This document shows positions 1-64,000 of a DNA stretch of 64,000 bases, in pieces. Both the position numbers and the translations under genes were made by a program. The DNA lies in the NCBI RefSeq assembly GCF_900106095.1, contig NZ_FNUD01000002.1, forward strand, positions 5,031,054-5,095,053, in the 5' to 3' direction. The DNA comes from Pseudomonas deceptionensis (lineage in GTDB: Bacteria > Pseudomonadota > Gammaproteobacteria > Pseudomonadales > Pseudomonadaceae). Below the pieces are notes generated by a model that had not been told where the DNA came from, made no database searches, and saw only the letters and a program-made list of their open reading frames with translations. The stretch's first letter is position 1. Every line of letters starts with the position of its first letter.

Positions 1-44
1 TCGCCATCAAGACGAACGCCGCCGGTAATAATCAATTTATCCAT
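1..44 (-). CDS. murA: UDP-N-acetylglucosamine 1-carboxyvinyltransferase, N-terminus only
   Basis: Only the first 14-15 codons lie in the window. They read MDKLIITGGVRLDGE from an ATG at 42-44, which is the typical MurA amino terminus. MurA transfers enolpyruvate from PEP to UDP-GlcNAc, the first committed step of peptidoglycan synthesis in the cytoplasm. It lies 31 nt downstream of ibaG on the same strand, the usual ibaG-murA order next to the mla operon in gammaproteobacteria. The rest of the gene is outside the window. Confidence 0.85.
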   Translation of the reverse strand, partial: MDKLIITGGVRLDG

Positions 45-75
45 AACAATCTCGACGCCAATGGGCTCAGGGGGC

Positions 76-315
76 TCAGGTGCGCTCGGCCCAGGCCGCG
101 CTGCTGAAGAATTTCATAGTGACCGCATGGATGCTGCCATCAGCAATCCACGGGTTCAAATGGGCATAGATGCTTTGTTGACGTTTGACCGGGCTCAGGG
201 CCACCAGTTCGTCACTAATCACGTTCAGCTGAAAGTTGCAGCCTTCGCCCTCAACTTCTACCTGGGTACCAGGCAGCTTTCCCTCAAGAAAGCTCTTCAC
301 TTCTACGGCCTGCAT
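76..315 (-). CDS. ibaG: BolA-family protein IbaG
   Basis: A 79-residue BolA/IbaG protein starting MQAVEVKSFLEGKLPG. I chose this start over an in-frame one 16 codons upstream because the extra residues are Arg-rich, fall outside the BolA fold, and run into the preceding terminator. The conserved loop and the region with VEGEGCNFQL and AIHAVTMK-like segment SIHAVTMKFF fit the BolA fold. Family members bind monothiol glutaredoxins and share [2Fe-2S] clusters; IbaG is linked to acid stress and to envelope or iron-sulfur homeostasis. It lies between the mla operon and murA. Confidence 0.9.
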   Translation of the reverse strand: MQAVEVKSFLEGKLPGTQVEVEGEGCNFQLNVISDELVALSPVKRQQSIYAHLNPWIADGSIHAVTMKFFSSAAWAERT

Positions 316-361
316 GCTCAACCTCAATCGGCGCCTAACGCGCGCGGGTCGGCCATCATAC

Positions 362-418
362 AAAAAAGCCCCGCGCCTGCGAACCCCGCATAACAGGACT
401 CTGACGGGGGGGCTTTTC
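362..418 (-). terminator. Intrinsic terminator of the mla operon
   Basis: Between the mlaB stop and the ibaG start, 9-base arms (AAAAGCCCC / GGGGCTTTT) at 409-417 and 64-72 of the second hundred (364-372) face each other. On the minus strand the second arm runs into six T residues. The loop is long (about 36 nt), so some read-through into ibaG-murA is possible. Confidence 0.55.
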
Positions 419-430
419 TACAGGTGGCAG

Positions 431-736
431 TTAATAATGTGCCAGCAGCTCGGTCAAACCCGAAACCTGTGCGATTTCACGCATGTCTTCGGGCATGGCA
501 CGAATGCTCAATGGCTTGTTAAGCGCTTGCGCATCACGGATATAGCACAACAACAGCGACAAACCGACGCTGCTGGATTTGGTGACCGCCGAGCAATCCA
601 CCACCAGGGCACTGGCCGTGGCTTTTTTGATCAGGGCCTGGCCTTCGGTACGCAAACGGGGGCCGGTCTGATAATCGAGCACACCACTGAGGTGCAACTC
701 GCTCTCGCCGGCCAGGCTTACTGCCGCCTCACTCAT
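431..736 (-). CDS. mlaB: STAS-domain protein MlaB
   Basis: A 101-residue single STAS domain, the size expected for MlaB. The conserved STAS segment is seen at VVDCSAVTKSSSVGLSLLL, where the Ser-rich loop corresponds to the regulatory Ser/Thr of the fold. MlaB sits on the ATPase MlaF in the cytoplasm and is needed for assembly and activity of the MlaFEDB inner-membrane phospholipid transporter. Its start overlaps the mlaC stop by 4 nt (ATGA), which indicates translational coupling. It is the last gene of the operon before the terminator. Confidence 0.93.
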   Translation of the reverse strand: MSEAAVSLAGESELHLSGVLDYQTGPRLRTEGQALIKKATASALVVDCSAVTKSSSVGLSLLLCYIRDAQALNKPLSIRAMPEDMREIAQVSGLTELLAHY

Positions 737-1392
737 TGGGCAGCAGCCTTCGGGGAAGCAGCATCGGTTGCTTCCTTGGCCTTGGCCACTTCGCCAGCCC
801 AGTTATCGATGGTTTTATCCAGGTTATTGCCGTTGCGCTGCATGGCGTCGGCGAACTGATCACGGAACAACTTGCCGATGTTGATGCCATTGATGATCAC
901 GTTGCGCACCTTCCACTCGCCATTCACCTTGTTAAGGGTATAGGACAGAGGGTAAATGGCACCGTTATCGCCTTTCACGGTCATGTCGACACTGGTGCGA
1001 TCCCCGCTTTCATCCTTGGCGGGCGAAACGGTGATGCCCTTGTTGTTGAACTCAAGCAAGGCATTGCCATAGAACTGCATCAGGCTGCGCTTGAAGTTCT
1101 CTTGAAAACGCTGCATTTGCGCTGGAGTCGCATTGCGCGAGTACTTCACGGTCATGATGCTTTTGGAAATACCGTCAGCGTCCACTACCGGCCCGACAAT
1201 ACCGTTCAAGGCATCGTAGAACTTGCTCGGGTTTTGCTTGTACTGCTCTTTGTTGGCAGCCAAGTCAGCCAGCAACCGGGTGGTGGTATCTGAAACGATA
1301 TCGTGGGCAGACTGCCCCGGCGCAGCATTGGCCACCAGAGGAAGAGATGCCGCCAGAATAACCAGCAGGCCACGGCGCAAGAGAGAAATCAT
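733..1392 (-). CDS. mlaC: Periplasmic phospholipid-binding protein MlaC
   Basis: A 219-residue protein with a clear signal peptide (MISLLRRGLLVILAASLPLVAN-A, cleavage near residue 23) followed by the MlaC/Ttg2D fold. MlaC ferries phospholipids between the outer-membrane MlaA complex and the inner-membrane MlaFEDB complex, keeping outer-leaflet lipid asymmetry. It follows mlaD by 11 nt. Pseudomonas members (also called Ttg2D) can carry more than one phospholipid. Length and position leave little doubt. Confidence 0.94.
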   Translation of the reverse strand: MISLLRRGLLVILAASLPLVANAAPGQSAHDIVSDTTTRLLADLAANKEQYKQNPSKFYDALNGIVGPVVDADGISKSIMTVKYSRNATPAQMQRFQENFKRSLMQFYGNALLEFNNKGITVSPAKDESGDRTSVDMTVKGDNGAIYPLSYTLNKVNGEWKVRNVIINGINIGKLFRDQFADAMQRNGNNLDKTIDNWAGEVAKAKEATDAASPKAAAQ

Positions 1393-1403
1393 CTAGAAGC
1401 TCC

Positions 1404-1871
1404 TTATTTGGCGTCTTTGCTAACGGTATTGAGCAGAAATTTACCGATCAGGTCTTCAAGGACCAGCGACGATTGAGTGTCGTGAATGGTGCCACCATTT
1501 TTGAGCACGGCATCTTCACCGCCCACGCTGATACCAATGTACTTCTCGCCCAAAAGCCCAGCGGTGAGAATAGACGCTGTCGAATCGGTCGGCAGGTTAT
1601 CCACTGCTTTTTCGAGCTGCAGGGTGACCCGGGCCGTGAAGTTGTCGCGGTCCAGATCGATAGCCGTGACCTTGCCGATGGTTACGCCCGCCATCGTGAC
1701 TTTGGCGCGCACGGTCAGGCCTGCGATATTGTCAAAGTTGGCATACAGCTTGTAGGTGTCGGTGCTGGCGGTCGGGGACAGTCCACTGACCCGCAGGGCA
1801 AGCAACAGCAAAGCCAGGATGCCAGCCAGCAAGAACAGGCCGACACCGATTTCCATGGTGCGGTTTTGCAT
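1404..1871 (-). CDS. mlaD: MCE-domain phospholipid transporter subunit MlaD
   Basis: A 155-residue protein with one N-terminal membrane helix (about residues 7-27, VGLFLLAGILALLLLALRV) and one MCE domain (about 38-118; AGLTVRAKVTMAGVTIGKV is characteristic). MlaD forms a hexameric ring in the periplasm on top of the MlaE permease and receives or donates phospholipid to MlaC. Its start codon overlaps the mlaE stop by one base. Confidence 0.95.
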   Translation of the reverse strand: MQNRTMEIGVGLFLLAGILALLLLALRVSGLSPTASTDTYKLYANFDNIAGLTVRAKVTMAGVTIGKVTAIDLDRDNFTARVTLQLEKAVDNLPTDSTASILTAGLLGEKYIGISVGGEDAVLKNGGTIHDTQSSLVLEDLIGKFLLNTVSKDAK

Positions 1872-2668
1872 CAGAAATCTCCAAACATCAAGGCAGTCAA
1901 AATAAAGTCCAGCCCGAGGACTGCCAGAGAGGCATACACCACGGTCTTGGTAGTGGCACGGCTGATCCCCTCTGAAGTGGGCTCACAGTCATAACCTTGA
2001 AACACGGCAATCCAGGTCACCACAAAGGCAAATACGATGCTTTTGATGATCCCGTTAAGTACGTCACCACTGAAGGTTACGCTGTTTTGCATGTTGGCCC
2101 AGTACGAGCCGTCATAGACGCCCAGCCAGTCCACCGCCACCCACGAACCGCCCCAGATGCCGACAACACTGAAGATCATCGCCAGCACGGGCAGGGAAAT
2201 AAACCCGGCCCACAAGCGTGGCGCGATGATGTACTTGAGCGGGTCGACCCCGATCATTTCAAGGCTGGACAGTTGCTCGGTCGATTTCATGTTGCCGATT
2301 TCGGCCGTCAATGCAGACCCCGCCCGCCCGGCGAACAGCAAGGCAGTGACCACTGGCCCCAATTCGCGCAACAGGGTCAGGGCAACCATTTGCCCAACCG
2401 CCTGCTCGGAACCGTAGCTGGACAGAATGCTGAAGCCCTGCAGCGCCAGCACCATGCCGATGAAGATGCCGGACACGACAATAATCACCAGCGACATCAC
2501 GCCCACGGAGTGCAGTTGCTTGATCAGCAAACCGAACCCGCCACCGATGCCGCCACGCCCCAGCAATGCATGAAACAGGAAAACCGTCGAACGCCCCAGC
2601 ACCGCGAGGATATCGATCCCGGCTCGGCCAAACAGGCCGATACGGTCCATTAATGAACGCTTGCGCAT
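1871..2668 (-). CDS. mlaE: ABC-type phospholipid permease MlaE
   Basis: A 265-residue polytopic inner-membrane protein of the MlaE/YrbE family. Hydrophobic segments include [20 protein letters not shown] and a C-terminal pair. The motif [31 protein letters not shown] region ([16 protein letters not shown]) is the family hallmark that contacts the ATPase. MlaE is the transmembrane core of MlaFEDB. It overlaps mlaF by 1 nt and mlaD by 1 nt. Confidence 0.95.
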
Positions 2669-3477
2669 CAGCGCTTCCCCAGTAGATCGGTTCGGTAGTC
2701 CGACGCCGGAAAGTGGAACGGAACCGGGCCATCCGGGTCGCCGGTCATAAACTGACGAATGCGCGGATTATCGGCGTTCATCAACTCTTCCGGCGTGCCC
2801 TGCCCCAGCACCTGACCATCACCGACTACATACAGATAGTCAGAGATACTCGCTGTTTCAGCCAGGTCGTGAGAAACCACAATGCTAGTGATGCCCAACG
2901 CGTCGTTGAGCAGGCGGATCAGCCGCACCAACACCCCCATGGCGATGGGGTCCTGCCCCACGAAGGGTTCGTCATACATCAGAATCTGCGGATCAAGGGC
3001 AATCGCCCGCGCCAGGGCTACCCGGCGCTTCATGCCACCGGACAACTCGTCGGGCATCAAATCGATAGCCCCGCGCAACCCCACTGCCTGCAGTTTCAGC
3101 AGCACAATGTCACGAATCATTTCTTCCGGCAGCTCGGTATGCACCCGCAGCGGGAAGGCAACGTTCTCGAAAACGTCCAGATCGGTAAACAGGGCGCCAC
3201 TTTGGAACAGCACTCCCATGTGCTTGCGGGCATCAAACAGATCACTGCGCGACAGGGTCGGCAGGTTTTGATCGTTGACCCACACTTCGCCGCTGCTGGG
3301 ACGCAGTTGCATGCCCATCAGGCGCAGTAGTGTGGTTTTGCCGCAGCCAGACGGGCCCATGATCCCCGTGACCTTGCCACGCGGGATACGAATATCGACA
3401 TTATTGAAGATGCTGCGCGTACCGCGCTTGAAGGACACTCCCTTCAGCTCGACCGCGTAGGCGTTATCGGCGCTCAT
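2668..3477 (-). CDS. mlaF: Phospholipid ABC transporter ATPase MlaF
   Basis: A 269-residue ABC ATPase with Walker [10 protein letters not shown] (about residue 41), the signature LSGGMKRR and Walker B ILMYDEPF. The C-terminal extension after the ATPase core is typical of MlaF. It is the first gene of the mlaFEDCB operon and is divergent from kdsD, as in many gammaproteobacteria. MlaF powers retrograde (debated: anterograde) phospholipid movement across the periplasm. Confidence 0.95.
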
Positions 3478-3770
3478 CTAAACTCCTTGCGATGCAGCCT
3501 CTGCCTCTCACCCGGACACCAAAACCTCTTAATAAGAAGCACGCGTTCCCTGGCGGGCCGAACTGGCGGCGAACTATACCACTGCTCATAGTGACCGCCC
3601 AAGACCGAAGGAGTGCCGGTTCAGCTTCAATACAGTGAAATAAATCAGTTTTTAGTACAAACACGGCAACACTTTACCTGCATGAGGAATAAAGCACTGC
3701 GATCAAACGTGAGGGAAGCGCACATAACCGCTATAATCCTTGCCTTTTCTCAGGCTACCCGACTTCAAAC
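3478..3770. other. Divergent intergenic region mlaF/kdsD
   Basis: 293 nt between the divergent mlaF and kdsD starts. It must hold the promoters of both the mla and the kds/lpt operons. The stretch around 3620-3670 is AT-rich, but I cannot assign a convincing -35/-10 pair or a named regulator site. Confidence 0.4.
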
Positions 3771-4745
3771 ATGAGCCAATCCAGCGACCTGATTCAATCT
3801 GCCCAACGCACCATCCGCCTCGAACTGGAAGCCGTAGAAGGTTTGCTGGCCCATATCGACGCAGATTTCGTACGCGCTTGCGAGATGATTTTGGCAAGTA
3901 AAGGCCGGGTAGTCGTGGTCGGCATGGGCAAGTCCGGGCACATCGGCAACAAAATTGCCGCCACCCTGGCCAGCACCGGCACCACGGCTTTTTTCGTTCA
4001 CCCGGCAGAAGCCAGCCACGGCGACATGGGCATGATCACCCGCGATGACATCATCCTCGCGCTGTCCAACTCGGGTTCTACCGCCGAGATCATCACGTTG
4101 CTGCCCCTGATCAAACGCCTGGGCATCAAGCTGATCAGCATGACCGGCAATCCCGAGTCGCCCCTGGCCAAGGCCGCCGACGTCAGCCTTGACGCCCGCG
4201 TAGCTCAGGAAGCCTGCCCGTTGAACCTGGCGCCGACCTCCTCAACCACCGCAACGCTGGTACTGGGCGATGCCCTGGCCATTGCGCTGCTCGAAGCGCG
4301 CGGCTTCACGGCCGAAGACTTTGCCTTCTCGCACCCCGGCGGCGCGCTGGGACGTCGCCTGCTGCTGAAAGTCGAAAACGTCATGCATTCCGGCGACGAT
4401 CTGCCGCAAGTGGTACGTGGCACCCTGCTCAAGGAAGCGCTGATGGAAATGACCCATAAGGGCCTGGGCATGACCGTGGTCGTTGAACAGGACGGCCGTC
4501 TGGCCGGAATCTTCACCGACGGCGACCTGCGCCGCACCCTGGACCGCGAGATCGATATCCGCAACGCAAGCATTGATGCCGTCATGACCCCCCACGGCAA
4601 AACTGCCCGGGCCGACATGCTGGCAGCCGAAGCCTTGAAAATTATGGAAGACCACAAAATCAGCGCGCTGGTTGTTGTCGACAAGGAAGACCGCCCCGTC
4701 GGTGCCTTGAACATGCACGACTTGCTACGCGCAGGAGTGATGTAA
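3771..4745 (+). CDS. kdsD: Arabinose-5-phosphate isomerase KdsD
   Basis: A 324-residue protein with an N-terminal SIS sugar-isomerase domain (about 40-175, VVVVGMGKSGHIGNKIAAT; SNSGSTAEI) and two C-terminal CBS domains (about 205-324). It interconverts ribulose-5-P and arabinose-5-P, the first step of KDO synthesis for LPS. Its stop overlaps the kdsC start (ATGA type). It heads a run of LPS genes that continues into lptCAB. Confidence 0.95.
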   Translation: MSQSSDLIQSAQRTIRLELEAVEGLLAHIDADFVRACEMILASKGRVVVVGMGKSGHIGNKIAATLASTGTTAFFVHPAEASHGDMGMITRDDIILALSNSGSTAEIITLLPLIKRLGIKLISMTGNPESPLAKAADVSLDARVAQEACPLNLAPTSSTTATLVLGDALAIALLEARGFTAEDFAFSHPGGALGRRLLLKVENVMHSGDDLPQVVRGTLLKEALMEMTHKGLGMTVVVEQDGRLAGIFTDGDLRRTLDREIDIRNASIDAVMTPHGKTARADMLAAEALKIMEDHKISALVVVDKEDRPVGALNMHDLLRAGVM

Positions 4746-5269
4746 TGACCCAGGACCTGCTCAAGCGCGGCAAAGACATCAAGCTTGCCATTTTTGACGT
4801 TGACGGCGTGCTGACCGACGGCCGCCTGTACTTTCTCGAAGACGGCAGCGAGTTCAAGACCTTCAACACCCTCGACGGTCAAGGCATCAAGATGCTGATG
4901 GCCGCAGGGGTGCAAACTGCAATCATCAGCGGCCGTAAAACACCGGTGGTCGAACGCCGTGCACAAAACCTCGGCATTCCGTACCTGTATCAGGGCCGGG
5001 AAGATAAATTGGTCGTATTGGACGAGCTTCTTGGCCAACTCAACCTAAGCTATGAACAGGTTGCCTACCTGGGTGACGATCTGCCTGACTTGCCGGTTAT
5101 CCGTCGAGTCGGCCTGGGCATGGCCGTGGCCAATGCCGCAAGCTTTGTGCGTCAACACGCCCACGGCGTTACACAGGCACGCGGTGGCGAAGGCGCCGCC
5201 CGCGAATTCTGCGAGCTTATCCTGCGTGCCCAAGGCAGCCTGGACGCAGCTCACGCCGCCTACCTATAG
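4745..5269 (+). CDS. kdsC: KDO-8-phosphate phosphatase KdsC
   Basis: A 174-residue HAD-superfamily phosphatase. The nucleophile motif FDVDGVLTDG places Asp18 and Asp20; later motifs are IISGRK and GDDLPDLPV. It hydrolyses KDO-8-P to KDO. The protein is a C0-type HAD without a cap domain and works as a tetramer in the family. It is coupled to kdsD by start/stop overlap and is followed 8 nt later by lptC. Confidence 0.94.
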   Translation: MTQDLLKRGKDIKLAIFDVDGVLTDGRLYFLEDGSEFKTFNTLDGQGIKMLMAAGVQTAIISGRKTPVVERRAQNLGIPYLYQGREDKLVVLDELLGQLNLSYEQVAYLGDDLPDLPVIRRVGLGMAVANAASFVRQHAHGVTQARGGEGAAREFCELILRAQGSLDAAHAAYL

Positions 5270-5277
5270 AGCCTTGT

Positions 5278-5850
5278 ATGCTGAGCAAAAAGATTCGCCA
5301 CATTCTGCTGTTCGCGATCATAGCCTCGCTGTTTGCAGCGGTTGGCTATTGGAATATCAGGCCGGAACGTTTTCTCGACACCCCGTCTGCGGCTGTCGAT
5401 GATAACGCTATCGACTATTACGCCACCAACGCACGCAGCCTGCAGTTTTTACCGGACGGCAAGCTGCAGTACGAAATGACCTCTGACAAGCTGGAACATT
5501 TAAAGGCTTCCGAAGTCACTCTGTTGACGCGCCCGGATCTGCAAATGTACCGCGGCACCGCATTCCCCTGGCACGTCCAGAGCGAGCGCGGTGAAGTCAA
5601 CCCGGACGGCACCGAGGTCGAGCTGATCGATTCGGTGCGTGTAGCACGCACCGACGAAAAGAACCGCACGACGATTATCACCAGTACCCGCATGACTGTA
5701 TTCCCACAGAAGCAATATGCGCAGACCGAGCGAGACGTTAGAATCGACGGCGCTGGCGGCGTAACTACTGGCAAGGGAATGAAAGCATATTTGAAAGACG
5801 GCAGGATGGACCTGCTGTCCAACGTAAGAGGACAGTATGAGTCTCGTTAA
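5278..5850 (+). CDS. lptC: LPS export protein LptC
   Basis: A 190-residue bitopic inner-membrane protein. One N-terminal helix (about 7-25, HILLFAIIASLFAAVGYW) is followed by a periplasmic beta-jellyroll of the LptC family (QFLPDGKLQYEMTSDKLEH). LptC receives LPS from LptB2FG and passes it to LptA. It overlaps lptA by 14 nt, which suggests translational coupling. Confidence 0.93.
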   Translation: MLSKKIRHILLFAIIASLFAAVGYWNIRPERFLDTPSAAVDDNAIDYYATNARSLQFLPDGKLQYEMTSDKLEHLKASEVTLLTRPDLQMYRGTAFPWHVQSERGEVNPDGTEVELIDSVRVARTDEKNRTTIITSTRMTVFPQKQYAQTERDVRIDGAGGVTTGKGMKAYLKDGRMDLLSNVRGQYESR

Positions 5851-6382
5851 AACCCTCCCTTTATTGCTCGGTTTGAGCGCAGCACTGGGAAGCGTGAGCG
5901 CCTGGGCTCTGCCGAACGACAACGAACAACCTATCCGCATCCAGGCCAACGAAGCGCAGCTGGATGACAAGCAAGGCGTCGCCACCTACAAGGGCGATGT
6001 GATCATCACCCAGGGCTCGATGAAAATCACCGGCAACACTGTGACCATCACGCGCAACCCGGCGGGCGAAATCGACGTAGTAACTTCCGTCGGCAACCTG
6101 GCTTATTTCGAGCAACTGCAAAAGGCCACTGACCCGAAACCGGTTCAGGCTTATGCCGTGACCATTCAATACCATGCGCCGCAAAACCGCATCGTGCTGA
6201 TCGACAAGGCTAAAGTCATCAACGACGGCAACACCACCGAAGGCGAAAAAATCGTCTACGACACGGTGAAACAAGTCGCCAACGCCGGTCGCGCCAATGG
6301 TAGCCAGGTCACTGCACCTCGCCCGCGTATCGACATGGTGATCCAGCCCAAGAAGAAAACCGACCCGCAGAAGGCCCAGTAA
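5837..6382 (+). CDS. lptA: Periplasmic LPS-bridge protein LptA
   Basis: A 181-residue protein with a signal peptide ([21 protein letters not shown], cleavage near residue 24) and an OstA/LptA beta-jellyroll ([24 protein letters not shown]). LptA monomers form the bridge carrying LPS across the periplasm. The Lys-rich tail ([11 protein letters not shown]) is plausible for the family. Its stop overlaps the lptB start. Confidence 0.94.
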
Positions 6383-7107
6383 TGGCAACTCTGAAAGCCC
6401 AGCATCTGGCCAAAAGCTACAAGAGCCGTCAGGTAGTTCGTGATGTCAGCCTGTCGATCGACAGCGGGCAAATCGTGGGTTTGCTCGGTCCTAACGGTGC
6501 GGGTAAAACTACGTGTTTCTATATGATTGTCGGCCTGGTACATGCCGATCAGGGTCGCGTACTGATCGATGACCTGGACGTCAGCCACGAGCCGATGCAC
6601 GGCCGCGCACGCGCCGGTATTGGCTACCTGCCCCAGGAAGCCTCGATCTTTCGCAAGCTGTCGGTTGCTGACAACATCATGGCAATCCTCGAAACGCGCA
6701 AAGAGCTCGACAAGGCAGGTCGGCGCAAAGAGCTGGAAAGCCTGTTGCAGGAGTTCCACATCAACCACATCCGCGACAACCTGGGCATGAGCCTGTCCGG
6801 TGGCGAACGCCGCCGGGTAGAAATCGCCCGCGCACTGGCCACCGCACCCAAGTTCATCCTGCTCGATGAACCCTTTGCCGGCGTTGACCCGATCTCGGTC
6901 GGCGACATCAAGCAAATCATCTACCACCTCAAAGCCAAAGGCATTGGCGTGCTGATCACAGATCACAACGTTCGTGAAACCCTCGATATCTGCGAAACCG
7001 CTTATATCGTTAACGACGGGCAATTGATCGCTGAAGGCGATGCTGAAACGATTCTGGCCAACAAGTTGGTGAGAGAAGTGTATCTGGGCCACGAGTTCCG
7101 CCTGTAA
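6382..7107 (+). CDS. lptB: LPS export ATPase LptB
   Basis: A 241-residue ABC ATPase with Walker [10 protein letters not shown], signature [15 protein letters not shown] and Walker [14 protein letters not shown]. LptB dimers drive LPS extraction by LptFG. It is the last lpt gene here, and rpoN follows after 237 nt, the conserved order in Pseudomonas. Confidence 0.95.
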
Positions 7108-7173
7108 GACCAGGCGCCCCCTGCACTACCAAAGTGCCAGTACCCGCACAAAGCCCGTATGCTTGTATTACCC

Positions 7174-7193
7174 GGGCGCCCGATCGGGCGCCC
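7174..7193. terminator. Perfect 20-bp GC palindrome after lptB
   Basis: GGGCGCCC-GATC-GGGCGCCC is a perfect self-complementary 20-mer in the lptB-rpoN gap. It can form a very stable hairpin, but no T-run follows, so it may be a weak or Rho-assisted terminator or an RNA-stability element rather than a classical intrinsic terminator. Confidence 0.35.
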
Positions 7194-7344
7194 TGAATTG
7201 GTTCCGCAGCAAATAAACTAATTCAGAACACCCCTAGGCAAACGCACCGGTTTCAGGCATATAATTTGCTTAAGTTTGGCGCGCACGCGCCCCTGTAGTG
7301 GATGGCGCCATGCGCGCCGGCGAATAAGGTGTTAAGCCCCTGCC

Positions 7345-8838
7345 ATGAAACCATCGCTAGTCCTGAGAATGGGCCAGCAGCTGACAATGACACCTCAGCT
7401 GCAACAGGCCATCCGCCTGCTCCAATTGTCGACCCTCGACCTGCAACAGGAAATCCAGGAAGCCCTGGAGTCCAATCCGATGCTCGAACGCCAGGAAGAA
7501 GGCGACGACTTCGACAATGCAGACCCCTTGGCCGACAACATCGAGCAAAAACCCAACTCCGACATTCAGGAACCCACTTACCAGGAATCCGCGCCGACTG
7601 TAGATAACCTGGACGAAGGCGACTGGAACGACCGCATCCCCAATGAGCTGCCTGTCGATACTGCCTGGGAAGACATCTACCAGACCAGCGCCAGCAGCCT
7701 GCCAAGCAGCGACGATGACGAGTGGGACTTCACCACGCGCACCTCTGCCGGCGAAAGCCTGCAAAGTCACTTGCTGTGGCAACTGAACCTGGCACCGATG
7801 TCCGACACCGACCGCCTGATCGGTGTGACCCTTATCGACTGCATCAATAACCAGGGCTACCTGGACGAAACCCTCGAAGAAATTCTCGAGGCGTTCGATC
7901 CGGAACTGGACATTGAGCTCGATGAAATCGAAGCCGTTCTGCACCGCATCCAGCAATTCGAACCGGCCGGTATCGGCGCACGCAACCTGGGCGAGTGCCT
8001 GTTGCTGCAACTGCGCCAGCTCCCGGCCAAGACGCCCTGGCTGAACGAAGCCAAACGCCTGGTCACGGACTACATCGACCTGCTGGGTGCGCGCGACTAC
8101 AGCCAGCTGATGCGCCGCATGAAACTCAAGGAAGATGAGCTGCGCCAGGTCATCGAGCTGGTGCAAAGCCTCAATCCGCGCCCGGGTTCACAAATCGAGT
8201 CCAGCGAAGCGGAATACGTCGTACCTGACGTGATCGTGCGCAAGGACAACGAACGCTGGCTCGTAGAGCTCAACCAGGAGTCCGTGCCACGCCTGCGGGT
8301 CAACCCGCAGTACGCAGGCTTCGTGCGCCGCGCCGACACCAGCGCCGACAACACCTTCATGCGCAACCAGCTGCAAGAAGCGCGCTGGTTCATCAAAAGC
8401 CTGCAAAGCCGCAACGAAACACTGATGAAAGTGGCGACTCAAATCGTCGAGCATCAACGCGGCTTTCTGGAGTATGGCGACGAGGCCATGAAGCCACTGG
8501 TACTGCATGACATTGCAGAAGCCGTCGGCATGCATGAGTCCACCATTTCCCGGGTTACGACGCAGAAGTTCATGCATACCCCGCGCGGTATTTATGAGCT
8601 CAAGTACTTTTTCTCCAGCCACGTCAGCACCTCCGAAGGCGGTGAATGCTCCTCCACCGCCATCCGTGCCATCATCAAAAAACTGGTTGCCGCTGAAAAT
8701 CAGAAAAAGCCGTTGAGTGACAGCAAGATCGCTGGTTTACTGGAGGCACAAGGTATTCAGGTAGCCCGTCGCACCGTCGCCAAGTACCGCGAATCCCTAG
8801 GGATAGCGCCTTCGAGCGAACGCAAGCGTTTGATGTAA
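7345..8838 (+). CDS. rpoN: RNA polymerase sigma-54 factor RpoN
   Basis: A 497-residue sigma-54. Region I is the Gln/Leu-rich N-terminus ([19 protein letters not shown]), followed by an acidic linker (about 50-125), the core-binding domain, the HTH, and the C-terminal RpoN box [10 protein letters not shown] (residues 474-483) that reads the -24 element. It directs transcription of nitrogen, flagellar and other regulons with enhancer-binding ATPases. The downstream hpf-ptsN-rapZ-ptsO set is the classical rpoN cluster. Confidence 0.97.
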
Positions 8839-8861
8839 GCCACGGACCCCGGCGTTTCAGT

Positions 8862-8881
8862 GGCAGGCTGCTCGGCCTGCC
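8862..8881 (+). terminator. Hairpin between rpoN and hpf
   Basis: GGCAGGC and GCCTGCC form a 7-bp stem with a 6-nt loop, followed by GCTTT. The T-run is short, so this may attenuate rather than stop transcription from rpoN into hpf. Confidence 0.35.
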
Positions 8882-8913
8882 GCTTTATGCAATGGCATCA
8901 AAGGAGAAACTGT

Positions 8914-9222
8914 ATGCAAGTCAACATCAGTGGACACCAACTGGAAGTCACCGAACCGCTACGCGCTTACATCGGCGAAAAACTCGACCGACTGGAGCGT
9001 CATTTCGACAAGATTACCAACGTACAGGTAACGATGGCGGTCGAAAAACTGAAACAGAAAATCGAAGCCACCTTGCACATCCATGGAGGAGAAGTCGTTG
9101 CCAACGCCGAGCATGACGACATGTATGCCGCCATTGATCTGCTCACTGACAAGCTTGATCGCCAACTGAAAAAGCATAAGGAAAAGACCCAAAGCCTGCT
9201 CCAGGGCGCAACCGGTCGTTAA
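8914..9222 (+). CDS. hpf: Ribosome hibernation promoting factor (short HPF)
   Basis: A 102-residue protein of the short HPF/YfiA family starting MQVNISGHQLEVTEPL. An AAAGGAGA Shine-Dalgarno 6-7 nt upstream fixes this start over an upstream in-frame one. The DMYAAIDLLTDKLDRQLKKHKEK segment is the family's ribosome-binding helix region. It blocks the decoding site and promotes 100S dimers in stationary phase. Position after rpoN is conserved. Confidence 0.94.
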   Translation: MQVNISGHQLEVTEPLRAYIGEKLDRLERHFDKITNVQVTMAVEKLKQKIEATLHIHGGEVVANAEHDDMYAAIDLLTDKLDRQLKKHKEKTQSLLQGATGR

Positions 9223-9234
9223 TACTCCCTACCC

Positions 9235-9699
9235 ATGATCCGACTTGAAAGTATCCTGACCCCCGGCCGTTCCTTGGTGAACGCGCCGGGCGGCAGTAAA
9301 AAACGCGCACTCGAACACATTGCCAACCTGATCAGCCGAGAAGTGCCTGGTCTGGAAATGCAGGACGTTTTCGAGAGCCTTATTGCCCGTGAAAAACTGG
9401 GATCAACCGGTTTTGGTAACGGCATCGCCATACCCCATTGCCGCCTCAAGGGTTGCGAGTCGCCAGTCAGCGCCTTGCTACACCTCGATGCTCCCATAGA
9501 TTTCGACGCCATCGATGGCGCGCCGGTCGACCTGCTTTTCGTTTTGCTGGTGCCCGAAGCGGCAACCGATGCACACCTGGAACTGCTTAGGCAGATCGCC
9601 AGCATGCTCGATCGCAAGGATGTGCGCGAAAAACTGCGCAGTGCACCCAGCAACGAAGCGCTGTATCAGGTTGTTCTGGACGTACAGAACGGTCATTAA
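9235..9699 (+). CDS. ptsN: Nitrogen PTS enzyme IIA (PtsN)
   Basis: A 154-residue PTS EIIA-2 type domain. The phospho-acceptor His68 lies in [12 protein letters not shown]. PtsN accepts phosphate from PtsO and regulates potassium transport, nitrogen/carbon balance and, in pseudomonads, polyhydroxyalkanoate and catabolic genes. It is 12 nt after hpf and 2 nt before rapZ, so probably co-transcribed. Confidence 0.95.
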
Positions 9700-9701
9700 T
9701 C

Positions 9702-10559
9702 ATGCGCTTAGTTATTGTCAGCGGACGCTCCGGCTCCGGTAAAAGCACCGCCCTCGCCGTCCTTGAAGACAACGGTTTCTATTGCATCGACAACCTGCCA
9801 GCCGGCTTGCTGCCTGAGCTGGCGGAACGCGCACTGATCCATACCGAACTGGCACAGCCGCTGGTGGCTGTGTCGATTGACGCGCGAAACTTGCCGAGTC
9901 ACTTGTCTCGTTTCCCACAGTTGCTTGAAGAAGTGCGCAACCGTCATATCCAGTGCGATGTCCTGTACCTGGATGCCGACGAAGAAACCTTGCTCAAGCG
10001 CTTCTCGGAAACCCGTCGGCGTCACCCTCTCAGCAGCGCCAGCCGTTCGCTGGCAGAGGCCATTCGTGACGAAACCCAGTTGCTCGGCCCGATCGCCGAC
10101 CTGGCCGACCTGACCATCAACACCACCAATCTGAACCTGTATCAGCTGCGCGACACCATCAAACTGCGTCTGCTGAACAAGCCCGAACCCGGTACTGCCT
10201 TTCTGGTTGAGTCATTCGGCTTCAAGCGCGGGATGCCGGTGGATGCCGACCTTGTGTTTGACGTTCGTTGCCTGCCCAACCCCTATTGGAAACCCGAGCT
10301 GCGGGAACAATCAGGGCTGGACCAACCGGTGGCGGAGTATTTGGCCGCCCAGCCGGATGTCGAAGAGATGTTCCAGGACATCTCCAGCTACCTGCTTAAG
10401 TGGTTACCCCGCTTTGCCGCAAGCAATCGTGCCTATGTGACCATTGGCATTGGCTGCACGGGCGGGCATCACCGCTCCGTGTACCTGACCGAACGCCTGG
10501 GCAAGTGCCTGCAAGAAACTCTGAAGAACGTTCAGGTTCGCCACCGCGACCTTACTTGA
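9702..10559 (+). CDS. rapZ: RNase adapter protein RapZ
   Basis: A 285-residue protein with an N-terminal Walker A (GRSGSGKST, residues 8-16) and a C-terminal RNA/effector-binding domain containing [12 protein letters not shown]. In enterobacteria RapZ binds glucosamine-6-P and presents sRNA GlmZ to RNase E; the Pseudomonas target may differ. It lies between ptsN and ptsO with tight spacing. Confidence 0.94.
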
Positions 10560-10574
10560 AGGATCTACCCTGCG

Positions 10575-10847
10575 ATGCCTGCACTGGAAATTGAAATCAT
10601 CAACAAACTGGGCTTGCACGCCCGGGCATCGGCAAAGTTCGTCGGTATCGCGGGTCAGTATCCATGTCAGATAAGAGCAGGACGCACACCTGAATCAATG
10701 GTCGACGGTAAAAGCATCATGGCCATGATGATGCTTGCTGCTGGTAAAGGCACCACCATCCACCTGAAGACAGAAGGCGAGAAGGAACAGGAAGCACTGG
10801 ATGCACTGGCCAAGCTGATCAATAACTTCTTCGACGAAGGCGAGTAA
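10575..10847 (+). CDS. ptsO: Nitrogen PTS phosphocarrier HPr-like (PtsO/NPr)
   Basis: A 90-residue HPr-fold protein. The active-site His15 is in NKLGLHARASAKFV, and the regulatory-site helix region carries DGKSIMAMMML. It passes phosphate from PtsP to PtsN. It is the last gene of the rpoN cluster and is followed by a long inverted repeat that probably ends transcription from both sides. Confidence 0.95.
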   Translation: MPALEIEIINKLGLHARASAKFVGIAGQYPCQIRAGRTPESMVDGKSIMAMMMLAAGKGTTIHLKTEGEKEQEALDALAKLINNFFDEGE

Positions 10848-10862
10848 GCCACTGGCAGACTC

Positions 10863-10960
10863 AACCTGTAGCCGCTGCCGCAGGCTGCGATAAGGTCCGC
10901 AGGACCTTTATCAGTATCAAGAGCGCGAGCGATCGCAGCCTTCGGCAGCGGCTACAGGTT
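10863..10960. repeat. REP-type inverted repeat (family A) between ptsO and ZIP gene
   Basis: Two 29-base arms (10863-10891 and 10932-10960) are inverted copies with a single mismatch; the outer part reads AACCTGTAGCCGCTGCCGCA. A smaller inner palindrome (GGTCCGCAGGACC) lies in the loop. The same element recurs at 37026-37132 and, as a half copy, at 54106. It sits between convergent genes and could act as a bidirectional terminator. Confidence 0.85.
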
Positions 10961-10974
10961 CAGCGCTCCCTACC

Positions 10975-11868
10975 TCAACCCAACGCTGTGTCCATCACCA
11001 TCATCAGGCAAAAACCGACGCACAACCCCAGGCTCGCCAGCTTGTCGTGACCATTGCGCCGCGACTCGGGGATCACCTCCTGCGTCACCACCAGCAACAT
11101 CGCACCTGCCGCCAAGGCCAACCCCAACGGCAACAACACTTCGGCAAGGTTCACCAGCCAAGCGCATAGCACCGCAAACACCGGCTCGACCAGACCGGAG
11201 GCCGCTCCAATCAAGAAGGCTCTGACCCGCGACATCCCTGCCCCCGCCAGAACCAGTGCAATCACAAGCCCCTCCGGAACATCCTGCAACGCAATCCCCA
11301 TCGCCAGACTATCCGCATCGGGCATACCGCCACCCGCCGACACTCCGACCGCCATGCCTTCGGGAATGTTGTGCGCCACAATCGCAATCACAAACAGCCA
11401 GATACGCGGAGCGATGACTGGCTCACCAGGACGACTGACGAGTATTTCCGGCCCTCCCCCCGAGACCTTGCGATCCACCAGGTACAGGCAAAATGCGCCC
11501 AGCATGATACCCGCACTGACCAGACCACTGGAGGCCCAGGGTGACAACCCCAGGCCCTGAGCCGCGGCAATACCCGGCACGATCAGCGAAAAGGCGGTAG
11601 CCGCCAGCATCACCCCGGCGCCAAAGCCCAGCAAGGTATCGCTGACGGCCACCGGCATATTGCGGATCACCAGCACCGGCACCGCGCCCAATGCAGTACC
11701 CAGCGCACAGAGCGCCCCACCCTGCAGTGCCCGCAACATTCGCGGCTCAAGGTCCAGCCAGACCAACCCCTTGGACACCAGCAACGCCGTGCCCGCCAAC
11801 AGCAAAAGCGTGCCCAGGGCATAGCGAAACATCCTCACGCCGCCGACCGCCAATAGTTGCGTGCCCAT
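10975..11868 (-). CDS. ZIP-family metal transporter
   Basis: A 297-residue protein with about eight membrane helices and the ZIP metal-path motifs HNIPEGMAVGVSAGG and DVPEGLVIALVL. ZIP carriers import Zn, Mn or Fe. The start MGTQLLAVGG (11866-11868) was chosen because the longer in-frame start lies inside sodA; a GGCGGG-type site precedes it. It lies 28 nt after sodA on the same strand, so it may be the last gene of the fagA-fumC-orfX-sodA operon and supply Mn to the Mn-SOD (inference). Substrate is unproven. Confidence 0.85.
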   Translation of the reverse strand: MGTQLLAVGGVRMFRYALGTLLLLAGTALLVSKGLVWLDLEPRMLRALQGGALCALGTALGAVPVLVIRNMPVAVSDTLLGFGAGVMLAATAFSLIVPGIAAAQGLGLSPWASSGLVSAGIMLGAFCLYLVDRKVSGGGPEILVSRPGEPVIAPRIWLFVIAIVAHNIPEGMAVGVSAGGGMPDADSLAMGIALQDVPEGLVIALVLAGAGMSRVRAFLIGAASGLVEPVFAVLCAWLVNLAEVLLPLGLALAAGAMLLVVTQEVIPESRRNGHDKLASLGLCVGFCLMMVMDTALG

Positions 11869-11896
11869 AATCCCGCCTGAATCCTTATTTGTGGGC

Positions 11897-12508
11897 TCAG
11901 GCCGTTGCCGCGTGGTAACGACGCGCAACTTCTGGCCAATTGATCACGTTGTAAAACGCATTGATGTATTCCGGACGGCGGTTCTGATAACGCAGGTAAT
12001 AGGCGTGCTCCCACACGTCCAACCCCAAGATCGGTGTATTGCCATTCATCAGCGGGCTGTCCTGGTTGCCACTGCTTTCTACCACCAGCGTTTTTTGCGG
12101 GGTCACGCTCAACCATGCCCAGCCACTGCCAAACCGGGTCAGGGCGGCCTTCGTGAAGTTCTCCTTGAAGGTCTCCAGCCCACCCAACTGCTCATCAACC
12201 GCCTTGGCCAGCGCACCTTCCGGCTTGCCCCCGCCTGCCGGGCTCATGACTTCCCAAAACAGCGAGTGATTGGCATGCCCGCCGCCCTGGTTGATCACCG
12301 CAGCACGCAGCTTTTCAGGCAACTGATGAACACTGGCCACCAGTTTTTCCACCGGCCATTGCGCCCATTCCGTGCCATCGACCGCCGCATTCAGGTTGTT
12401 GATGTAGGTCTGATGATGCTTGGTGTAATGGATCTCCATGGTCTGCGCATCAATATGCGGCTCAAGCGCGTCGTAGGCATAAGGCAGGGCTGGCAAGGCA
12501 AAAGTCAT
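11897..12508 (-). CDS. sodA: Manganese superoxide dismutase
   Basis: A 203-residue Fe/Mn SOD. The four metal ligands are visible as His27, His81, Asp164 and His168 (DVWEHAYY). The [11 protein letters not shown] and GNQDSP segments favour the Mn type over Fe type. It dismutates superoxide in the cytoplasm. In P. aeruginosa sodA belongs to the Fur-repressed fagA-fumC-orfX-sodA operon, the same order found here, so it should be induced by iron starvation. Confidence 0.95.
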
Positions 12509-12509
12509 A

Positions 12510-12959
12510 TCAATGTGCTCCTAAGTGATGGCCGCTAACTGTCGAAAACTCATGGCTGGTCTGAGCCACATTGCTTTTGAGCAAAAGATTGGAGCGCGGG
12601 TATTCGCCGTGCTCACTGATGAAATTCAAAAGCTCGACATAGGTTTTACTGCTCTGACGCAACGCTGCTTCACGCAGCGCTGACGACAGACGGGCGTTCT
12701 GCATGGTTTGCAATAAGCGCTGATGGATCGCGCAGAGGTACTCGACGCTTTCCTCCGGCTGGTTAAGACGCAAGTGCAGGTCCGCCAGGTTGTGGTGCGA
12801 AATGACGCAGGCTGCCACTGCTTCGTCAGCATCACTCCAGCGCTCGAACAGCACTTGAGCCAGCGCAAGCGCCTGCAAGTAATGCTCTCGCGCATCGACC
12901 AGCTCGCCCTCGGCGAAACAGCGATTGGCTCTTTCGATCGTGCGTTTCCAGTGTTCCAT
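12510..12959 (-). CDS. Conserved protein between fumC and sodA (orfX)
   Basis: A 149-residue protein of unknown function, equivalent in position to orfX of the P. aeruginosa fagA-fumC-orfX-sodA operon. It appears all-helical, with a TPR-like look: [17 protein letters not shown] and [21 protein letters not shown]. The start [13 protein letters not shown] was preferred to an in-frame ATG four codons earlier; either is possible. It ends one base before the sodA start region, indicating co-transcription. Confidence 0.85.
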
Positions 12960-12986
12960 GTGAGCCTCCAAAGCAGTGTCAGAGCA

Positions 12987-14363
12987 TTAAACGCCGCCGG
13001 CTGTCAGCTTCTCGGGGTCGAGCAAGACCTCAAGCTGGCTGCGCGGCAGATCGGTGTATTCGAGGGCAACGTCGATCACCGGGCGACCTTGTTGATAAGC
13101 GGTCTTGGCGATTTCGGCGGCTTTTTGATAACCGATGATAGGATTCAGCGCCGTCACCAGAATCGGGTTACGCGACAACGCTTCCTTGAGCTTCGCTTCG
13201 TTAACCTTGAAGCTGGCAATGGCCTTGTCCGCCAGCAGGCGGCTGGAATTGGCCAGCAGTTCAATGCTGCTCAGCAGGTTCTGGGCAATCACCGGCAGCA
13301 TCACGTTCAGTTCAAAGTTGCCGGACTGACCCGCCACAGTGATCACCGTGTCATTGCCGATGACCTGCGCCGCCACCATCGCCGTGGCTTCCGGGATCAC
13401 CGGGTTGACCTTGCCCGGCATGATCGAAGACCCCGGCTGCAAGGCCTCCAGTTCGATCTCACCCAGACCGGCCAAGGGGCCGGAGTTCATCCAGCGCAGA
13501 TCGTTGGCGATTTTCATCAACGACACGGCCGTTGCCTTGAGTTGCCCCGACACAGAAACCGCAGTGTCCTGCGAACCGATCAACGCGAACAGGTCCTTGC
13601 CCGGCGTGAACTTCACCTGTGTCAGCTCGCTGAGCTGCTGGCTGAACAACCCGGCGAACTGTGGGTGCGCGTTAATCCCGGTCCCTACCGCCGTGCCACC
13701 CTGAGCCAGCGATTGCAGCGCAGGCTGAAGGTTGTGCAGGTGTTCGATATTGGCCTTGAGCTGCTGCGCCCAACCATTAAGTACCTGGCTCATGCGTACG
13801 GGCATGGCGTCCATCAAGTGCGTGCGGCCGGTTTTGACATGCACATGAGCTTCAACCGCCTTGCGCTCGATGACCTCCACCAGATGGGTCAGCGCGGGGA
13901 GCAGTTGCTCATGCAGCCCCAGGGCGGCGCTGACATGGATGGTGGTCGGGATGATGTCGTTGCTGCTTTGCCCGCAATTGACGTGATCATTGGGGTTGAC
14001 CTGCTCGCCCAGCAAACGCGTGGCCAGCGTCGCGATCACTTCATTGGCATTCATGTTGGAACTGGTGCCCGAGCCGGTCTGGAAAATATCCACCGGGAAG
14101 TGCTCCATGAAATCGCCGGTCAGCAGGATCTGCGCGGCTTCGACAATGGCTTCGCCTTGGGGAGCACTGATCTGTTTGAGCTCAACGTTGGCCTGGGCAG
14201 CGGCGGCCTTGGCCAGGATCAGGGCACGGATAAACTGTGCCGGCATGCGTTGATGGCTGATGGGGAAGTTGTCGACCGCACGCTGGGTTTGTGCGCCATA
14301 CAGCGCGGCCTCAGGTACGCGTAACTCACCCATGCTGTCGCGTTCGATACGAGTGTTACTCAT
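12987..14363 (-). CDS. fumC: Class II fumarase FumC
   Basis: A 458-residue class II (iron-independent) fumarase with the superfamily signature GSSIMPGKVNP and the active-site region GTGINAHPQF. It interconverts fumarate and malate in the TCA cycle. Being cluster-free and placed in a Fur-type operon with sodA, it can replace Fe-S fumarase when iron is scarce or oxidants are present. It overlaps fagA by 8 nt. Confidence 0.96.
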   Translation of the reverse strand: MSNTRIERDSMGELRVPEAALYGAQTQRAVDNFPISHQRMPAQFIRALILAKAAAAQANVELKQISAPQGEAIVEAAQILLTGDFMEHFPVDIFQTGSGTSSNMNANEVIATLATRLLGEQVNPNDHVNCGQSSNDIIPTTIHVSAALGLHEQLLPALTHLVEVIERKAVEAHVHVKTGRTHLMDAMPVRMSQVLNGWAQQLKANIEHLHNLQPALQSLAQGGTAVGTGINAHPQFAGLFSQQLSELTQVKFTPGKDLFALIGSQDTAVSVSGQLKATAVSLMKIANDLRWMNSGPLAGLGEIELEALQPGSSIMPGKVNPVIPEATAMVAAQVIGNDTVITVAGQSGNFELNVMLPVIAQNLLSSIELLANSSRLLADKAIASFKVNEAKLKEALSRNPILVTALNPIIGYQKAAEIAKTAYQQGRPVIDVALEYTDLPRSQLEVLLDPEKLTAGGV

Positions 14364-14751
14364 CGGGAAATCCTTGCACCAGTTCTGTTAAAGAAATTGA
14401 AGGTTCGAGCTCACAGGTGGCCAACTGCCAGGCAAAGCTTTGCCAACGCTTGAGCCGGCAAGTACACAACGCTTGAGCTTCGAGATCGCGCAGCGGGCGC
14501 CACGCATGGTCAAGACACAGGCTGCGCCACTGCCAGGGCAGCGCGGTGTCGGTTGCGGTGTCCAGCAGCAGCCGGAAGGTGGTCACGGCAATCATCCAGG
14601 GAGAGGTTGGCGTACAGCCCGCAAGGTAGCGGCCTTCTGCCAGGTAATGCTCGATCAGGCGCGGTTCGTCCGGCGCCAGCCCGCAGCGGATCTGGCGGCT
14701 CATCCAGCGCCAGCTTTCTAGATACGGCCCTTCACGCAAGGCAGCACTCAT
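14356..14751 (-). CDS. fagA: Fe-associated gene product FagA
   Basis: A 131-residue protein of unknown biochemical role, identified by its place as first gene of the fagA-fumC-orfX-sodA operon. It is Trp-rich (for example SWRWMSRQIRCGL) and has no membrane segment or signal peptide. The start MSAALREGPY was taken over an in-frame ATG four codons upstream. A near-consensus Fur box lies 14 nt upstream, so expression should rise in low iron. Confidence 0.85.
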   Translation of the reverse strand: MSAALREGPYLESWRWMSRQIRCGLAPDEPRLIEHYLAEGRYLAGCTPTSPWMIAVTTFRLLLDTATDTALPWQWRSLCLDHAWRPLRDLEAQALCTCRLKRWQSFAWQLATCELEPSISLTELVQGFPDE

Positions 14752-14765
14752 AATCACGCCCACTC

Positions 14766-14784
14766 GATAATGAGATTCATTATT
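14766..14784 (-). promoter_or_regulatory. Fur box of the fagA operon
   Basis: The 19-mer GATAATGAGATTCATTATT matches the Fur consensus GATAATGATAATCATTATC at 16 of 19 positions. It is just upstream of the fagA start. A second, weaker Fur-like stretch (GATATTGATTATC) follows at 14789-14801, suggesting tandem Fur dimers. Confidence 0.85.
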
Positions 14785-15066
14785 AGGCGATATTGATTAT
14801 CAAAACAAGCCCGCGGAATGTGCAGAGCCCTGCCCCCGAGCCCCGTCAGGCCGCGATTATTGAGCGCGGACTTTTTTGAGTCGGAAAAACATTACAAAGT
14901 TTATGGCTTTATCTCACTTTTCCACTACCGCCTTCATATCAATCCAAGGGTAGATCTTACTAATCAATAAGGCACATCTCGCATCCCATCTCCAGCCATG
15001 AACCTACCATTCACCGCATATTCATCCGCTCTCTACCGCGACTTCCCGCTACTTCAAAGGTTACAT
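14785..15066. other. Gap between fagA and the fimbrial operon
   Basis: Together with the Fur box this gene-free stretch is 315 nt long. It holds the fagA promoter side, a plus-strand terminator-like hairpin at 14851-14877, and an AT-rich segment (about 14880-14990) that probably contains the fimbrial promoter. I see no convincing reading frame in it. Confidence 0.5.
14851..14877 (+). terminator. Plus-strand intrinsic terminator upstream of fimbrial genes
   Basis: CCGCG and CGCGG arms with a 9-nt loop are followed by ACTTTTTT. It points rightward although no annotated plus-strand gene lies directly before it; it would end any transcript starting near the Fur boxes. Confidence 0.45.
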
Positions 15067-15627
15067 ATGAAAAAGCTTATTTTTGTCTCCAGCGTTATTG
15101 CCGCCACGTTATTTACGCAGTTGTCTCAAGCTAAAACAGGTGACATAAACTTTACCGGTAGCCTGACGGCAGCAACGTGCTCCGCCACTGCTCCCGGCAG
15201 CACGACCAACAACATTAACGTCCCAATGGGTATTGTATCCATCGCCGACCTTGAAGATGGCTCTACGGGTCAAGCGTCGACTACCACCCAGCTTAAACTG
15301 GACATTAACTGCACGGGCGCCACCGACCTGTCCAATGCGCACATGTCCTTCGACCCGGTTAGCGGTTCTGGCCTTGATGCTAATGACACGCGCCTGCTTA
15401 AGATCGATACCGGTGGTGCAACTGGCGTCGGCATTGCACTGTTGGATGGCACTGATACGATTTTGAATCTTGGTGCAGGCGATCGTTTAACTACAGCACT
15501 TACAGTTGATGGCACGGGGGCAGCCACTGCAAAACTTGATCTTCGCGCTGCATATATCAAAAACGGTACACCACTGACCGCCGGTGTTGCGAATGCGAGC
15601 ATGCCTTTTACTTTCATTTACGACTAA
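15067..15627 (+). CDS. Fimbrial major subunit (type 1 family)
   Basis: A 186-residue chaperone-usher pilin. A signal peptide (MKKLIFVSSVIAATLFTQLSQA) is followed by the mature protein with the conserved disulfide pair Cys38 and Cys82 and a C-terminal donor-strand motif ending PFTFIYD with the penultimate Tyr. An AAAGG site 6 nt upstream supports this start over one 23 codons earlier. It polymerises into the shaft outside the cell with help of the downstream chaperone and usher. It is the first gene of a four-gene operon. Confidence 0.9.
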   Translation: MKKLIFVSSVIAATLFTQLSQAKTGDINFTGSLTAATCSATAPGSTTNNINVPMGIVSIADLEDGSTGQASTTTQLKLDINCTGATDLSNAHMSFDPVSGSGLDANDTRLLKIDTGGATGVGIALLDGTDTILNLGAGDRLTTALTVDGTGAATAKLDLRAAYIKNGTPLTAGVANASMPFTFIYD

Positions 15628-15690
15628 GCAGCCGATAAGGGGAGGCCTGTGTCTTCCCTTAACTTTTGCACATTCAGTGAGACTCTCTAC

Positions 15691-16425
15691 ATGTTGCTTC
15701 CACCTTTAAACAAGGTAGCCGTTTTATTTATCCTGTTTATGTGCAGCCAGGCACAGGCTGCAATTACGCTCAGTTCAACCCGAGTTGTATTTGAAGGAAA
15801 CAAAAAAGAAGCCAGCGTCACCGTCCGCAATCTGGGCACCGACGAAAGGCTGGTTCAATCCTGGCTGGACAGCGACAGACCGGGCACCACCTCAGCGTCC
15901 ATCCCGTTTGCCGTGACCCCGCCGTTGGCCCATATGGCCGGCCAAAGCAGGCAGATCCTGCGAGTACTGTTCAAAGGGACTGGCGTACCTACCGATAAAG
16001 AATCGGTGTTTTGGCTGAATGTTCAGGAAATTCCAAAAGCCGCTGAAGGCGAAAACATACTTCAACTTGCTGTGCGTCAACGCATCAAGTTTTTCTATCG
16101 CCCAACCGGATTACCTGGCACTGCGAAAGAGGCACCTGAAGCTGTAACCTGGGCAATTGAAGGCAGCAATCTGGTGATTAGAAACCCCACAGCCTATCAC
16201 GTGACGCTGACCGATATTCAAATCAAGGCTGACGATTATACCAGCGCTCCTGTCAGTAACTTCATGCTTGCGCCGGGTGACACCAAACACCTCAATTTTC
16301 CGGGAATCTCCCGTACAAGCTCCATGACACTCACGAGTGGAAGCATTGATGACTTTGGGGCAAAAAACTTGTACAGCACACCCTTAAGCTCAACACCAAC
16401 ACACCTGACGCCTCTAAAACCCTAA
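15691..16425 (+). CDS. Periplasmic fimbrial chaperone (PapD/FimC family)
   Basis: A 244-residue PapD-like chaperone. Signal peptide MLLPPLNKVAVLFILFMCSQAQA; then the G1 strand region, the conserved LGTDERLVQSW loop, and KESVFWLNVQEIP, the family hallmark. LQLAVRQRIKFFYRP is the second-domain entry with the C-terminal-carboxylate anchoring Arg/Lys. It donates a strand to pilin subunits in the periplasm. A GTG start 42 nt upstream has a GGAGG site but only 3-nt spacing, so it remains an alternative. AT-rich compared with core genes. Confidence 0.88.
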   Translation: MLLPPLNKVAVLFILFMCSQAQAAITLSSTRVVFEGNKKEASVTVRNLGTDERLVQSWLDSDRPGTTSASIPFAVTPPLAHMAGQSRQILRVLFKGTGVPTDKESVFWLNVQEIPKAAEGENILQLAVRQRIKFFYRPTGLPGTAKEAPEAVTWAIEGSNLVIRNPTAYHVTLTDIQIKADDYTSAPVSNFMLAPGDTKHLNFPGISRTSSMTLTSGSIDDFGAKNLYSTPLSSTPTHLTPLKP

Positions 16426-16521
16426 ACACTGTATTACAACTTTCACAGCAGTGAAGTTATAACACTTCACCGGTTTACTGCATCGACCTGCATATGGGAT
16501 AGACCAGTGCCGAGGCGTTAC

Positions 16522-19098
16522 ATGATTGTTTCAACTGCATTAAAAAATTGCACTTTTTTTCATCGACCATCACGACCTAAAAGTGTCGGCGCCCCCACTC
16601 AAGTCAGCGTACTTTTTCGTTATATCGCGTTGGGCACAGTTGTTTTTTCTTCGACAGTCACTTTTGCCAGTACTGATGAAACCTTCAAAAAATCAACATT
16701 CAGCACCCACTTTTTGCAAAATGGCGGACAAGGTGTCGACCTCAATGACTTCCTGCAAGGCAGCACTGTGGTAGCAGGTACTTACCGGGTCGATATTTAT
16801 ATAAACCGCTCGTTGGTTGGGCGTCAGGATGTCAGTTTTACCAAACAGGAAACAACCGGTAAAGTTGAAGCCTGTTTGACAATCCCTATTTTCGAATCAC
16901 TTGGACTGGACCTCAAGCCGCTTCGAAACGCCGGCAAGCTGGATGAAACCGGGGCCGAGCTCTGCTACGACCTGGTCAGCCTGATTGAGCAAAGCAGCGT
17001 CGAATACGACGCCAGTCGCCAACACCTCAGTATTGGAGTGCCGCAAGCCTCCATGCTGCGCAGCGCACGGGGCTATGTAGACCCGGCCCTGTGGGATGCA
17101 GGCGTCCCGGCTGCATTCGCCAACTACAACATCACAGGTCGTCGAAATACCACCCGGGCAGGCAACAACGACAGCTACTCGGTGGGCCTCAATAACGGCA
17201 TCAACCTGGGGCCATGGCGCCTGCGCAATGATTCAAACATCAGCAGCACTGAAGCCAGTGGCGTCACGCTGACCAGCAACCGCACCTTTGCTCAGCGCGA
17301 TATCACCTTACTGAAAAGCCAATTGACCCTGGGCCAGACTTTCACCAGCTCCCAAGTCTTCGACAGCGTTCGTATCAAGGGCCTGACCCTGGCATCCGAT
17401 GACTCCATGCTCCCAGACAGCCTGCGCGGTTATGCCCCCACCATCCGGGGTGATGCCGAAACGAATGCGACCATCGAGGTGCGCCAGAACAACTACTTGC
17501 TGTACAGCACCACCGTGGCTCCCGGGCCCTTTGTGATTGACGACATCTACCCCAACGGCTCCAACGGCGATCTTGAAATTACCGTGATCGAGGCAGACGG
17601 CCGCCGCCGGGTGACCACCCAGGCATTCGCGTCCTTGCCGCAAATGGTGCGTCGCGGGACGTTTCGCTACAACCTGGCCATGGGGCAATACGACAGCAAT
17701 GGCTACTACGGGGTTGCCCCTATGGTTGGCATCGCCGGGCTGGCGTATGGTGCGGCCGATAACACCACCCTGTTCGGCGGCGTGCAATGGGCCCAAGATT
17801 TCAGCGCCATCAATCTGGGCGCCTCGCAGAACACGGCCATCGGTGCGTTCTCGGCGGATGTCACCCAATCCACCAGCACCAACGCTGCCGGTCAACGCAG
17901 CAAGGGCCAGAGTGCACGCCTGCTGTACTCCAAAACCCTTGCCAGTACCGACACCACCTTCAGCCTGGCCAGCTATCGCTACTCGACCGAGGGCTATCGC
18001 ACCTTGAACGAACACGTCAGCGATATGGACTTCAATGACCCGCACCGCCGTGGTGGCCGTGCCAAATCGCGTTTTGACCTCACCCTCAACCAGAGTCTGG
18101 GCGGGCGCAAATACGGTGCGCTTTACCTGAGAATGGGCGAGCAGCGCTATTGGAACCTGCCAGGCAAAACACGGCAGTTCTCCCTGGGGTATGGCGGCAA
18201 TTGGGGGGCTATGACCTACAAACTGAATGCCACGCAAACACTGAGGCCTGACGCCTCCCGGGCAAAATCGGCAGGCACACGGGTTTCGCTGTCGCTGTCG
18301 TTCCCGCTGGGCAGCAGCAGCCGACCTACCCGGGTCAGCAGCACGCTGGCGACTGACAACAATGGTGCCCATAGCCTGCAAACCGGTGCCAATGGCTCGG
18401 TCATGGGCCGTGACGACTTGTTCTATTCGGTGAATGCGGGTCACGAAAGCCTGGGCGGCAAAACCTTCAGCGGCAATCTCAACGGCACCACCCCCGTGGC
18501 CCAAGTGAGTGCTGGGTACGCCCAGGGTGACACCTTCAAATCCCTCAACGGCGCAGCGGTCGGCTCCATCGTGGTGCATGCTGGAGGGATCAACTTCGGT
18601 CAAACCGTGGGCGAGAATTTTACCCTGGTAGAAGTCCCGGGCGCGGCCGGGATCCCGGTGGGTAACAACGCCGGGGTCACCACGGGCGCCAATGGCTATG
18701 CCGTGGTGCCAAACTCGCAACCCTACCGCACCAACTGGATCAACCTGGACTCCAGCCAGTTGGGCGCTGATATTGAAATCGACAACCCGACCCAACAAGT
18801 CATTCCGCGCCGGGGTTCGGTGACGGTGGCACGGTTCAACATAAAGCAGGGTCGCCGGGTGCAGTTCGAGCTGGTCAAGGCCGATGGCACGCCAATGCCC
18901 TTTGGCACCCGCGTAGAAAACGCCGAAGGCACGCTATTGGCCATCGCCGATCCAAGCGGCCAGGCGCTGGTACTGGTCGAGTCGGACAAAGGCACATTGA
19001 ACATCAAGTCGGGTGCGCTGGCGTGTGAGGCGGGTTATGCATTGCCGGAACGCAGCAGTACCCAAGGTTATGACCAGATGAAGTTGGTGTGCCGATAA
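16522..19098 (+). CDS. Outer-membrane fimbrial usher (FimD/PapC family)
   Basis: An 858-residue usher. N-terminal domain (TFSTHFLQNGGQGVDLNDFL-type region after the signal peptide; KSTFSTHFLQNGG), 24-strand barrel with plug, and C-terminal domains ending in a Cys pair (CEAGYALPE...LVC). The hallmark GPFVIDDIYPNGSNGDLEI is present. It recruits chaperone-subunit complexes and secretes the fibre. The ATG at 16522 follows a GAGG site at good spacing; a GTG 15 nt earlier is less likely. Signal peptide region is unusually long (about 50 residues). Confidence 0.93.
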   Translation: MIVSTALKNCTFFHRPSRPKSVGAPTQVSVLFRYIALGTVVFSSTVTFASTDETFKKSTFSTHFLQNGGQGVDLNDFLQGSTVVAGTYRVDIYINRSLVGRQDVSFTKQETTGKVEACLTIPIFESLGLDLKPLRNAGKLDETGAELCYDLVSLIEQSSVEYDASRQHLSIGVPQASMLRSARGYVDPALWDAGVPAAFANYNITGRRNTTRAGNNDSYSVGLNNGINLGPWRLRNDSNISSTEASGVTLTSNRTFAQRDITLLKSQLTLGQTFTSSQVFDSVRIKGLTLASDDSMLPDSLRGYAPTIRGDAETNATIEVRQNNYLLYSTTVAPGPFVIDDIYPNGSNGDLEITVIEADGRRRVTTQAFASLPQMVRRGTFRYNLAMGQYDSNGYYGVAPMVGIAGLAYGAADNTTLFGGVQWAQDFSAINLGASQNTAIGAFSADVTQSTSTNAAGQRSKGQSARLLYSKTLASTDTTFSLASYRYSTEGYRTLNEHVSDMDFNDPHRRGGRAKSRFDLTLNQSLGGRKYGALYLRMGEQRYWNLPGKTRQFSLGYGGNWGAMTYKLNATQTLRPDASRAKSAGTRVSLSLSFPLGSSSRPTRVSSTLATDNNGAHSLQTGANGSVMGRDDLFYSVNAGHESLGGKTFSGNLNGTTPVAQVSAGYAQGDTFKSLNGAAVGSIVVHAGGINFGQTVGENFTLVEVPGAAGIPVGNNAGVTTGANGYAVVPNSQPYRTNWINLDSSQLGADIEIDNPTQQVIPRRGSVTVARFNIKQGRRVQFELVKADGTPMPFGTRVENAEGTLLAIADPSGQALVLVESDKGTLNIKSGALACEAGYALPERSSTQGYDQMKLVCR

Positions 19099-19151
19099 TT
19101 AATTTACGGGTCACAGCACAAACTTTTAATATATTTAGAGCGGGGAACATA

Positions 19152-20195
19152 ATGAACACTATTACATATCGAGCACCTCGTAAATTTTATTGCCCGGCTA
19201 AAACAGCAAAAAAAATCATCATGACGCTCGTCGTTATGGGCGGGAGTTTTTTTAGTTATGCGGCATTGGCTAGCTGCACTGTCGAAGGTGCAATTGATCG
19301 ATTGATGGACAACACAGATTCTTGGATAGTGCAAGTTGACGGATCGGCTCCTGTGGGTAGTTTTTTAGCGTTGATCAAACTTAACGGCTCGTTAACGGAT
19401 ACAATAATTACATGTGACGCGACTGGCTCCGAGCTCGAAATAAACTCTGATTACCCACTGGTATTCACGACCCCTGATTACAATGTTTATGAGAGCGGTA
19501 TTCCTGGAATCGGGATGGGCTTTTATATATCGACAAACCTCTTCTCAGGGAAAGCACCTCATCTCTTCACCACCCTCAGCGATACTTACACAATAGAATC
19601 ATTTATATCTAACGAAATAGCCCTCTTCAAAACAGGCGAAATACTCACAGGCGGCAAAATACTTCCCACCCATATAGCCATGAGAGGTACTATCCGCAAT
19701 CACGACTACACTAACTTTTTGAACATTACATTAGCACAACCCATAACAGTGACCATACTAAGGCCAACTTGCGTAGCAAACACCCCAATTCTCAATGTCA
19801 ATTTGGGTGAGGTTAACATTTCAGATTTCAATCAAAGTGGCCGAACAACACCTCAAAATTTCAGTATCGATCTGAACTGTACGGGAGGTTCTGGAACGAG
19901 AGATGTACATGTAACGCTCACCGACGCCAACAGTCCGGCGAACGCTTCAACACAGTTAAATCTGTCGCCAAACTCCGGGGCACAAGGCATTGCCCTCGAA
20001 GTCCACAACAAATTTGGCGCTGTCAGCTTCGGCCCGGACTTGTCTGGCACGGGCAACCCAGGACAGTGGCTTGATGGCGCGGCGGGCGTGGGCAGTTATT
20101 CAATCCCGCTCTCGGTGAACTATGTAAGGCTCCCCGGCCCCATTAAAGGCGGCACGGCAAACTCCGGGGTCACTTACACGCTTAATTATGACTAG
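19152..20195 (+). CDS. Two-domain fimbrial tip adhesin
   Basis: A 347-residue protein with a long signal region (cleavage near residue 40-41, YAALA-SC), an N-terminal domain (about 42-200, Cys42 and Cys88) that I do not recognise as a known lectin domain, and a C-terminal pilin domain (about 205-347, Cys207/Cys243, ending VTYTLNYD). This layout is that of FimH-like tip adhesins. A GCGGGGA site precedes the ATG at 19152. The N-terminal half is markedly AT-rich, suggesting acquisition. It is the last gene of the operon; ligand unknown. Confidence 0.82.
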   Translation: MNTITYRAPRKFYCPAKTAKKIIMTLVVMGGSFFSYAALASCTVEGAIDRLMDNTDSWIVQVDGSAPVGSFLALIKLNGSLTDTIITCDATGSELEINSDYPLVFTTPDYNVYESGIPGIGMGFYISTNLFSGKAPHLFTTLSDTYTIESFISNEIALFKTGEILTGGKILPTHIAMRGTIRNHDYTNFLNITLAQPITVTILRPTCVANTPILNVNLGEVNISDFNQSGRTTPQNFSIDLNCTGGSGTRDVHVTLTDANSPANASTQLNLSPNSGAQGIALEVHNKFGAVSFGPDLSGTGNPGQWLDGAAGVGSYSIPLSVNYVRLPGPIKGGTANSGVTYTLNYD

Positions 20196-20284
20196 CCTGC
20201 GGATGCAGCAAGCCCTGTACCGCTGACGAGGAACGAAGGCTGCGTACAAGGGTGCAACGGCTTTCCAATTTGGTTTTGAAGAAC

Positions 20285-20355
20285 GACTTCAACGGTGGGA
20301 GCGAGCCTGCTCGCGAAGGTCATTCGCGAGCAGGCTCGCTCCCACCGTTGAAGTC
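20285..20355. repeat. REP-type perfect inverted repeat (family B)
   Basis: Two perfect 33-base arms (20285-20317 and 20323-20355) flank a 5-nt loop; the core is GGTGGGAGCGAGCCTGCTCG. The same core recurs at 54152-54206. It lies between the convergent fimbrial adhesin and pmbA genes and could end transcription both ways. It resembles the abundant Pseudomonas REP sequences. Confidence 0.88.
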
Positions 20356-20390
20356 CGAGATCGCAGGCTGTCCACACACAGCCCCGCTTA

Positions 20391-21737
20391 TTAGCTACCC
20401 GCCACCATCATGCGTTCAATCAGCACCGAGCCGGTTCGGATGTTGCTGCGCAGTTCCAGGTCGTTGCCCACGGCCACGATCTGCTTGAACATGTCGCGCA
20501 TGTTGCCGGCAATGGTCACTTCCTGAACCGGGAATTGAATCTCGCCATTCTCGACCCAGAAACCGGCCGCGCCACGGGAATAGTCGCCCGTAACCATGTT
20601 CAGGCCACTGCCCATCAGTTCAGTGACGAACAGGCCGCGGCCCATGCGGCGAATCAGCGCCGCCTGATCTTCATCACCGTGGGTCACAAACAGGTTGTGT
20701 ACGCCGCCTGCGTTGGCTGTGCTCGGCATACCCAGCTTGCGGCCGGAATAGGTGCTGAGGATGTAGGACACCAACTCGCCGTCCTTGATGAACGGTTTGG
20801 CGTAAGTGGCCAGGCCATCGTTATCAAACGACGAGCTGCCCATGGCGCGCATCAGGTGCGGACGCTCATCCAGGGTCAGCCACTCTGGGAAGATCTGCTG
20901 GCCCATTGCATCCAGCAGGAAAGAAGACTTGCGATACAGGTTGCCACCCGAGATCGCGCCCAGGAAGCTGCCAAACAGACCACCGGCCAACTCGGCCGAA
21001 AACAGCACCGGCACTTCGCAGGTTGGCACCGGACGCGAGCCCAGGCGGCGAGCGGCGCGCTCGGCGGCGCGCTGGCCGATGGTTGCAGCGTCCATCAACA
21101 ATTCGCCCTGGCAGTTGACGTCATACCAGTAGTCGCGCTGCATCTGGCCGTCGCCTTCGGCAATCATCACGCAACTGAGGCTGTGACGGGTCGAAGCCGA
21201 GCCGCCAATGAAGCCGTTGCTGTTGCCGTACACACGGCAACCCTGATGGGTGCTCAAGGTCGTGCCATCGGCATTTTTGATCCGGCTGTCTGCCTCGAAC
21301 GCCGCCGCTTCACACGCCAGCGCCTTTTCGATGGCCTGCTCGGGGGTAATGTCCCAGGTGTGGAACACGTCGAAGTCTTGCAGGTCACGGGCCATCAGGC
21401 TGGCATCCGCCAGACCCGAGCTCTCGTCTTCGGAAGTGTGCTTGGCAATCGCCAAGGCTGCCGCGACGGTTTCGCGGATGGCATCAGGGCCGGTGGCCGA
21501 GGTGCTGGCCGAGCCTTTTCGCTGACCTACGTAGAGGGTGATCCCAAAACCTTGATCGCGGTTGAACTCAACGGTTTCGACTTCACGCTGGCGCACCGAG
21601 GTCGACAACCCCTGCTCCAGCGACACGGCCACCTCGCAGGCGCTGGCGCCCTGGCGCCTGGCTTCGGCGATGATGTGTTCGACCTGCTCCTGCAGTGCCG
21701 GCAAGGCCTGCGGGCCGACGCTTTGTACTGCACTCAT
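20391..21737 (-). CDS. pmbA: Metalloprotease-family protein PmbA/TldE
   Basis: A 448-residue TldE/PmbA protein starting [13 protein letters not shown], preceded by GGAG at 6 nt; an ATG four codons upstream is less favoured. PmbA partners with TldD as a heterodimeric protease that matures peptides such as microcin B17 and degrades unfolded or CcdA-like substrates. PmbA lacks the HExxxH zinc motif found in TldD. The tldD gene is nearby on the same strand, with darP divergent between them. Confidence 0.94.
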
Positions 21738-21844
21738 GGTTTTCTCCACTCAAATTCTGTTTTCGGCAGGGCCGCCGAGCGACCGGGCCGGACAAGCGGC
21801 CCCCGACTGGTTATCATGGCGGCGTTTCTTTGCGGACTGCCACC

Positions 21845-22366
21845 ATGGTTGATTCTTACGACGACGCCTTCGACGGCGAAAAAAGCAAATCGCAGGTCAA
21901 ACGCGAGCTTCATGCTCTGGTTGATCTGGGCGAGCGTCTCACGACACTCAAGCCTGACTTGCTGAACAAAATGCCCCTGACTGACGCAATGCGAAAGGCT
22001 CTGGCAGATGCTCCAAAACACACGGCCAATATTGCGCGCAAGCGCCATATGATGTTCATCGGCAAACTGATGCGCGATCAACCGCTTGACGAAATTCTTG
22101 CTTTGATCGATCAAGTCGATGCCTCTTCTCGCCAGTACAACGAACGTTTCCACAACCTCGAGCGCTGGCGTGATCGCCTGATCGAAGGTGATGACGCTGT
22201 ACTGGAAAAGTTTGTCGCCGAGTTCCCTGACGCCGATCGCCAGCAAATGCGTTCGGTCATACGTCAGGCCAAACACGAGCTGGCTCAGAACAAGGCACCG
22301 GCCTCAAGCCGCAAATTGTTCAAGTACATCCGTGGGTTGGACGAGACTCAACGCGGTCTGCGTTAA
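21845..22366 (+). CDS. darP: Ribosome biogenesis factor DarP (YjgA, DUF615)
   Basis: A 173-residue DUF615 protein starting [20 protein letters not shown]. It is highly charged and helical ([31 protein letters not shown]). In E. coli DarP/YjgA associates with the 50S subunit and aids late assembly at the peptidyl-transferase centre. The gene lies divergent to pmbA and convergent with tldD, as in other pseudomonads. Confidence 0.93.
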
Positions 22367-22413
22367 GCCTCGTAGCCAGGAAGGTTGCCTTGCAGCCTTC
22401 CCGGCAACTTCCA

Positions 22414-23856
22414 TCAACCGCCCGTACCGCCTACTGTAATCGCGTCAATCTTCAAGGTTGGCTGCCCAACGCCTACCGGCACCGACTGCCCATCCTTGCC
22501 ACACGTGCCCACGCCGCTGTCCAGCGACAGGTCGTTACCGACCATCGATACCTTGCTCATCGCTTCCGGCCCGTTGCCAATCAGGGTCGCGCCTTTGACT
22601 GGGCGAGTGATTTTGCCGTCTTCGATCAAATACGCTTCGCTGGTGGAGAACACAAACTTGCCGCTGGTGATATCCACCTGACCACCGCCCAGATTGGCGC
22701 AGTAGATGCCCTTTTTCACCGAGGCAATAATTTCGGCCGGATCGCTTTCACCGCCCAACATGTAAGTGTTGGTCATGCGCGGCATCGGCAGATGCGCGTA
22801 CGACTCGCGACGGCCGTTGCCGGTGCGGGCCACGCCCATCAGGCGGGCGTTGAGCTTGTCTTGCATGTAGCCCTTGAGCACGCCGTTTTCGATCAGCGTG
22901 GTGCACTCGGTCGGGGTGCCTTCGTCATCCACGCTGAGCGAGCCACGACGGCCGGCCAGTGTGCCGTCATCGACGATGGTGCACAGCTTGGAGGCAACCA
23001 TTTCACCCATGCGCCCGCTGTAGGCTGAACTGCCCTTGCGGTTGAAGTCGCCTTCCAGGCCGTGGCCCACGGCTTCGTGCAGCAACACACCGGACCAACC
23101 GGAACCCAGAACCACAGGGAAGGTGCCCGCCGGTGCCGGCACGGCTTCAAGGTTGACCAGCGCCTGACGCAGCGCCTCACGGGCATACCCCATGGCGCGG
23201 TCTTCAGCGAGGAAATAACGGTAGTCGGTACGACCGCCGCCGCCATGCCCGCCGCGCTCGCGACGGCCATTCTGCTCGACGATGACGCTGACATTGAAGC
23301 GCACCAAAGGCCGCACATCGGCCGCCAGGCCACCGTCAGTGGATGCCACCAGGATCCGTTCCCAGACCCCGGCCATGCTCACGGTCACCTGCTGAATACG
23401 CGGGTCGAGCGCACGGGTCGCAGCGTCGACGCGCTTGAGCAGCTCGACTTTTTCGGCGCGGCTGATGACTTCCAGCGGGTTGTCCGAGCCGTACAGCTGA
23501 GCCACGTCCTGGGTGGTGAACGCCTGCACCGTACCGTTTTGCCCGGCGCGGGAGATGGAGCGCGCAGCCCGTGCCGCCAGGCCCAGCGCTTCCAGGGTAA
23601 TTGCATTGCTGTAAGCAAAGCCGGTCTTCTCGCCAGACTGAGCGCGTACGCCTACGCCTTGATCGAGATTGAAACTGCCTTCTTTGACGATGCCGTCTTC
23701 CAGTGCCCAGGACTCGGAAATCTGGCCCTGAAAGTACAGGTCCGCAGCATCAATGCCCGGCCCGGCGAGGTCGCCCAGTACCGATTGCAGGCTTTCGATG
23801 GTGACACCGCCCGGTGCCAACAGGTGTTCGCTGACTGAGGTCAACAACTCGCTCAT
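22414..23856 (-). CDS. tldD: Metalloprotease TldD
   Basis: A 480-residue TldD with the zinc-protease motif [11 protein letters not shown] (HExxxH type). The ATG at 23854-23856 follows CGGAG at 5 nt; a GTG two codons upstream exists. It forms the active subunit with PmbA. The pair is split by darP in this region, consistent with the Pseudomonas arrangement. Confidence 0.95.
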
Positions 23857-23961
23857 ATTCACTCCGTCTTGGCCCCTGCTTCAGCATCTTTGAGTGCTGA
23901 ATACACGGACCTGAAAATTAGTCCTGCCTGGATCTGTGGGAGCAGGTAAACCCGCTCCAAC

Positions 23962-24789
23962 CTAAATCAAATGGGTGTTGAACCGTCGATGGTTCACCAC
24001 CGGCATGCGCGCCCTGATATCAGCTTGTTCGCCAGCATCGCGGCGGGCCAGTAATACGCCCTCGCCTTGCGCCTGCTCGGCAAGCACCCGCCCCCAGGGG
24101 TCGATAATGGCAGCATGCCCGTAGGTCTCGCGCGGGCCCGGATGAACGCCACCCTGGGCCGCTGCAAGCACGTAGCACTGGGTTTCAATGGCACGGGCAC
24201 GGATCAGAATGTCCCAATGCGCAGCTCCGGTTACGGCAGTGAATGCCGACGGCGCAGTAATCAGTTCAGCGCCAGCGGCTCGAAGCTCACTGTACAACTC
24301 CGGGAAGCGCAGGTCATAACAGACGGTCAGGCCCAACTTGCCAACCGGGGTATCCACTACCACCACGCGTTTACCATGAGCATAGTCATCGGACTCACGA
24401 TAGCGGCCACGATTGTCTGACACATCCACGTCGAATAAATGCAGTTTGTCGTAACGGGCCACTGGCTCGCCGTCGGCGTTGATCAGCAGCGAGCAGGCAT
24501 TAACCTTGCCCTCAGGCCGACCCTCGGGTGGCAGGGGTAAAGTCCCTGCAACTACCCATAAGTTGAGGTCGCGAGCGGTCTGTTTCAACCATGGCAGGAT
24601 TGGACCTTCGCCCAATGCCTCGGCGCGGCCGATATCGGCAATATCGCGACGGCCCATGGCCGCGAAATTTTCGGGTAACACGGCCAGTTGCGCACCACCG
24701 CGTGCAGCCTCCTCCAGCAGGCGCCGAGCCTGATCCAGGTTGGCCGGAATATCGCTCTGGCTGACCATTTGAATCACTGCGAGTGACAT
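23962..24789 (-). CDS. Carbon-nitrogen hydrolase (Nit/deaminated-glutathione amidase family)
   Basis: A 275-residue nitrilase-superfamily enzyme with the catalytic triad visible as Glu40 (LPENFAA), Lys115 (RYDKLHLFDV) and Cys157 (TVCYDLRFPE). The sequence is close to the Nit1 branch, so the likely activity is repair of deaminated glutathione to 2-oxoglutarate plus Cys-Gly; other amidase activities are possible. It directly follows yhdP (9 nt), in a likely rng-yhdP-nit operon. Confidence 0.87.
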   Translation of the reverse strand: MSLAVIQMVSQSDIPANLDQARRLLEEAARGGAQLAVLPENFAAMGRRDIADIGRAEALGEGPILPWLKQTARDLNLWVVAGTLPLPPEGRPEGKVNACSLLINADGEPVARYDKLHLFDVDVSDNRGRYRESDDYAHGKRVVVVDTPVGKLGLTVCYDLRFPELYSELRAAGAELITAPSAFTAVTGAAHWDILIRARAIETQCYVLAAAQGGVHPGPRETYGHAAIIDPWGRVLAEQAQGEGVLLARRDAGEQADIRARMPVVNHRRFNTHLI

Positions 24790-24798
24790 GGCGCGCTC

Positions 24799-27700
24799 CT
24801 AGTTTTTCTCAAAAGGCTTGTCGAAGGTGATCTTCGGGTCGTTCCAGGGGCCTTGAATGCTGTATTGCACGCTGGCAAAACGGGATACCTGGTCACCGAT
24901 CAGCTTGTTGAGCAAAAACATCGCCCCGCCTGCCGCCGGCCCACCCACCAACAACGCGGCAAGGGGCAGGTTGTTGGTCACCGGCAAGGTCACCAGCAGC
25001 TTGGCGTTGACCTGGTCCGAAATCATGTTCAACGTGCCGTTCAGCTCAAGGTTGGTGGACGGCCCGGTCATCAGGATCGGCTTGCTCGTGCTGTATACGC
25101 CACTGCTGGCATTGAGCACGCCCTTGACCCGGTCATAGCTCAGCCCCTTGCCGAACAGATCCGAGAAGTCCAGGCGCAAACGCCGGCCAATGGCATTGAA
25201 GTTCAGCAGGCCAAAAATGCGCAGCACCTGGGCGCTGCCATCGACCTCCACAAACTGACCTTTATTGAACGAGGAGTCCAGAGTGCCGGAGAATCGCTTG
25301 AGGCCGATCCAGGCTGGAGAGCCCGGCCAGTTACCATCAATGTCCACGTGGAAGTTCTGGCTGGTCACGCTGGGGGCAAAGCCCCAGTTCTTCAGTACAT
25401 CGGCCAGATTACCGCCACCCAGGCGGCCCTGATACCAGCTCTTGCTGTTGCCCGCGACGCCTTCCCAGCCACCCGAGCCTTCGAGCAGCATGCCCTTGAG
25501 CCCCAGATTCAAACTGCTCAGGGTGATGCCCCGGCTGGTGGGTCGCACTTTGAGTGACCAGGCGCCGAGCAGGTCCGGCCCTTGATAGAGCTGGCGAATG
25601 GTGACGTCCAGCGCAGGGATTTTACGCGGATCAACCGCGGCCAATGGGTCCGGCGCATTTTCGTCGGCCACGACCTTGGGGTCGGGCGCGGGCAGTCGAA
25701 TGCTTTGCATCGTGACCACAATCGGAGCGTTTTTGGCATCCGGCAAGGTCACCGCACCGATAGCCTGCTTGCTGTCGATTTGCAGCGCCCAGGCGGCCGC
25801 GTGGCGCTTCATGATCAAGCGAACCTGATCCAGCTGGGTGCCGAAGGCAATCAACTTACCGACTTTGAAATCGGCACTGTTGAGCATTTGCTTGGCACTG
25901 CCACCCGGGTCATTACCGGCATAACGCTCGACCAGCGCCTGCCACGGGGCAACGTCCAGCTCCGAGAGTACGCCACGGATACGCAAGCCCTTGCTGGCCG
26001 GCAGTACGGGGTCACCATCGCCAAGGAACAGCTCGCCGCGCCCGTCTTCGAATTTGCCGTCAGGGGCCGCGAAGGTCAGGTTGGCCAGGTCGCCGTAGTC
26101 AAACCAGTAACGCCGCTCAGCCCCTTGCAGGGTCATGCGGAACACACTGGCGCGGCTCTCATTGGCCGCCAGGCCAAAGGGCGCGGGCAGGTCAACCACC
26201 GCGCCCTTGAGGCTGGAGCTGACCCGCAGCTGACTGTCAGCGCCGTCCAGGGTGAGCTGAAGTTGATAAGGCAGATCCCCCGTCACCGGGATCGGCTGGT
26301 TGAACTTGAGCCAGTCCGTAAGCTTTTTAACCCCGACCTGACCGCTGGCCACGACGCGGGTGCTTATCCGACCGGGCTTGCCGTCGGCAAAAATCTGCGC
26401 GGTGACCGGGCGATCAAATACTCGGGCACTGATGCCCTTGCCACTCAGGCCCTTGGCGCTGTCAAAGCGGAAATCGCCCTTGAGCTGGGTCAGTTCCAGC
26501 TCGGGATCGCTGAGTTTGAGGCGCGCCTTGTCGGTATTGAAGTCCACCAGGATTTTCGGCTCTTCGCCCTTTTCCAGCGGAATATTGAGATCGACGCGGC
26601 CCTTGAGCGAACCCTCACCCTGCCAGCCGGCAAAGGTTTGGGCGGTGCCAATCGGCGCTTCCTGAAGGATTTTCAGGCCATCACCCAGCCCGCCATCGAA
26701 GTCGCCGTCCAGATACAGGTGACTGACCTTGCCGCTGGGCACATGGGGGATGCTGACGGAGACGTTGCGCACTTGGGTGTCGAGCAACTGCCCCTTGCTG
26801 GCCATGATCCGCACACCGCTGTCTTCAATAAACACATCGCCCGAGACGTTGCGCACATGGGGCCAGCCGGGCTGGAACGCCAGTTCGGCGCCATGCACTT
26901 TGAAGAACAGGCTGATATTGCGCGCCGCCGCAACGGCGTCGTGGCTCAACGAGCCCTGGTACTGGAAAAAGCCCTCGTCTACCGCGCCCTTGATGATCGC
27001 CGTGCTCAACCATTCGGTCAGTGCCGGGCTCAATACTTCTGGCAAGTACTTGGGGGTGAAGCGACCGTCGCCATCAGTCAGGCCGACCCGCAGGTCCATG
27101 TAGTCTTCCTGAGAATGGTCGAGGTTAATACGGATCAGGAAGTCAGCCGCGATCTTGCCCTCTTCGCCCAGCACTTTGATGTACGGCGCAATCAGGGTGA
27201 AGGTGTCTTTATTCAGGGTCCAGGTCAGCAAGGCATTGGCTTGCAGGTACTGCCAGGGCTTGGCGAAGATCGGGTCCAGGTGCAGCATGAAATCCTTGCT
27301 GTCCAGACGCAGTTCACCCTTGCCCAGGTCGCCGCTGATCAGGCCGCTGACATTGCGCACAGCCGGCGCACCGTGGGTGGCATTGAAGCCGACCTGCTCC
27401 AGATTGGCCGCGAAGCTGAGTTTTTGATCATCCGTTGCGTAGGGCCGGTAATCGGCCAGAACATTGCGCAGCGTACCCGTGACCTTGAGCTGGTCGACGA
27501 CCTTGGCCAGGCCCTCAGGCCAGGGCGCCAGCGAATCGAGCAACGGAGTGATCGGGGTCAGATTCAGGCGGTCGGCCTGCAAGTGCCAGCGCTCCTGCTC
27601 CTTGTCGGTGGCCGCGAACTGCTGCAGTTGCATGCGGGTTTCCCAGCGGGTCTTGCCCAGATTCATTGCCAATGAATCGAGTACCACAGTGAAACCCTGT

Positions 27701-28611
27701 TTGCCCCGCTCAGCCCAGGCATGCAGGGCCAGGTTCTCGATGGTTTCGGGTTTGCGGTCGGCGTAGGAACCCTTCAGTTTTGGCGCATTCAAGCGCGCTA
27801 CCGCGCTCTGTACCGAGCCTTGGCCCCAGTTGAACCAGAGCTCGCCGCCCGCCTTCAGTTCGGAGGCTTTCCAGGGCGCAATCAGCGTGGCGGGCAGCCA
27901 TTTGGCCCAATCGCTTTGCGGCAGGCTCACGTAGGCCTGAGCCGCGCCGTCACGCCAGTGACTGGCCTGGACCCGGGTTTTCAGGCTCAGCGCTACTGGC
28001 TGGCCATCAGGCAAGGTCAGTCGCGCATCCAGACGCTGGTCGGAGGGACCAACGTCGAGCGTAAGCCCCACATAGGTAAAGGTCAGCGGCGCTTGCTTGT
28101 ACGGTTCGAGGGTCACCTGGCTGTCGAGCACAGACAACCGCGCCACGCGTTGCAGTTGATTGAGCAGCTGTTCAGGGTCCAGTGGCTGGTCGTCCTGAAC
28201 CGGCAGCCCTTCAAGGGTCCAGTGGCCGTGCTCGTCCTGACGCAAGCTCAGTTGCAGGCCATTGAGCTGTATGCGGGCGATGTGGATATCGCGGTTCAGC
28301 AGGCTGGCCCACACATCGGGCACCACCTGCACTTCATCAAGGCGCAGGGCGCTGTTGCCTTCGCCGATCATCACGTCGTGGGCCAGCAACACCGGCGCCA
28401 TGCCACTCCAGCGCCCTTCCAGGCTGCCAATGGTCAAGGGCATGCCCAAAGCTTCGCGGGCCTTGCTCTGGACCTCTACACGGTATTCAGCAACCAGGGG
28501 CGTGAGTTCGCGACCCAGGCTGACGTACAACGCCGTCAGCACCAACACAAGGGCACACAGCCCCAGGCCCCAGCGGGTCAGCGCGGCAAAAAAGCGTGTC
28601 AGACGCTCCAT
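24799..28611 (-). CDS. yhdP: AsmA-like envelope lipid-transport protein YhdP
   Basis: A 1270-residue protein with one N-terminal membrane helix (about 12-31, LGLCALVLVLTALYVSL) and a long repeating beta-groove periplasmic part of the DUF3971/AsmA-like family. YhdP, with TamB and YdbH, moves phospholipid from the inner to the outer membrane. Length fits the family (about 1266 in E. coli). It follows rng, and its ribosome-binding site lies in a possible switchable hairpin. Confidence 0.93.
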   Translation of the reverse strand: MERLTRFFAALTRWGLGLCALVLVLTALYVSLGRELTPLVAEYRVEVQSKAREALGMPLTIGSLEGRWSGMAPVLLAHDVMIGEGNSALRLDEVQVVPDVWASLLNRDIHIARIQLNGLQLSLRQDEHGHWTLEGLPVQDDQPLDPEQLLNQLQRVARLSVLDSQVTLEPYKQAPLTFTYVGLTLDVGPSDQRLDARLTLPDGQPVALSLKTRVQASHWRDGAAQAYVSLPQSDWAKWLPATLIAPWKASELKAGGELWFNWGQGSVQSAVARLNAPKLKGSYADRKPETIENLALHAWAERGKQGFTVVLDSLAMNLGKTRWETRMQLQQFAATDKEQERWHLQADRLNLTPITPLLDSLAPWPEGLAKVVDQLKVTGTLRNVLADYRPYATDDQKLSFAANLEQVGFNATHGAPAVRNVSGLISGDLGKGELRLDSKDFMLHLDPIFAKPWQYLQANALLTWTLNKDTFTLIAPYIKVLGEEGKIAADFLIRINLDHSQEDYMDLRVGLTDGDGRFTPKYLPEVLSPALTEWLSTAIIKGAVDEGFFQYQGSLSHDAVAAARNISLFFKVHGAELAFQPGWPHVRNVSGDVFIEDSGVRIMASKGQLLDTQVRNVSVSIPHVPSGKVSHLYLDGDFDGGLGDGLKILQEAPIGTAQTFAGWQGEGSLKGRVDLNIPLEKGEEPKILVDFNTDKARLKLSDPELELTQLKGDFRFDSAKGLSGKGISARVFDRPVTAQIFADGKPGRISTRVVASGQVGVKKLTDWLKFNQPIPVTGDLPYQLQLTLDGADSQLRVSSSLKGAVVDLPAPFGLAANESRASVFRMTLQGAERRYWFDYGDLANLTFAAPDGKFEDGRGELFLGDGDPVLPASKGLRIRGVLSELDVAPWQALVERYAGNDPGGSAKQMLNSADFKVGKLIAFGTQLDQVRLIMKRHAAAWALQIDSKQAIGAVTLPDAKNAPIVVTMQSIRLPAPDPKVVADENAPDPLAAVDPRKIPALDVTIRQLYQGPDLLGAWSLKVRPTSRGITLSSLNLGLKGMLLEGSGGWEGVAGNSKSWYQGRLGGGNLADVLKNWGFAPSVTSQNFHVDIDGNWPGSPAWIGLKRFSGTLDSSFNKGQFVEVDGSAQVLRIFGLLNFNAIGRRLRLDFSDLFGKGLSYDRVKGVLNASSGVYSTSKPILMTGPSTNLELNGTLNMISDQVNAKLLVTLPVTNNLPLAALLVGGPAAGGAMFLLNKLIGDQVSRFASVQYSIQGPWNDPKITFDKPFEKN

Positions 28612-28619
28612 GTCAGGTG

Positions 28620-28660
28620 GCCCCTTCAGTAATGATCGAAGGGGCTGAGTGCAGCCCCTT
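28620..28660 (-). promoter_or_regulatory. Mutually exclusive hairpins at the yhdP ribosome-binding site
   Basis: On the minus strand, hairpin B (AAGGGGCT...AGCCCCTT, 28660-28639) comes first and shares its second arm with the first arm of hairpin A (GCCCCTTC...GAAGGGGC, 28645-28620). The second arm of A includes GAAGGGG, the only plausible Shine-Dalgarno of yhdP. B and A cannot form together. Read on the plus strand, hairpin B is followed by TTT, so it could also be a terminator for antisense transcripts. Confidence 0.45.
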
Positions 28661-28686
28661 TTTAACGCTATACGGCGCCTGCGACT

Positions 28687-30144
28687 TCAGAGCAGCACCA
28701 CGTCGTATTGTTCCTGGGAATACATGGTTTCGACCTGAAAACGAATCGTGCGCCCGATAAACCCTTCCAGCTCCGCGACGTTGCCCGACTCTTCGTCCAG
28801 CAAGCGATCGACCACTTTCTGGTTGGCCAGTACCCGATAACCGGTGGCCTGATAAGCCCGGGCCTCGCGCAGGATTTCACGGAAGATTTCATAGCAGATG
28901 GTTTCGGGGGTTTTCAACTTGCCCCGCCCCTGGCAGCACACGCACGGCTCGCACAGCACCTGTTCCAGGCTCTCGCGGGTACGTTTGCGGGTCATCTGCA
29001 CCAGGCCCAACTCGGTGATTCCGATGATGTTGGTTTTGGCGTGATCGCGCTCAAGCTGTTTTTCGAGCGTGCGAATGACCTGGCGCTGATGCTCTTCATC
29101 TTCCATGTCGATGAAGTCGATGATGATGATCCCGCCCAAGTTGCGCAGGCGCAGTTGCCGGGCAATGGCGGTGGCCGCTTCGAGGTTGGTCTTGAAAATG
29201 GTTTCTTCAAGATTGCGATGGCCCACAAATGCGCCGGTATTGACGTCGATGGTGGTCATGGCTTCTGCCGGGTCCACCACCAGGTATCCGCCGGACTTGA
29301 GTGGCACTTTTCGGTCTAGTGCTTTCTGGATCTCGTCTTCTACGCCGTACAAATCAAAAATCGGTCGCTCGCCCGGGTAATGCTCAAGGCGGTCGGCAAT
29401 TTCTGGCATCAGTTCGGCCACAAACTGCGTGGTTCTCTGAAAGGTTTCGCGCGAATCAATGCGGATTTTCTCGATCTTGGGGCTGACCAGATCGCGCAGT
29501 GTGCGCAGTGCCAGGCCCAGGTCTTCATAGATCACGGTCGGCGCGCCAACGGTTTTGATCTGAGCCCCGATCTGGTCCCACAAACGACGCAGGTAACGGA
29601 TATCCATCAGGATTTCATCCGCGCCGGCACCTTCGGCCGCCGTGCGCAGGATAAAACCACCGGCTTCCTGGATGCCTTCCAGGGCCACACAATCACTGAC
29701 CACCTTTTTAAGACGCTCACGCTCGGCTTCGTCTTCGATCTTCAGCGAAATGCCAACATGGGCAGTGCGCGGCATGTACACCAGATAGCGCGAAGGAATA
29801 GACAGTTGAGTCGTCAGACGTGCGCCCTTGGACGCAATCGGGTCCTTGGTGACTTGCACCACCAGGCTCTGGCCTTCGTGCACCAGCGCACTGATGCTTT
29901 CAACGGCCTGGCCTTCGCGCAGGGAAATCTCGGAGGCATGAATAAAAGCAGCGCGATCCAGGCCGATATCGACAAAGGCGGCCTGCATGCCGGGCAAAAC
30001 CCTGACAATTTTGCCTTTGTAGATGTTGCCCACAATGCCCCGGCGCTGGGTACGTTCGACATGCACCTCTTGCAGAACACCGTTCTCTACCACCGCCACG
30101 CGCGATTCCATCGGCGTGATGTTGATCAGGATCTCTTCACTCAT
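28687..30144 (-). CDS. rng: Ribonuclease G
   Basis: A 485-residue RNase E/G catalytic core, the usual RNase G length. An S1 domain (GNIYKGKIVRVLPGMQAAFV) is followed by the DNase-I-like active site (IIIDFIDMEDEEHQR) and the Zn-link cysteines (CEPCVCCQGRG). It processes 16S rRNA 5' ends and degrades mRNAs. The start MSEEILINITP was chosen because 41 upstream in-frame residues have no family similarity and cover the maf-rng gap. It sits downstream of maf and mreBCD. Confidence 0.95.
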   Translation of the reverse strand: MSEEILINITPMESRVAVVENGVLQEVHVERTQRRGIVGNIYKGKIVRVLPGMQAAFVDIGLDRAAFIHASEISLREGQAVESISALVHEGQSLVVQVTKDPIASKGARLTTQLSIPSRYLVYMPRTAHVGISLKIEDEAERERLKKVVSDCVALEGIQEAGGFILRTAAEGAGADEILMDIRYLRRLWDQIGAQIKTVGAPTVIYEDLGLALRTLRDLVSPKIEKIRIDSRETFQRTTQFVAELMPEIADRLEHYPGERPIFDLYGVEDEIQKALDRKVPLKSGGYLVVDPAEAMTTIDVNTGAFVGHRNLEETIFKTNLEAATAIARQLRLRNLGGIIIIDFIDMEDEEHQRQVIRTLEKQLERDHAKTNIIGITELGLVQMTRKRTRESLEQVLCEPCVCCQGRGKLKTPETICYEIFREILREARAYQATGYRVLANQKVVDRLLDEESGNVAELEGFIGRTIRFQVETMYSQEQYDVVLL

Positions 30145-30200
30145 GGCTGGGTCTCGTTCAGGCGTCATCACATTAGTGCCACGTCTCGTAGGTGCGGTAT

Positions 30201-30806
30201 TCAGCGCACGGTAAGGTTTTGCCAACAGGGTATGCCGAAATGCCCCAGCAGTTCTGCGGTTTCGCACACAGGCAAGCCCACAACGGCGGAATAACTACCA
30301 TTAAGGCCTGCAACAAACACCGCTGCCAACCCCTGAATGGCATAGCCACCGGCTTTGTCCCGGGGTTCACCGCTGGCCCAGTACAGGCTGGCTTCTTGTG
30401 TGCTGATGTTGCGAAAGCGCACCCGGCTGCTGACCACACGGGTCTCGCAGCGCCCGGCGTCAACAAGTGCGATGGCGGTCAACACCTCGTGCTCTCGGCC
30501 AGACAGCGCCATGAGCATAGCCAAGGCGTCAGCCTCGTCGACCGGTTTGCCTAGAATACGTTCATCGAGCACAACGGCCGTGTCGGCCCCCAGCACGCAA
30601 TGGGTACTGCCAGACAATGCGCCGAGCAACTGTTGACGTCCGGCCAGGGCCTTCTCGCGCGCCAGGCGCTCGACATAGGCCACCGGGGACTCATTCGGGA
30701 GGGGAGTTTCGTCAATGGCGGCACTGACCGTTTGGAACGGCACGCCGATTTGAGTCAGTAACTCGCGCCGACGTGGTGAGCCAGAGGCCAGATAAAGCGA
30801 AGTCAT
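30201..30806 (-). CDS. maf: Maf-family nucleotide pyrophosphatase
   Basis: A 201-residue Maf protein with the N-terminal [17 protein letters not shown] and the GADTAVV motif. Subfamily features (next to mreBCD-rng) suggest YhdE-type dTTP/UTP pyrophosphatase. Maf proteins clear modified or non-canonical nucleotides and can inhibit septation. Gene order mreB-mreC-mreD-maf-rng is conserved in gammaproteobacteria. Confidence 0.94.
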
Positions 30807-30858
30807 CGAGACATCTCCCTGTCAAAGTGCACAAACCAGGAAATGGCTCGCGATCCGG

Positions 30859-31347
30859 TTAATTGATTTTAAAGCGTCTGCACAACCCGCGAAGCCCATA
30901 GCTGATCCAGGGCCACAACAGAGCGCTGACCAACGCGGGTAGCACCAGCGCCAGAGTCGGCTGTCGGTTCCCGGTCAAGGCACTGAGCCACAACTGGGCA
31001 AGCTGAGCCAGACCGAAAATCACCAGCAGCACCAGGCATTGCTGCCACATCGGGAACACCCTCAGACGCTGCTGAAGCGACAGTACCAGGAAGGTGATAA
31101 GGGTCAGTGTCAGGGCGTTCTGCCCCAGCAACGTGCCGTACAGCACGTCTTCGGCCAGCCCCAGGCAAAACGCTGTAACCATACCCACTTTGTGCGGCAT
31201 GTATAAGGCCCAAAAAGCCAATAACAGAGCCAGCCAAAGCGGACGCAGAATTTCCATGAACTGCGGCATCGGTGAGATGCTGAGCAACATGCCTATGGCA
31301 AACGTCAGCCAGATAAGCCAGCTGTTACTCGAACGCGTACTCGCCAT
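30859..31347 (-). CDS. mreD: Rod-shape protein MreD
   Basis: A 162-residue integral membrane protein with five or so hydrophobic segments (LIWLTFAIGMLLSI; LALLLAFWALYM; LTLITFLVLSL). MreD is part of the MreBCD-RodA-PBP2 elongasome. Its start overlaps the mreC stop by 1 nt. Confidence 0.93.
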   Translation of the reverse strand: MASTRSSNSWLIWLTFAIGMLLSISPMPQFMEILRPLWLALLLAFWALYMPHKVGMVTAFCLGLAEDVLYGTLLGQNALTLTLITFLVLSLQQRLRVFPMWQQCLVLLVIFGLAQLAQLWLSALTGNRQPTLALVLPALVSALLWPWISYGLRGLCRRFKIN

Positions 31348-32384
31348 TATTGCCTCTCCCGAGTAGTGGCCGGCACAGCGGCTGGCGGCCTGGCGGCCGC
31401 GGGGGTTGCAACTGGCGCAGGTTTTTTCACAGCCTTGGGATCAGTGACTGCCGGGGCAGGAACCACGACGGGCGCAACAACCGGAGCAGGAGCGACCGGT
31501 TTGGGCACAGTTGCCGGGATAATCGGCGGTGCTTCACCGTTCTGCTCGGCCTCCTGGGCCTTGGCCGCATCGTTGGCCCGCTCTTCCGGGGTTCTGCTAT
31601 CGCTGAACACCAGCAGCAGGTAGCGACTGCGATTCAATGCCGCCGTGGGAACCGCACGCACAATGGCAAACGGCTGACCCGAGTCGTGAATCACTTCCTT
31701 GACGGTCGCCACCGGATAACCGGCCGGGAAGCGTTGCCCCAGGCCCGAGCTGACCAGCAAGTCACCCACTTTGATATCCGCAGTGTCGGCCACATGGCGC
31801 AGTTCCAGACGCTCGGGGTTACCCGTACCGCTGGCAATCGCACGCAGGCCGTTACGGTTTACCTGCACCGGAATGCTGTGGGTGGTATCGGTGAGCAACA
31901 GTACACGGGAGGTGTAGGGCATCAACTCAACCACCTGCCCCATCAGCCCGCGTGCGTCGAGCACTGGCTGACCCAGCACCACACCGTCGCGCTCACCCTT
32001 GTTGATGATGATGCGATGGGTAAAGGGGTTGGGGTCCATGCCGATCAGCTCGGCCACTTCGACCTTTTCGTTGACCAGCGCAGAAGAGTTCAGCAACTCG
32101 CGCAGGCGAACGTTCTGCTCGGTCAAGGCGGCCAGCTTTTGCATGCGGCCTTGAAGCAGAAGGTTTTCAGTTTTGAGTTTCTCGTTTTCAGCCACAAGCT
32201 CGGTACGGCTGCCGAACTGACTGGCCACGCCCTGCCACAATCGCTGCGGCAAATCGGTGATCCAGTAGGACTGCATCAGCACCAGCGACATTTGACTGCG
32301 CACAGGCTTGAGCAACGTGAAGCGAGCGTCCACTACCATCAGCGTGACGGATAGCACGACCAGCACCAGAAAGCGCACGCCCAA
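31347..32384 (-). CDS. mreC: Rod-shape protein MreC
   Basis: A 345-residue protein with one N-terminal membrane helix (FLVLVVLSVTLMVVDA), a coiled coil (about 62-100, LVAENEKLKTENLLLQGRM) and paired beta domains in the periplasm. After about residue 270 comes a Pro/Ala/Val-rich low-complexity tail of about 70 residues (for example PAPVVAPVVVPAPAV), longer than in E. coli MreC. It activates PBP2-RodA. Confidence 0.95.
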   Translation of the reverse strand: MGVRFLVLVVLSVTLMVVDARFTLLKPVRSQMSLVLMQSYWITDLPQRLWQGVASQFGSRTELVAENEKLKTENLLLQGRMQKLAALTEQNVRLRELLNSSALVNEKVEVAELIGMDPNPFTHRIIINKGERDGVVLGQPVLDARGLMGQVVELMPYTSRVLLLTDTTHSIPVQVNRNGLRAIASGTGNPERLELRHVADTADIKVGDLLVSSGLGQRFPAGYPVATVKEVIHDSGQPFAIVRAVPTAALNRSRYLLLVFSDSRTPEERANDAAKAQEAEQNGEAPPIIPATVPKPVAPAPVVAPVVVPAPAVTDPKAVKKPAPVATPAAARPPAAVPATTRERQ

Positions 32385-32557
32385 TGACGGGCCTTTGGAA
32401 AAGAGCGGTTTAATAGGCCGCTCCTCCCGGGCAAGTGTTCAATTTATTCATACGGCTTCAAGCGGCCTGGATGAAGATTGACAGAAGATAAACGCCAAAA
32501 GGCAGCACTGCAAAGTGCTACCTTCTGGTGATAACCAAAGGACTGCACCACGCGATC

Positions 32558-33607
<1,050 letters not shown>

Positions 33608-33805
33608 CTAGGCAACGCGTGGGTAAAAAAGTGCGACAAACTCTAACAACGACAGGGATTTTGGGCAAGGCACCAATATGTTAAATTGACAGCTTTTGAG
33701 AGCACCAAGCCCCACAATCGCGGCCATATGACCGTAGAAATGCGGTAGTGTTCCGTCAATCTAACACACGGATAGCATCCGTCCTGTTTTCCACTGGAGA
33801 ATCCC

Positions 33806-34093
33806 ATGGCGCTAGACCGCTCCGATGTGGAAAAAATCGCTCATTTGGCCCGCCTTGGTCTCAATGATGCCGATATTCCACGCACCACCGAAGCCCTTAA
33901 CAGCATTTTGGGGCTGATTGATCAGATGCAGGCTGTCGACACCACAGGCATCGAGCCTATGGCCCACCCTCTGGAGGCCAGCCAGCGCTTGCGTGCAGAC
34001 GTCGTGACTGAAAGCAATCATCGCGAGGCTTATCAGTCCATCGCTCCAGCGGTCGAAAACGGCCTCTATCTGGTTCCGAAAGTCATCGAGTAA
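33806..34093 (+). CDS. gatC: Asp/Glu-tRNA amidotransferase subunit GatC
   Basis: A 95-residue GatC with the family N-terminus ([18 protein letters not shown]). It stabilises the GatA-GatB interface. The GatCAB complex turns Asp-tRNA-Asn and/or Glu-tRNA-Gln into the amidated forms. A GGAGAATCCC site precedes the ATG. Confidence 0.95.
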
Positions 34094-34108
34094 AGGGAAA
34101 GAGCCTGC

Positions 34109-35560
34109 ATGCATCAATTGACTCTGGCCGAGATCGCCCGCGGACTCGCCGATAAAAAGTTTTCTTCCGAAGAGCTGACCAAGACCCTGCTGGCGCGTAT
34201 CGCCCAGCTCGATCCTCAGCTCAACAGCTTCATCACTCTCACCGAAGACCTTGCTCTAGAGCAGGCCAAGGCTGCCGACGCACGTCGCGCCAACGGTGAA
34301 ACCGGCGCCCTGCTGGGCGCACCGATCGGGCACAAGGACCTGTTCTGCACCCTGGGCGTACGCACCAGCTGCGGCTCCAAAATGCTCGACAACTTCAAGG
34401 CGCCATACGACGCCACTGTAGTTGCCAAGCTGGCTGCTGCAGGCGCCGTGACCCTGGGCAAGACCAACATGGACGAGTTCGCCATGGGCTCGGCCAACGA
34501 ATCGAGCTACTACGGTGCGGTCAAAAACCCGTGGAACCTCGAGCACGTTCCGGGCGGTTCTTCGGGCGGTTCGGCAGCGGCAGTCGCCGCTCGTCTGTTA
34601 CCTGCGGCGACAGGCACCGACACTGGCGGATCTATCCGACAGCCGGCAGCCCTGACCAACCTCACCGGTCTGAAACCGACATACGGTCGCGTTTCGCGCT
34701 GGGGCATGATCGCTTACGCCTCCAGTCTCGATCAGGGCGGCCCATTGGCTCGCACTGCCGAAGACTGCGCCATCCTGCTGCAAGGCATGGCCGGCTTCGA
34801 CCCGCAAGACTCCACCAGCATCGATGAACCCGTACCTGACTTCAGCGCCAACCTTAATGGTTCGCTGCAAGGCCTGCGGATCGGCGTGCCGAAAGAGTTC
34901 TTCAGCGAAGGTCTCGACGCGCGCATTGCAGAGCTGGTTCACAACAGCATCAAGGTGCTTGAAAAGCTCGGCGCCGTGATCAAGCCCATCAGCCTGCCGA
35001 ACATGCAGCACGCCATTCCGGCGTACTACGTAATCGCCCCGGCTGAAGCTTCGTCCAACCTGTCGCGTTTTGACGGCGTGCGCTTCGGCCATCGCTGCGA
35101 AGACCCGAAAGACCTCACCGACCTGTACAAGCGCTCGCGCGCCGAGGGCTTTGGCCCGGAAGTACAGCGCCGCATTCTGGTCGGTGCCTACGCCCTGTCG
35201 GCGGGTTACTACGACGCTTACTACCTGCAAGCGCAAAAAATCCGTCGCCTGATCAAAAATGACTTCATGACCGCATTCAATGAAGTCGACATCATCCTCG
35301 GCCCAACCACGCCTAACCCGGCCTGGAAAATCGGCGCTAAAAACAGCGACCCGGTTTCAGCCTATCTGGAAGACGTCTACACCATTACCGCCAACCTTGC
35401 GGGCCTGCCGGGCCTGTCGATGCCAGCCGGTTTTGTCGATGGCTTGCCAGTAGGCGTGCAGTTGCTTGCGCCTTACTTCCAGGAAGGCCGCCTGCTCAAC
35501 GTCGCTCACCAGTATCAGCTCAACACTGACTGGCACACGCGCTCACCTGCCGGCTTCTGA
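34109..35560 (+). CDS. gatA: Asp/Glu-tRNA amidotransferase subunit GatA
   Basis: A 483-residue amidase-signature enzyme. The Ser-cisSer-Lys catalytic region is visible: [10 protein letters not shown] carries the Lys, and [14 protein letters not shown] with [11 protein letters not shown] the serines. It releases ammonia from Gln for GatB. It lies 15 nt after gatC and 10 nt before gatB. Confidence 0.97.
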
Positions 35561-35570
35561 GGAGAAACAT

Positions 35571-37016
35571 ATGCAATGGGAAGTTGTGATCGGGCTGGAA
35601 ATTCACTCCCAGCTCGCCACCCAATCGAAGATTTTCTCCGGTAGCGCCACCACCTTTGGCGCAGAACCGAACACCCAGGCCAGCCTGGTTGACCTGGGCA
35701 TGCCCGGCGTACTGCCCGTGCTGAACCAGGAAGCCGTCCGTATGGCGGTCATGTTCGGTGTAGCCGTTGATGCCGAAATCGTTCAGCACAACGTGTTTGC
35801 CCGCAAGAACTACTTCTACCCGGACCTGCCCAAGGGCTACCAGATCAGCCAGATGGAACTGCCGATTGTCGGCAAGGGCCACCTGGACATCACCCTTGAA
35901 GACGGTACCGTGAAACGTGTCGGCATCACCCGTGCCCACCTGGAAGAAGACGCCGGCAAAAGCCTGCACGAAGACTTCAGCGGCGCCACCGGCATCGACC
36001 TGAACCGTGCAGGCACACCGTTGCTTGAAATCGTTTCCGAACCGGACATGCGCAGCGCCAAAGAGGCCGTGGCCTACGTCAAGGCGATGCACGCACTGGT
36101 GCGTTACCTGGGCATTTGCGACGGCAACATGGCTGAAGGCTCCCTGCGTTGCGACTGCAACGTATCGATCCGCCCGTTCGGCCAGGCCGAGTTCGGCACC
36201 CGCTGCGAGATCAAGAACGTCAACTCGTTCCGTTTTATCGAGAAGGCGATCAACAGCGAAGTACGCCGTCAGATCGAGCTGATCGAAGACGGCGGCAAGG
36301 TCATTCAGCAGACCCGCCTGTACGATCCGAACAAAGACGAAACCCGCGCCATGCGCAGCAAGGAGGAAGCCAACGACTACCGTTACTTCCCCGACCCTGA
36401 CCTGCTGCCGGTGGTGATCGAAGATTCGTTTATCGAAGACGTGCGGGCCACCCTGCCGGAACTGCCACCGCAAAAGCGCGAGCGTTTCCAGTTGCAGTTC
36501 GGCCTGTCCGCCTACGACGCCAGCGTGCTGGCTTCGAGCCGCGAGCAAGCGGACTACTTCGAAAAAGTCGTGAGCATCAGTGACGACGCCAAGCTGGCGG
36601 CCAACTGGGTCATGGTTGAGCTGGGCAGCCTGCTCAACAAGCAAGGCCTGGACATCGACCAGTCGCCGGTCACCGCCGAGCAACTGGGCGGCATGTTGCA
36701 ACGCATCAAGGACAACACCATCTCCGGCAAAATCGCCAAGGTTGTGCTCGAAGCCATGGCCAATGGCGAAGGCAGTGCAGACGAGGTCATCGAGAAGCGC
36801 GGCCTCAAGCAAGTGACCGACAGCGGCGCCATTGAAAAGGTGCTGGATGAAATGCTGGCGGCCAACGCCGAACAAGTCGAGCAGTACCGTGCGGCAGACG
36901 AAGCCAAGCGCGGCAAGATGTTCGGCTTCTTTGTGGGCCAGGCGATGAAAGCCTCCAAAGGCAAAGCCAACCCGCAACAGGTCAACGAGCTGCTCAAAAG
37001 CAAACTCGAAGGCTAA
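35571..37016 (+). CDS. gatB: Asp/Glu-tRNA amidotransferase subunit GatB
   Basis: A 481-residue GatB starting [17 protein letters not shown] after a GGAGAAAC site. The kinase-like domain is followed by a C-terminal YqeY-like tail (about 330-481). It activates the tRNA-bound acid with ATP and adds ammonia. It ends the gatCAB operon before a long inverted repeat. Confidence 0.97.
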
Positions 37017-37025
37017 GGCTCGTCC

Positions 37026-37132
37026 CCTGTAGCCGCTACCGCAGGCTGCGATAAGGACCGCAGGACCTTCGCTTTTGATACAAAAGCGGGGTCGCTGCGC
37101 AACCCATCGCAGCCTGCGGCAGCGGCTACAGG
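37026..37132. repeat. REP-type inverted repeat (family A) after gatB
   Basis: Arms of 27 bases (37026-37052 and 37106-37132) match with one mismatch; outer part CCTGTAGCCGCTACCGCAGG. Same family as at 10863 and 54106. Located just past the gatB stop. Confidence 0.85.
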
Positions 37133-37161
37133 TTATTTACAGCCAACATAAGGACTACTCC

Positions 37162-37533
37162 ATGAAGCGGCTACTCGGCGCCTGCGCCCTGCTCAGCTTG
37201 CTCGCCGGCTGTGCCAGCCACGACATAGACCCCCGAGGCTATGACAAAACCGGCACGGCCTCTTATTACGGCGCTCGCCACCACGGCAAGCGCACCGCCA
37301 GCGGCGAACCTTTCGACCAGAATGCCCTTACCGCCGCACACCCCGCACTGCCTTTCGGGACGCGGGTACTGGTCACCAATTTGAAAAACGACAAATCTGT
37401 CGTGGTGCGCATCAATGATCGCGGACCGCACACCCGTGGCCGCCTGATCGATCTTTCACGCAAGGCCGCCCAACAGCTGGATATGCTAAGCACGGGCACA
37501 GCCAAAGTCCGGGTTCAGGGCTTGAGTGACTAA
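37162..37533 (+). CDS. Small RlpA-like lipoprotein (DPBB domain)
   Basis: A 123-residue lipoprotein: lipobox LLAGC near residue 15 and a double-psi beta-barrel (GTASYYGARHHGKRTASGE; NDRGPHTRGRLIDLS). The residues matching the RlpA lytic-transglycosylase acids and His (E in GEPFD, H in AAHPALPFG, D in INDRGP) are present, so it may cleave naked glycan strands. It lacks the SPOR domain of full RlpA. Start MKRLLGACALL chosen at the signal peptide. Confidence 0.87.
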   Translation: MKRLLGACALLSLLAGCASHDIDPRGYDKTGTASYYGARHHGKRTASGEPFDQNALTAAHPALPFGTRVLVTNLKNDKSVVVRINDRGPHTRGRLIDLSRKAAQQLDMLSTGTAKVRVQGLSD

Positions 37534-37560
37534 TTTGAGGGAGTTGCCGTTATTTTAGGC

Positions 37561-38625
37561 TTGAGCGCGCTATCACCGTGGAACCTGCTGCAATTGCTCT
37601 GCGGTCTTGTCTTGTTGATCGCCGGGGCAGAATTGCTGGTGCGATGCGCCGTACGCATGGCCGCCAATATGAAGGTACGCCCGCTGCTGATCGGCCTCAC
37701 CGTCGTGGCGCTGGGCAGCAGCGCCCCCCAGATGACCGTCAGCCTGCAAGCCGCGTTCAATGACACCTCGGACATCGCCGTGGGCAGTGTCATCGGCAGC
37801 AACATCTTCAATATCCTGGTCACTCTCGGGCTCTCGGCGCTGATCATCCCCCTGCGCGTGTCCCGCCAGCTGGTGCGTCTGGACATCCCCCTGATGATCC
37901 TCGCCAGCGGCCTGGTCTTCGCTCTGGCGCTGAACAAGCAACTCGACCGCCTGGACGGCGTTGCCTTGCTGTGCGGGCTGCTGATCTATCTGGGCCTGCT
38001 GCTGCGACAGTCGCGTCACAGCGGGCATCACCACGCCAGCCATGACCTGCCCCCCACCCCGTGGCTGCACAACGTACTGCTGATACTTACCGCCCTGGTG
38101 CTGCTGGGGGTTGCCGGGCATCTGCTGCTCGGTGCAGCAGTCACAGTCGCCACGGAGCTGGGGCTGTCAGAACGGATCATCGGCCTGACCATCATTGCCG
38201 TGAGCACCTCGCTGCCGGAGCTGGCCACCTCTCTGGTCGCCGCTGTTCGCGGCCAGCGCGAAATTGCGGTCGGCAACGTGATTGGCAGCAACGTGTTCAA
38301 TCTGCTGGGGGTTCTGGGCCTGACGGCTCTGGTGGCGCCAGCGCCCTTGTCCGTGTCACCCAACGCCCTCGCGTTCGACTTGCCGGTGATGCTGGGGGTC
38401 GCGGCACTGTGCCTGCCGGTGTTCTATACCGGCTACCGCATCACCCGTGGCGAAGGGCTGTTGTTCCTGGGCTTGTACCTGGCCTACGGGCTACATGTGG
38501 TGTCATTCACCACCGGCATGCCGCTGGCCGGCAAGCTTGAACATTTGATGCTGTTTTTCATCTTGCCGGCGCTGCTGGTGTTTTTGCTGTTCAGTACCCT
38601 GCGCGCCTGGCGTCGACAACACTGA
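37561..38625 (+). CDS. Cation/Ca2+ exchanger (CaCA family)
   Basis: A 354-residue membrane protein with two inverted Na_Ca_ex repeats, each with the GNxxGSNxxN-type motif: GSVIGSNIFNILVTLG and GNVIGSNVFNLLGVLG. It likely exchanges Na+ or H+ for Ca2+ across the inner membrane. No ATG is available: TTG at 37561 is listed, but an ATT at 37552 sits at better distance from GAGGGAG (37537-37543), so the true start may be ATT. It begins 28 nt after the RlpA-like gene. Confidence 0.87.
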   Translation: MSALSPWNLLQLLCGLVLLIAGAELLVRCAVRMAANMKVRPLLIGLTVVALGSSAPQMTVSLQAAFNDTSDIAVGSVIGSNIFNILVTLGLSALIIPLRVSRQLVRLDIPLMILASGLVFALALNKQLDRLDGVALLCGLLIYLGLLLRQSRHSGHHHASHDLPPTPWLHNVLLILTALVLLGVAGHLLLGAAVTVATELGLSERIIGLTIIAVSTSLPELATSLVAAVRGQREIAVGNVIGSNVFNLLGVLGLTALVAPAPLSVSPNALAFDLPVMLGVAALCLPVFYTGYRITRGEGLLFLGLYLAYGLHVVSFTTGMPLAGKLEHLMLFFILPALLVFLLFSTLRAWRRQH

Positions 38626-38636
38626 GGAGTTTTACC

Positions 38637-39011
38637 ATGGACACTAAAAAGACCGGCCTTGAAATGCGCCGCCAGGTAATGGGCGACACCTTTGTCGACC
38701 ACGCCCTGGGCAATGCCACCGAGTTCACCCAGCCGCTACAGGAGTTCGTCAACGAACACGCCTGGGGCGGTGTATGGAACCGCGAGGGGTTGTCACTGAA
38801 AACCCGCAGCCTCATCACCCTCGCCGCCCTGACCGCCCTCAAGTGCCCGCAAGAACTCAAAGGCCATGTACGCGGCGCACTGAACAACGGCTGCACGGTC
38901 GAAGAGATCCGCGAAACATTGTTGCACTGCGCCGTTTACGCCGGGGTGCCTGCGGCCATGGATGCATTTCGCGCGGCACAAGAAGTGATCAATGCTCACG
39001 AGCAGGGCTAA
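38637..39011 (+). CDS. Carboxymuconolactone decarboxylase-family protein
   Basis: A 124-residue single CMD domain (LKTRSLITLAALTALKCPQE; VEEIRETLLHCAVYAGVPAA). Similar to PcaC, but it lies away from other protocatechuate genes, so the aromatic pathway role is unproven. It has no AhpD CxxC peroxidase motif. It follows the exchanger by 11 nt and overlaps the end of the opposite-strand carrier gene. Confidence 0.85.
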   Translation: MDTKKTGLEMRRQVMGDTFVDHALGNATEFTQPLQEFVNEHAWGGVWNREGLSLKTRSLITLAALTALKCPQELKGHVRGALNNGCTVEEIRETLLHCAVYAGVPAAMDAFRAAQEVINAHEQG

Positions 39012-39949
39012 ATCCAGCCGCCCCACTGCAACACGAAGATCCCGATATTGGTCGTGATTGCTGCCATCAAGGTAGTGATCACGATGATCGCGGCCGCCAA
39101 TTCGTGATTGCCGTTAGCCGCCCGCGCCATGACATAGCTGGCCGCAGCAGTCGGGCTGGCGAAGTACAGAAACAGAATCCCCAACTCCGGCCCGCGAAAG
39201 CCGCACAGCCATGCACCCAGGGTTGCCAGCAGGGGCATGCTGACCATTTTCACCAGGCTGGCGCTCAGCGCCATGTCGCCACTTTTGCGCAAACTCGCAA
39301 GCGATAGCGTGCCACCGATACAAATCAGCGCCAGCGGCAAGGTCATCGCGGCCAGGTATTCGCCGGATGCCTGCAGCCAGCCGGGCAAACCGATCTTGAA
39401 CACTGCAAAAGGCACAGCGCCCAGAACGCTGATAATCAGCGGGTTCTTGAACACGCTTTTGCAGATACTCCACGGGTCGGACTTGATCACCGGGCTGTAA
39501 ACCGCCAGCACGATGGTCGACAGGGTGTTGTAGAGCAGAATCACCAGACCGGCGAGCACCGCGCCCAGGGAAATCCCGTAGTCGCCGTACATGCTGGCCG
39601 CCAGAGCCAGGCCGATGACACCGTTGTTGCCGCGAAAGGCACCCTGGGTGTAGATGCCGCGATCCTCACGCGGGCAGCGCCAGATCGACCAGCCCCAGGC
39701 CAAGGCAAAGCTGGCAAATGTCGCCAGGACGAAGTAAGCCAGCACCTTGGGCTGAAGGGCCGCTCTGAGATCAGCATGCAAAATACCCAGAAACAACAAC
39801 GCCGGCATGGTGACGTTGAACACCAGGGCCGACGCTGTATGGATAAAGTTGTCATTGATCCAGCCCACGCGCTTGAGCACCACGCCTAAAAAAAGCATGG
39901 CAAACACGGGAGCAGTAATCGTGAGCGTCTGAAGGAAGATAGCCAGCAT
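39008..39949 (-). CDS. Auxin-efflux-carrier (AEC) family transporter
   Basis: A 313-residue protein with ten hydrophobic segments split by a central loop, typical of AEC/malonate-type permeases (ITAPVFAMLFLGVVLKRVGW; FASPTAAASYVMARAANGN). Substrate cannot be told; bacterial members move malate, malonate or related acids. It is monocistronic and convergent with the CMD gene (4-nt overlap). Confidence 0.87.
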   Translation of the reverse strand: MLAIFLQTLTITAPVFAMLFLGVVLKRVGWINDNFIHTASALVFNVTMPALLFLGILHADLRAALQPKVLAYFVLATFASFALAWGWSIWRCPREDRGIYTQGAFRGNNGVIGLALAASMYGDYGISLGAVLAGLVILLYNTLSTIVLAVYSPVIKSDPWSICKSVFKNPLIISVLGAVPFAVFKIGLPGWLQASGEYLAAMTLPLALICIGGTLSLASLRKSGDMALSASLVKMVSMPLLATLGAWLCGFRGPELGILFLYFASPTAAASYVMARAANGNHELAAAIIVITTLMAAITTNIGIFVLQWGGWI

Positions 39950-40014
39950 GGCAGCTCACTCGTAGAGGTAAAGCCGGGCTGAAGCTCTCACCAGGAAAGC
40001 TTCAACGTCCTTTC

Positions 40015-40572
40015 TTACATACCTTTAACGGCATAAATGCCAGCAGCATTACGCCAGTAACCTTTGTAATCCATGCCATAGCCGAAGATGTAACGGTCAA
40101 TGCACGGCAAGCCCACATAGTTGGCCTTCAGGTCCGGACGCGCTTTGCGGTCGTGGTCTTTGTCGATCAGAACTGCGGTGTGCACCTGGCGGGCACCGGC
40201 GTGTTTACAGAATTCGACGATGGCGCTCAGGGTGTGACCCTCATCGAGGATGTCATCGATGATCAGCACGTGACGGTCAATGAACGACACTTCTGGCTTG
40301 GCTTTCCAGAACAGGTCGCCGCCAGTGGTTTCATTGCGATAGCGCGTAGCGTGCAGGTACGACGCTTCAAGCGGAAATTTCAGATGGGTGAGCAGCTTGC
40401 CGGAAAAAATCAGGCCGCCGTTCATCACACAGAATACTACTGGATTGGTCTCGGCCATTTCAGCCGTGATTTGCGCGCCAACGCGGGCAATCGCCACTTC
40501 GACTTCAGCTTCGGTGTACAGGCAGTCAGCCTCTCGCATGATTTGACGGATATGCTCGAGATCAGCAGACAT
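40015..40572 (-). CDS. hpt: Hypoxanthine-guanine phosphoribosyltransferase
   Basis: A 185-residue purine PRTase with the PRPP loop VLIIDDILDEGHTLS. It salvages hypoxanthine and guanine. Start MSADLEHIRQIM was preferred over an in-frame ATG 13 codons upstream because the latter adds non-conserved sequence. It diverges from upp; together with the uracil permease this is a nucleobase-salvage block. Confidence 0.93.
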   Translation of the reverse strand: MSADLEHIRQIMREADCLYTEAEVEVAIARVGAQITAEMAETNPVVFCVMNGGLIFSGKLLTHLKFPLEASYLHATRYRNETTGGDLFWKAKPEVSFIDRHVLIIDDILDEGHTLSAIVEFCKHAGARQVHTAVLIDKDHDRKARPDLKANYVGLPCIDRYIFGYGMDYKGYWRNAAGIYAVKGM

Positions 40573-40738
40573 GACGCTCTCCAGGGGGGGTTGTGCAAGA
40601 AAAGCGGGCAAAGGTACGCACCCGCATGGCTCAGATCAAGCATTTATGGACTAACGTGCAGTAATGTCTGTAGGACATCACCCCGGATTAGATTAATCTA
40701 GGCCGCTTTTTTTGCCTGCCCAACCGGAGCCTTTACTT

Positions 40739-41377
40739 ATGCCCATCCGTGAGATCCGCCATCCGCTGATCCGTCACAAGCTCGGCCTTATGCGCCGCGC
40801 AGACATTAGCACGAAGAACTTCCGTGAGCTCGCTCAGGAAGTCGGCGCGTTGCTGACCTATGAAGCCACCAAAGACCTGACCCTCGAAACCTACGAGATT
40901 GAAGGCTGGTGCGGCACTGTCCAGGTTGAAAAAATCGCCGGCAAGAAAATTACCGTAGTGCCGATTCTGCGTGCCGGTATCGGCATGCTCGAAGGCGTGC
41001 TGAGCCTGATCCCGGGCGCTAAAGTCAGCGCTGTCGGTATTGCCCGCAACGAAGAAACCCTCCAGGCCCACACCTACCTGGAAAAACTGGTACCGGAAAT
41101 CAACGAGCGTCTGGCGATGATTATCGACCCGATGCTGGCCACCGGTTCGTCCATGGTTGCCACCATTGACCTGCTGAAAAAAGCCGGCTGCAAGGAAATC
41201 CGCGCCATGGTGCTGGTTGCCGCACCTGAAGGGATTGCTGCTGTTGAAGCCGCTCACCCGGACGTAATCATCTACACCGCCTCTATTGATGAGCGTTTGA
41301 ACGAGCACGGCTACATCATTCCGGGCCTGGGCGATGCCGGCGACAAGATCTTCGGCACCAAGCAAAAGGACGTTTAA
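40739..41377 (+). CDS. upp: Uracil phosphoribosyltransferase
   Basis: A 212-residue UPRTase with the PRPP motif [12 protein letters not shown] and a C-terminal uracil-binding region ([17 protein letters not shown]). It converts uracil and PRPP to UMP. It lies one base before the permease gene, so uptake and salvage are co-expressed. Confidence 0.96.
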
Positions 41378-41378
41378 C

Positions 41379-42653
41379 ATGCAGGACGAGTTCAACGACC
41401 CGCTCTGGCGCCAGATCATATCTGGCGCGCAGATGCTCTTCGTGGCCTTTGGCGCGTTGGTGTTGATGCCACTAATTACCGGCCTCGACCCTAACGTCGC
41501 GCTGTTCACGGCGGGTCTCGGGACTCTGCTGTTCCAGATCGTGACCCGGCGCCAGGTGCCGGTCTTTCTGGCTTCGAGTTTCGCTTTCATTACTCCGATC
41601 ATTCTCGCCAAAGGCCAGTTCGGCCTGGCAGCGACCATGGGCGGGGTGATGGCAGCCGGTTTCGTGTACACCTTCCTCGGCTTCGCGGTAAAGATCAAAG
41701 GCACCGGTTTTATTGACCGTTTGCTGCCACCGGTGGTGATTGGTCCGGTGATTATCTCCATCGGCCTGGCAATGGCGCCGATTGCCGCGCACATGGCCAT
41801 GGGCCGCGCTGAAGACGGTACCGAGCTGATCCACTACCAGACCGCCATGATGATCTCGATGCCAGCCTTGCTGACTACCTTGATCGTAGCCGTGTTCGGT
41901 AAAGGGATTTTCCGTCTGGTGCCGATCATTGCCGGCGTGCTGGTGGGCTTTGCCCTGGCGTTCTACTTCGGCGTAGTCGATACGGCCAAAATCGCTGCAG
42001 CCCCGTGGTTCGCCCTGCCGCACTTCACGGCTCCCGAGTTCAACTGGCAGGCGATTCTGTTTATCGTCCCCGTGGCTCTGGCCCCGGCCATTGAACACAT
42101 CGGCGGCGTGATTGCCGTGGGCAGCGTGACCGGTCGTGACTACCTGAAAAAGCCGGGCCTGCACCGCACACTGTTCGGTGACGGCATTGCCACCACCGCA
42201 GCCGGCCTGCTGGGCGGACCGCCCAACACCACCTACGCCGAAGTGACTGGCGCAGTGATGCTGACCAAGAACTACAACCCGAAAATCATGACTTGGGCGG
42301 CGATCTTCGCCATCAGTCTGGCTTTTGTCGGCAAGTTCGGCGCCCTGCTGCAAAGCATTCCGGTACCTGTGATGGGCGGAATTCTGTGCCTGCTGTTCGG
42401 CTCGATTGCTGCTGTGGGCATGAACACCCTGATCCGCCACCAGGTTGACCTGAGTGAAGCGCGCAATCTGGTGATCGTGTCAGTAACGCTGGTATTCGGG
42501 ATTGGCGGTGTGCTGATCGGTACAGGCATGGGCCCTGAAGACTTCGGTCTCAAGGGCATCGCGTTGTGCGCCATCGTTGCGATTGCGCTTAACCTGATCC
42601 TGCCGGGCAATGACGCCTGGAAAAAGAAGAAAGGTAACGAGCCGATTCTCTAA
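41379..42653 (+). CDS. uraA: Uracil/xanthine permease (NCS2 family)
   Basis: A 424-residue NCS2 symporter with about 14 hydrophobic segments and the motif VALAPAIEHIGGVIAVG, in which the Glu acts in proton-coupled binding. The upp linkage suggests uracil as substrate. The start MQDEFNDPLWRQ follows the upp stop by 1 nt. Confidence 0.92.
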   Translation: MQDEFNDPLWRQIISGAQMLFVAFGALVLMPLITGLDPNVALFTAGLGTLLFQIVTRRQVPVFLASSFAFITPIILAKGQFGLAATMGGVMAAGFVYTFLGFAVKIKGTGFIDRLLPPVVIGPVIISIGLAMAPIAAHMAMGRAEDGTELIHYQTAMMISMPALLTTLIVAVFGKGIFRLVPIIAGVLVGFALAFYFGVVDTAKIAAAPWFALPHFTAPEFNWQAILFIVPVALAPAIEHIGGVIAVGSVTGRDYLKKPGLHRTLFGDGIATTAAGLLGGPPNTTYAEVTGAVMLTKNYNPKIMTWAAIFAISLAFVGKFGALLQSIPVPVMGGILCLLFGSIAAVGMNTLIRHQVDLSEARNLVIVSVTLVFGIGGVLIGTGMGPEDFGLKGIALCAIVAIALNLILPGNDAWKKKKGNEPIL

Positions 42654-42664
42654 ATCGGCTTTAC

Positions 42665-42753
42665 CCCCCTACTCTCTCCCTTTGGGAGTGTTTGGGGGGG
42701 TGTTACACAAATCTGCTTTTGCCTTTAGTGCCCTCACCCTCCGGGAGAGGGCT
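42665..42753. terminator. GC-rich hairpins between convergent uraA and hemH
   Basis: Two neighbouring inverted-repeat stretches lie in the convergent gap: an imperfect one with outer CCCCCC/GGGGGG and inner CTCCC/GGGAG around 42665-42700, and CCCTC/GAGGG around 42731-42751. Together they probably end transcription from both sides. They are not accompanied by long T-runs. Confidence 0.4.
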
Positions 42754-42762
42754 CTTAAGCCT

Positions 42763-43788
42763 TTACAACGCCATCGGCGCCCTTTCACACAACGTGTTCA
42801 ACGCTGCCGCCCACTGCGGACTGTCATTGAGACACGGCACCAGCACCAACTCCTCGCCCCCCGCCTCAATGAACTGCTCGCGCCCGCGATCACCGATCTC
42901 TTCCAGGGTTTCGATGCAGTCGGCCACAAACGCCGGGCACATCACCAGAATCTTCTTCACACCCTGTTTGGCCAATGCATCCAGCCGTGCCTCGGTGTAG
43001 GGTTCAATCCACTTGGCCCGCCCCAAACGGGACTGGAACGCTACCGACCACTTGCCCTCGGGCAGGCCCATACGCTCTGCAAACGCCTGCGCCGTACGCA
43101 AACACTGCGCCCGATAACAGGTCGCCAAAACAGCGGGCGATGCATTCTGGCAGCAGTCTTCATTCTTGAAGCAGTGATTGCCGGTCGGATCCAGCTTGTG
43201 TAAATGCCGTTCAGGCAAGCCGTGAAAGCTCAGCAACAGGTGATCGTAGTCCTGCTCCAGATGCGGCCTGGCACTGGCCACCAGTGCATCGAGGTATTCG
43301 GGCTGATCATAAAACGGCTGCAGGATAGAGAACTGAATGGGCAGCTTTCGGGTTTTGACCACTCGCCTGGCTTCTTCAATCACCGTGGTGACGGTGCTGT
43401 CGGCGAACTGTGGGTACAGCGGCGCCAACGTGACCTTTTTGATGCCCTGAGCGGCCAGGCGGGTCAGTACCGTTTCAATGGAAGGTTCGCCGTAGCGCAT
43501 GGCCAGCTCAACCGGACCCTGGGTCCACTCCTTGGTCATGGCCTGCCGCAAGCGGCGGCTGAGCTCCACCAACGGCGAACCCTCATCCCACCAGATCGAG
43601 GCATAGGCATGGGCCGATTGCTCCGGTCGCTTGATCAGGATCAGCGACACCAGTAAACGGCGTACCGGCCACGGCAAGTCGATCACGTACGGGTCCATCA
43701 AAAACTGGTTCAAGTAGCTGCGTACATCCGCTACCGAAGTAGACGCCGGCGAACCCAGGTTAACCAGCAACAGCGCGTGGTCGGTCAT
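42763..43788 (-). CDS. hemH: Ferrochelatase
   Basis: A 341-residue HemH with the ferrochelatase signature [14 protein letters not shown] carrying the metal-site His. It inserts Fe2+ into protoporphyrin IX, the last step of heme synthesis, and removes a strong photosensitiser. It follows yfcH by 13 nt on the same strand, so it is likely expressed from the region bordering the light-response genes. Confidence 0.96.
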
Positions 43789-43801
43789 GCAACATCCTAT
43801 T

Positions 43802-44704
43802 TCAGAGGCGGGCGGCTACATCATCGAGCGCCGCACGCAAATCGGTGAACTGAAAAGTAAAACCGGCAGCCAGCAATTTTTCGGGCATCGCCCTCTGGCC
43901 ACCCAGCAACAAACCCGACATCTCGCCCAACAACACGCGTAACACAAAGGTGGGCATGGGCATAAACGCCGGGCGGTGCAACACGCGGCCCAGGGTCTGG
44001 GCGAACTCAGCGTTGCGTACCGGATGCGGCGCGCAGGCATTATAAGGACCGCTTGCACCATTCTCATGCACAAGAAAATCAATCAGGGCTATTTGATCGT
44101 TGATGTGAATCCACGGCATCCATTGCCGACCATTGCCTATCGGCCCGCCCAGCGCCAGCTTGAAAGGCAGCAGCAAGCGCGACAAAAAGCCGCCCTCGGC
44201 TGCCAGCACCAGCCCCGTGCGCACCAGTACCACGCGTATGCCCAAGGCTTGAGCCCGCTGCGCGGTTTCTTCCCAGGCAATGCACACGTGGCTGGCAAAA
44301 TCTTCGCTGACCGGCGGCGATTCCTCGGTCAGCTCGCGCTCACCGCCGTCGCCATACCAGCCCACGGCCGAGCCGGACACCAGCACCGACGGCCTTTGCC
44401 CGCGGGTTTCAAGCCAGGCTAAAAGGGTCTCGGTGAGGGAAATGCGACTGCTCCACAACACGGCCTTGCGCTTGCGCGTCCAGGGCCGGTCGGCGATGGG
44501 CGCACCGGCCAGGTTGATCACGGCATCAACCGGCTCCTGGCCAAGTTCTTCAAGTGTGGCAACACCCTTGACCTGAGCGCCGCACAACTTGGCCACTTGC
44601 TCGGGGCGCCGGCTCCATACGCTGAGACGATGACCTTGCGCCAGCCAGTGACGACAAAGCTGGCGACCGATCAAGCCGGTACCGCCGGTCAGCAAAATGT
44701 GCAT
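43802..44704 (-). CDS. yfcH: TIGR01777-family epimerase-like protein YfcH
   Basis: A 300-residue NAD-binding Rossmann protein ([17 protein letters not shown]) with a C-terminal DUF1731 domain ([20 protein letters not shown]). No reaction is established for the family. It is first in a two-gene unit with hemH and diverges from the FAD oxidoreductase across a 193-nt region that contains a LitR-like box. Neighbouring photolyase genes with this family are common in bacteria (from memory). Confidence 0.87.
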
Positions 44705-44767
44705 GAGTTTATCCTCGCAAGGAGTTTTATCGGGAGCACTGGTCTATTTTTATATGAAGACATTTTT

Positions 44768-44786
44768 ATCGGGTCATCGACCCGAT
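44768..44786. promoter_or_regulatory. Perfect palindrome in yfcH/FAD-oxidoreductase intergenic region
   Basis: ATCGGGTC-ATC-GACCCGAT has perfect 8-base arms and sits midway in the divergent region, about 60 nt before the LitR-like box. It could be an operator for another regulator; no T-run follows, so a terminator is unlikely. Confidence 0.35.
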
Positions 44787-44827
44787 TTAAGAGTAGGCCA
44801 CACAGATCTATAAGATGCACTAAAACC

Positions 44828-44851
44828 TATACTAACAAATATAATTGTACA
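44828..44851 (+). promoter_or_regulatory. LitR-like box overlapping a TATAAT -10 element
   Basis: TATACT-N12-TGTACA differs at one base from the published LitR operator pattern T(G/A)TACA-N12-TGTA(C/T)A. The spacer contains TATAAT at 44840-44845, a perfect -10 hexamer; the -35 is weak. A bound repressor would cover the -10. It precedes the FAD oxidoreductase start by about 50 nt. Confidence 0.55.
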
Positions 44852-44870
44852 GGTATTGCCGACGGCGTAG

Positions 44871-46096
<1,226 letters not shown>

Positions 46097-46120
46097 TTCC
46101 TTCAGCGCACTGAGAATACT

Positions 46121-46144
46121 TGTACAAGTCGATTGACTTGTACA
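46121..46144 (+). promoter_or_regulatory. LitR-type operator 1 (TGTACA-N12-TGTACA)
   Basis: Perfect TGTACA repeats 12 nt apart, the pattern reported for LitR/CarH-like MerR regulators. The -35 hexamer TTGACT lies in the spacer, so binding would block RNA polymerase. The flanks (CTTGTACAAGT) extend the symmetry. Confidence 0.8.
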
Positions 46145-46160
46145 ACACAAGACCTATGAT
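46133..46160 (+). promoter_or_regulatory. Sigma-70 promoter of the rudS-merR-phrB operon
   Basis: TTGACT (46133-46138), a 16-nt spacer and TATGAT (46155-46160). Both hexamers are one or two bases from consensus. It lies between and across the two TGTACA operators and 57 nt before the rudS start. Confidence 0.7.
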
Positions 46161-46170
46161 GAACTCAAGT

Positions 46171-46194
46171 TGTACATCACCACAAAGATGTACA
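46171..46194 (+). promoter_or_regulatory. LitR-type operator 2 (TGTACA-N12-TGTACA)
   Basis: A second perfect copy, centred exactly 50 bp from operator 1 (about five helical turns), in the early transcribed region just downstream of the -10. The same-face spacing suggests cooperative binding or looping. Confidence 0.8.
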
Positions 46195-46217
46195 AGTAAT
46201 TCTTTGAGGTTTATCAC

Positions 46218-47186
46218 ATGGCCAGCACCGTCTCGTCTCACACCAAACCGAAAATCGCCATCAGCGCCTGCTTGATGGGAGCAGAAGTTCGCTTCAACGG
46301 TGGGCACAAAGAGTCGCGACTGTGCAGTCAGGCCCTCAGTGAACACTTCGATTTTGTACCCTTGTGCCCTGAAGTCGCCATCGGCCTGGGCATTCCGCGC
46401 CAGCCGATCCGGCTGATTGGCGACCCGGCTCAGCCGCAGGCGGTTGGCAGTGTCGATGCGACCCTGAACGTGACCCAGGCGCTACACGACTACGGGGTGA
46501 CGACGGCCGCCGCGCTTACCGATATTTGCGGCTACATCTTTATGCAGAAGTCACCGTCCTGCGGGCTTGAGCGGGTCAAGGTGTATCAGGACGGCGGGCG
46601 CCCCGCCGAGCTGAGCGGGCGCGGAATCTACGCCCAGGCAATTTGCGCGGCACACCCTGACTTGCCCGTGGAAGAAGACGGCCGCCTAAACGACCCCGTA
46701 CTGCGCGAAAACTTCCTGACCCGGGTGTATGCATACAGCGCCTGGCAGGCGTTGCTCAATGCGGGCATTACCCGCCGCTCACTGACAGAATTTCACGCCC
46801 GCTACAAATATCAGCTCATGGCCAACCACCCCGCGCAGTACAAAATCCTGGGTAATCTGCTCGGCAACCTGGGCAAGAGTGATGCATGCAAGATCGCCCC
46901 GCTGTACTTCAGCGAACTGATGAAAGCCCTCAAGCAATGTGCAACACGTCGCACCCACACCAATGTGCTGCAACACATCAGCGGGTATCTCAAACGGTCC
47001 ATCAGCGCCGAAGACAAGCAAGAAATGCAGCTGCTGATTACTCAATACCTGCACGGCATTGTGCCGCTGGTGGTGCCACTGACACTGCTCAAGCATCACT
47101 TTCGCCGGCACCCGACCCCCTACATTTCAAGCCAGGTCTATCTGCAACCGCACCCTGAAAACCTCAGCCTGCGCAATGCGATCTGA
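46218..47186 (+). CDS. rudS: TudS-DUF1722 fusion, RudS-type tRNA 4-thiouridine desulfidase
   Basis: A 322-residue fusion of a DUF523/TudS domain (about 10-155) and a DUF1722 domain (about 165-310). The three conserved cysteines that bind the [4Fe-4S] cluster in TudS are visible: Cys18 (ISACLMG), Cys50 (LCPEVAIGLGIPR) and Cys115 (KSPSCG). RudS proteins with this layout remove sulfur from 4-thiouridine in tRNA (established for the family, from memory). It is first in the operon behind the LitR-type promoter and is 2 nt before the MerR gene, pointing to a light-linked role. Confidence 0.85.
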   Translation: MASTVSSHTKPKIAISACLMGAEVRFNGGHKESRLCSQALSEHFDFVPLCPEVAIGLGIPRQPIRLIGDPAQPQAVGSVDATLNVTQALHDYGVTTAAALTDICGYIFMQKSPSCGLERVKVYQDGGRPAELSGRGIYAQAICAAHPDLPVEEDGRLNDPVLRENFLTRVYAYSAWQALLNAGITRRSLTEFHARYKYQLMANHPAQYKILGNLLGNLGKSDACKIAPLYFSELMKALKQCATRRTHTNVLQHISGYLKRSISAEDKQEMQLLITQYLHGIVPLVVPLTLLKHHFRRHPTPYISSQVYLQPHPENLSLRNAI

Positions 47187-47188
47187 CC

Positions 47189-48124
47189 ATGAATGACGAC
47201 CTGACCATGTCCACCCCTCCCGATGCGGACTACAGCAAGGCGCTGGCCGAGGGCTGGCAGCCGATACGTGAGGTGGCCCGCATCACCGGCGTGAATGCCG
47301 TGACCCTGCGCGCCTGGGAGCGCCGGTATGGGCTGATCATTCCCCACCGCACGGCCAAAGGCCATCGCCTGTTCTCGGCCGAACACATCCTGCGTATCCG
47401 CCACATTCTGACGTGGCTCAACCGCGGGGTAGCCGTCAGCCAGGTCAAACCGCTGCTCGATTCCCTGCCTGCATTCCGCGAACCTGCCGGCAACGACTGG
47501 CAGGCATGGCGCCAGGCTCTGACGCTGGCGATCGCCGAGCTGTCGGAACGCAGGCTCGATGACAATTTCAACCAGCTCATGTCGATGTATCCGGCCCATA
47601 CCCTGTGCGAGCAACTGTTGATTCCGCTTTTAAGCGAGCTGGAACAACGCTGGCAGGGCCAATTCGGGGCACAGATGGAGCGCGTGTTCTTCAGCTCCTG
47701 GATGCGCAGCAAACTGGGCGCCCGGATCTACCACAACAACCGCTCGCTAAAAGGGCCGCCCGTTCTGCTGATCAACCATTCAACCAAGCATTTCGAAGCG
47801 CAACTGTGGCTCACCGCCTGGTTGGTCAGCAGCAGCCATTACCCGGTTGAAGTATTCGACGCGCCCCTGCCCAACGGCGAGCTGGCCTTGGCGGTTGAAC
47901 GCCTCAAGTCACCGGCCGTGGTGCTCTATTCAAGCCAGACCCTCAACCTCCAGCAACTGCCAAAACTACTCAACGCCATGGATTGCCCGATCCTGATTGC
48001 CGGACCAACGGTATGCATCCATAGCGTCGAGCTGGCCGTATGTACAACTGAAATCCCGGGATTGTTTCTGGCTATTGATCCGCTTGACGCCCATCAACGA
48101 CTCAGCCAGCTCGGACTTTTCTAG
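47189..48124 (+). CDS. MerR-family LitR/CarH-like transcriptional regulator
   Basis: A 311-residue protein. N-terminal MerR HTH (about 24-92, IREVARITGVNAVTLRAWERRYGL) and a C-terminal cobalamin-binding-like fold. The canonical E/DxHxxG reads TKHFEAQ (199-205) and the helix with the upper EH ligand reads ERVFFSSW, so B12 binding looks lost, as in class II LitR of Pseudomonas. It probably represses the TGTACA boxes in its own operon promoter and needs a partner photoreceptor. Start at the first ATG; a second in-frame ATG is at 47207. Confidence 0.88.
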   Translation: MNDDLTMSTPPDADYSKALAEGWQPIREVARITGVNAVTLRAWERRYGLIIPHRTAKGHRLFSAEHILRIRHILTWLNRGVAVSQVKPLLDSLPAFREPAGNDWQAWRQALTLAIAELSERRLDDNFNQLMSMYPAHTLCEQLLIPLLSELEQRWQGQFGAQMERVFFSSWMRSKLGARIYHNNRSLKGPPVLLINHSTKHFEAQLWLTAWLVSSSHYPVEVFDAPLPNGELALAVERLKSPAVVLYSSQTLNLQQLPKLLNAMDCPILIAGPTVCIHSVELAVCTTEIPGLFLAIDPLDAHQRLSQLGLF

Positions 48125-48139
48125 CCCCAAGGAACCACC

Positions 48140-49585
48140 ATGCAACTGATCTGGCTGCGCAGCGATTTGCGCCACTACGACAACACCGCCCTGGGAGCCG
48201 CTGCAGAACGCGGCCCAACCGTGGCCCTGTACCTCATCAGCCCGGAACAATGGCTGGCCCATGACGACGCTCCGTGCAAAGTCGATTTTTGGCTGCGCAA
48301 CCTGCGAATCCTGAGCGACAGCCTGCAGCAGCTCAATATCCCGCTGCTGATTCGCACCGCGTCGATGTGGGATCAAGCACCCGGGGTGATCCTTGAGTTG
48401 TGCCAACAACTGGGTGTTGAAGCGGTACACGTCAATCAGGAATACGGCATCCACGAAACCCGCCGCGACCAAGCGGTTGCCCGCGCGCTCGACGCTCAGG
48501 GCATCGACTTTCACAGCTGCCTGGACCAATTGCTGTTCAAGCCCGGCAGCGTACTGACCCAAAGCGGGTCGTACTTCCAGGTGTTCGGCCAGTTCCGCAA
48601 GGTCTGCTACAGCCGTTTGCAGATAGCCTTGCCGCCGGTCACTGGCAAACCCCGGGCTCAGGCTCCACTGTCGATTAAGCGCGATGCGATTCCCGAATCG
48701 GTCACAGGCTTTGCTGCCCCAAGCGAGTCATTGCGGGCGCTATGGCCTGCCGGAGAAGACGAAGCCCGCCAGCGCCTCACACGCTTTACCGATGAGGCCA
48801 TCCACGACTACAAAGAACAGCGCGACTTGCCAGCAGCCCCCGGCACCAGCCAGCTATCGGCCTACCTGGCAGCCGGTGTCATCTCACCGCGCCAATGCCT
48901 GCACGCCGCGGTGCAAAGCAACCATGGCGAGTTCGAAACTGGCAGTGCCGGCGCTTCAACCTGGATCAGCGAACTGCTGTGGCGCGAGTTCTACAAACAT
49001 ATTCTGGTGGGCTACCCCAGGGTTTCCCGGCACCGCGCCTTCAGGCCGGACACCGAGTGTTTACCCTGGCGTGATGCCCCCCGAGATCTGGCTGCCTGGA
49101 AAGAGGGCCGCACGGGCTTTCCGATCATTGATGCGGCCATTCGCCAGTTGCTTGCAACCGGCTGGATGCACAACCGCCTGAGGATGGTGGTGGCGATGTT
49201 CCTCACCAAAAACCTGCTGATCGACTGGCGTGAAGGCGAACGCTTTTTTATGCAGCATTTGATCGACGGTGATCTGGCCGCCAACAACGGTGGCTGGCAA
49301 TGGAGTTCATCCACCGGTACCGATTCGGTGCCGTACTTCAGAATTTTCAACCCGCTGAGCCAGTCAGAACGATTCGACCCTGAAGGGCGCTTCATCAAGC
49401 ACTGGCTGCCAGAGCTCGCGAACCTGAATAAAAAACACGTGCACAACCCCGCCTCGATTGGCGGGCTGTTTGGCGCGGCCAATTACCCGGCCCCCATCGT
49501 TGATTTGAGCCAAAGCCGCGAACGCGCCCTGAGCGCTTTCAAAAATCTGCCGTCACGACAAGTGACAGAGGTGAGCCATGGCTGA
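48140..49585 (+). CDS. phrB: Deoxyribodipyrimidine photolyase
   Basis: A 481-residue class I CPD photolyase. N-terminal antenna domain (MQLIWLRSDLRHYDNTAL) and C-terminal FAD domain (WISELLWREFYKHIL; NNGGWQWSSSTGTDS). It repairs cyclobutane pyrimidine dimers with blue light. Good AAGGA site 15 nt after the MerR gene; overlaps the SDR gene by 8 nt. Confidence 0.96.
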   Translation: MQLIWLRSDLRHYDNTALGAAAERGPTVALYLISPEQWLAHDDAPCKVDFWLRNLRILSDSLQQLNIPLLIRTASMWDQAPGVILELCQQLGVEAVHVNQEYGIHETRRDQAVARALDAQGIDFHSCLDQLLFKPGSVLTQSGSYFQVFGQFRKVCYSRLQIALPPVTGKPRAQAPLSIKRDAIPESVTGFAAPSESLRALWPAGEDEARQRLTRFTDEAIHDYKEQRDLPAAPGTSQLSAYLAAGVISPRQCLHAAVQSNHGEFETGSAGASTWISELLWREFYKHILVGYPRVSRHRAFRPDTECLPWRDAPRDLAAWKEGRTGFPIIDAAIRQLLATGWMHNRLRMVVAMFLTKNLLIDWREGERFFMQHLIDGDLAANNGGWQWSSSTGTDSVPYFRIFNPLSQSERFDPEGRFIKHWLPELANLNKKHVHNPASIGGLFGAANYPAPIVDLSQSRERALSAFKNLPSRQVTEVSHG

Positions 49586-50348
49586 CGTGCGGCGGATTTG
49601 GCTCACAGGCGCCAGCAGCGGGATAGGCGCGCACATGGCTGAAGAGTTGCTGGGCAGCGGCGCCCGGGTGGCGCTGACCGCCCGCACGCTGGAACCCCTG
49701 AAAGCATTGTCCGATCGCTACCCCGGGCAAGTCTTGCTGGTGCCCGGCGACCTGACCGACAGCGTGCAGGTACAGGAAATCGGCAGATGCATCGCCCAGG
49801 CATGGGGGGCGCTGGACACCGTGATCCTCAACGCCGGGACCTGTGAATATGTCGACGTCCGTCAGTTCGACGCTGCGGTGATCGAGCGCGTGGTGCGCAC
49901 TAACCTGCTGGCAAGCAGCTACTGCATTGAGCGCGCGCTACCCTTGCTGCGCGCAGGCTCGCGGCCGCATCTGGTGGGCGTGGTCAGCTCTGTCACCTAT
50001 TGGGCACTGCCACGCGCCGAGGCTTATGGCGCATCGAAAGCCGGCCTGCGCTACTTGCTCGAATCACTGCGTATCGACCTGGCCCAGGAGGGCATTGACG
50101 TCACACTCGTCAGCCCAGGCTTTGTCGACACCCCGCTCACCGAAAAAAACGACTTCCCGATGCCCATGCGCTGGCCTGCGCAAAAGGCGGCACAGCATAT
50201 TTGCCAGCGTCTGGACAAACGCCCGCTGGAGATCGCATTTCCCGCACTGTTTATCGTAGCGCTGCGGTTGCTGGCGAACTTGCCAAAACGCCTGCAAGTT
50301 GCGCTCGGCAAACGCCTGGCCCGGACTTCTGACGGTGAATCATCATGA
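49578..50348 (+). CDS. Short-chain dehydrogenase/reductase
   Basis: A 256-residue classical SDR: cofactor motif TGASSGIGAHMAEEL and catalytic YGASKAG (YxxxK) with an upstream Ser. Substrate unknown; operon setting with lipid-modifying genes suggests an acyl or membrane-lipid substrate (inference). It overlaps phrB by 8 nt and the next gene by 4 nt. Confidence 0.9.
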   Translation: MADVRRIWLTGASSGIGAHMAEELLGSGARVALTARTLEPLKALSDRYPGQVLLVPGDLTDSVQVQEIGRCIAQAWGALDTVILNAGTCEYVDVRQFDAAVIERVVRTNLLASSYCIERALPLLRAGSRPHLVGVVSSVTYWALPRAEAYGASKAGLRYLLESLRIDLAQEGIDVTLVSPGFVDTPLTEKNDFPMPMRWPAQKAAQHICQRLDKRPLEIAFPALFIVALRLLANLPKRLQVALGKRLARTSDGESS

Positions 50349-51592
50349 AAATCGCGATCATTGGCAGCGGTATTTCCGGGCTGACCTGCGGCTACTTGTT
50401 GCATAAGGCACACGACATCAGCGTGTTCGAAGCCAGTGACTGGGTCGGCGGCCACACCCATACCGTCAACGTGGATGTCAAAGGCCAGTCATATGCCGTG
50501 GACACCGGATTCATCGTGTTCAACGACTGGACCTACCCCAACTTCATCAAGCTGATGGACCAATTGGGGGTTCGCTCCAAAGCCACGCAGATGAGTTTTT
50601 CCGTCCACGACACCGACAGCAGGCTCGAATACAACGGCAACACACTCAACAGTTTGTTTGCCCAGCGCAGCAACCTCTTGTCACCCGGCTTCTGGGGCAT
50701 GTTGCGCGATATTTTGCGCTTCAATCGCGAAGCCGTCCGCGACCTGGAAGAGCATCGTATTGACAGCGATATCCGGCTGGGCGACTACCTGCAGCAGCGC
50801 GGTTATGGCCGCCGCTTTATCGAGCACTACATCGTGCCGATGGGCGCGGCGATCTGGTCCATGTCGCTGGACGAGATGCAGAACTTTCCGCTGCAGTTTT
50901 TTGTGCGTTTCTTCAAAAACCACGGTTTGCTAAGCGTCACTAATCGCCCGCAATGGCGAGTGATTGAAGGCGGATCAAGCGCGTATGTGAAACCCCTGAG
51001 TGCAGGTTTTGCCGACAAGATTCGTCTGAACTGCCCGGTCAAACGTGTCGAACGCGATAAAGACGGGGTACTGATCCACAGTGCCGCCGGCAGTGAGTAT
51101 TTCGACAAGGTGATTTTTGCCTGCCACAGCAATCAGGCCTTGAAAATGCTGGCGCGCCCTTCCGTGGCCGAAGCGCAAATTCTGGGTGCCATGCCCTATG
51201 CCGAAAACGATGTGGTGCTGCACACCGACACTCGCCTGTTGCCCAATCGAAAACTGGCGTGGGCAAGCTGGAATTATCGCTTGGGCAATGCCGGCCCAAG
51301 GGGCGCTGCGGTCACCTACAACATGAATATCCTGCAGGGTATTCAGAGTGAGACGACCTTCTGCGTCAGCCTTAATCAGAGCGTAGCCATCGATCCTCTC
51401 AAAATACTGGCCAGTTACACCTACGCCCATCCGCAATACAGCCTGGGCGCCGTGGCGGCTCAAGCCCGTTGGCAAGAGTTGCTGGGCGCACACCACAGTT
51501 TTTACTGTGGCGCGTATTGGGCCAACGGGTTCCATGAAGACGGTGTCGCCAGTGCGCTGCGCGTCGCGGCAGCCTTTGGCCAGCAGCTATGA
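50345..51592 (+). CDS. FAD-dependent amine-oxidase-like oxidoreductase
   Basis: A 415-residue NAD(P)/FAD-binding protein: IIGSGISGLTCGYLL at the N-terminus and GAYWANGFHEDG near the C-terminus. It belongs to the family often found next to DUF1365 and cyclopropane-synthase-like genes, and could desaturate or oxidise a fatty acyl chain. It overlaps both neighbours by 4 nt (ATGA), so translation is coupled. Confidence 0.9.
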   Translation: MKIAIIGSGISGLTCGYLLHKAHDISVFEASDWVGGHTHTVNVDVKGQSYAVDTGFIVFNDWTYPNFIKLMDQLGVRSKATQMSFSVHDTDSRLEYNGNTLNSLFAQRSNLLSPGFWGMLRDILRFNREAVRDLEEHRIDSDIRLGDYLQQRGYGRRFIEHYIVPMGAAIWSMSLDEMQNFPLQFFVRFFKNHGLLSVTNRPQWRVIEGGSSAYVKPLSAGFADKIRLNCPVKRVERDKDGVLIHSAAGSEYFDKVIFACHSNQALKMLARPSVAEAQILGAMPYAENDVVLHTDTRLLPNRKLAWASWNYRLGNAGPRGAAVTYNMNILQGIQSETTFCVSLNQSVAIDPLKILASYTYAHPQYSLGAVAAQARWQELLGAHHSFYCGAYWANGFHEDGVASALRVAAAFGQQL

Positions 51593-52389
51593 ACAGCGCC
51601 CTGTACAGCGGCTGGATCGCCCATCGACGCTTTGCGCCGACCACCCATGCATTCCGCTATCAAATAGGCTTGCTGTACCTGGATCTGGACGAACAAGACG
51701 CTGTCCTCGCGCTATCGCCACTGGCCGGCAAAAGCCGCTTTGCGCCGTTTTCTTTTCGTGAAACCGATTACCTGAAAACATACACGGCAACCGGCATGCG
51801 CCTGATCGATGCGGTTCGTCAGCAAGTTGCCGTGGCTTTGGGGCATACACCGCAAGGCGCGATCTGTTTGCTGACGCAAGCCCGCAGCTGGGGGTTGTCC
51901 TTCAACCCGGTGAGTTTCTTTTACTGCTACGAGGCTGACGGAAAACTGGCCGCCATCTTGTGCGAAGTCACCAATACGCCTTGGCGCGAACGCTATCACT
52001 ACGTGCTCCCGGCTCAGGGTGACGGCTTTCAGCATGTCGCCGTGGCCAAAGCCTTTCACGTCTCACCCTTTCTTCCTCCCGATCTGGAATACCGCATGAG
52101 CTTCAGCCCGCCGGACACCCGGCTCGGGGTGCATATGGCGGACTGGCAGGGCGACCTGAAAATGTTCGATGCCACCCTCAACCTGCAACGCACGACGCTG
52201 GACCGCGCAGGGCTGCATCGTTACTTGCGTCAGTTCCCGTGGATGACCGCCAAAACCTGTCTGGCCATCTACTGGCAAGCCTTGCGCCTGCTGCTCAAGC
52301 GCACACCGATTTTCCCCCATCAGGCCGCCGACGGCGCCTTTCGCATTGCCGCCCTGCAACCCAAGGATCAACGCCATGAAGAGCCCTAG
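51589..52389 (+). CDS. DUF1365-family protein
   Basis: A 266-residue DUF1365 protein, starting MNSALYSGWIAHRRFAP and containing SFNPVSFFYCYE. Function is unknown; the family almost always sits between an FAD oxidoreductase and a CFA-like methyltransferase gene. It overlaps the preceding gene by 4 nt and the next by 14 nt. Confidence 0.9.
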   Translation: MNSALYSGWIAHRRFAPTTHAFRYQIGLLYLDLDEQDAVLALSPLAGKSRFAPFSFRETDYLKTYTATGMRLIDAVRQQVAVALGHTPQGAICLLTQARSWGLSFNPVSFFYCYEADGKLAAILCEVTNTPWRERYHYVLPAQGDGFQHVAVAKAFHVSPFLPPDLEYRMSFSPPDTRLGVHMADWQGDLKMFDATLNLQRTTLDRAGLHRYLRQFPWMTAKTCLAIYWQALRLLLKRTPIFPHQAADGAFRIAALQPKDQRHEEP

Positions 52390-53647
52390 CCTGGTTAGTA
52401 AACCCTCACTGTCCACGGCCCATAATCTGACCAGCGCATTGCTGCGCCGCGGGGTCATGCGCCAACTGAGCCAGTTGAAAAACGGTCATCTGGTCGTGAT
52501 CGAAAACGGCGAACGCCTCATGTTCGGTGATTGCAGCGCAGGCCTGGTGGCCGAAGTACACATCCACGACACAAACCTCTGGGGCATGATCGCCAGCAGC
52601 GGCTCGATTGGCGCGGGCGAAGCGTTTATCCATGGTTACTGGAGCTCACCCGACCTGACCAAGGTGGTCCGCGTACTGGTCAGCAATATGGCTGTGCTCG
52701 ACGCCATGGAAGACGGGCTGGCACGCCTGGGCCGCCCGCTGATCCGTGCTTTGCACTGGATCAACCGCAATACCCGCAAAGGCTCGCAAAAGAATATTGC
52801 CGCGCATTACGACTTGGGTAACGAGATGTTCGAGCAGTTCCTCGACCCCACCATGATGTATTCGGCAGCGCAGTTCCTTAACGAGGACGACACCCTGGAG
52901 CAAGCCCAGCTCAATAAGTTGCAGCGTATTTGCCAGAAGCTCGACCTCAAACCCGAAGACCACTTGCTCGAAATCGGTACCGGCTGGGGCAGCATGGCGT
53001 TGTTTGCCGCACAGCATTACGGCTGCAAAGTCACGACCACTACCTTGTCCAAGGAGCAATTCGACTACACCAAAGCCCGTATCGAAGCCTTGGGCTTACA
53101 AGATCAGGTGACTTTGCTACTGGAGGATTACCGCGATTTAACAGGGCAATACGACAAGCTGGTGTCGATCGAGATGATCGAAGCGGTCGGGCATCGCTTT
53201 TTGCCAAGCTACTTCAAACAATGCTCCCACCTGCTCAAGCCCCATGGGTTGATGCTGCTGCAAGCCATCACCATCCGGGAACAACGTTACGAGCAAGCCA
53301 AAACCAGCGTGGACTTTATCCAGCGCTACATATTCCCGGGCGGTGCGCTGCCCAGCGTGCAAAAAATGCTCGAAATCGTCGGCAAAGACACGGACATGAA
53401 CCTGATGCACATGGAGGACTTTGGCCTGCACTACGCCAAAACCTTGCGTCTGTGGCATGAGAACTTTCGCCGCGCCCACGGGCGTTTGACTGAATTGGGC
53501 TACGACGAATACTTTCTGCGCCTGTGGGAGTTTTACCTGTGCTACTGCGAAGGCGGCTTTCTTGAGCGCAGCATCGGCACCGCGCAATTGTTGCTGGCCA
53601 AGCCGGCGGCGATGCCTGCGCCGTTGCTCGGGCGGTTTAGTGCTTAA
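52376..53647 (+). CDS. Cyclopropane-fatty-acyl-phospholipid synthase-like methyltransferase
   Basis: A 423-residue CFA/UfaM-family enzyme with the SAM motif LEIGTGWGSMALF (about 198-210) and the C-terminal active-site Cys region FYLCYCEGGFLERSIG. Members methylate unsaturated acyl chains of phospholipids to give cyclopropane, methyl-branched or furan-type acids. Light induction of such a gene (ufaM) has been reported in P. putida (from memory). The start MKSPSLVSKPS overlaps DUF1365. Confidence 0.9.
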   Translation: MKSPSLVSKPSLSTAHNLTSALLRRGVMRQLSQLKNGHLVVIENGERLMFGDCSAGLVAEVHIHDTNLWGMIASSGSIGAGEAFIHGYWSSPDLTKVVRVLVSNMAVLDAMEDGLARLGRPLIRALHWINRNTRKGSQKNIAAHYDLGNEMFEQFLDPTMMYSAAQFLNEDDTLEQAQLNKLQRICQKLDLKPEDHLLEIGTGWGSMALFAAQHYGCKVTTTTLSKEQFDYTKARIEALGLQDQVTLLLEDYRDLTGQYDKLVSIEMIEAVGHRFLPSYFKQCSHLLKPHGLMLLQAITIREQRYEQAKTSVDFIQRYIFPGGALPSVQKMLEIVGKDTDMNLMHMEDFGLHYAKTLRLWHENFRRAHGRLTELGYDEYFLRLWEFYLCYCEGGFLERSIGTAQLLLAKPAAMPAPLLGRFSA

Positions 53648-54134
53648 GAATCTGGCCAATGCCGGGCTGTTCCAGCTCGGCTGGTTTGCTTGTGTGCTGG
53701 GGGGCAACAGCCTGTGGCTAGTGCTGGCAGGCGCCGCTTTGATGGCGCATCTGCTGTGGATAAGTCGCTCAATGGCAGAAGTCCGTTTAGTGCTCGTCGT
53801 GTGTTTACTCGGCACTGCTGTCGACAGCCTGCTGCTCAATGCCGGGGTTTTCGTCTTCAAGCAACCTGGCTTTTTGATTCCGTTCTGGCTGGTTGTGTTG
53901 TGGGCATTACTGGCCATCACCTTGAACCATTGCCTGGCCTGGACGGCCAAGCCTTTGTGGCGCGCCATTTTGCTGGGGGCTATCAGTGGGCCGTTGTCGT
54001 ATTACGCCGGGCAGCGGCTGGGAGCGGTGCAGTTCCCTTTGGGCCTGTGGCCGACACTGGCCGGGTTGAGCCTGTTGTGGGCGGGGTTGTTTCCATTGCT
54101 GAACGCCTGTAGCCGCTACCGCAGGCTGCGATAA
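53640..54134 (+). CDS. DUF2878 membrane protein
   Basis: A 164-residue membrane protein with about five hydrophobic segments, starting at GTG 53640 (VLKNLANAGLFQLGWF), which overlaps the methyltransferase stop. Its last ten residues (ACSRYRRLR) are encoded by a family-A REP half element at 54106-54134, so the C-terminus may be recent. Function unknown; probably the last gene of the light operon. Confidence 0.83.
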   Translation: MLKNLANAGLFQLGWFACVLGGNSLWLVLAGAALMAHLLWISRSMAEVRLVLVVCLLGTAVDSLLLNAGVFVFKQPGFLIPFWLVVLWALLAITLNHCLAWTAKPLWRAILLGAISGPLSYYAGQRLGAVQFPLGLWPTLAGLSLLWAGLFPLLNACSRYRRLR

Positions 54135-54206
54135 GGGCCGCATGATTTCAGCCGTGGGAGCGAGCCTGCTCGCGAACAACCTTCGCGAGCAGGCTCGCTC
54201 CCACGG
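54106..54206. repeat. Composite REP: family-A half plus family-B inverted repeat
   Basis: A half copy of the family-A element (CCTGTAGCCGCTACCGCAGG, 54106-54135) is followed by a perfect family-B inverted repeat with 25-base arms at 54152-54176 and 54182-54206 around a 5-nt loop. It overlaps the end of the DUF2878 gene and probably ends the operon. Confidence 0.85.
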
Positions 54207-54315
54207 GGTCAGCTGCTAGAAAGGCCCCTTGAACGGCAACCTGGTTTCTATAAAAAAATCTGCGTTCATCAGCACATTCACACCTGACGGCGGCTCTGCC
54301 TTACACTGCGCGCCT

Positions 54316-54621
54316 ATGACCAACATCCCCCTGACCGAAATCAACGAACCCGCCGTCACCTGTTCGACGTGTGCGGCGTGCTGCTGCCAACTGGAAGTGA
54401 TGCTCATCACCGACACCGGCGTGCCCGAGCGCTTTATCGACAACGACGATTGGGGCGGTGAGGTCATGCTGCGTCTGGACGATGGCTGGTGTGCGGCGTT
54501 GGACCGCAACACCATGATGTGCACCATCTATGAGAAACGCCCGCTGATTTGCCGTGAATTCGAAATGGGCGAGGTCGAATGCCTCAACGAACGCCAGGGC
54601 ATTGAGACGGCGTATCGCTGA
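54316..54621 (+). CDS. YkgJ-type cysteine-cluster protein
   Basis: A 101-residue protein with the Cys cluster CSTCAACCCQ and later CTIYEKRPLICREFE, as in the YkgJ/FliB-like zinc- or iron-chelating family. Start MTNIPLTEINEP preferred; an in-frame ATG 29 codons upstream lies in AT-rich spacer. Function unknown. Confidence 0.85.
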   Translation: MTNIPLTEINEPAVTCSTCAACCCQLEVMLITDTGVPERFIDNDDWGGEVMLRLDDGWCAALDRNTMMCTIYEKRPLICREFEMGEVECLNERQGIETAYR

Positions 54622-54691
54622 ACACACAAACCGTATCGTCTGTGTCGCCCAACCCAGCTCCCACAAAGACTTCGCCAGACCTGTCGCGGTC

Positions 54692-55210
54692 CTACAGCGG
54701 CATCGTGTAATGCAGCGCATAGCTTTCTACGCCGTCATTGGTGCTGGAAATGCCCGCATTGGAGTAGTGAGTCGCACGAATCCCGACCTCATGCCCACCC
54801 GCAAAGCGCAAACCGAAACCCAGGCGGTCCTCAAACTGGAAAGCCGTTCCCAGCCGGTTGCCTTCGATTTCAGTGTGCGAGAACAACGCAACCCCGATCC
54901 CGGCCTCTATATAGGGGTTAATCTTTTCACCGGCAAATTCGTACACAAATACGGGCGAGAACGACAGGCTGTTGCTCGCGGATGACTTGTCACCTTCCCA
55001 GTAGGTGTAAGCCCCGTCCCAGTATCCGGTCAGACGCCCCGTATCGCTTTGCATCCAGCTTTTGCCCCAATCGGACTTCAAGCCCAGACGATAAGTCATG
55101 GTCGATTCGGCGGTATGCCCCACCCCAAATTCAATCCCGGCGGCTTGCGCCGTATAGCTCTGCCCCAGTGCAGCGGCGGCAAACGCAGCCAAACAAAAAA
55201 GTCGCTTCAC
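54692..55210 (-). CDS. pagL: Lipid A 3-O-deacylase PagL
   Basis: A 172-residue outer-membrane beta-barrel: signal peptide (cleavage near residue 23) then barrel strands ending in Y-x-x-x-L/F-type C-terminus. The PagL catalytic set is visible as His148, Ser150 and Glu162, with the same spacing as the P. aeruginosa triad (His126/Ser128/Glu140). It removes the 3-position acyl chain of lipid A. Monocistronic. Confidence 0.9.
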   Translation of the reverse strand: MKRLFCLAAFAAAALGQSYTAQAAGIEFGVGHTAESTMTYRLGLKSDWGKSWMQSDTGRLTGYWDGAYTYWEGDKSSASNSLSFSPVFVYEFAGEKINPYIEAGIGVALFSHTEIEGNRLGTAFQFEDRLGFGLRFAGGHEVGIRATHYSNAGISSTNDGVESYALHYTMPL

Positions 55211-55291
55211 AGGAAAAGTCCTTTTTCATAGGTATCTGTCAGTTGTTGTGTGCTTCAGCAAGCAGACGTCATAGCGCTGATATCAGATTTT

Positions 55292-56083
55292 TTACAGTCC
55301 GAAGCTTCGCACAACGCCAGATTTATTCCACAGCACAGGCAGGATTTTTCCTAAGTGTTCAGGCGAAGCGCTGGTCCAGAACTGTGGTTCGCGGGATGGG
55401 CCCACCGCCAGCAAGTCTTGTTCCGTCAATAAACGCTGAAGCTGACGCGCCACGGCGGCGCCGGTATCAATCAGGCTGATCGAAGGTGGGAGCATCTGGC
55501 TGAGCAGAGGCTTGAGGAAGGGGTAATGGGTGCAGCCCAGAATGATGGTGTCGCACCCCGCCGCCAGCAAAGGCTCTATGTAGCCTTTTAACAAGGTGAA
55601 CAAGGCATCGCTGTGCAGGTCGCCGGTTTCGATCAGTTCCACCAGGCCGGGACATGGCTGGGTAATGACCCGGACATCGTTGGCAAAGCGGTCGAGCAAG
55701 GCGGCAAACTTGGCGCTTTGCAACGTGCCGGTGGTTGCGAGCACGCCCACCACACCGCTGCGCGTGGCTGCCGCGGCCGGTTTGACGGCGGGTTCCATAC
55801 CGACGATGGGCCACTCGGGGTACAGCTGACGCAAGTCTGCAACCCCGGCCACTGTCGCGGTATTGCAGGCCAGCACCAGGGCTTTGGCGCCCTGGCGCTG
55901 GAAGAAATCAGCCACTACTGCGCAGCGCTGGCGAATAAACCCGGGGCTTTTTTCGCCATACGGGATATGCCCACAGTCCGCCACGTAGAGCAGCGACTCG
56001 TTGGGCAACAGGGTGTGTATTTCCTTGAGGACCGACAGGCCACCGACGCCAGAGTCGAAAACCCCAACCGGCGCCTCACTCAT
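55292..56083 (-). CDS. murI: Glutamate racemase
   Basis: A 263-residue MurI with both catalytic cysteines: Cys73 (ACNTATV) and Cys184 (LGCTHYPFL), plus GVFDSGVGG at the N-terminus. It makes D-glutamate for peptidoglycan. Start [12 protein letters not shown]; it overlaps the moeB stop by 8 nt. Confidence 0.96.
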
Positions 56084-56831
56084 GGCCAGCTCCGCACACG
56101 CTGCACGCCGGGTCACGCTTGACCCGCAATTCGCGAAAACGTGTGCCCAAGGCATCGATCAATAACAGTCGACCTACCAGCGGTTCACCAAAACCGGCCA
56201 GTACCTTGAGCGCTTCAAGGGCTTGCAAGCTGCCGACCAGCCCTACCAGCGGGCCAAGCACGCCGGCTTCGCTGCAGGTCAGTTCCTCTTCGCTCCCGTG
56301 CCCGTACAGGCAGTGATAGCAAGGGCTTGCGGGCTGACGCGAATCAAACACCGACAATTGCCCCTCAAGGCGAATCGCCGCACCACTGACCAATGGCTTG
56401 CGCGCCGCGACACAGGCCCGGTTCACCGCTTCGCGGGTGGCAAAGTTGTCGCAGCAATCGAGCACCAGATCCACGTGGGACACCGCCTCGTTCAACGAGT
56501 CGGCATCCAGCGCCGAACGGTGGCCGACCAGCTTGATGTGCGGATTTATCAGGCGCAGCCGGCGCAACGCCGAGTCGACCTTGCTCTCACCAACATTGGC
56601 GGTGTCGTGAATAATCTGGCGCTGCAGGTTGGTCAGGTCGACGCTGTCGAAGTCGGCCAGATGCAGCTCACCGACACCGGCCGCGGCAAGGTAGAGCGCG
56701 ACGGGCGAACCAAGCCCGCCAAGGCCGATAATCAGCACACGGCTGTTTTTGAGTTTCAACTGGCCATCGATATCGACCTGTTGCAACAGGATCTGCCGGC
56801 TATAGCGCAACAGCTCCTCATCGGTCAGCAC
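56076..56831 (-). CDS. moeB: Molybdopterin-synthase adenylyltransferase (MoeB/HesA family)
   Basis: A 251-residue E1-like enzyme with [19 protein letters not shown] and two CxxC zinc pairs (CYHCLYG; CSVCGAG). It adenylates the C-terminal Gly of a ubiquitin-like sulfur carrier, in MoeB the MoaD subunit. It overlaps prmC by 7 nt. In Pseudomonas a gene of this kind is always in the prmC-murI cluster; ThiF-like roles are possible. Confidence 0.88.
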
Positions 56832-57655
56832 GGCAGGCGACCCAACGTAATGCGTTCGTGCCCGCCCAGGTCCTTGCGGCTTTCAACCTGTGCATAACCT
56901 GCTGCCAGCAACAGTTCGCGAACGGCCTGGGCCTGATCGTAACCGTGCTCCAGCATCAGCCACCCGCCTGCATTCAAGTGCTGCGCCGAAGCGCAGATGA
57001 TCTCGCGTATATCGTCCAGGCCATCAACACCGGCGACCAGAGCGCTTTCGGGCTCAAAACGCACATCGCCTTCAGCCAGGTGCACGTCACCGGCGGCAAT
57101 ATAGGGCGGGTTGCTGATGATCAGATCAAAACGCTGGTCGGCCAAGGCGCTAAACCAGTGGCTGGTAAACACCTTGACGTTTTCAAGCTGCAAACGCTGA
57201 CGGTTACGCTCGGCCAGCGCCACGGCTTCAAGTACGCGGTCAACCGCGGTGACTTGCCAGGCGGCGCGCTCGCTGGCCAGCGCCAGGGCAATGGCCCCGC
57301 TGCCCGTGCCCAGGTCAAGAACCCTGGCCGGGCTGGCAGGCAGCAGTTCCAGCGCCGTTTCGACCAGCAGTTCGGTGTCGGGACGCGGGATCAACGTGTG
57401 CGGCGCCACTTCCAGATCAAGGTTCCAGAAACCCTGCTGCCCCAGAATGTAGGCCACCGGCTCACCGGCCCGACGACGCAACAGAAACTGCGAGAAGGCC
57501 AATGCCGCTTCGCTGCTGACAATTTTCTCTGGCCATGTGTGCAAGTAACTGCGCGACTTGCCCAGGGCGGCAGCCAATAGCAGCTCCGCATCAAGACGGG
57601 CAGTTGGCGAGTCAGGCAGTTCAGCAGCCCGTAACAAGCTGGCAATAATAGTCAT
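56825..57655 (-). CDS. prmC: Release-factor glutamine methyltransferase PrmC
   Basis: A 276-residue methyltransferase with the SAM motif VLDLGTGSGAIALALA and the NPPY motif (IISNPPYIA). It methylates the Gln of the GGQ motif in RF1 and RF2. It starts directly after the prfA stop, coupling the modifier to its substrate. Confidence 0.96.
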   Translation of the reverse strand: MTIIASLLRAAELPDSPTARLDAELLLAAALGKSRSYLHTWPEKIVSSEAALAFSQFLLRRRAGEPVAYILGQQGFWNLDLEVAPHTLIPRPDTELLVETALELLPASPARVLDLGTGSGAIALALASERAAWQVTAVDRVLEAVALAERNRQRLQLENVKVFTSHWFSALADQRFDLIISNPPYIAAGDVHLAEGDVRFEPESALVAGVDGLDDIREIICASAQHLNAGGWLMLEHGYDQAQAVRELLLAAGYAQVESRKDLGGHERITLGRLPC

Positions 57656-58738
57656 TTATTCACCCAGGGCGGTCAGTTGATCAGCCTGAAACTCCGCCAA
57701 TAATGGCTCGATAACGGCATCAACGCCGCCAGCCAGTACGTCATCCAAGGAATACAGGGTCAGGTTGACGCGATGGTCGGTCACTCGCCCCTGCGCGAAA
57801 TTGTAAGTGCGGATCCGCTCGGAGCGATCCCCCGAGCCCACCAGCGATTTGCGCTCGCTGGCAATCGCATTGGCCGCAGCACTGGTTTGCTGGTCATTCA
57901 ACTTGGCGGAAAGCCAGGACATCGCCCGCGCCCGGTTTTTATGCTGGGAACGCTCTTCCTGGCACTCCACCACTATGCCCGAGGGCAAGTGCGTGATACG
58001 GATCGCCGAGTCAGTCTTGTTGACGTGCTGACCACCCGCCCCCGAGGAGCGGTAGGTATCGACCCGCAAATCCGACGGATTGATCTCAATGGCTTCTTGC
58101 TCATCCGGCTCAGGCAATACGGCCACGGTGCAGGCAGAGGTGTGGATACGACCCTGGGATTCGGTGGCGGGGACGCGCTGCACGCGATGTACACCCGACT
58201 CGAACTTCAGCTTGCCGTAAACATTCTCGCCTTCGACGCGAGCAATGACTTCTTTATAGCCGCCATGTTCGCCGCTGTTTTCTGACAGGATTTCCAGCTT
58301 CCAGCCACGACGCTCGGCGTAACGGGAATACATGCGAAACAGGTCGCCGGCAAAAATGGCCGCTTCATCGCCACCGGTCCCGGCGCGAATTTCGAGGAAT
58401 ACGTTGCGCCCGTCATTAGGGTCTTTAGGCAACAGCATGCGCTGCAAGTCACCTTCAAGCTCGACCAGGCGCTCTTTGGCTTCGCGAACTTCTTCGACCG
58501 CCATTTCACGCATGTCCGGGTCGCTATCCTTGAGCAACGCCTGTGCGCCTTCAAGGTCTGCCTGTACTTTCAGCCACAGCCCGTAAGCCGTAACAATGGG
58601 TTCAACTTCGGCGTATTCCTTGGAATAGGCGCGGAATTTGGTTTGATCAGAAATGACTTCGCCATCGCCAAGCAATGCGGTCAGTTCTTCAAAACGGTCC
58701 TGGAGGATGTCCAGCTTATTAAGCAGTGACGCTTTCAT
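57656..58738 (-). CDS. prfA: Peptide chain release factor 1
   Basis: A 360-residue RF1 with the peptidyl-hydrolysis motif [12 protein letters not shown] and the PAT codon-reading tripeptide ([12 protein letters not shown]), the RF1 rather than RF2 form. It ends translation at UAA and UAG. It follows hemA by 2 nt, the conserved hemA-prfA-prmC order. Confidence 0.97.
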
Positions 58739-58740
58739 TA

Positions 58741-60024
58741 CTATTTTTTATCCGCAGAGCTATGCGAGGAGCCCTCACCGAGGGCAAAAAGTTCTTGGGC
58801 CATGGCCAGCGCATCGAGGCGGCCTTCGGCAGAAAGCTTCTTCAGCTGGACGCTGGGTGCGTGCAGCAACTTATTGGTCAGACCGCGCGCCAGCTGTACC
58901 AGTACGTCTTCAGGGTTGCTGCCGTTGGCGAGCATACGCTGGGCTTTTTGCAGTTCTTCGTCGCGCAAGCGCTCGCTTTGCTGGCGGTAGGCCTTAAGCA
59001 CATCGACCGCAGCCAGCTCACGCAAACGCACCATAAAGTCGTCAGCGCCAATGCTGACCATCTCTTCTGCCGCCTGAGCTGCGCCCTGACGACTCTTGAG
59101 GTTTTCGGCAACCACCTCGTGAAGATCATCGACGGTATAGAGGTAAACGTCGTCCAGCTCGCCGACTTCCGGCTCGATATCGCGGGGAACAGCAATATCG
59201 ACCATAAAAATAGGCTTGTGCTTGCGCAGCTTCAAGGCGCTTTCGACCGCGCCCTTGCCCAAGATCGGCAACTGGCTGGCGGTGGAACTGATAACGATAT
59301 CGCTATGCACCAGCTCTTGAGGGATGTCCGACAGCAGCACCGCGTGGGCTCCGAACTGTGCAGCCAACGTGCTGGCGCGCTCCAGGGTACGGTTGGCCAC
59401 CACGATACGCTTGACCCCCAGGTCGTGCAGGTGACGGGCGACCAGGGTAATGGTCTCGCCCGCACCGATCAGCAAGGCCTGGCTGCGCTGCAAGTCGCTG
59501 AAGATCTGCTTGGCCAGACTGACGGCGGCAAAGGCCACAGACACCGGGTTTTCACCGATGGCGGTGTCGGTGCGCACCTGTTTGGCCGAGTTGAAGGTTG
59601 CCTGGAACAAACGCCCCAACAAAGGCCCTACGGTGCCCGCCTCACGTGCCACGGCGTAGGCCGATTTCATCTGACCGAGGATTTGCGGCTCGCCCAACAC
59701 CAGCGAATCCAGGCCTGAAGCCACACGCATCATGTGACGAACGGCAGCATCGTCCTCATGGACATAGGCACAAGCCCGCAATTCTTCGAGGCTGAGGTTG
59801 TGATAATCCGCCAGCCACTTGAGCACACTGTCAGGCGAAAGGTGGTCCTGCTCTATATAGAGCTCACTGCGATTGCAGGTGGAGAGGATCGCAGCTTCGC
59901 GACTGTCGGTTAGGCGGCAGAGCTGCTGCAAGGCCTCAACCAACTGCTCTGGAGTAAAAGCCACGCGCTCGCGGACGTCTACTGAAGCAGTCTTGTGGTT
60001 AATACCGAGTGCGAGGAAGGCCAT
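58741..60024 (-). CDS. hemA: Glutamyl-tRNA reductase
   Basis: A 427-residue HemA with the catalytic Cys50 ([11 protein letters not shown]) and a NADPH-binding domain ([17 protein letters not shown]). It commits glutamate to tetrapyrrole synthesis. It is divergent from the TPR lipoprotein, as in other pseudomonads (hemA / lolB region). Confidence 0.97.
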
Positions 60025-60226
60025 TCAAGATCGCTGATGATGACGAGAAGCCGACAATTGTCCTACTTCGCCAGATTGAGAACAACCATTGCTGACTATT
60101 GTCTCTATAGTTAACGTCTGTTGAACACATCATCAGCCCCCGGATATCGATAGTCGCACCTGCTAGGGTTTGCGTCATCGCATGTGTCATGATGCCCAAA
60201 CCGCAGGTAAGTCGCCCTTCTCCTAT

Positions 60227-61951
60227 ATGAATAGATCCTCCGCGTTGCTCCTTGCTCTCGTCCTCCTTGGTGGCTGTCAGGTCCTGGCTCCCACGTCCCC
60301 GGAAGATTCATCCGCGGCCGAAGACGTCACCGCCGCCCCGGCAAAGCCCACCGTCTACAGCTCGTTCAGCGAAGAAACGCTGTACAGCCTGTTGAGCGCC
60401 GAGCTGGCCGGTCAACGTAATCGTCTGGATATCGCACTCGATAACTACGTGACCCAGGCAATCAATACACAGGACCCCGGCATCTCCGAGCGTGCTTTCC
60501 GTATTGCCGAGTATCTGGGCGCCGATCAGGCCGCACTCGATACATCGCTGATCTGGGCCAGAAACGCCCCGGACGACCTTGAGGCGCAACGCGCTGCCGC
60601 CATTCAGTTGGCGCGCAATGGTCGCTATGACGACTCCATGGCCTACATGGAAAAAGTCCTGCAAGCCAAAGGCGACACTCACTTCGACTTCCTGGCCCTG
60701 TCAGCGATAGAAACAGATGCCGATACCCGTGCGGGCCTGCAAAAAAGTTTTGATCGCCTTCTGATCAAGCATCCGGACAACGGCCAGCTGATTTTCGGCA
60801 AAGCCTTGTTGATGCAGCAGGACGGCGATGCAGAAGGCGCGCTGAAGCTGCTGGAAAAAAACCCGCCACAAGACGGTGAGGTTGCCCCGCTTCTGCTGCG
60901 GGCCCGCTTGCTGCAAAGCCTCAATCGCGGCGATGAAGCACTGCCACTGCTGAAAAAGAGCATTCGCCAATACCCCGACGACAAGCGTCTGGGGCTCACC
61001 TACGCCCGAACCCTGGTCGAACAGAACCGAATGGGCGAGGCCAAGGTGCAATTTGCCAGCCTGGTCCAGCAATACCCCGAAGACGACGAACTGCGCTTCT
61101 CCCTGGCGCTGGTCTGCCTGGAAGGCAAGGCCTGGGACGAGGCTGAGGGTTATCTGCAAGAACTGATCGAGCGCGACAGCCATGTTGATTCGGCGCATTT
61201 GAATCTGGGCCGTATTGCCGAAGAGCGCAATGACCCCCAGGGCGCGCTCACCGAGTACGCACTGGTAGGCCCCGGCAATGACTACCTGCCGGCACAACTG
61301 CGCCAAGCAGATATTCTGGTCAGTCACGGTCGTGGCGCCGAAGCGGCCCGCAAGCTGGCAGCAGCCCGCGATACGCAGCCCGACTACGCCATTCAGCTTT
61401 ACCTGATCGAGGCCGAAACCCTGGCAGCGAACAACCAGACCGATCGCGCCTGGAATGTGCTGCAACAGGCACTCAAGCAATACCCGGACGATTTGAACCT
61501 GCTGTATTCACGCGCCATGCTGGCCGAGAAGCGCAACGATCTTGGTCAAATGGAGCGAGACCTGCGCACCATCATCCAGCGCGAACCCGACAACGCCATG
61601 GCCCTGAACGCGCTGGGCTATACGCTGTCGGACCGGACCACCCGCTACGCCGAAGCCAAGGCGCTGATCCAGCAGGCCTACGACCTGACCCCGGATGACC
61701 CGGCAGTGCTCGACAGCCTGGGCTGGGTAAATTTCCGCCTTGGCAACCTGGATGAGGCCGAACGCTTGCTGCGCCAGGCCCTGGAGCGCTTCCAGGATCA
61801 GGAAGTCGCCTCTCACCTCGGTGAGGCGCTGTGGGCCAATGGCAAACAGCGTGAAGCCAAGCAAATCTGGGCCAAGTTCCTTAAAGAGAATCCTGACAGC
61901 CCTCTCCTGCGCAAAACCATCTTGCGCCTGACCGGATCCGAGAATCTTTAA
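60227..61951 (+). CDS. Tetratricopeptide-repeat lipoprotein
   Basis: A 574-residue lipoprotein (lipobox LGGC, residues 14-17) with TPR repeats across most of its length; clear copies include [20 protein letters not shown] near the C-terminus. It is conserved upstream of lolB in Pseudomonas and may serve outer-membrane assembly or protein-protein contacts. Its stop is 2 nt before the lolB ATG. Confidence 0.9.
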
Positions 61952-61953
61952 TC

Positions 61954-62582
61954 ATGTTTATCGTCATTTGCGACACCTGATCGCTTTTAGCCTGATCGCC
62001 CTGCTCGCCGGTTGCGCGGGCTTCGGCGCCCGCGAATCGGTGGAGGGCCATGGCAGCCCTGCCCTGTGGTCTGCACATAAACAGCAACTGACCCAACTCG
62101 ACGGCTGGCAAATCAACGGCAAAGTCGGCATTCGCGCCCCTAAAGACTCAGGCAGCGCCACGCTGTTCTGGCTGCAACGTCAGGACTATTACGATATTCG
62201 CCTTTCCGGGCCGCTGGGCCGGGGGGCTGCACGCCTGACCGGACGCCCGGGAAATGTAACTCTGGAAGTTGCCAATCAGGGCCGCTATGGAGCGCCAACC
62301 CCGGGAAGCCTTGCTGGGCGAACAACTGGGCTGGAGCCTGCCGGTGGTCACATCTGGTCTGGTGGGTACGCGGCTTGCCTGCGCCCGGCAGCAAAAGCCG
62401 CGTGACACTGAATGCCGATAGCCGCCTGGCCAACCTGGAGCAGGATGGCTGGAAAATCGAATATCTGAGCTATGTAGAGCAAAAACGGCTTCTGGCTGCC
62501 TGAGCGGGTAAAGCTGCACGGCCCGGATTTGGACGTCACGTTAGTGGTTAAAGATTGGCAACCTCGCCTGTTGGGTCAATGA
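61954..62582 (+). pseudogene. lolB: Outer-membrane lipoprotein insertase LolB, frame broken by apparent indels
   Basis: Reading across frames gives a complete LolB: start ATG 61954, lipobox [32 protein letters not shown], then [14 protein letters not shown] and [20 protein letters not shown], ending DWQPRLLGQ. Four one-base differences interrupt it: one base missing in TTT (61957-61959), and one extra in GGG (62303-62305), GG (62346-62347) and A5 (62481-62485). LolB inserts lipoproteins in the outer membrane and is essential, so sequence error is the likely cause. The longest intact frame is 61968-62405. Confidence 0.85.
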
Positions 62583-62583
62583 G

Positions 62584-63470
62584 ATGCAAGCCATTTAGAT
62601 AAAAAAAATCTCATTTTGCCCTCCCCGGCGAAATTGAATTTGATGCTGCACATCCTGGGTCGTCGAGAAGATGGCTATCACGAGCTGCAAACACTGTTTC
62701 AGTTCCTCCGATTACGGCGATGAAATGAGCTTTGCCGTGCGGGACGATGGCGTTATTTGCCTGCACACCGAATTCCCCGGCGTCCCTCACGACCAAAATC
62801 TGATCGTGAAGGCGGCAAAAAAACTTCAGGAACAATCCGGTTGTACCCTGGGGATCGATATCCGGATCAAAAAAGTGCTGCCCATGGGTGGCGTATCGGC
62901 GGCGGCAGCTCAAATGCTGCAACCACCCTGCTGGGGCTCAATCATCTTTGGCAACTGGCCTGGGATGAAAGAGCAACTGGCAGCGCTGGGCTTGAGTTTA
63001 GGGGCAGACGTTCCGGTTTTCGTGCGTGGACACGCCGCATTTGCTGAGGGTATCGGTGAAATTCTTACGCCTGCAGAACCGGAAGAACCCTGGTATTTGG
63101 TACTTGTTCCGCAAGTATCTGTAAGTACTGCAGAAATATTTTCAGATCCTTTGTTGACACGTGACTCTTTGCCCATTAAAGTGCGCCCCGTTCCCAAGGG
63201 AAACAGCCGAAACGACTGCGAAGCAGTAGTGAAGGAGCGTTATCCAGAAGTACGTAACGCTTTGAATTTGTTAGGTAAATATACCGAAGCAAAATTAACT
63301 GGAACTGGAAGTTGTATATTTGGGGCCTTCCCAACGAAGCAGATGCTGATAAAGTGCTGCACCTTCTGACAGACACCCTTACAGGGTTTGTAGCAAAAGG
63401 AAGCAACGTTTCGATGTTGCATCGCAAGCTACAAGATCTGGCAAAGGAAACGGGTACACGGTACTCGTAG
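62584..63470 (+). pseudogene. ispE: 4-diphosphocytidyl-2-C-methyl-D-erythritol kinase IspE, frame broken by apparent indels
   Basis: A GHMP kinase of the MEP isoprenoid pathway, readable end to end only by changing frame. Visible are [26 protein letters not shown] followed in the next frame by [32 protein letters not shown] and [14 protein letters not shown], and the tail [15 protein letters not shown]. Five one-base changes: near 62586, 62708, 62891, 62969 and 63331. IspE is essential in most gammaproteobacteria, so error is likelier than decay. Gene order lolB-ispE-tRNA-Gln-prs supports the call. Confidence 0.85.
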
Positions 63471-63480
63471 CAACAGATAC

Positions 63481-63555
63481 AGGGGCGTCGCCAAGCGGTA
63501 AGGCAGCAGGTTTTGATCCTGCCATGCGTTGGTTCGAATCCAGCCGCCCCTGCCA
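63481..63555 (+). tRNA. tRNA-Gln (anticodon TTG)
   Basis: A 75-nt cloverleaf: 7-bp acceptor stem AGGGGCG/CGCCCCT, encoded CCA, anticodon loop TTTTGAT with TTG at 63513-63515, and GGTTCGAATCC T-arm. It reads CAA (and CAG). Its place between ispE and prs is conserved in Pseudomonas. It shows no indel. Confidence 0.95.
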
Positions 63556-63600
63556 TTTCTTATACTCATCCAGGTTACCCTCAGCCTTCAGGTACTGCGC

Positions 63601-64000
63601 GTGTCCAAGATGATGGTCTTTACGGGGAACGCTAACCCCGATCTGGCTCGGCGTGTCGTACGTCAGCTGCATATCCACTCGGTGACATCTCTGTCGGCAA
63701 ATTTTCCGACGGCGAAATTACCGCTGAGATTAATGAAAATGTCCGCGGTAAAGACGTTTTCATCATTCAGCCGACTTGTGCTCCGACCAACGATAACCTG
63801 ATGGAACTCGTCGTGATGGCTGATGCCTTCCGCCGCTCCTCAGCTACTCGTATTACTGCTGTTATTCCTTACTTTGGTTATGCCCGTCAGGATCGCCGTC
63901 CGCGTTCCGCACGTGTAGCTATCAGCGCGAAAGTTGTTGCTGACATGCTTACCGTAGTCGGCATCGATCGTGTTCTCACGGTTGATTTGCATGCTGACCA
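63601..64000 (+). pseudogene. prs: Ribose-phosphate pyrophosphokinase Prs, N-terminal part with one apparent frameshift
   Basis: From GTG 63601 the frame reads [18 protein letters not shown] and RQLHI, then shifts; the correct sequence resumes in another frame after 63676 ([46 protein letters not shown]). One C is missing from a C-run at 63675-63676. Prs makes PRPP and is essential, so a sequence error is likely. The gene runs past the window end. Confidence 0.85.

Follow-up and report, generated by a model that had tools for sequence, protein, structure and literature searches.

A predicted tRNA 4-thiouridine desulfidase gene at the head of a conserved LitR-PhrB light operon in Pseudomonas deceptionensis and its relatives

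In Pseudomonas deceptionensis the gene for a predicted tRNA 4-thiouridine desulfidase, rudS, stands first in a conserved operon of the pplR1/pmlR1 light type, and in our judgement it is quite probable that light-induced removal of 4-thiouridine (s4U) there shields tRNA while the photolyase PhrB, encoded two genes further on, repairs DNA. The stretch of DNA analysed (the window) is 64,000 nt of contig NZ_FNUD01000002.1, from 5,031,054 to 5,095,053. The link of rudS to a light operon is real and common in the genus, and it has been described in print before: an earlier note on this DNA knew of no account of RudS as part of a LitR regulon, a view overtaken by Jamontas et al. 2024 (PMC11417400), where RudS is already placed in a Pseudomonas LitR-PhrB operon. 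Both the system and the idea of light-induced s4U removal are known from that paper, and the box arrangement from Maruyama et al. 2022 (PMC9758184). Since the idea is in print, the value of what follows lies in supporting comparative evidence, namely a genus-wide count (141 of 149 genomes have a full-length rudS), and in natural deletions that make tests easier. Should the idea prove true in vivo, a photoreceptor would command the removal of a tRNA modification, and protection of tRNA from light would be linked to DNA repair.

Table 1. The promoter region and genes of the presumed rudS operon, with positions in the window
Feature	Position	Strand	Remarks
LitR/PplR box 1, TGTACA-N12-TGTACA	46121..46144		Exact; overlaps -35 element; predicted site
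Sigma-70-type promoter TTGACT-N16-TATGAT	46133..46160	+	Sequence match; same hexamers and spacing as P6650
LitR/PplR box 2, TGTACA-N12-TGTACA	46171..46194		Exact; between predicted transcription start and ATG; predicted site
rudS, TudS-DUF1722 tRNA 4-thiouridine desulfidase (predicted)	46218..47186	+	322 aa, ATG start; PF04463 + PF08349
Class II LitR (PplR1/PmlR1-like), MerR family	47189..48124	+	HTH PF13411, B12-binding_2 bundle PF02607
phrB, CPD DNA photolyase	48140..49585	+	PF03441/PF00875; NF007955 513 bits versus 506-bit cut-off
Short-chain dehydrogenase (SDR)	49578..50348	+	PF00106; start overlaps phrB end by 8 nt
FAD-dependent amine-oxidase-like oxidoreductase	50345..51592	+	PF01593
DUF1365 protein	51589..52389	+	PF07103
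Cyclopropane-fatty-acid-synthase-like methyltransferase	52376..53647	+	PF02353
DUF2878 ORF, last gene of presumed operon	53562..54134	+	PF11086; start codon uncertain, overlaps preceding gene

The earlier note had recognized a TudS-DUF1722 protein with Cys18, Cys50 and Cys115, and reading frame, Pfam domains and alignment agree with it. The TudS domain (PF04463, 2-thiour_desulf) takes up residues 13-154 (E 8.7e-36), with DUF1722 (PF08349, residues 197-313, E 1.5e-40) fused C-terminally to it, and the three cysteines, together with Glu52, Arg61, Ser112 and Ser114, are invariant among 12 aligned sequences of relatives ranging down to 47% identity. At an offset of +1 these are the cluster and catalytic residues reported to be essential (PMC11417400) in the Pseudomonas putida enzyme RudS_KT (there Glu51, Arg60, Ser111 and Ser113), in a mapping made from residue numbers only, whose offset seems to shift within DUF1722. 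To judge from its domains and residues, the window RudS appears to take sulfur off 4-thiouridine in tRNA. Its closest named relatives are those of Pseudomonas psychrophila (87%) and P. helleri (86%), and the sole solved relative detectable by sequence (E <= 0.001) is a stand-alone TudS, in 6z92 and sister entries. ThiI, needed for s4U synthesis and a usual though not strictly defining companion of RudS, is encoded in the same genome (TIGR00342, 323.4 bits versus a cut-off of 264.5). The genome also has a stand-alone TudS-domain paralogue (C2:1113433-1113861, L016; PF04463, 143 bits).

That rudS is the first gene behind a LitR-type promoter and only 2 nt from the regulator gene, as the same note had it, is borne out by the two exact boxes and the TTGACT-N16-TATGAT promoter upstream, and by a rudS stop that ends at 47186 with litR starting at 47189. 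Transcription would start some 50 nt 5' of the rudS ATG. With up to two mismatches allowed there are five box sites in the window versus a shuffle mean of 0.81, five being reached in 0 of 100 shuffles. Genome-wide (5.10 Mb) the published degenerate consensus, TRTACA-N12-TGTAYA, occurs exactly at four places versus 0 for a reversed-pattern control; only exact sites stand out, since TGTACA-N12-TGTACA at one mismatch gives 10 places versus 6 for the control. Two of the four exact sites precede rudS; a third lies just ahead of a photolyase-related gene (PF04244; L019, C2:4121990-4122013), and the fourth overlaps with the beginning of a DCC1-like ORF that is followed by folE (L020; C2:4622323-4622346). 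A small gene for a tryptophan-rich DUF2389 protein lies at 45881-46096 of the window, between an FAD oxidoreductase gene and the light promoter, and a similar frame is found at the same place in a genome lacking rudS (G014).

For the regulator, the LitR-type control of the earlier note fits, and its assignment can be refined to class II LitR: the protein has a MerR HTH and a 4-helix B12-binding_2 bundle (PF02607) and is without a B12-binding domain, a Pfam search for PF02310 at E <= 0.001 having found none, which is the make-up given for class II LitR in PMC9758184. Because the bundle is present but a PF02310 match absent, the operon's LitR is probably not the photoreceptor itself. What then sees the light? 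About 68 kb away the same genome has a second LitR (35% identity; L018:5962-7143), and near it a short LOV protein (L018:4823-5290, 155 aa, PAS_9, without effector) whose motif DCRFLQ holds the adduct cysteine (Cys53, counted on the translation) and whose best NCBIfam match, YtvA-family, is below its cut-off. This cluster (C2:5003000-5018000) also contains folE, together with an SDR gene where folM would be expected and a PF02152 gene where folX would be. It resembles the pmlR2/PmSB-LOV locus of P. mendocina, and by that analogy the LOV protein, rather than B12, is most likely what senses blue light. Class II LitRs are called B12-dependent in PMC11417400 and are argued in PMC9758184 to be unable to bind B12; control through a B12 chromophore was considered and held to be less likely, given the latter argument and the lack of a PF02310 match in LitR.

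How general is the arrangement? Matches to rudS are present in 148 of 149 sampled genus genomes, full length in 141, partial in four (G027, G037, G083 and G129) and as only a weak TudS-like match in three (G079, G093 and G123), with no match in one (G014); the full-length and partial calls rest on match coverage, not activity. Among 80 Pseudomonadaceae loci, the best 80 of 587 candidates, litR follows on the same strand in 79 and phrB in 79, the single miss for both (L116) being cut by its contig end. In the same best 80, two boxes with at most one mismatch each were found in 66 and at least one in 78 (the count for L106 rests on only 272 nt of upstream sequence), none at that threshold in L120 and L123, and TTGACN-N16-TATGAT in 60. 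In another count, of 31 in-family loci, rudS is followed in line by litR and phrB without exception (31/31), with two boxes, at up to two mismatches, in 30.

Several loci have features of their own. In Pseudomonas citri (L128) the distance between the starts of rudS and phrB is about 1.17 kb, versus the usual 1.92 kb or so, and litR seems shortened; in G513 (L224 / L228) rudS is directly before phrB, litR being missing between them. Two light loci lie side by side in Stutzerimonas stutzeri (L155), with a LOV gene and folE some 4-6 kb upstream of rudS, and in L160 (G310), with a LOV gene and a LitR paralogue at a like distance. Proteins of PAS-GGDEF-EAL type (so named from reading translations) near rudS in four loci were considered as possible LOV proteins and set aside, since a LOV motif search matched L160 alone.

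Beyond the Pseudomonadaceae, 113 of 274 genomes in a wider sample of the class match rudS, part of the matches covering the TudS domain only, and a box search (up to two mismatches) of 28 outside-family loci gave 0/28. Wider flanks were taken for 39 of the 42 best-scoring outside-family matches and for one in-family locus, L160. G344 and G235, whose matches lie near the start of a contig, were left out, as were an additional G412 copy and many weaker matches. A photolyase-like match is found in nine of the 39 and a LitR match in seven; one or more of the light-cluster genes looked for turn up in 17, in L194 and L199 through a distant CFA-like match alone, and 22 have none in their flanks. There is no box pair in the 39, L193 having one 2-mismatch site. 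Some light links here may be missed, since about ten flanks are cut by contig ends and BLAST used proteins of the window genome only. Since 22 of the 39 loci are without the light-cluster genes sought, RudS is not everywhere a light gene. One outside-family match (G237, L175) has a stop inside it.

Nature has also made some deletions. A ThiI match (E <= 1e-30) is absent from four of 398 genus genomes. In one of these, G014 (a single contig of 3.7 Mb, completeness 100), no ThiI scores above the cut-off, and of the light operon rudS alone is gone. The promoter is kept, as are the two exact boxes, litR, phrB and the genes after them (L212, G014:C1:974000-992000, 8469-9862), and the end of a short leftover frame overlaps the beginning of litR. 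G589 (completeness 100, about 70 contigs) has no ThiI match, yet a full-length rudS, as have G495 (completeness 78) and G513 (77), whose assemblies are incomplete. That rudS loss follows ThiI loss was accordingly not adopted; near-complete ThiI-less genomes being split, one for and one against, no ThiI dependence is claimed. In three genomes rudS is absent although ThiI is present. In G079 neither rudS nor the first litR is left, and two exact boxes stand directly before phrB, where the promoter pattern gave no match; G093 is without rudS and litR, with no box found in the short gap before phrB; and G123 lacks rudS and any LitR match, its sole photolyase match being distant (30% identity). Four further genomes, all with ThiI, have truncated genes whose frame is open into DUF1722 with litR next (L216, L217, L215 and L218 for G037, G083, G027 and G129, respectively). 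Most of the TudS domain is lost in G037, behind one box, and in G083, behind two; G129 lacks an internal segment in which the Arg61 region lies; and only a divergent DUF1722 part is kept in G027, behind one box. These natural deletions are few and may include assembly error.

Upon the genes, domains, boxes and promoter found here, the LOV, second LitR and ThiI genes of the same genome, and their conservation, the following course of events may be envisaged. In the dark a class II LitR, the operon's own and/or its paralogue, would occupy both boxes and keep the TTGACT/TATGAT promoter shut. Blue light would activate the short LOV protein encoded near the paralogue, and LOV would pull the repressor off, permitting transcription of rudS-litR-phrB and the rest of the operon. 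The TudS domain of RudS, with its presumed [4Fe-4S] cluster, would then remove the sulfur from 4-thiouridine at tRNA position 8 while DUF1722 docks the tRNA anticodon arm, leaving a smaller pool of near-UV-crosslinkable tRNA while PhrB repairs DNA. For orthologues, light induction of the operon, the footprint, LOV anti-repression and desulfidase activity have been shown in print (PMC9758184, PMC11417400); that all steps hold in the window organism, that light there really lowers s4U and that s4U loss protects it, we infer.

The light-induced removal of the chromophore that the earlier note put forward stands in part: function, LitR control and photoprotective logic fit both the sequence and the orthologue work, and a literature search covering few subscription journals found no measurement for Pseudomonas in which light brings down the 4-thiouridine of tRNA. 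The P. aeruginosa tRNA preprint PMC10962704 and the reviews PMC12503941 and PMC12548931 mention s4U or RudS, with no light-s4U measurement found in the portions available. Light-induced s4U de-modification is proposed as a hypothesis in PMC11417400; the published support found consists of RudS overexpression in E. coli, which lowered s4U and shortened the near-UV growth delay, and of an older Enterobacter cloacae observation cited there. For P. putida, PMC11014904 reports PP_0738-PP_0742 to be up-regulated in a co-culture although illumination was equal; that cluster may answer to other signals besides light.

Shielding is not the only use to which induced desulfuration might be put. If s4U crosslinking is a near-UV sensor that raises ppGpp, the main job of light-induced RudS would be, in place of shielding tRNA, to tune the stringent response by damping or ending the alarm, a possibility discussed in PMC11417400, with citation of Salmonella s4U-less mutants that are more sensitive to near-UV killing. 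We hold it to be possible but rather doubtful: RudS_KT activity was unchanged by (p)ppGpp in vitro, and on overexpression of RudS_KT in E. coli s4U went down and the near-UV growth delay fell from about 105 to 60 min (PMC11417400), a shortening that plain chromophore removal fits as well. Far harder to credit, indeed very improbable, is that rudS is a mere neighbour, expressed constitutively, the boxes or the promoter being there by chance. The two relatives of the best 80 in which no box was found are all that speaks for this; against it are the exact consensus sites of the 5.1 Mb genome (four versus none in the control), placed before expected light genes, the box or boxes of 78 of those 80 relatives (best of 587), and P. 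mendocina, where the promoter at the same place has been footprinted and the operon is light-induced (PMC9758184).

The deletions invite another thought, namely that rudS serves also, or mainly, as a translational leader for litR and phrB, with DUF1722 having a use of its own or only an open frame being kept. The 2-nt gap to litR, the frames left open into DUF1722 in G037, G083 and G129, and the remnant frame of G014 that ends over the litR start are what would be expected of a leader. However, the retention of a full-length rudS by 141 of 149 genomes and the catalytic residues invariant across 12 divergent sequences point to selection on catalysis, G079 lost rudS and litR together, and in so few cases in-frame deletions could be chance, so that a leader role is unlikely. 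Slightly less so, though still improbable, is that RudS is an exchangeable module that can be cut out where s4U synthesis is lost, with a leader frame that may couple litR, and with DUF1722-only copies signifying a desulfidase-independent job; within such a scheme the second job of DUF1722 in the light response may be to bind tRNA or to couple translation.

Light-induced desulfuration as tRNA photoprotection, the reading preferred here, draws on two bodies of work with which the window can be compared. One is that on RudS itself: P. putida RudS has been assayed and desulfidase activity reported, RudS genes are described as often lying in light-responsive operons, a Pseudomonas PhrB-LitR-RudS operon being named, and ThiI is given for 94% of species with DUF1722 (PMC11417400). 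Like RudS_KT (PP_0741 of P. putida KT2440) the window RudS is a TudS-DUF1722 fusion with the same three cysteines and, at +1, the catalytic Glu, Arg and two Ser; unlike it, it is from a different species and known from sequence alone. Several tested non-catalytic positions of RudS_KT differ in the window protein at the +1 offset, partly because that offset seems to shift within DUF1722. In RudS_PP of Pseudomonas sp. MIL19 the cysteines are numbered identically (Cys18/50/115), and the window rudS, like the RudS of that paper, belongs to a LitR-PhrB light operon.

The other is that on P. mendocina NBRC 14162 (PMC9758184). The clustering of a second class II LitR, a short LOV protein (Cys53) and pterin genes in the window genome is like that of the PmlR2/PmSB-LOV/folM-folE-folX locus; LOV anti-repression is a feature of the P. 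mendocina locus, and the cluster of the window organism is known from its genes. The pmlR1 operon comprises PME6650, LitR, PhrB, an SDR, an FAD oxidoreductase, UfaM and hypothetical proteins. Unlike the window operon it is listed as nine genes, including the hypothetical PME6635, which its number would place between phrB and the SDR gene. By gene order the CFA-synthase-like methyltransferase gene of the window corresponds in position to ufaM (furan fatty acid synthase), and PME6650, there called hypothetical, would be rudS. P6650, the promoter of that light-inducible operon, whose Sites 1 and 2 were footprinted with PmlR2, is matched by the window promoter: TTGACT-N16-TATGAT, with Site 1 lying over the -35 element and Site 2 after the transcription start but before the ATG.
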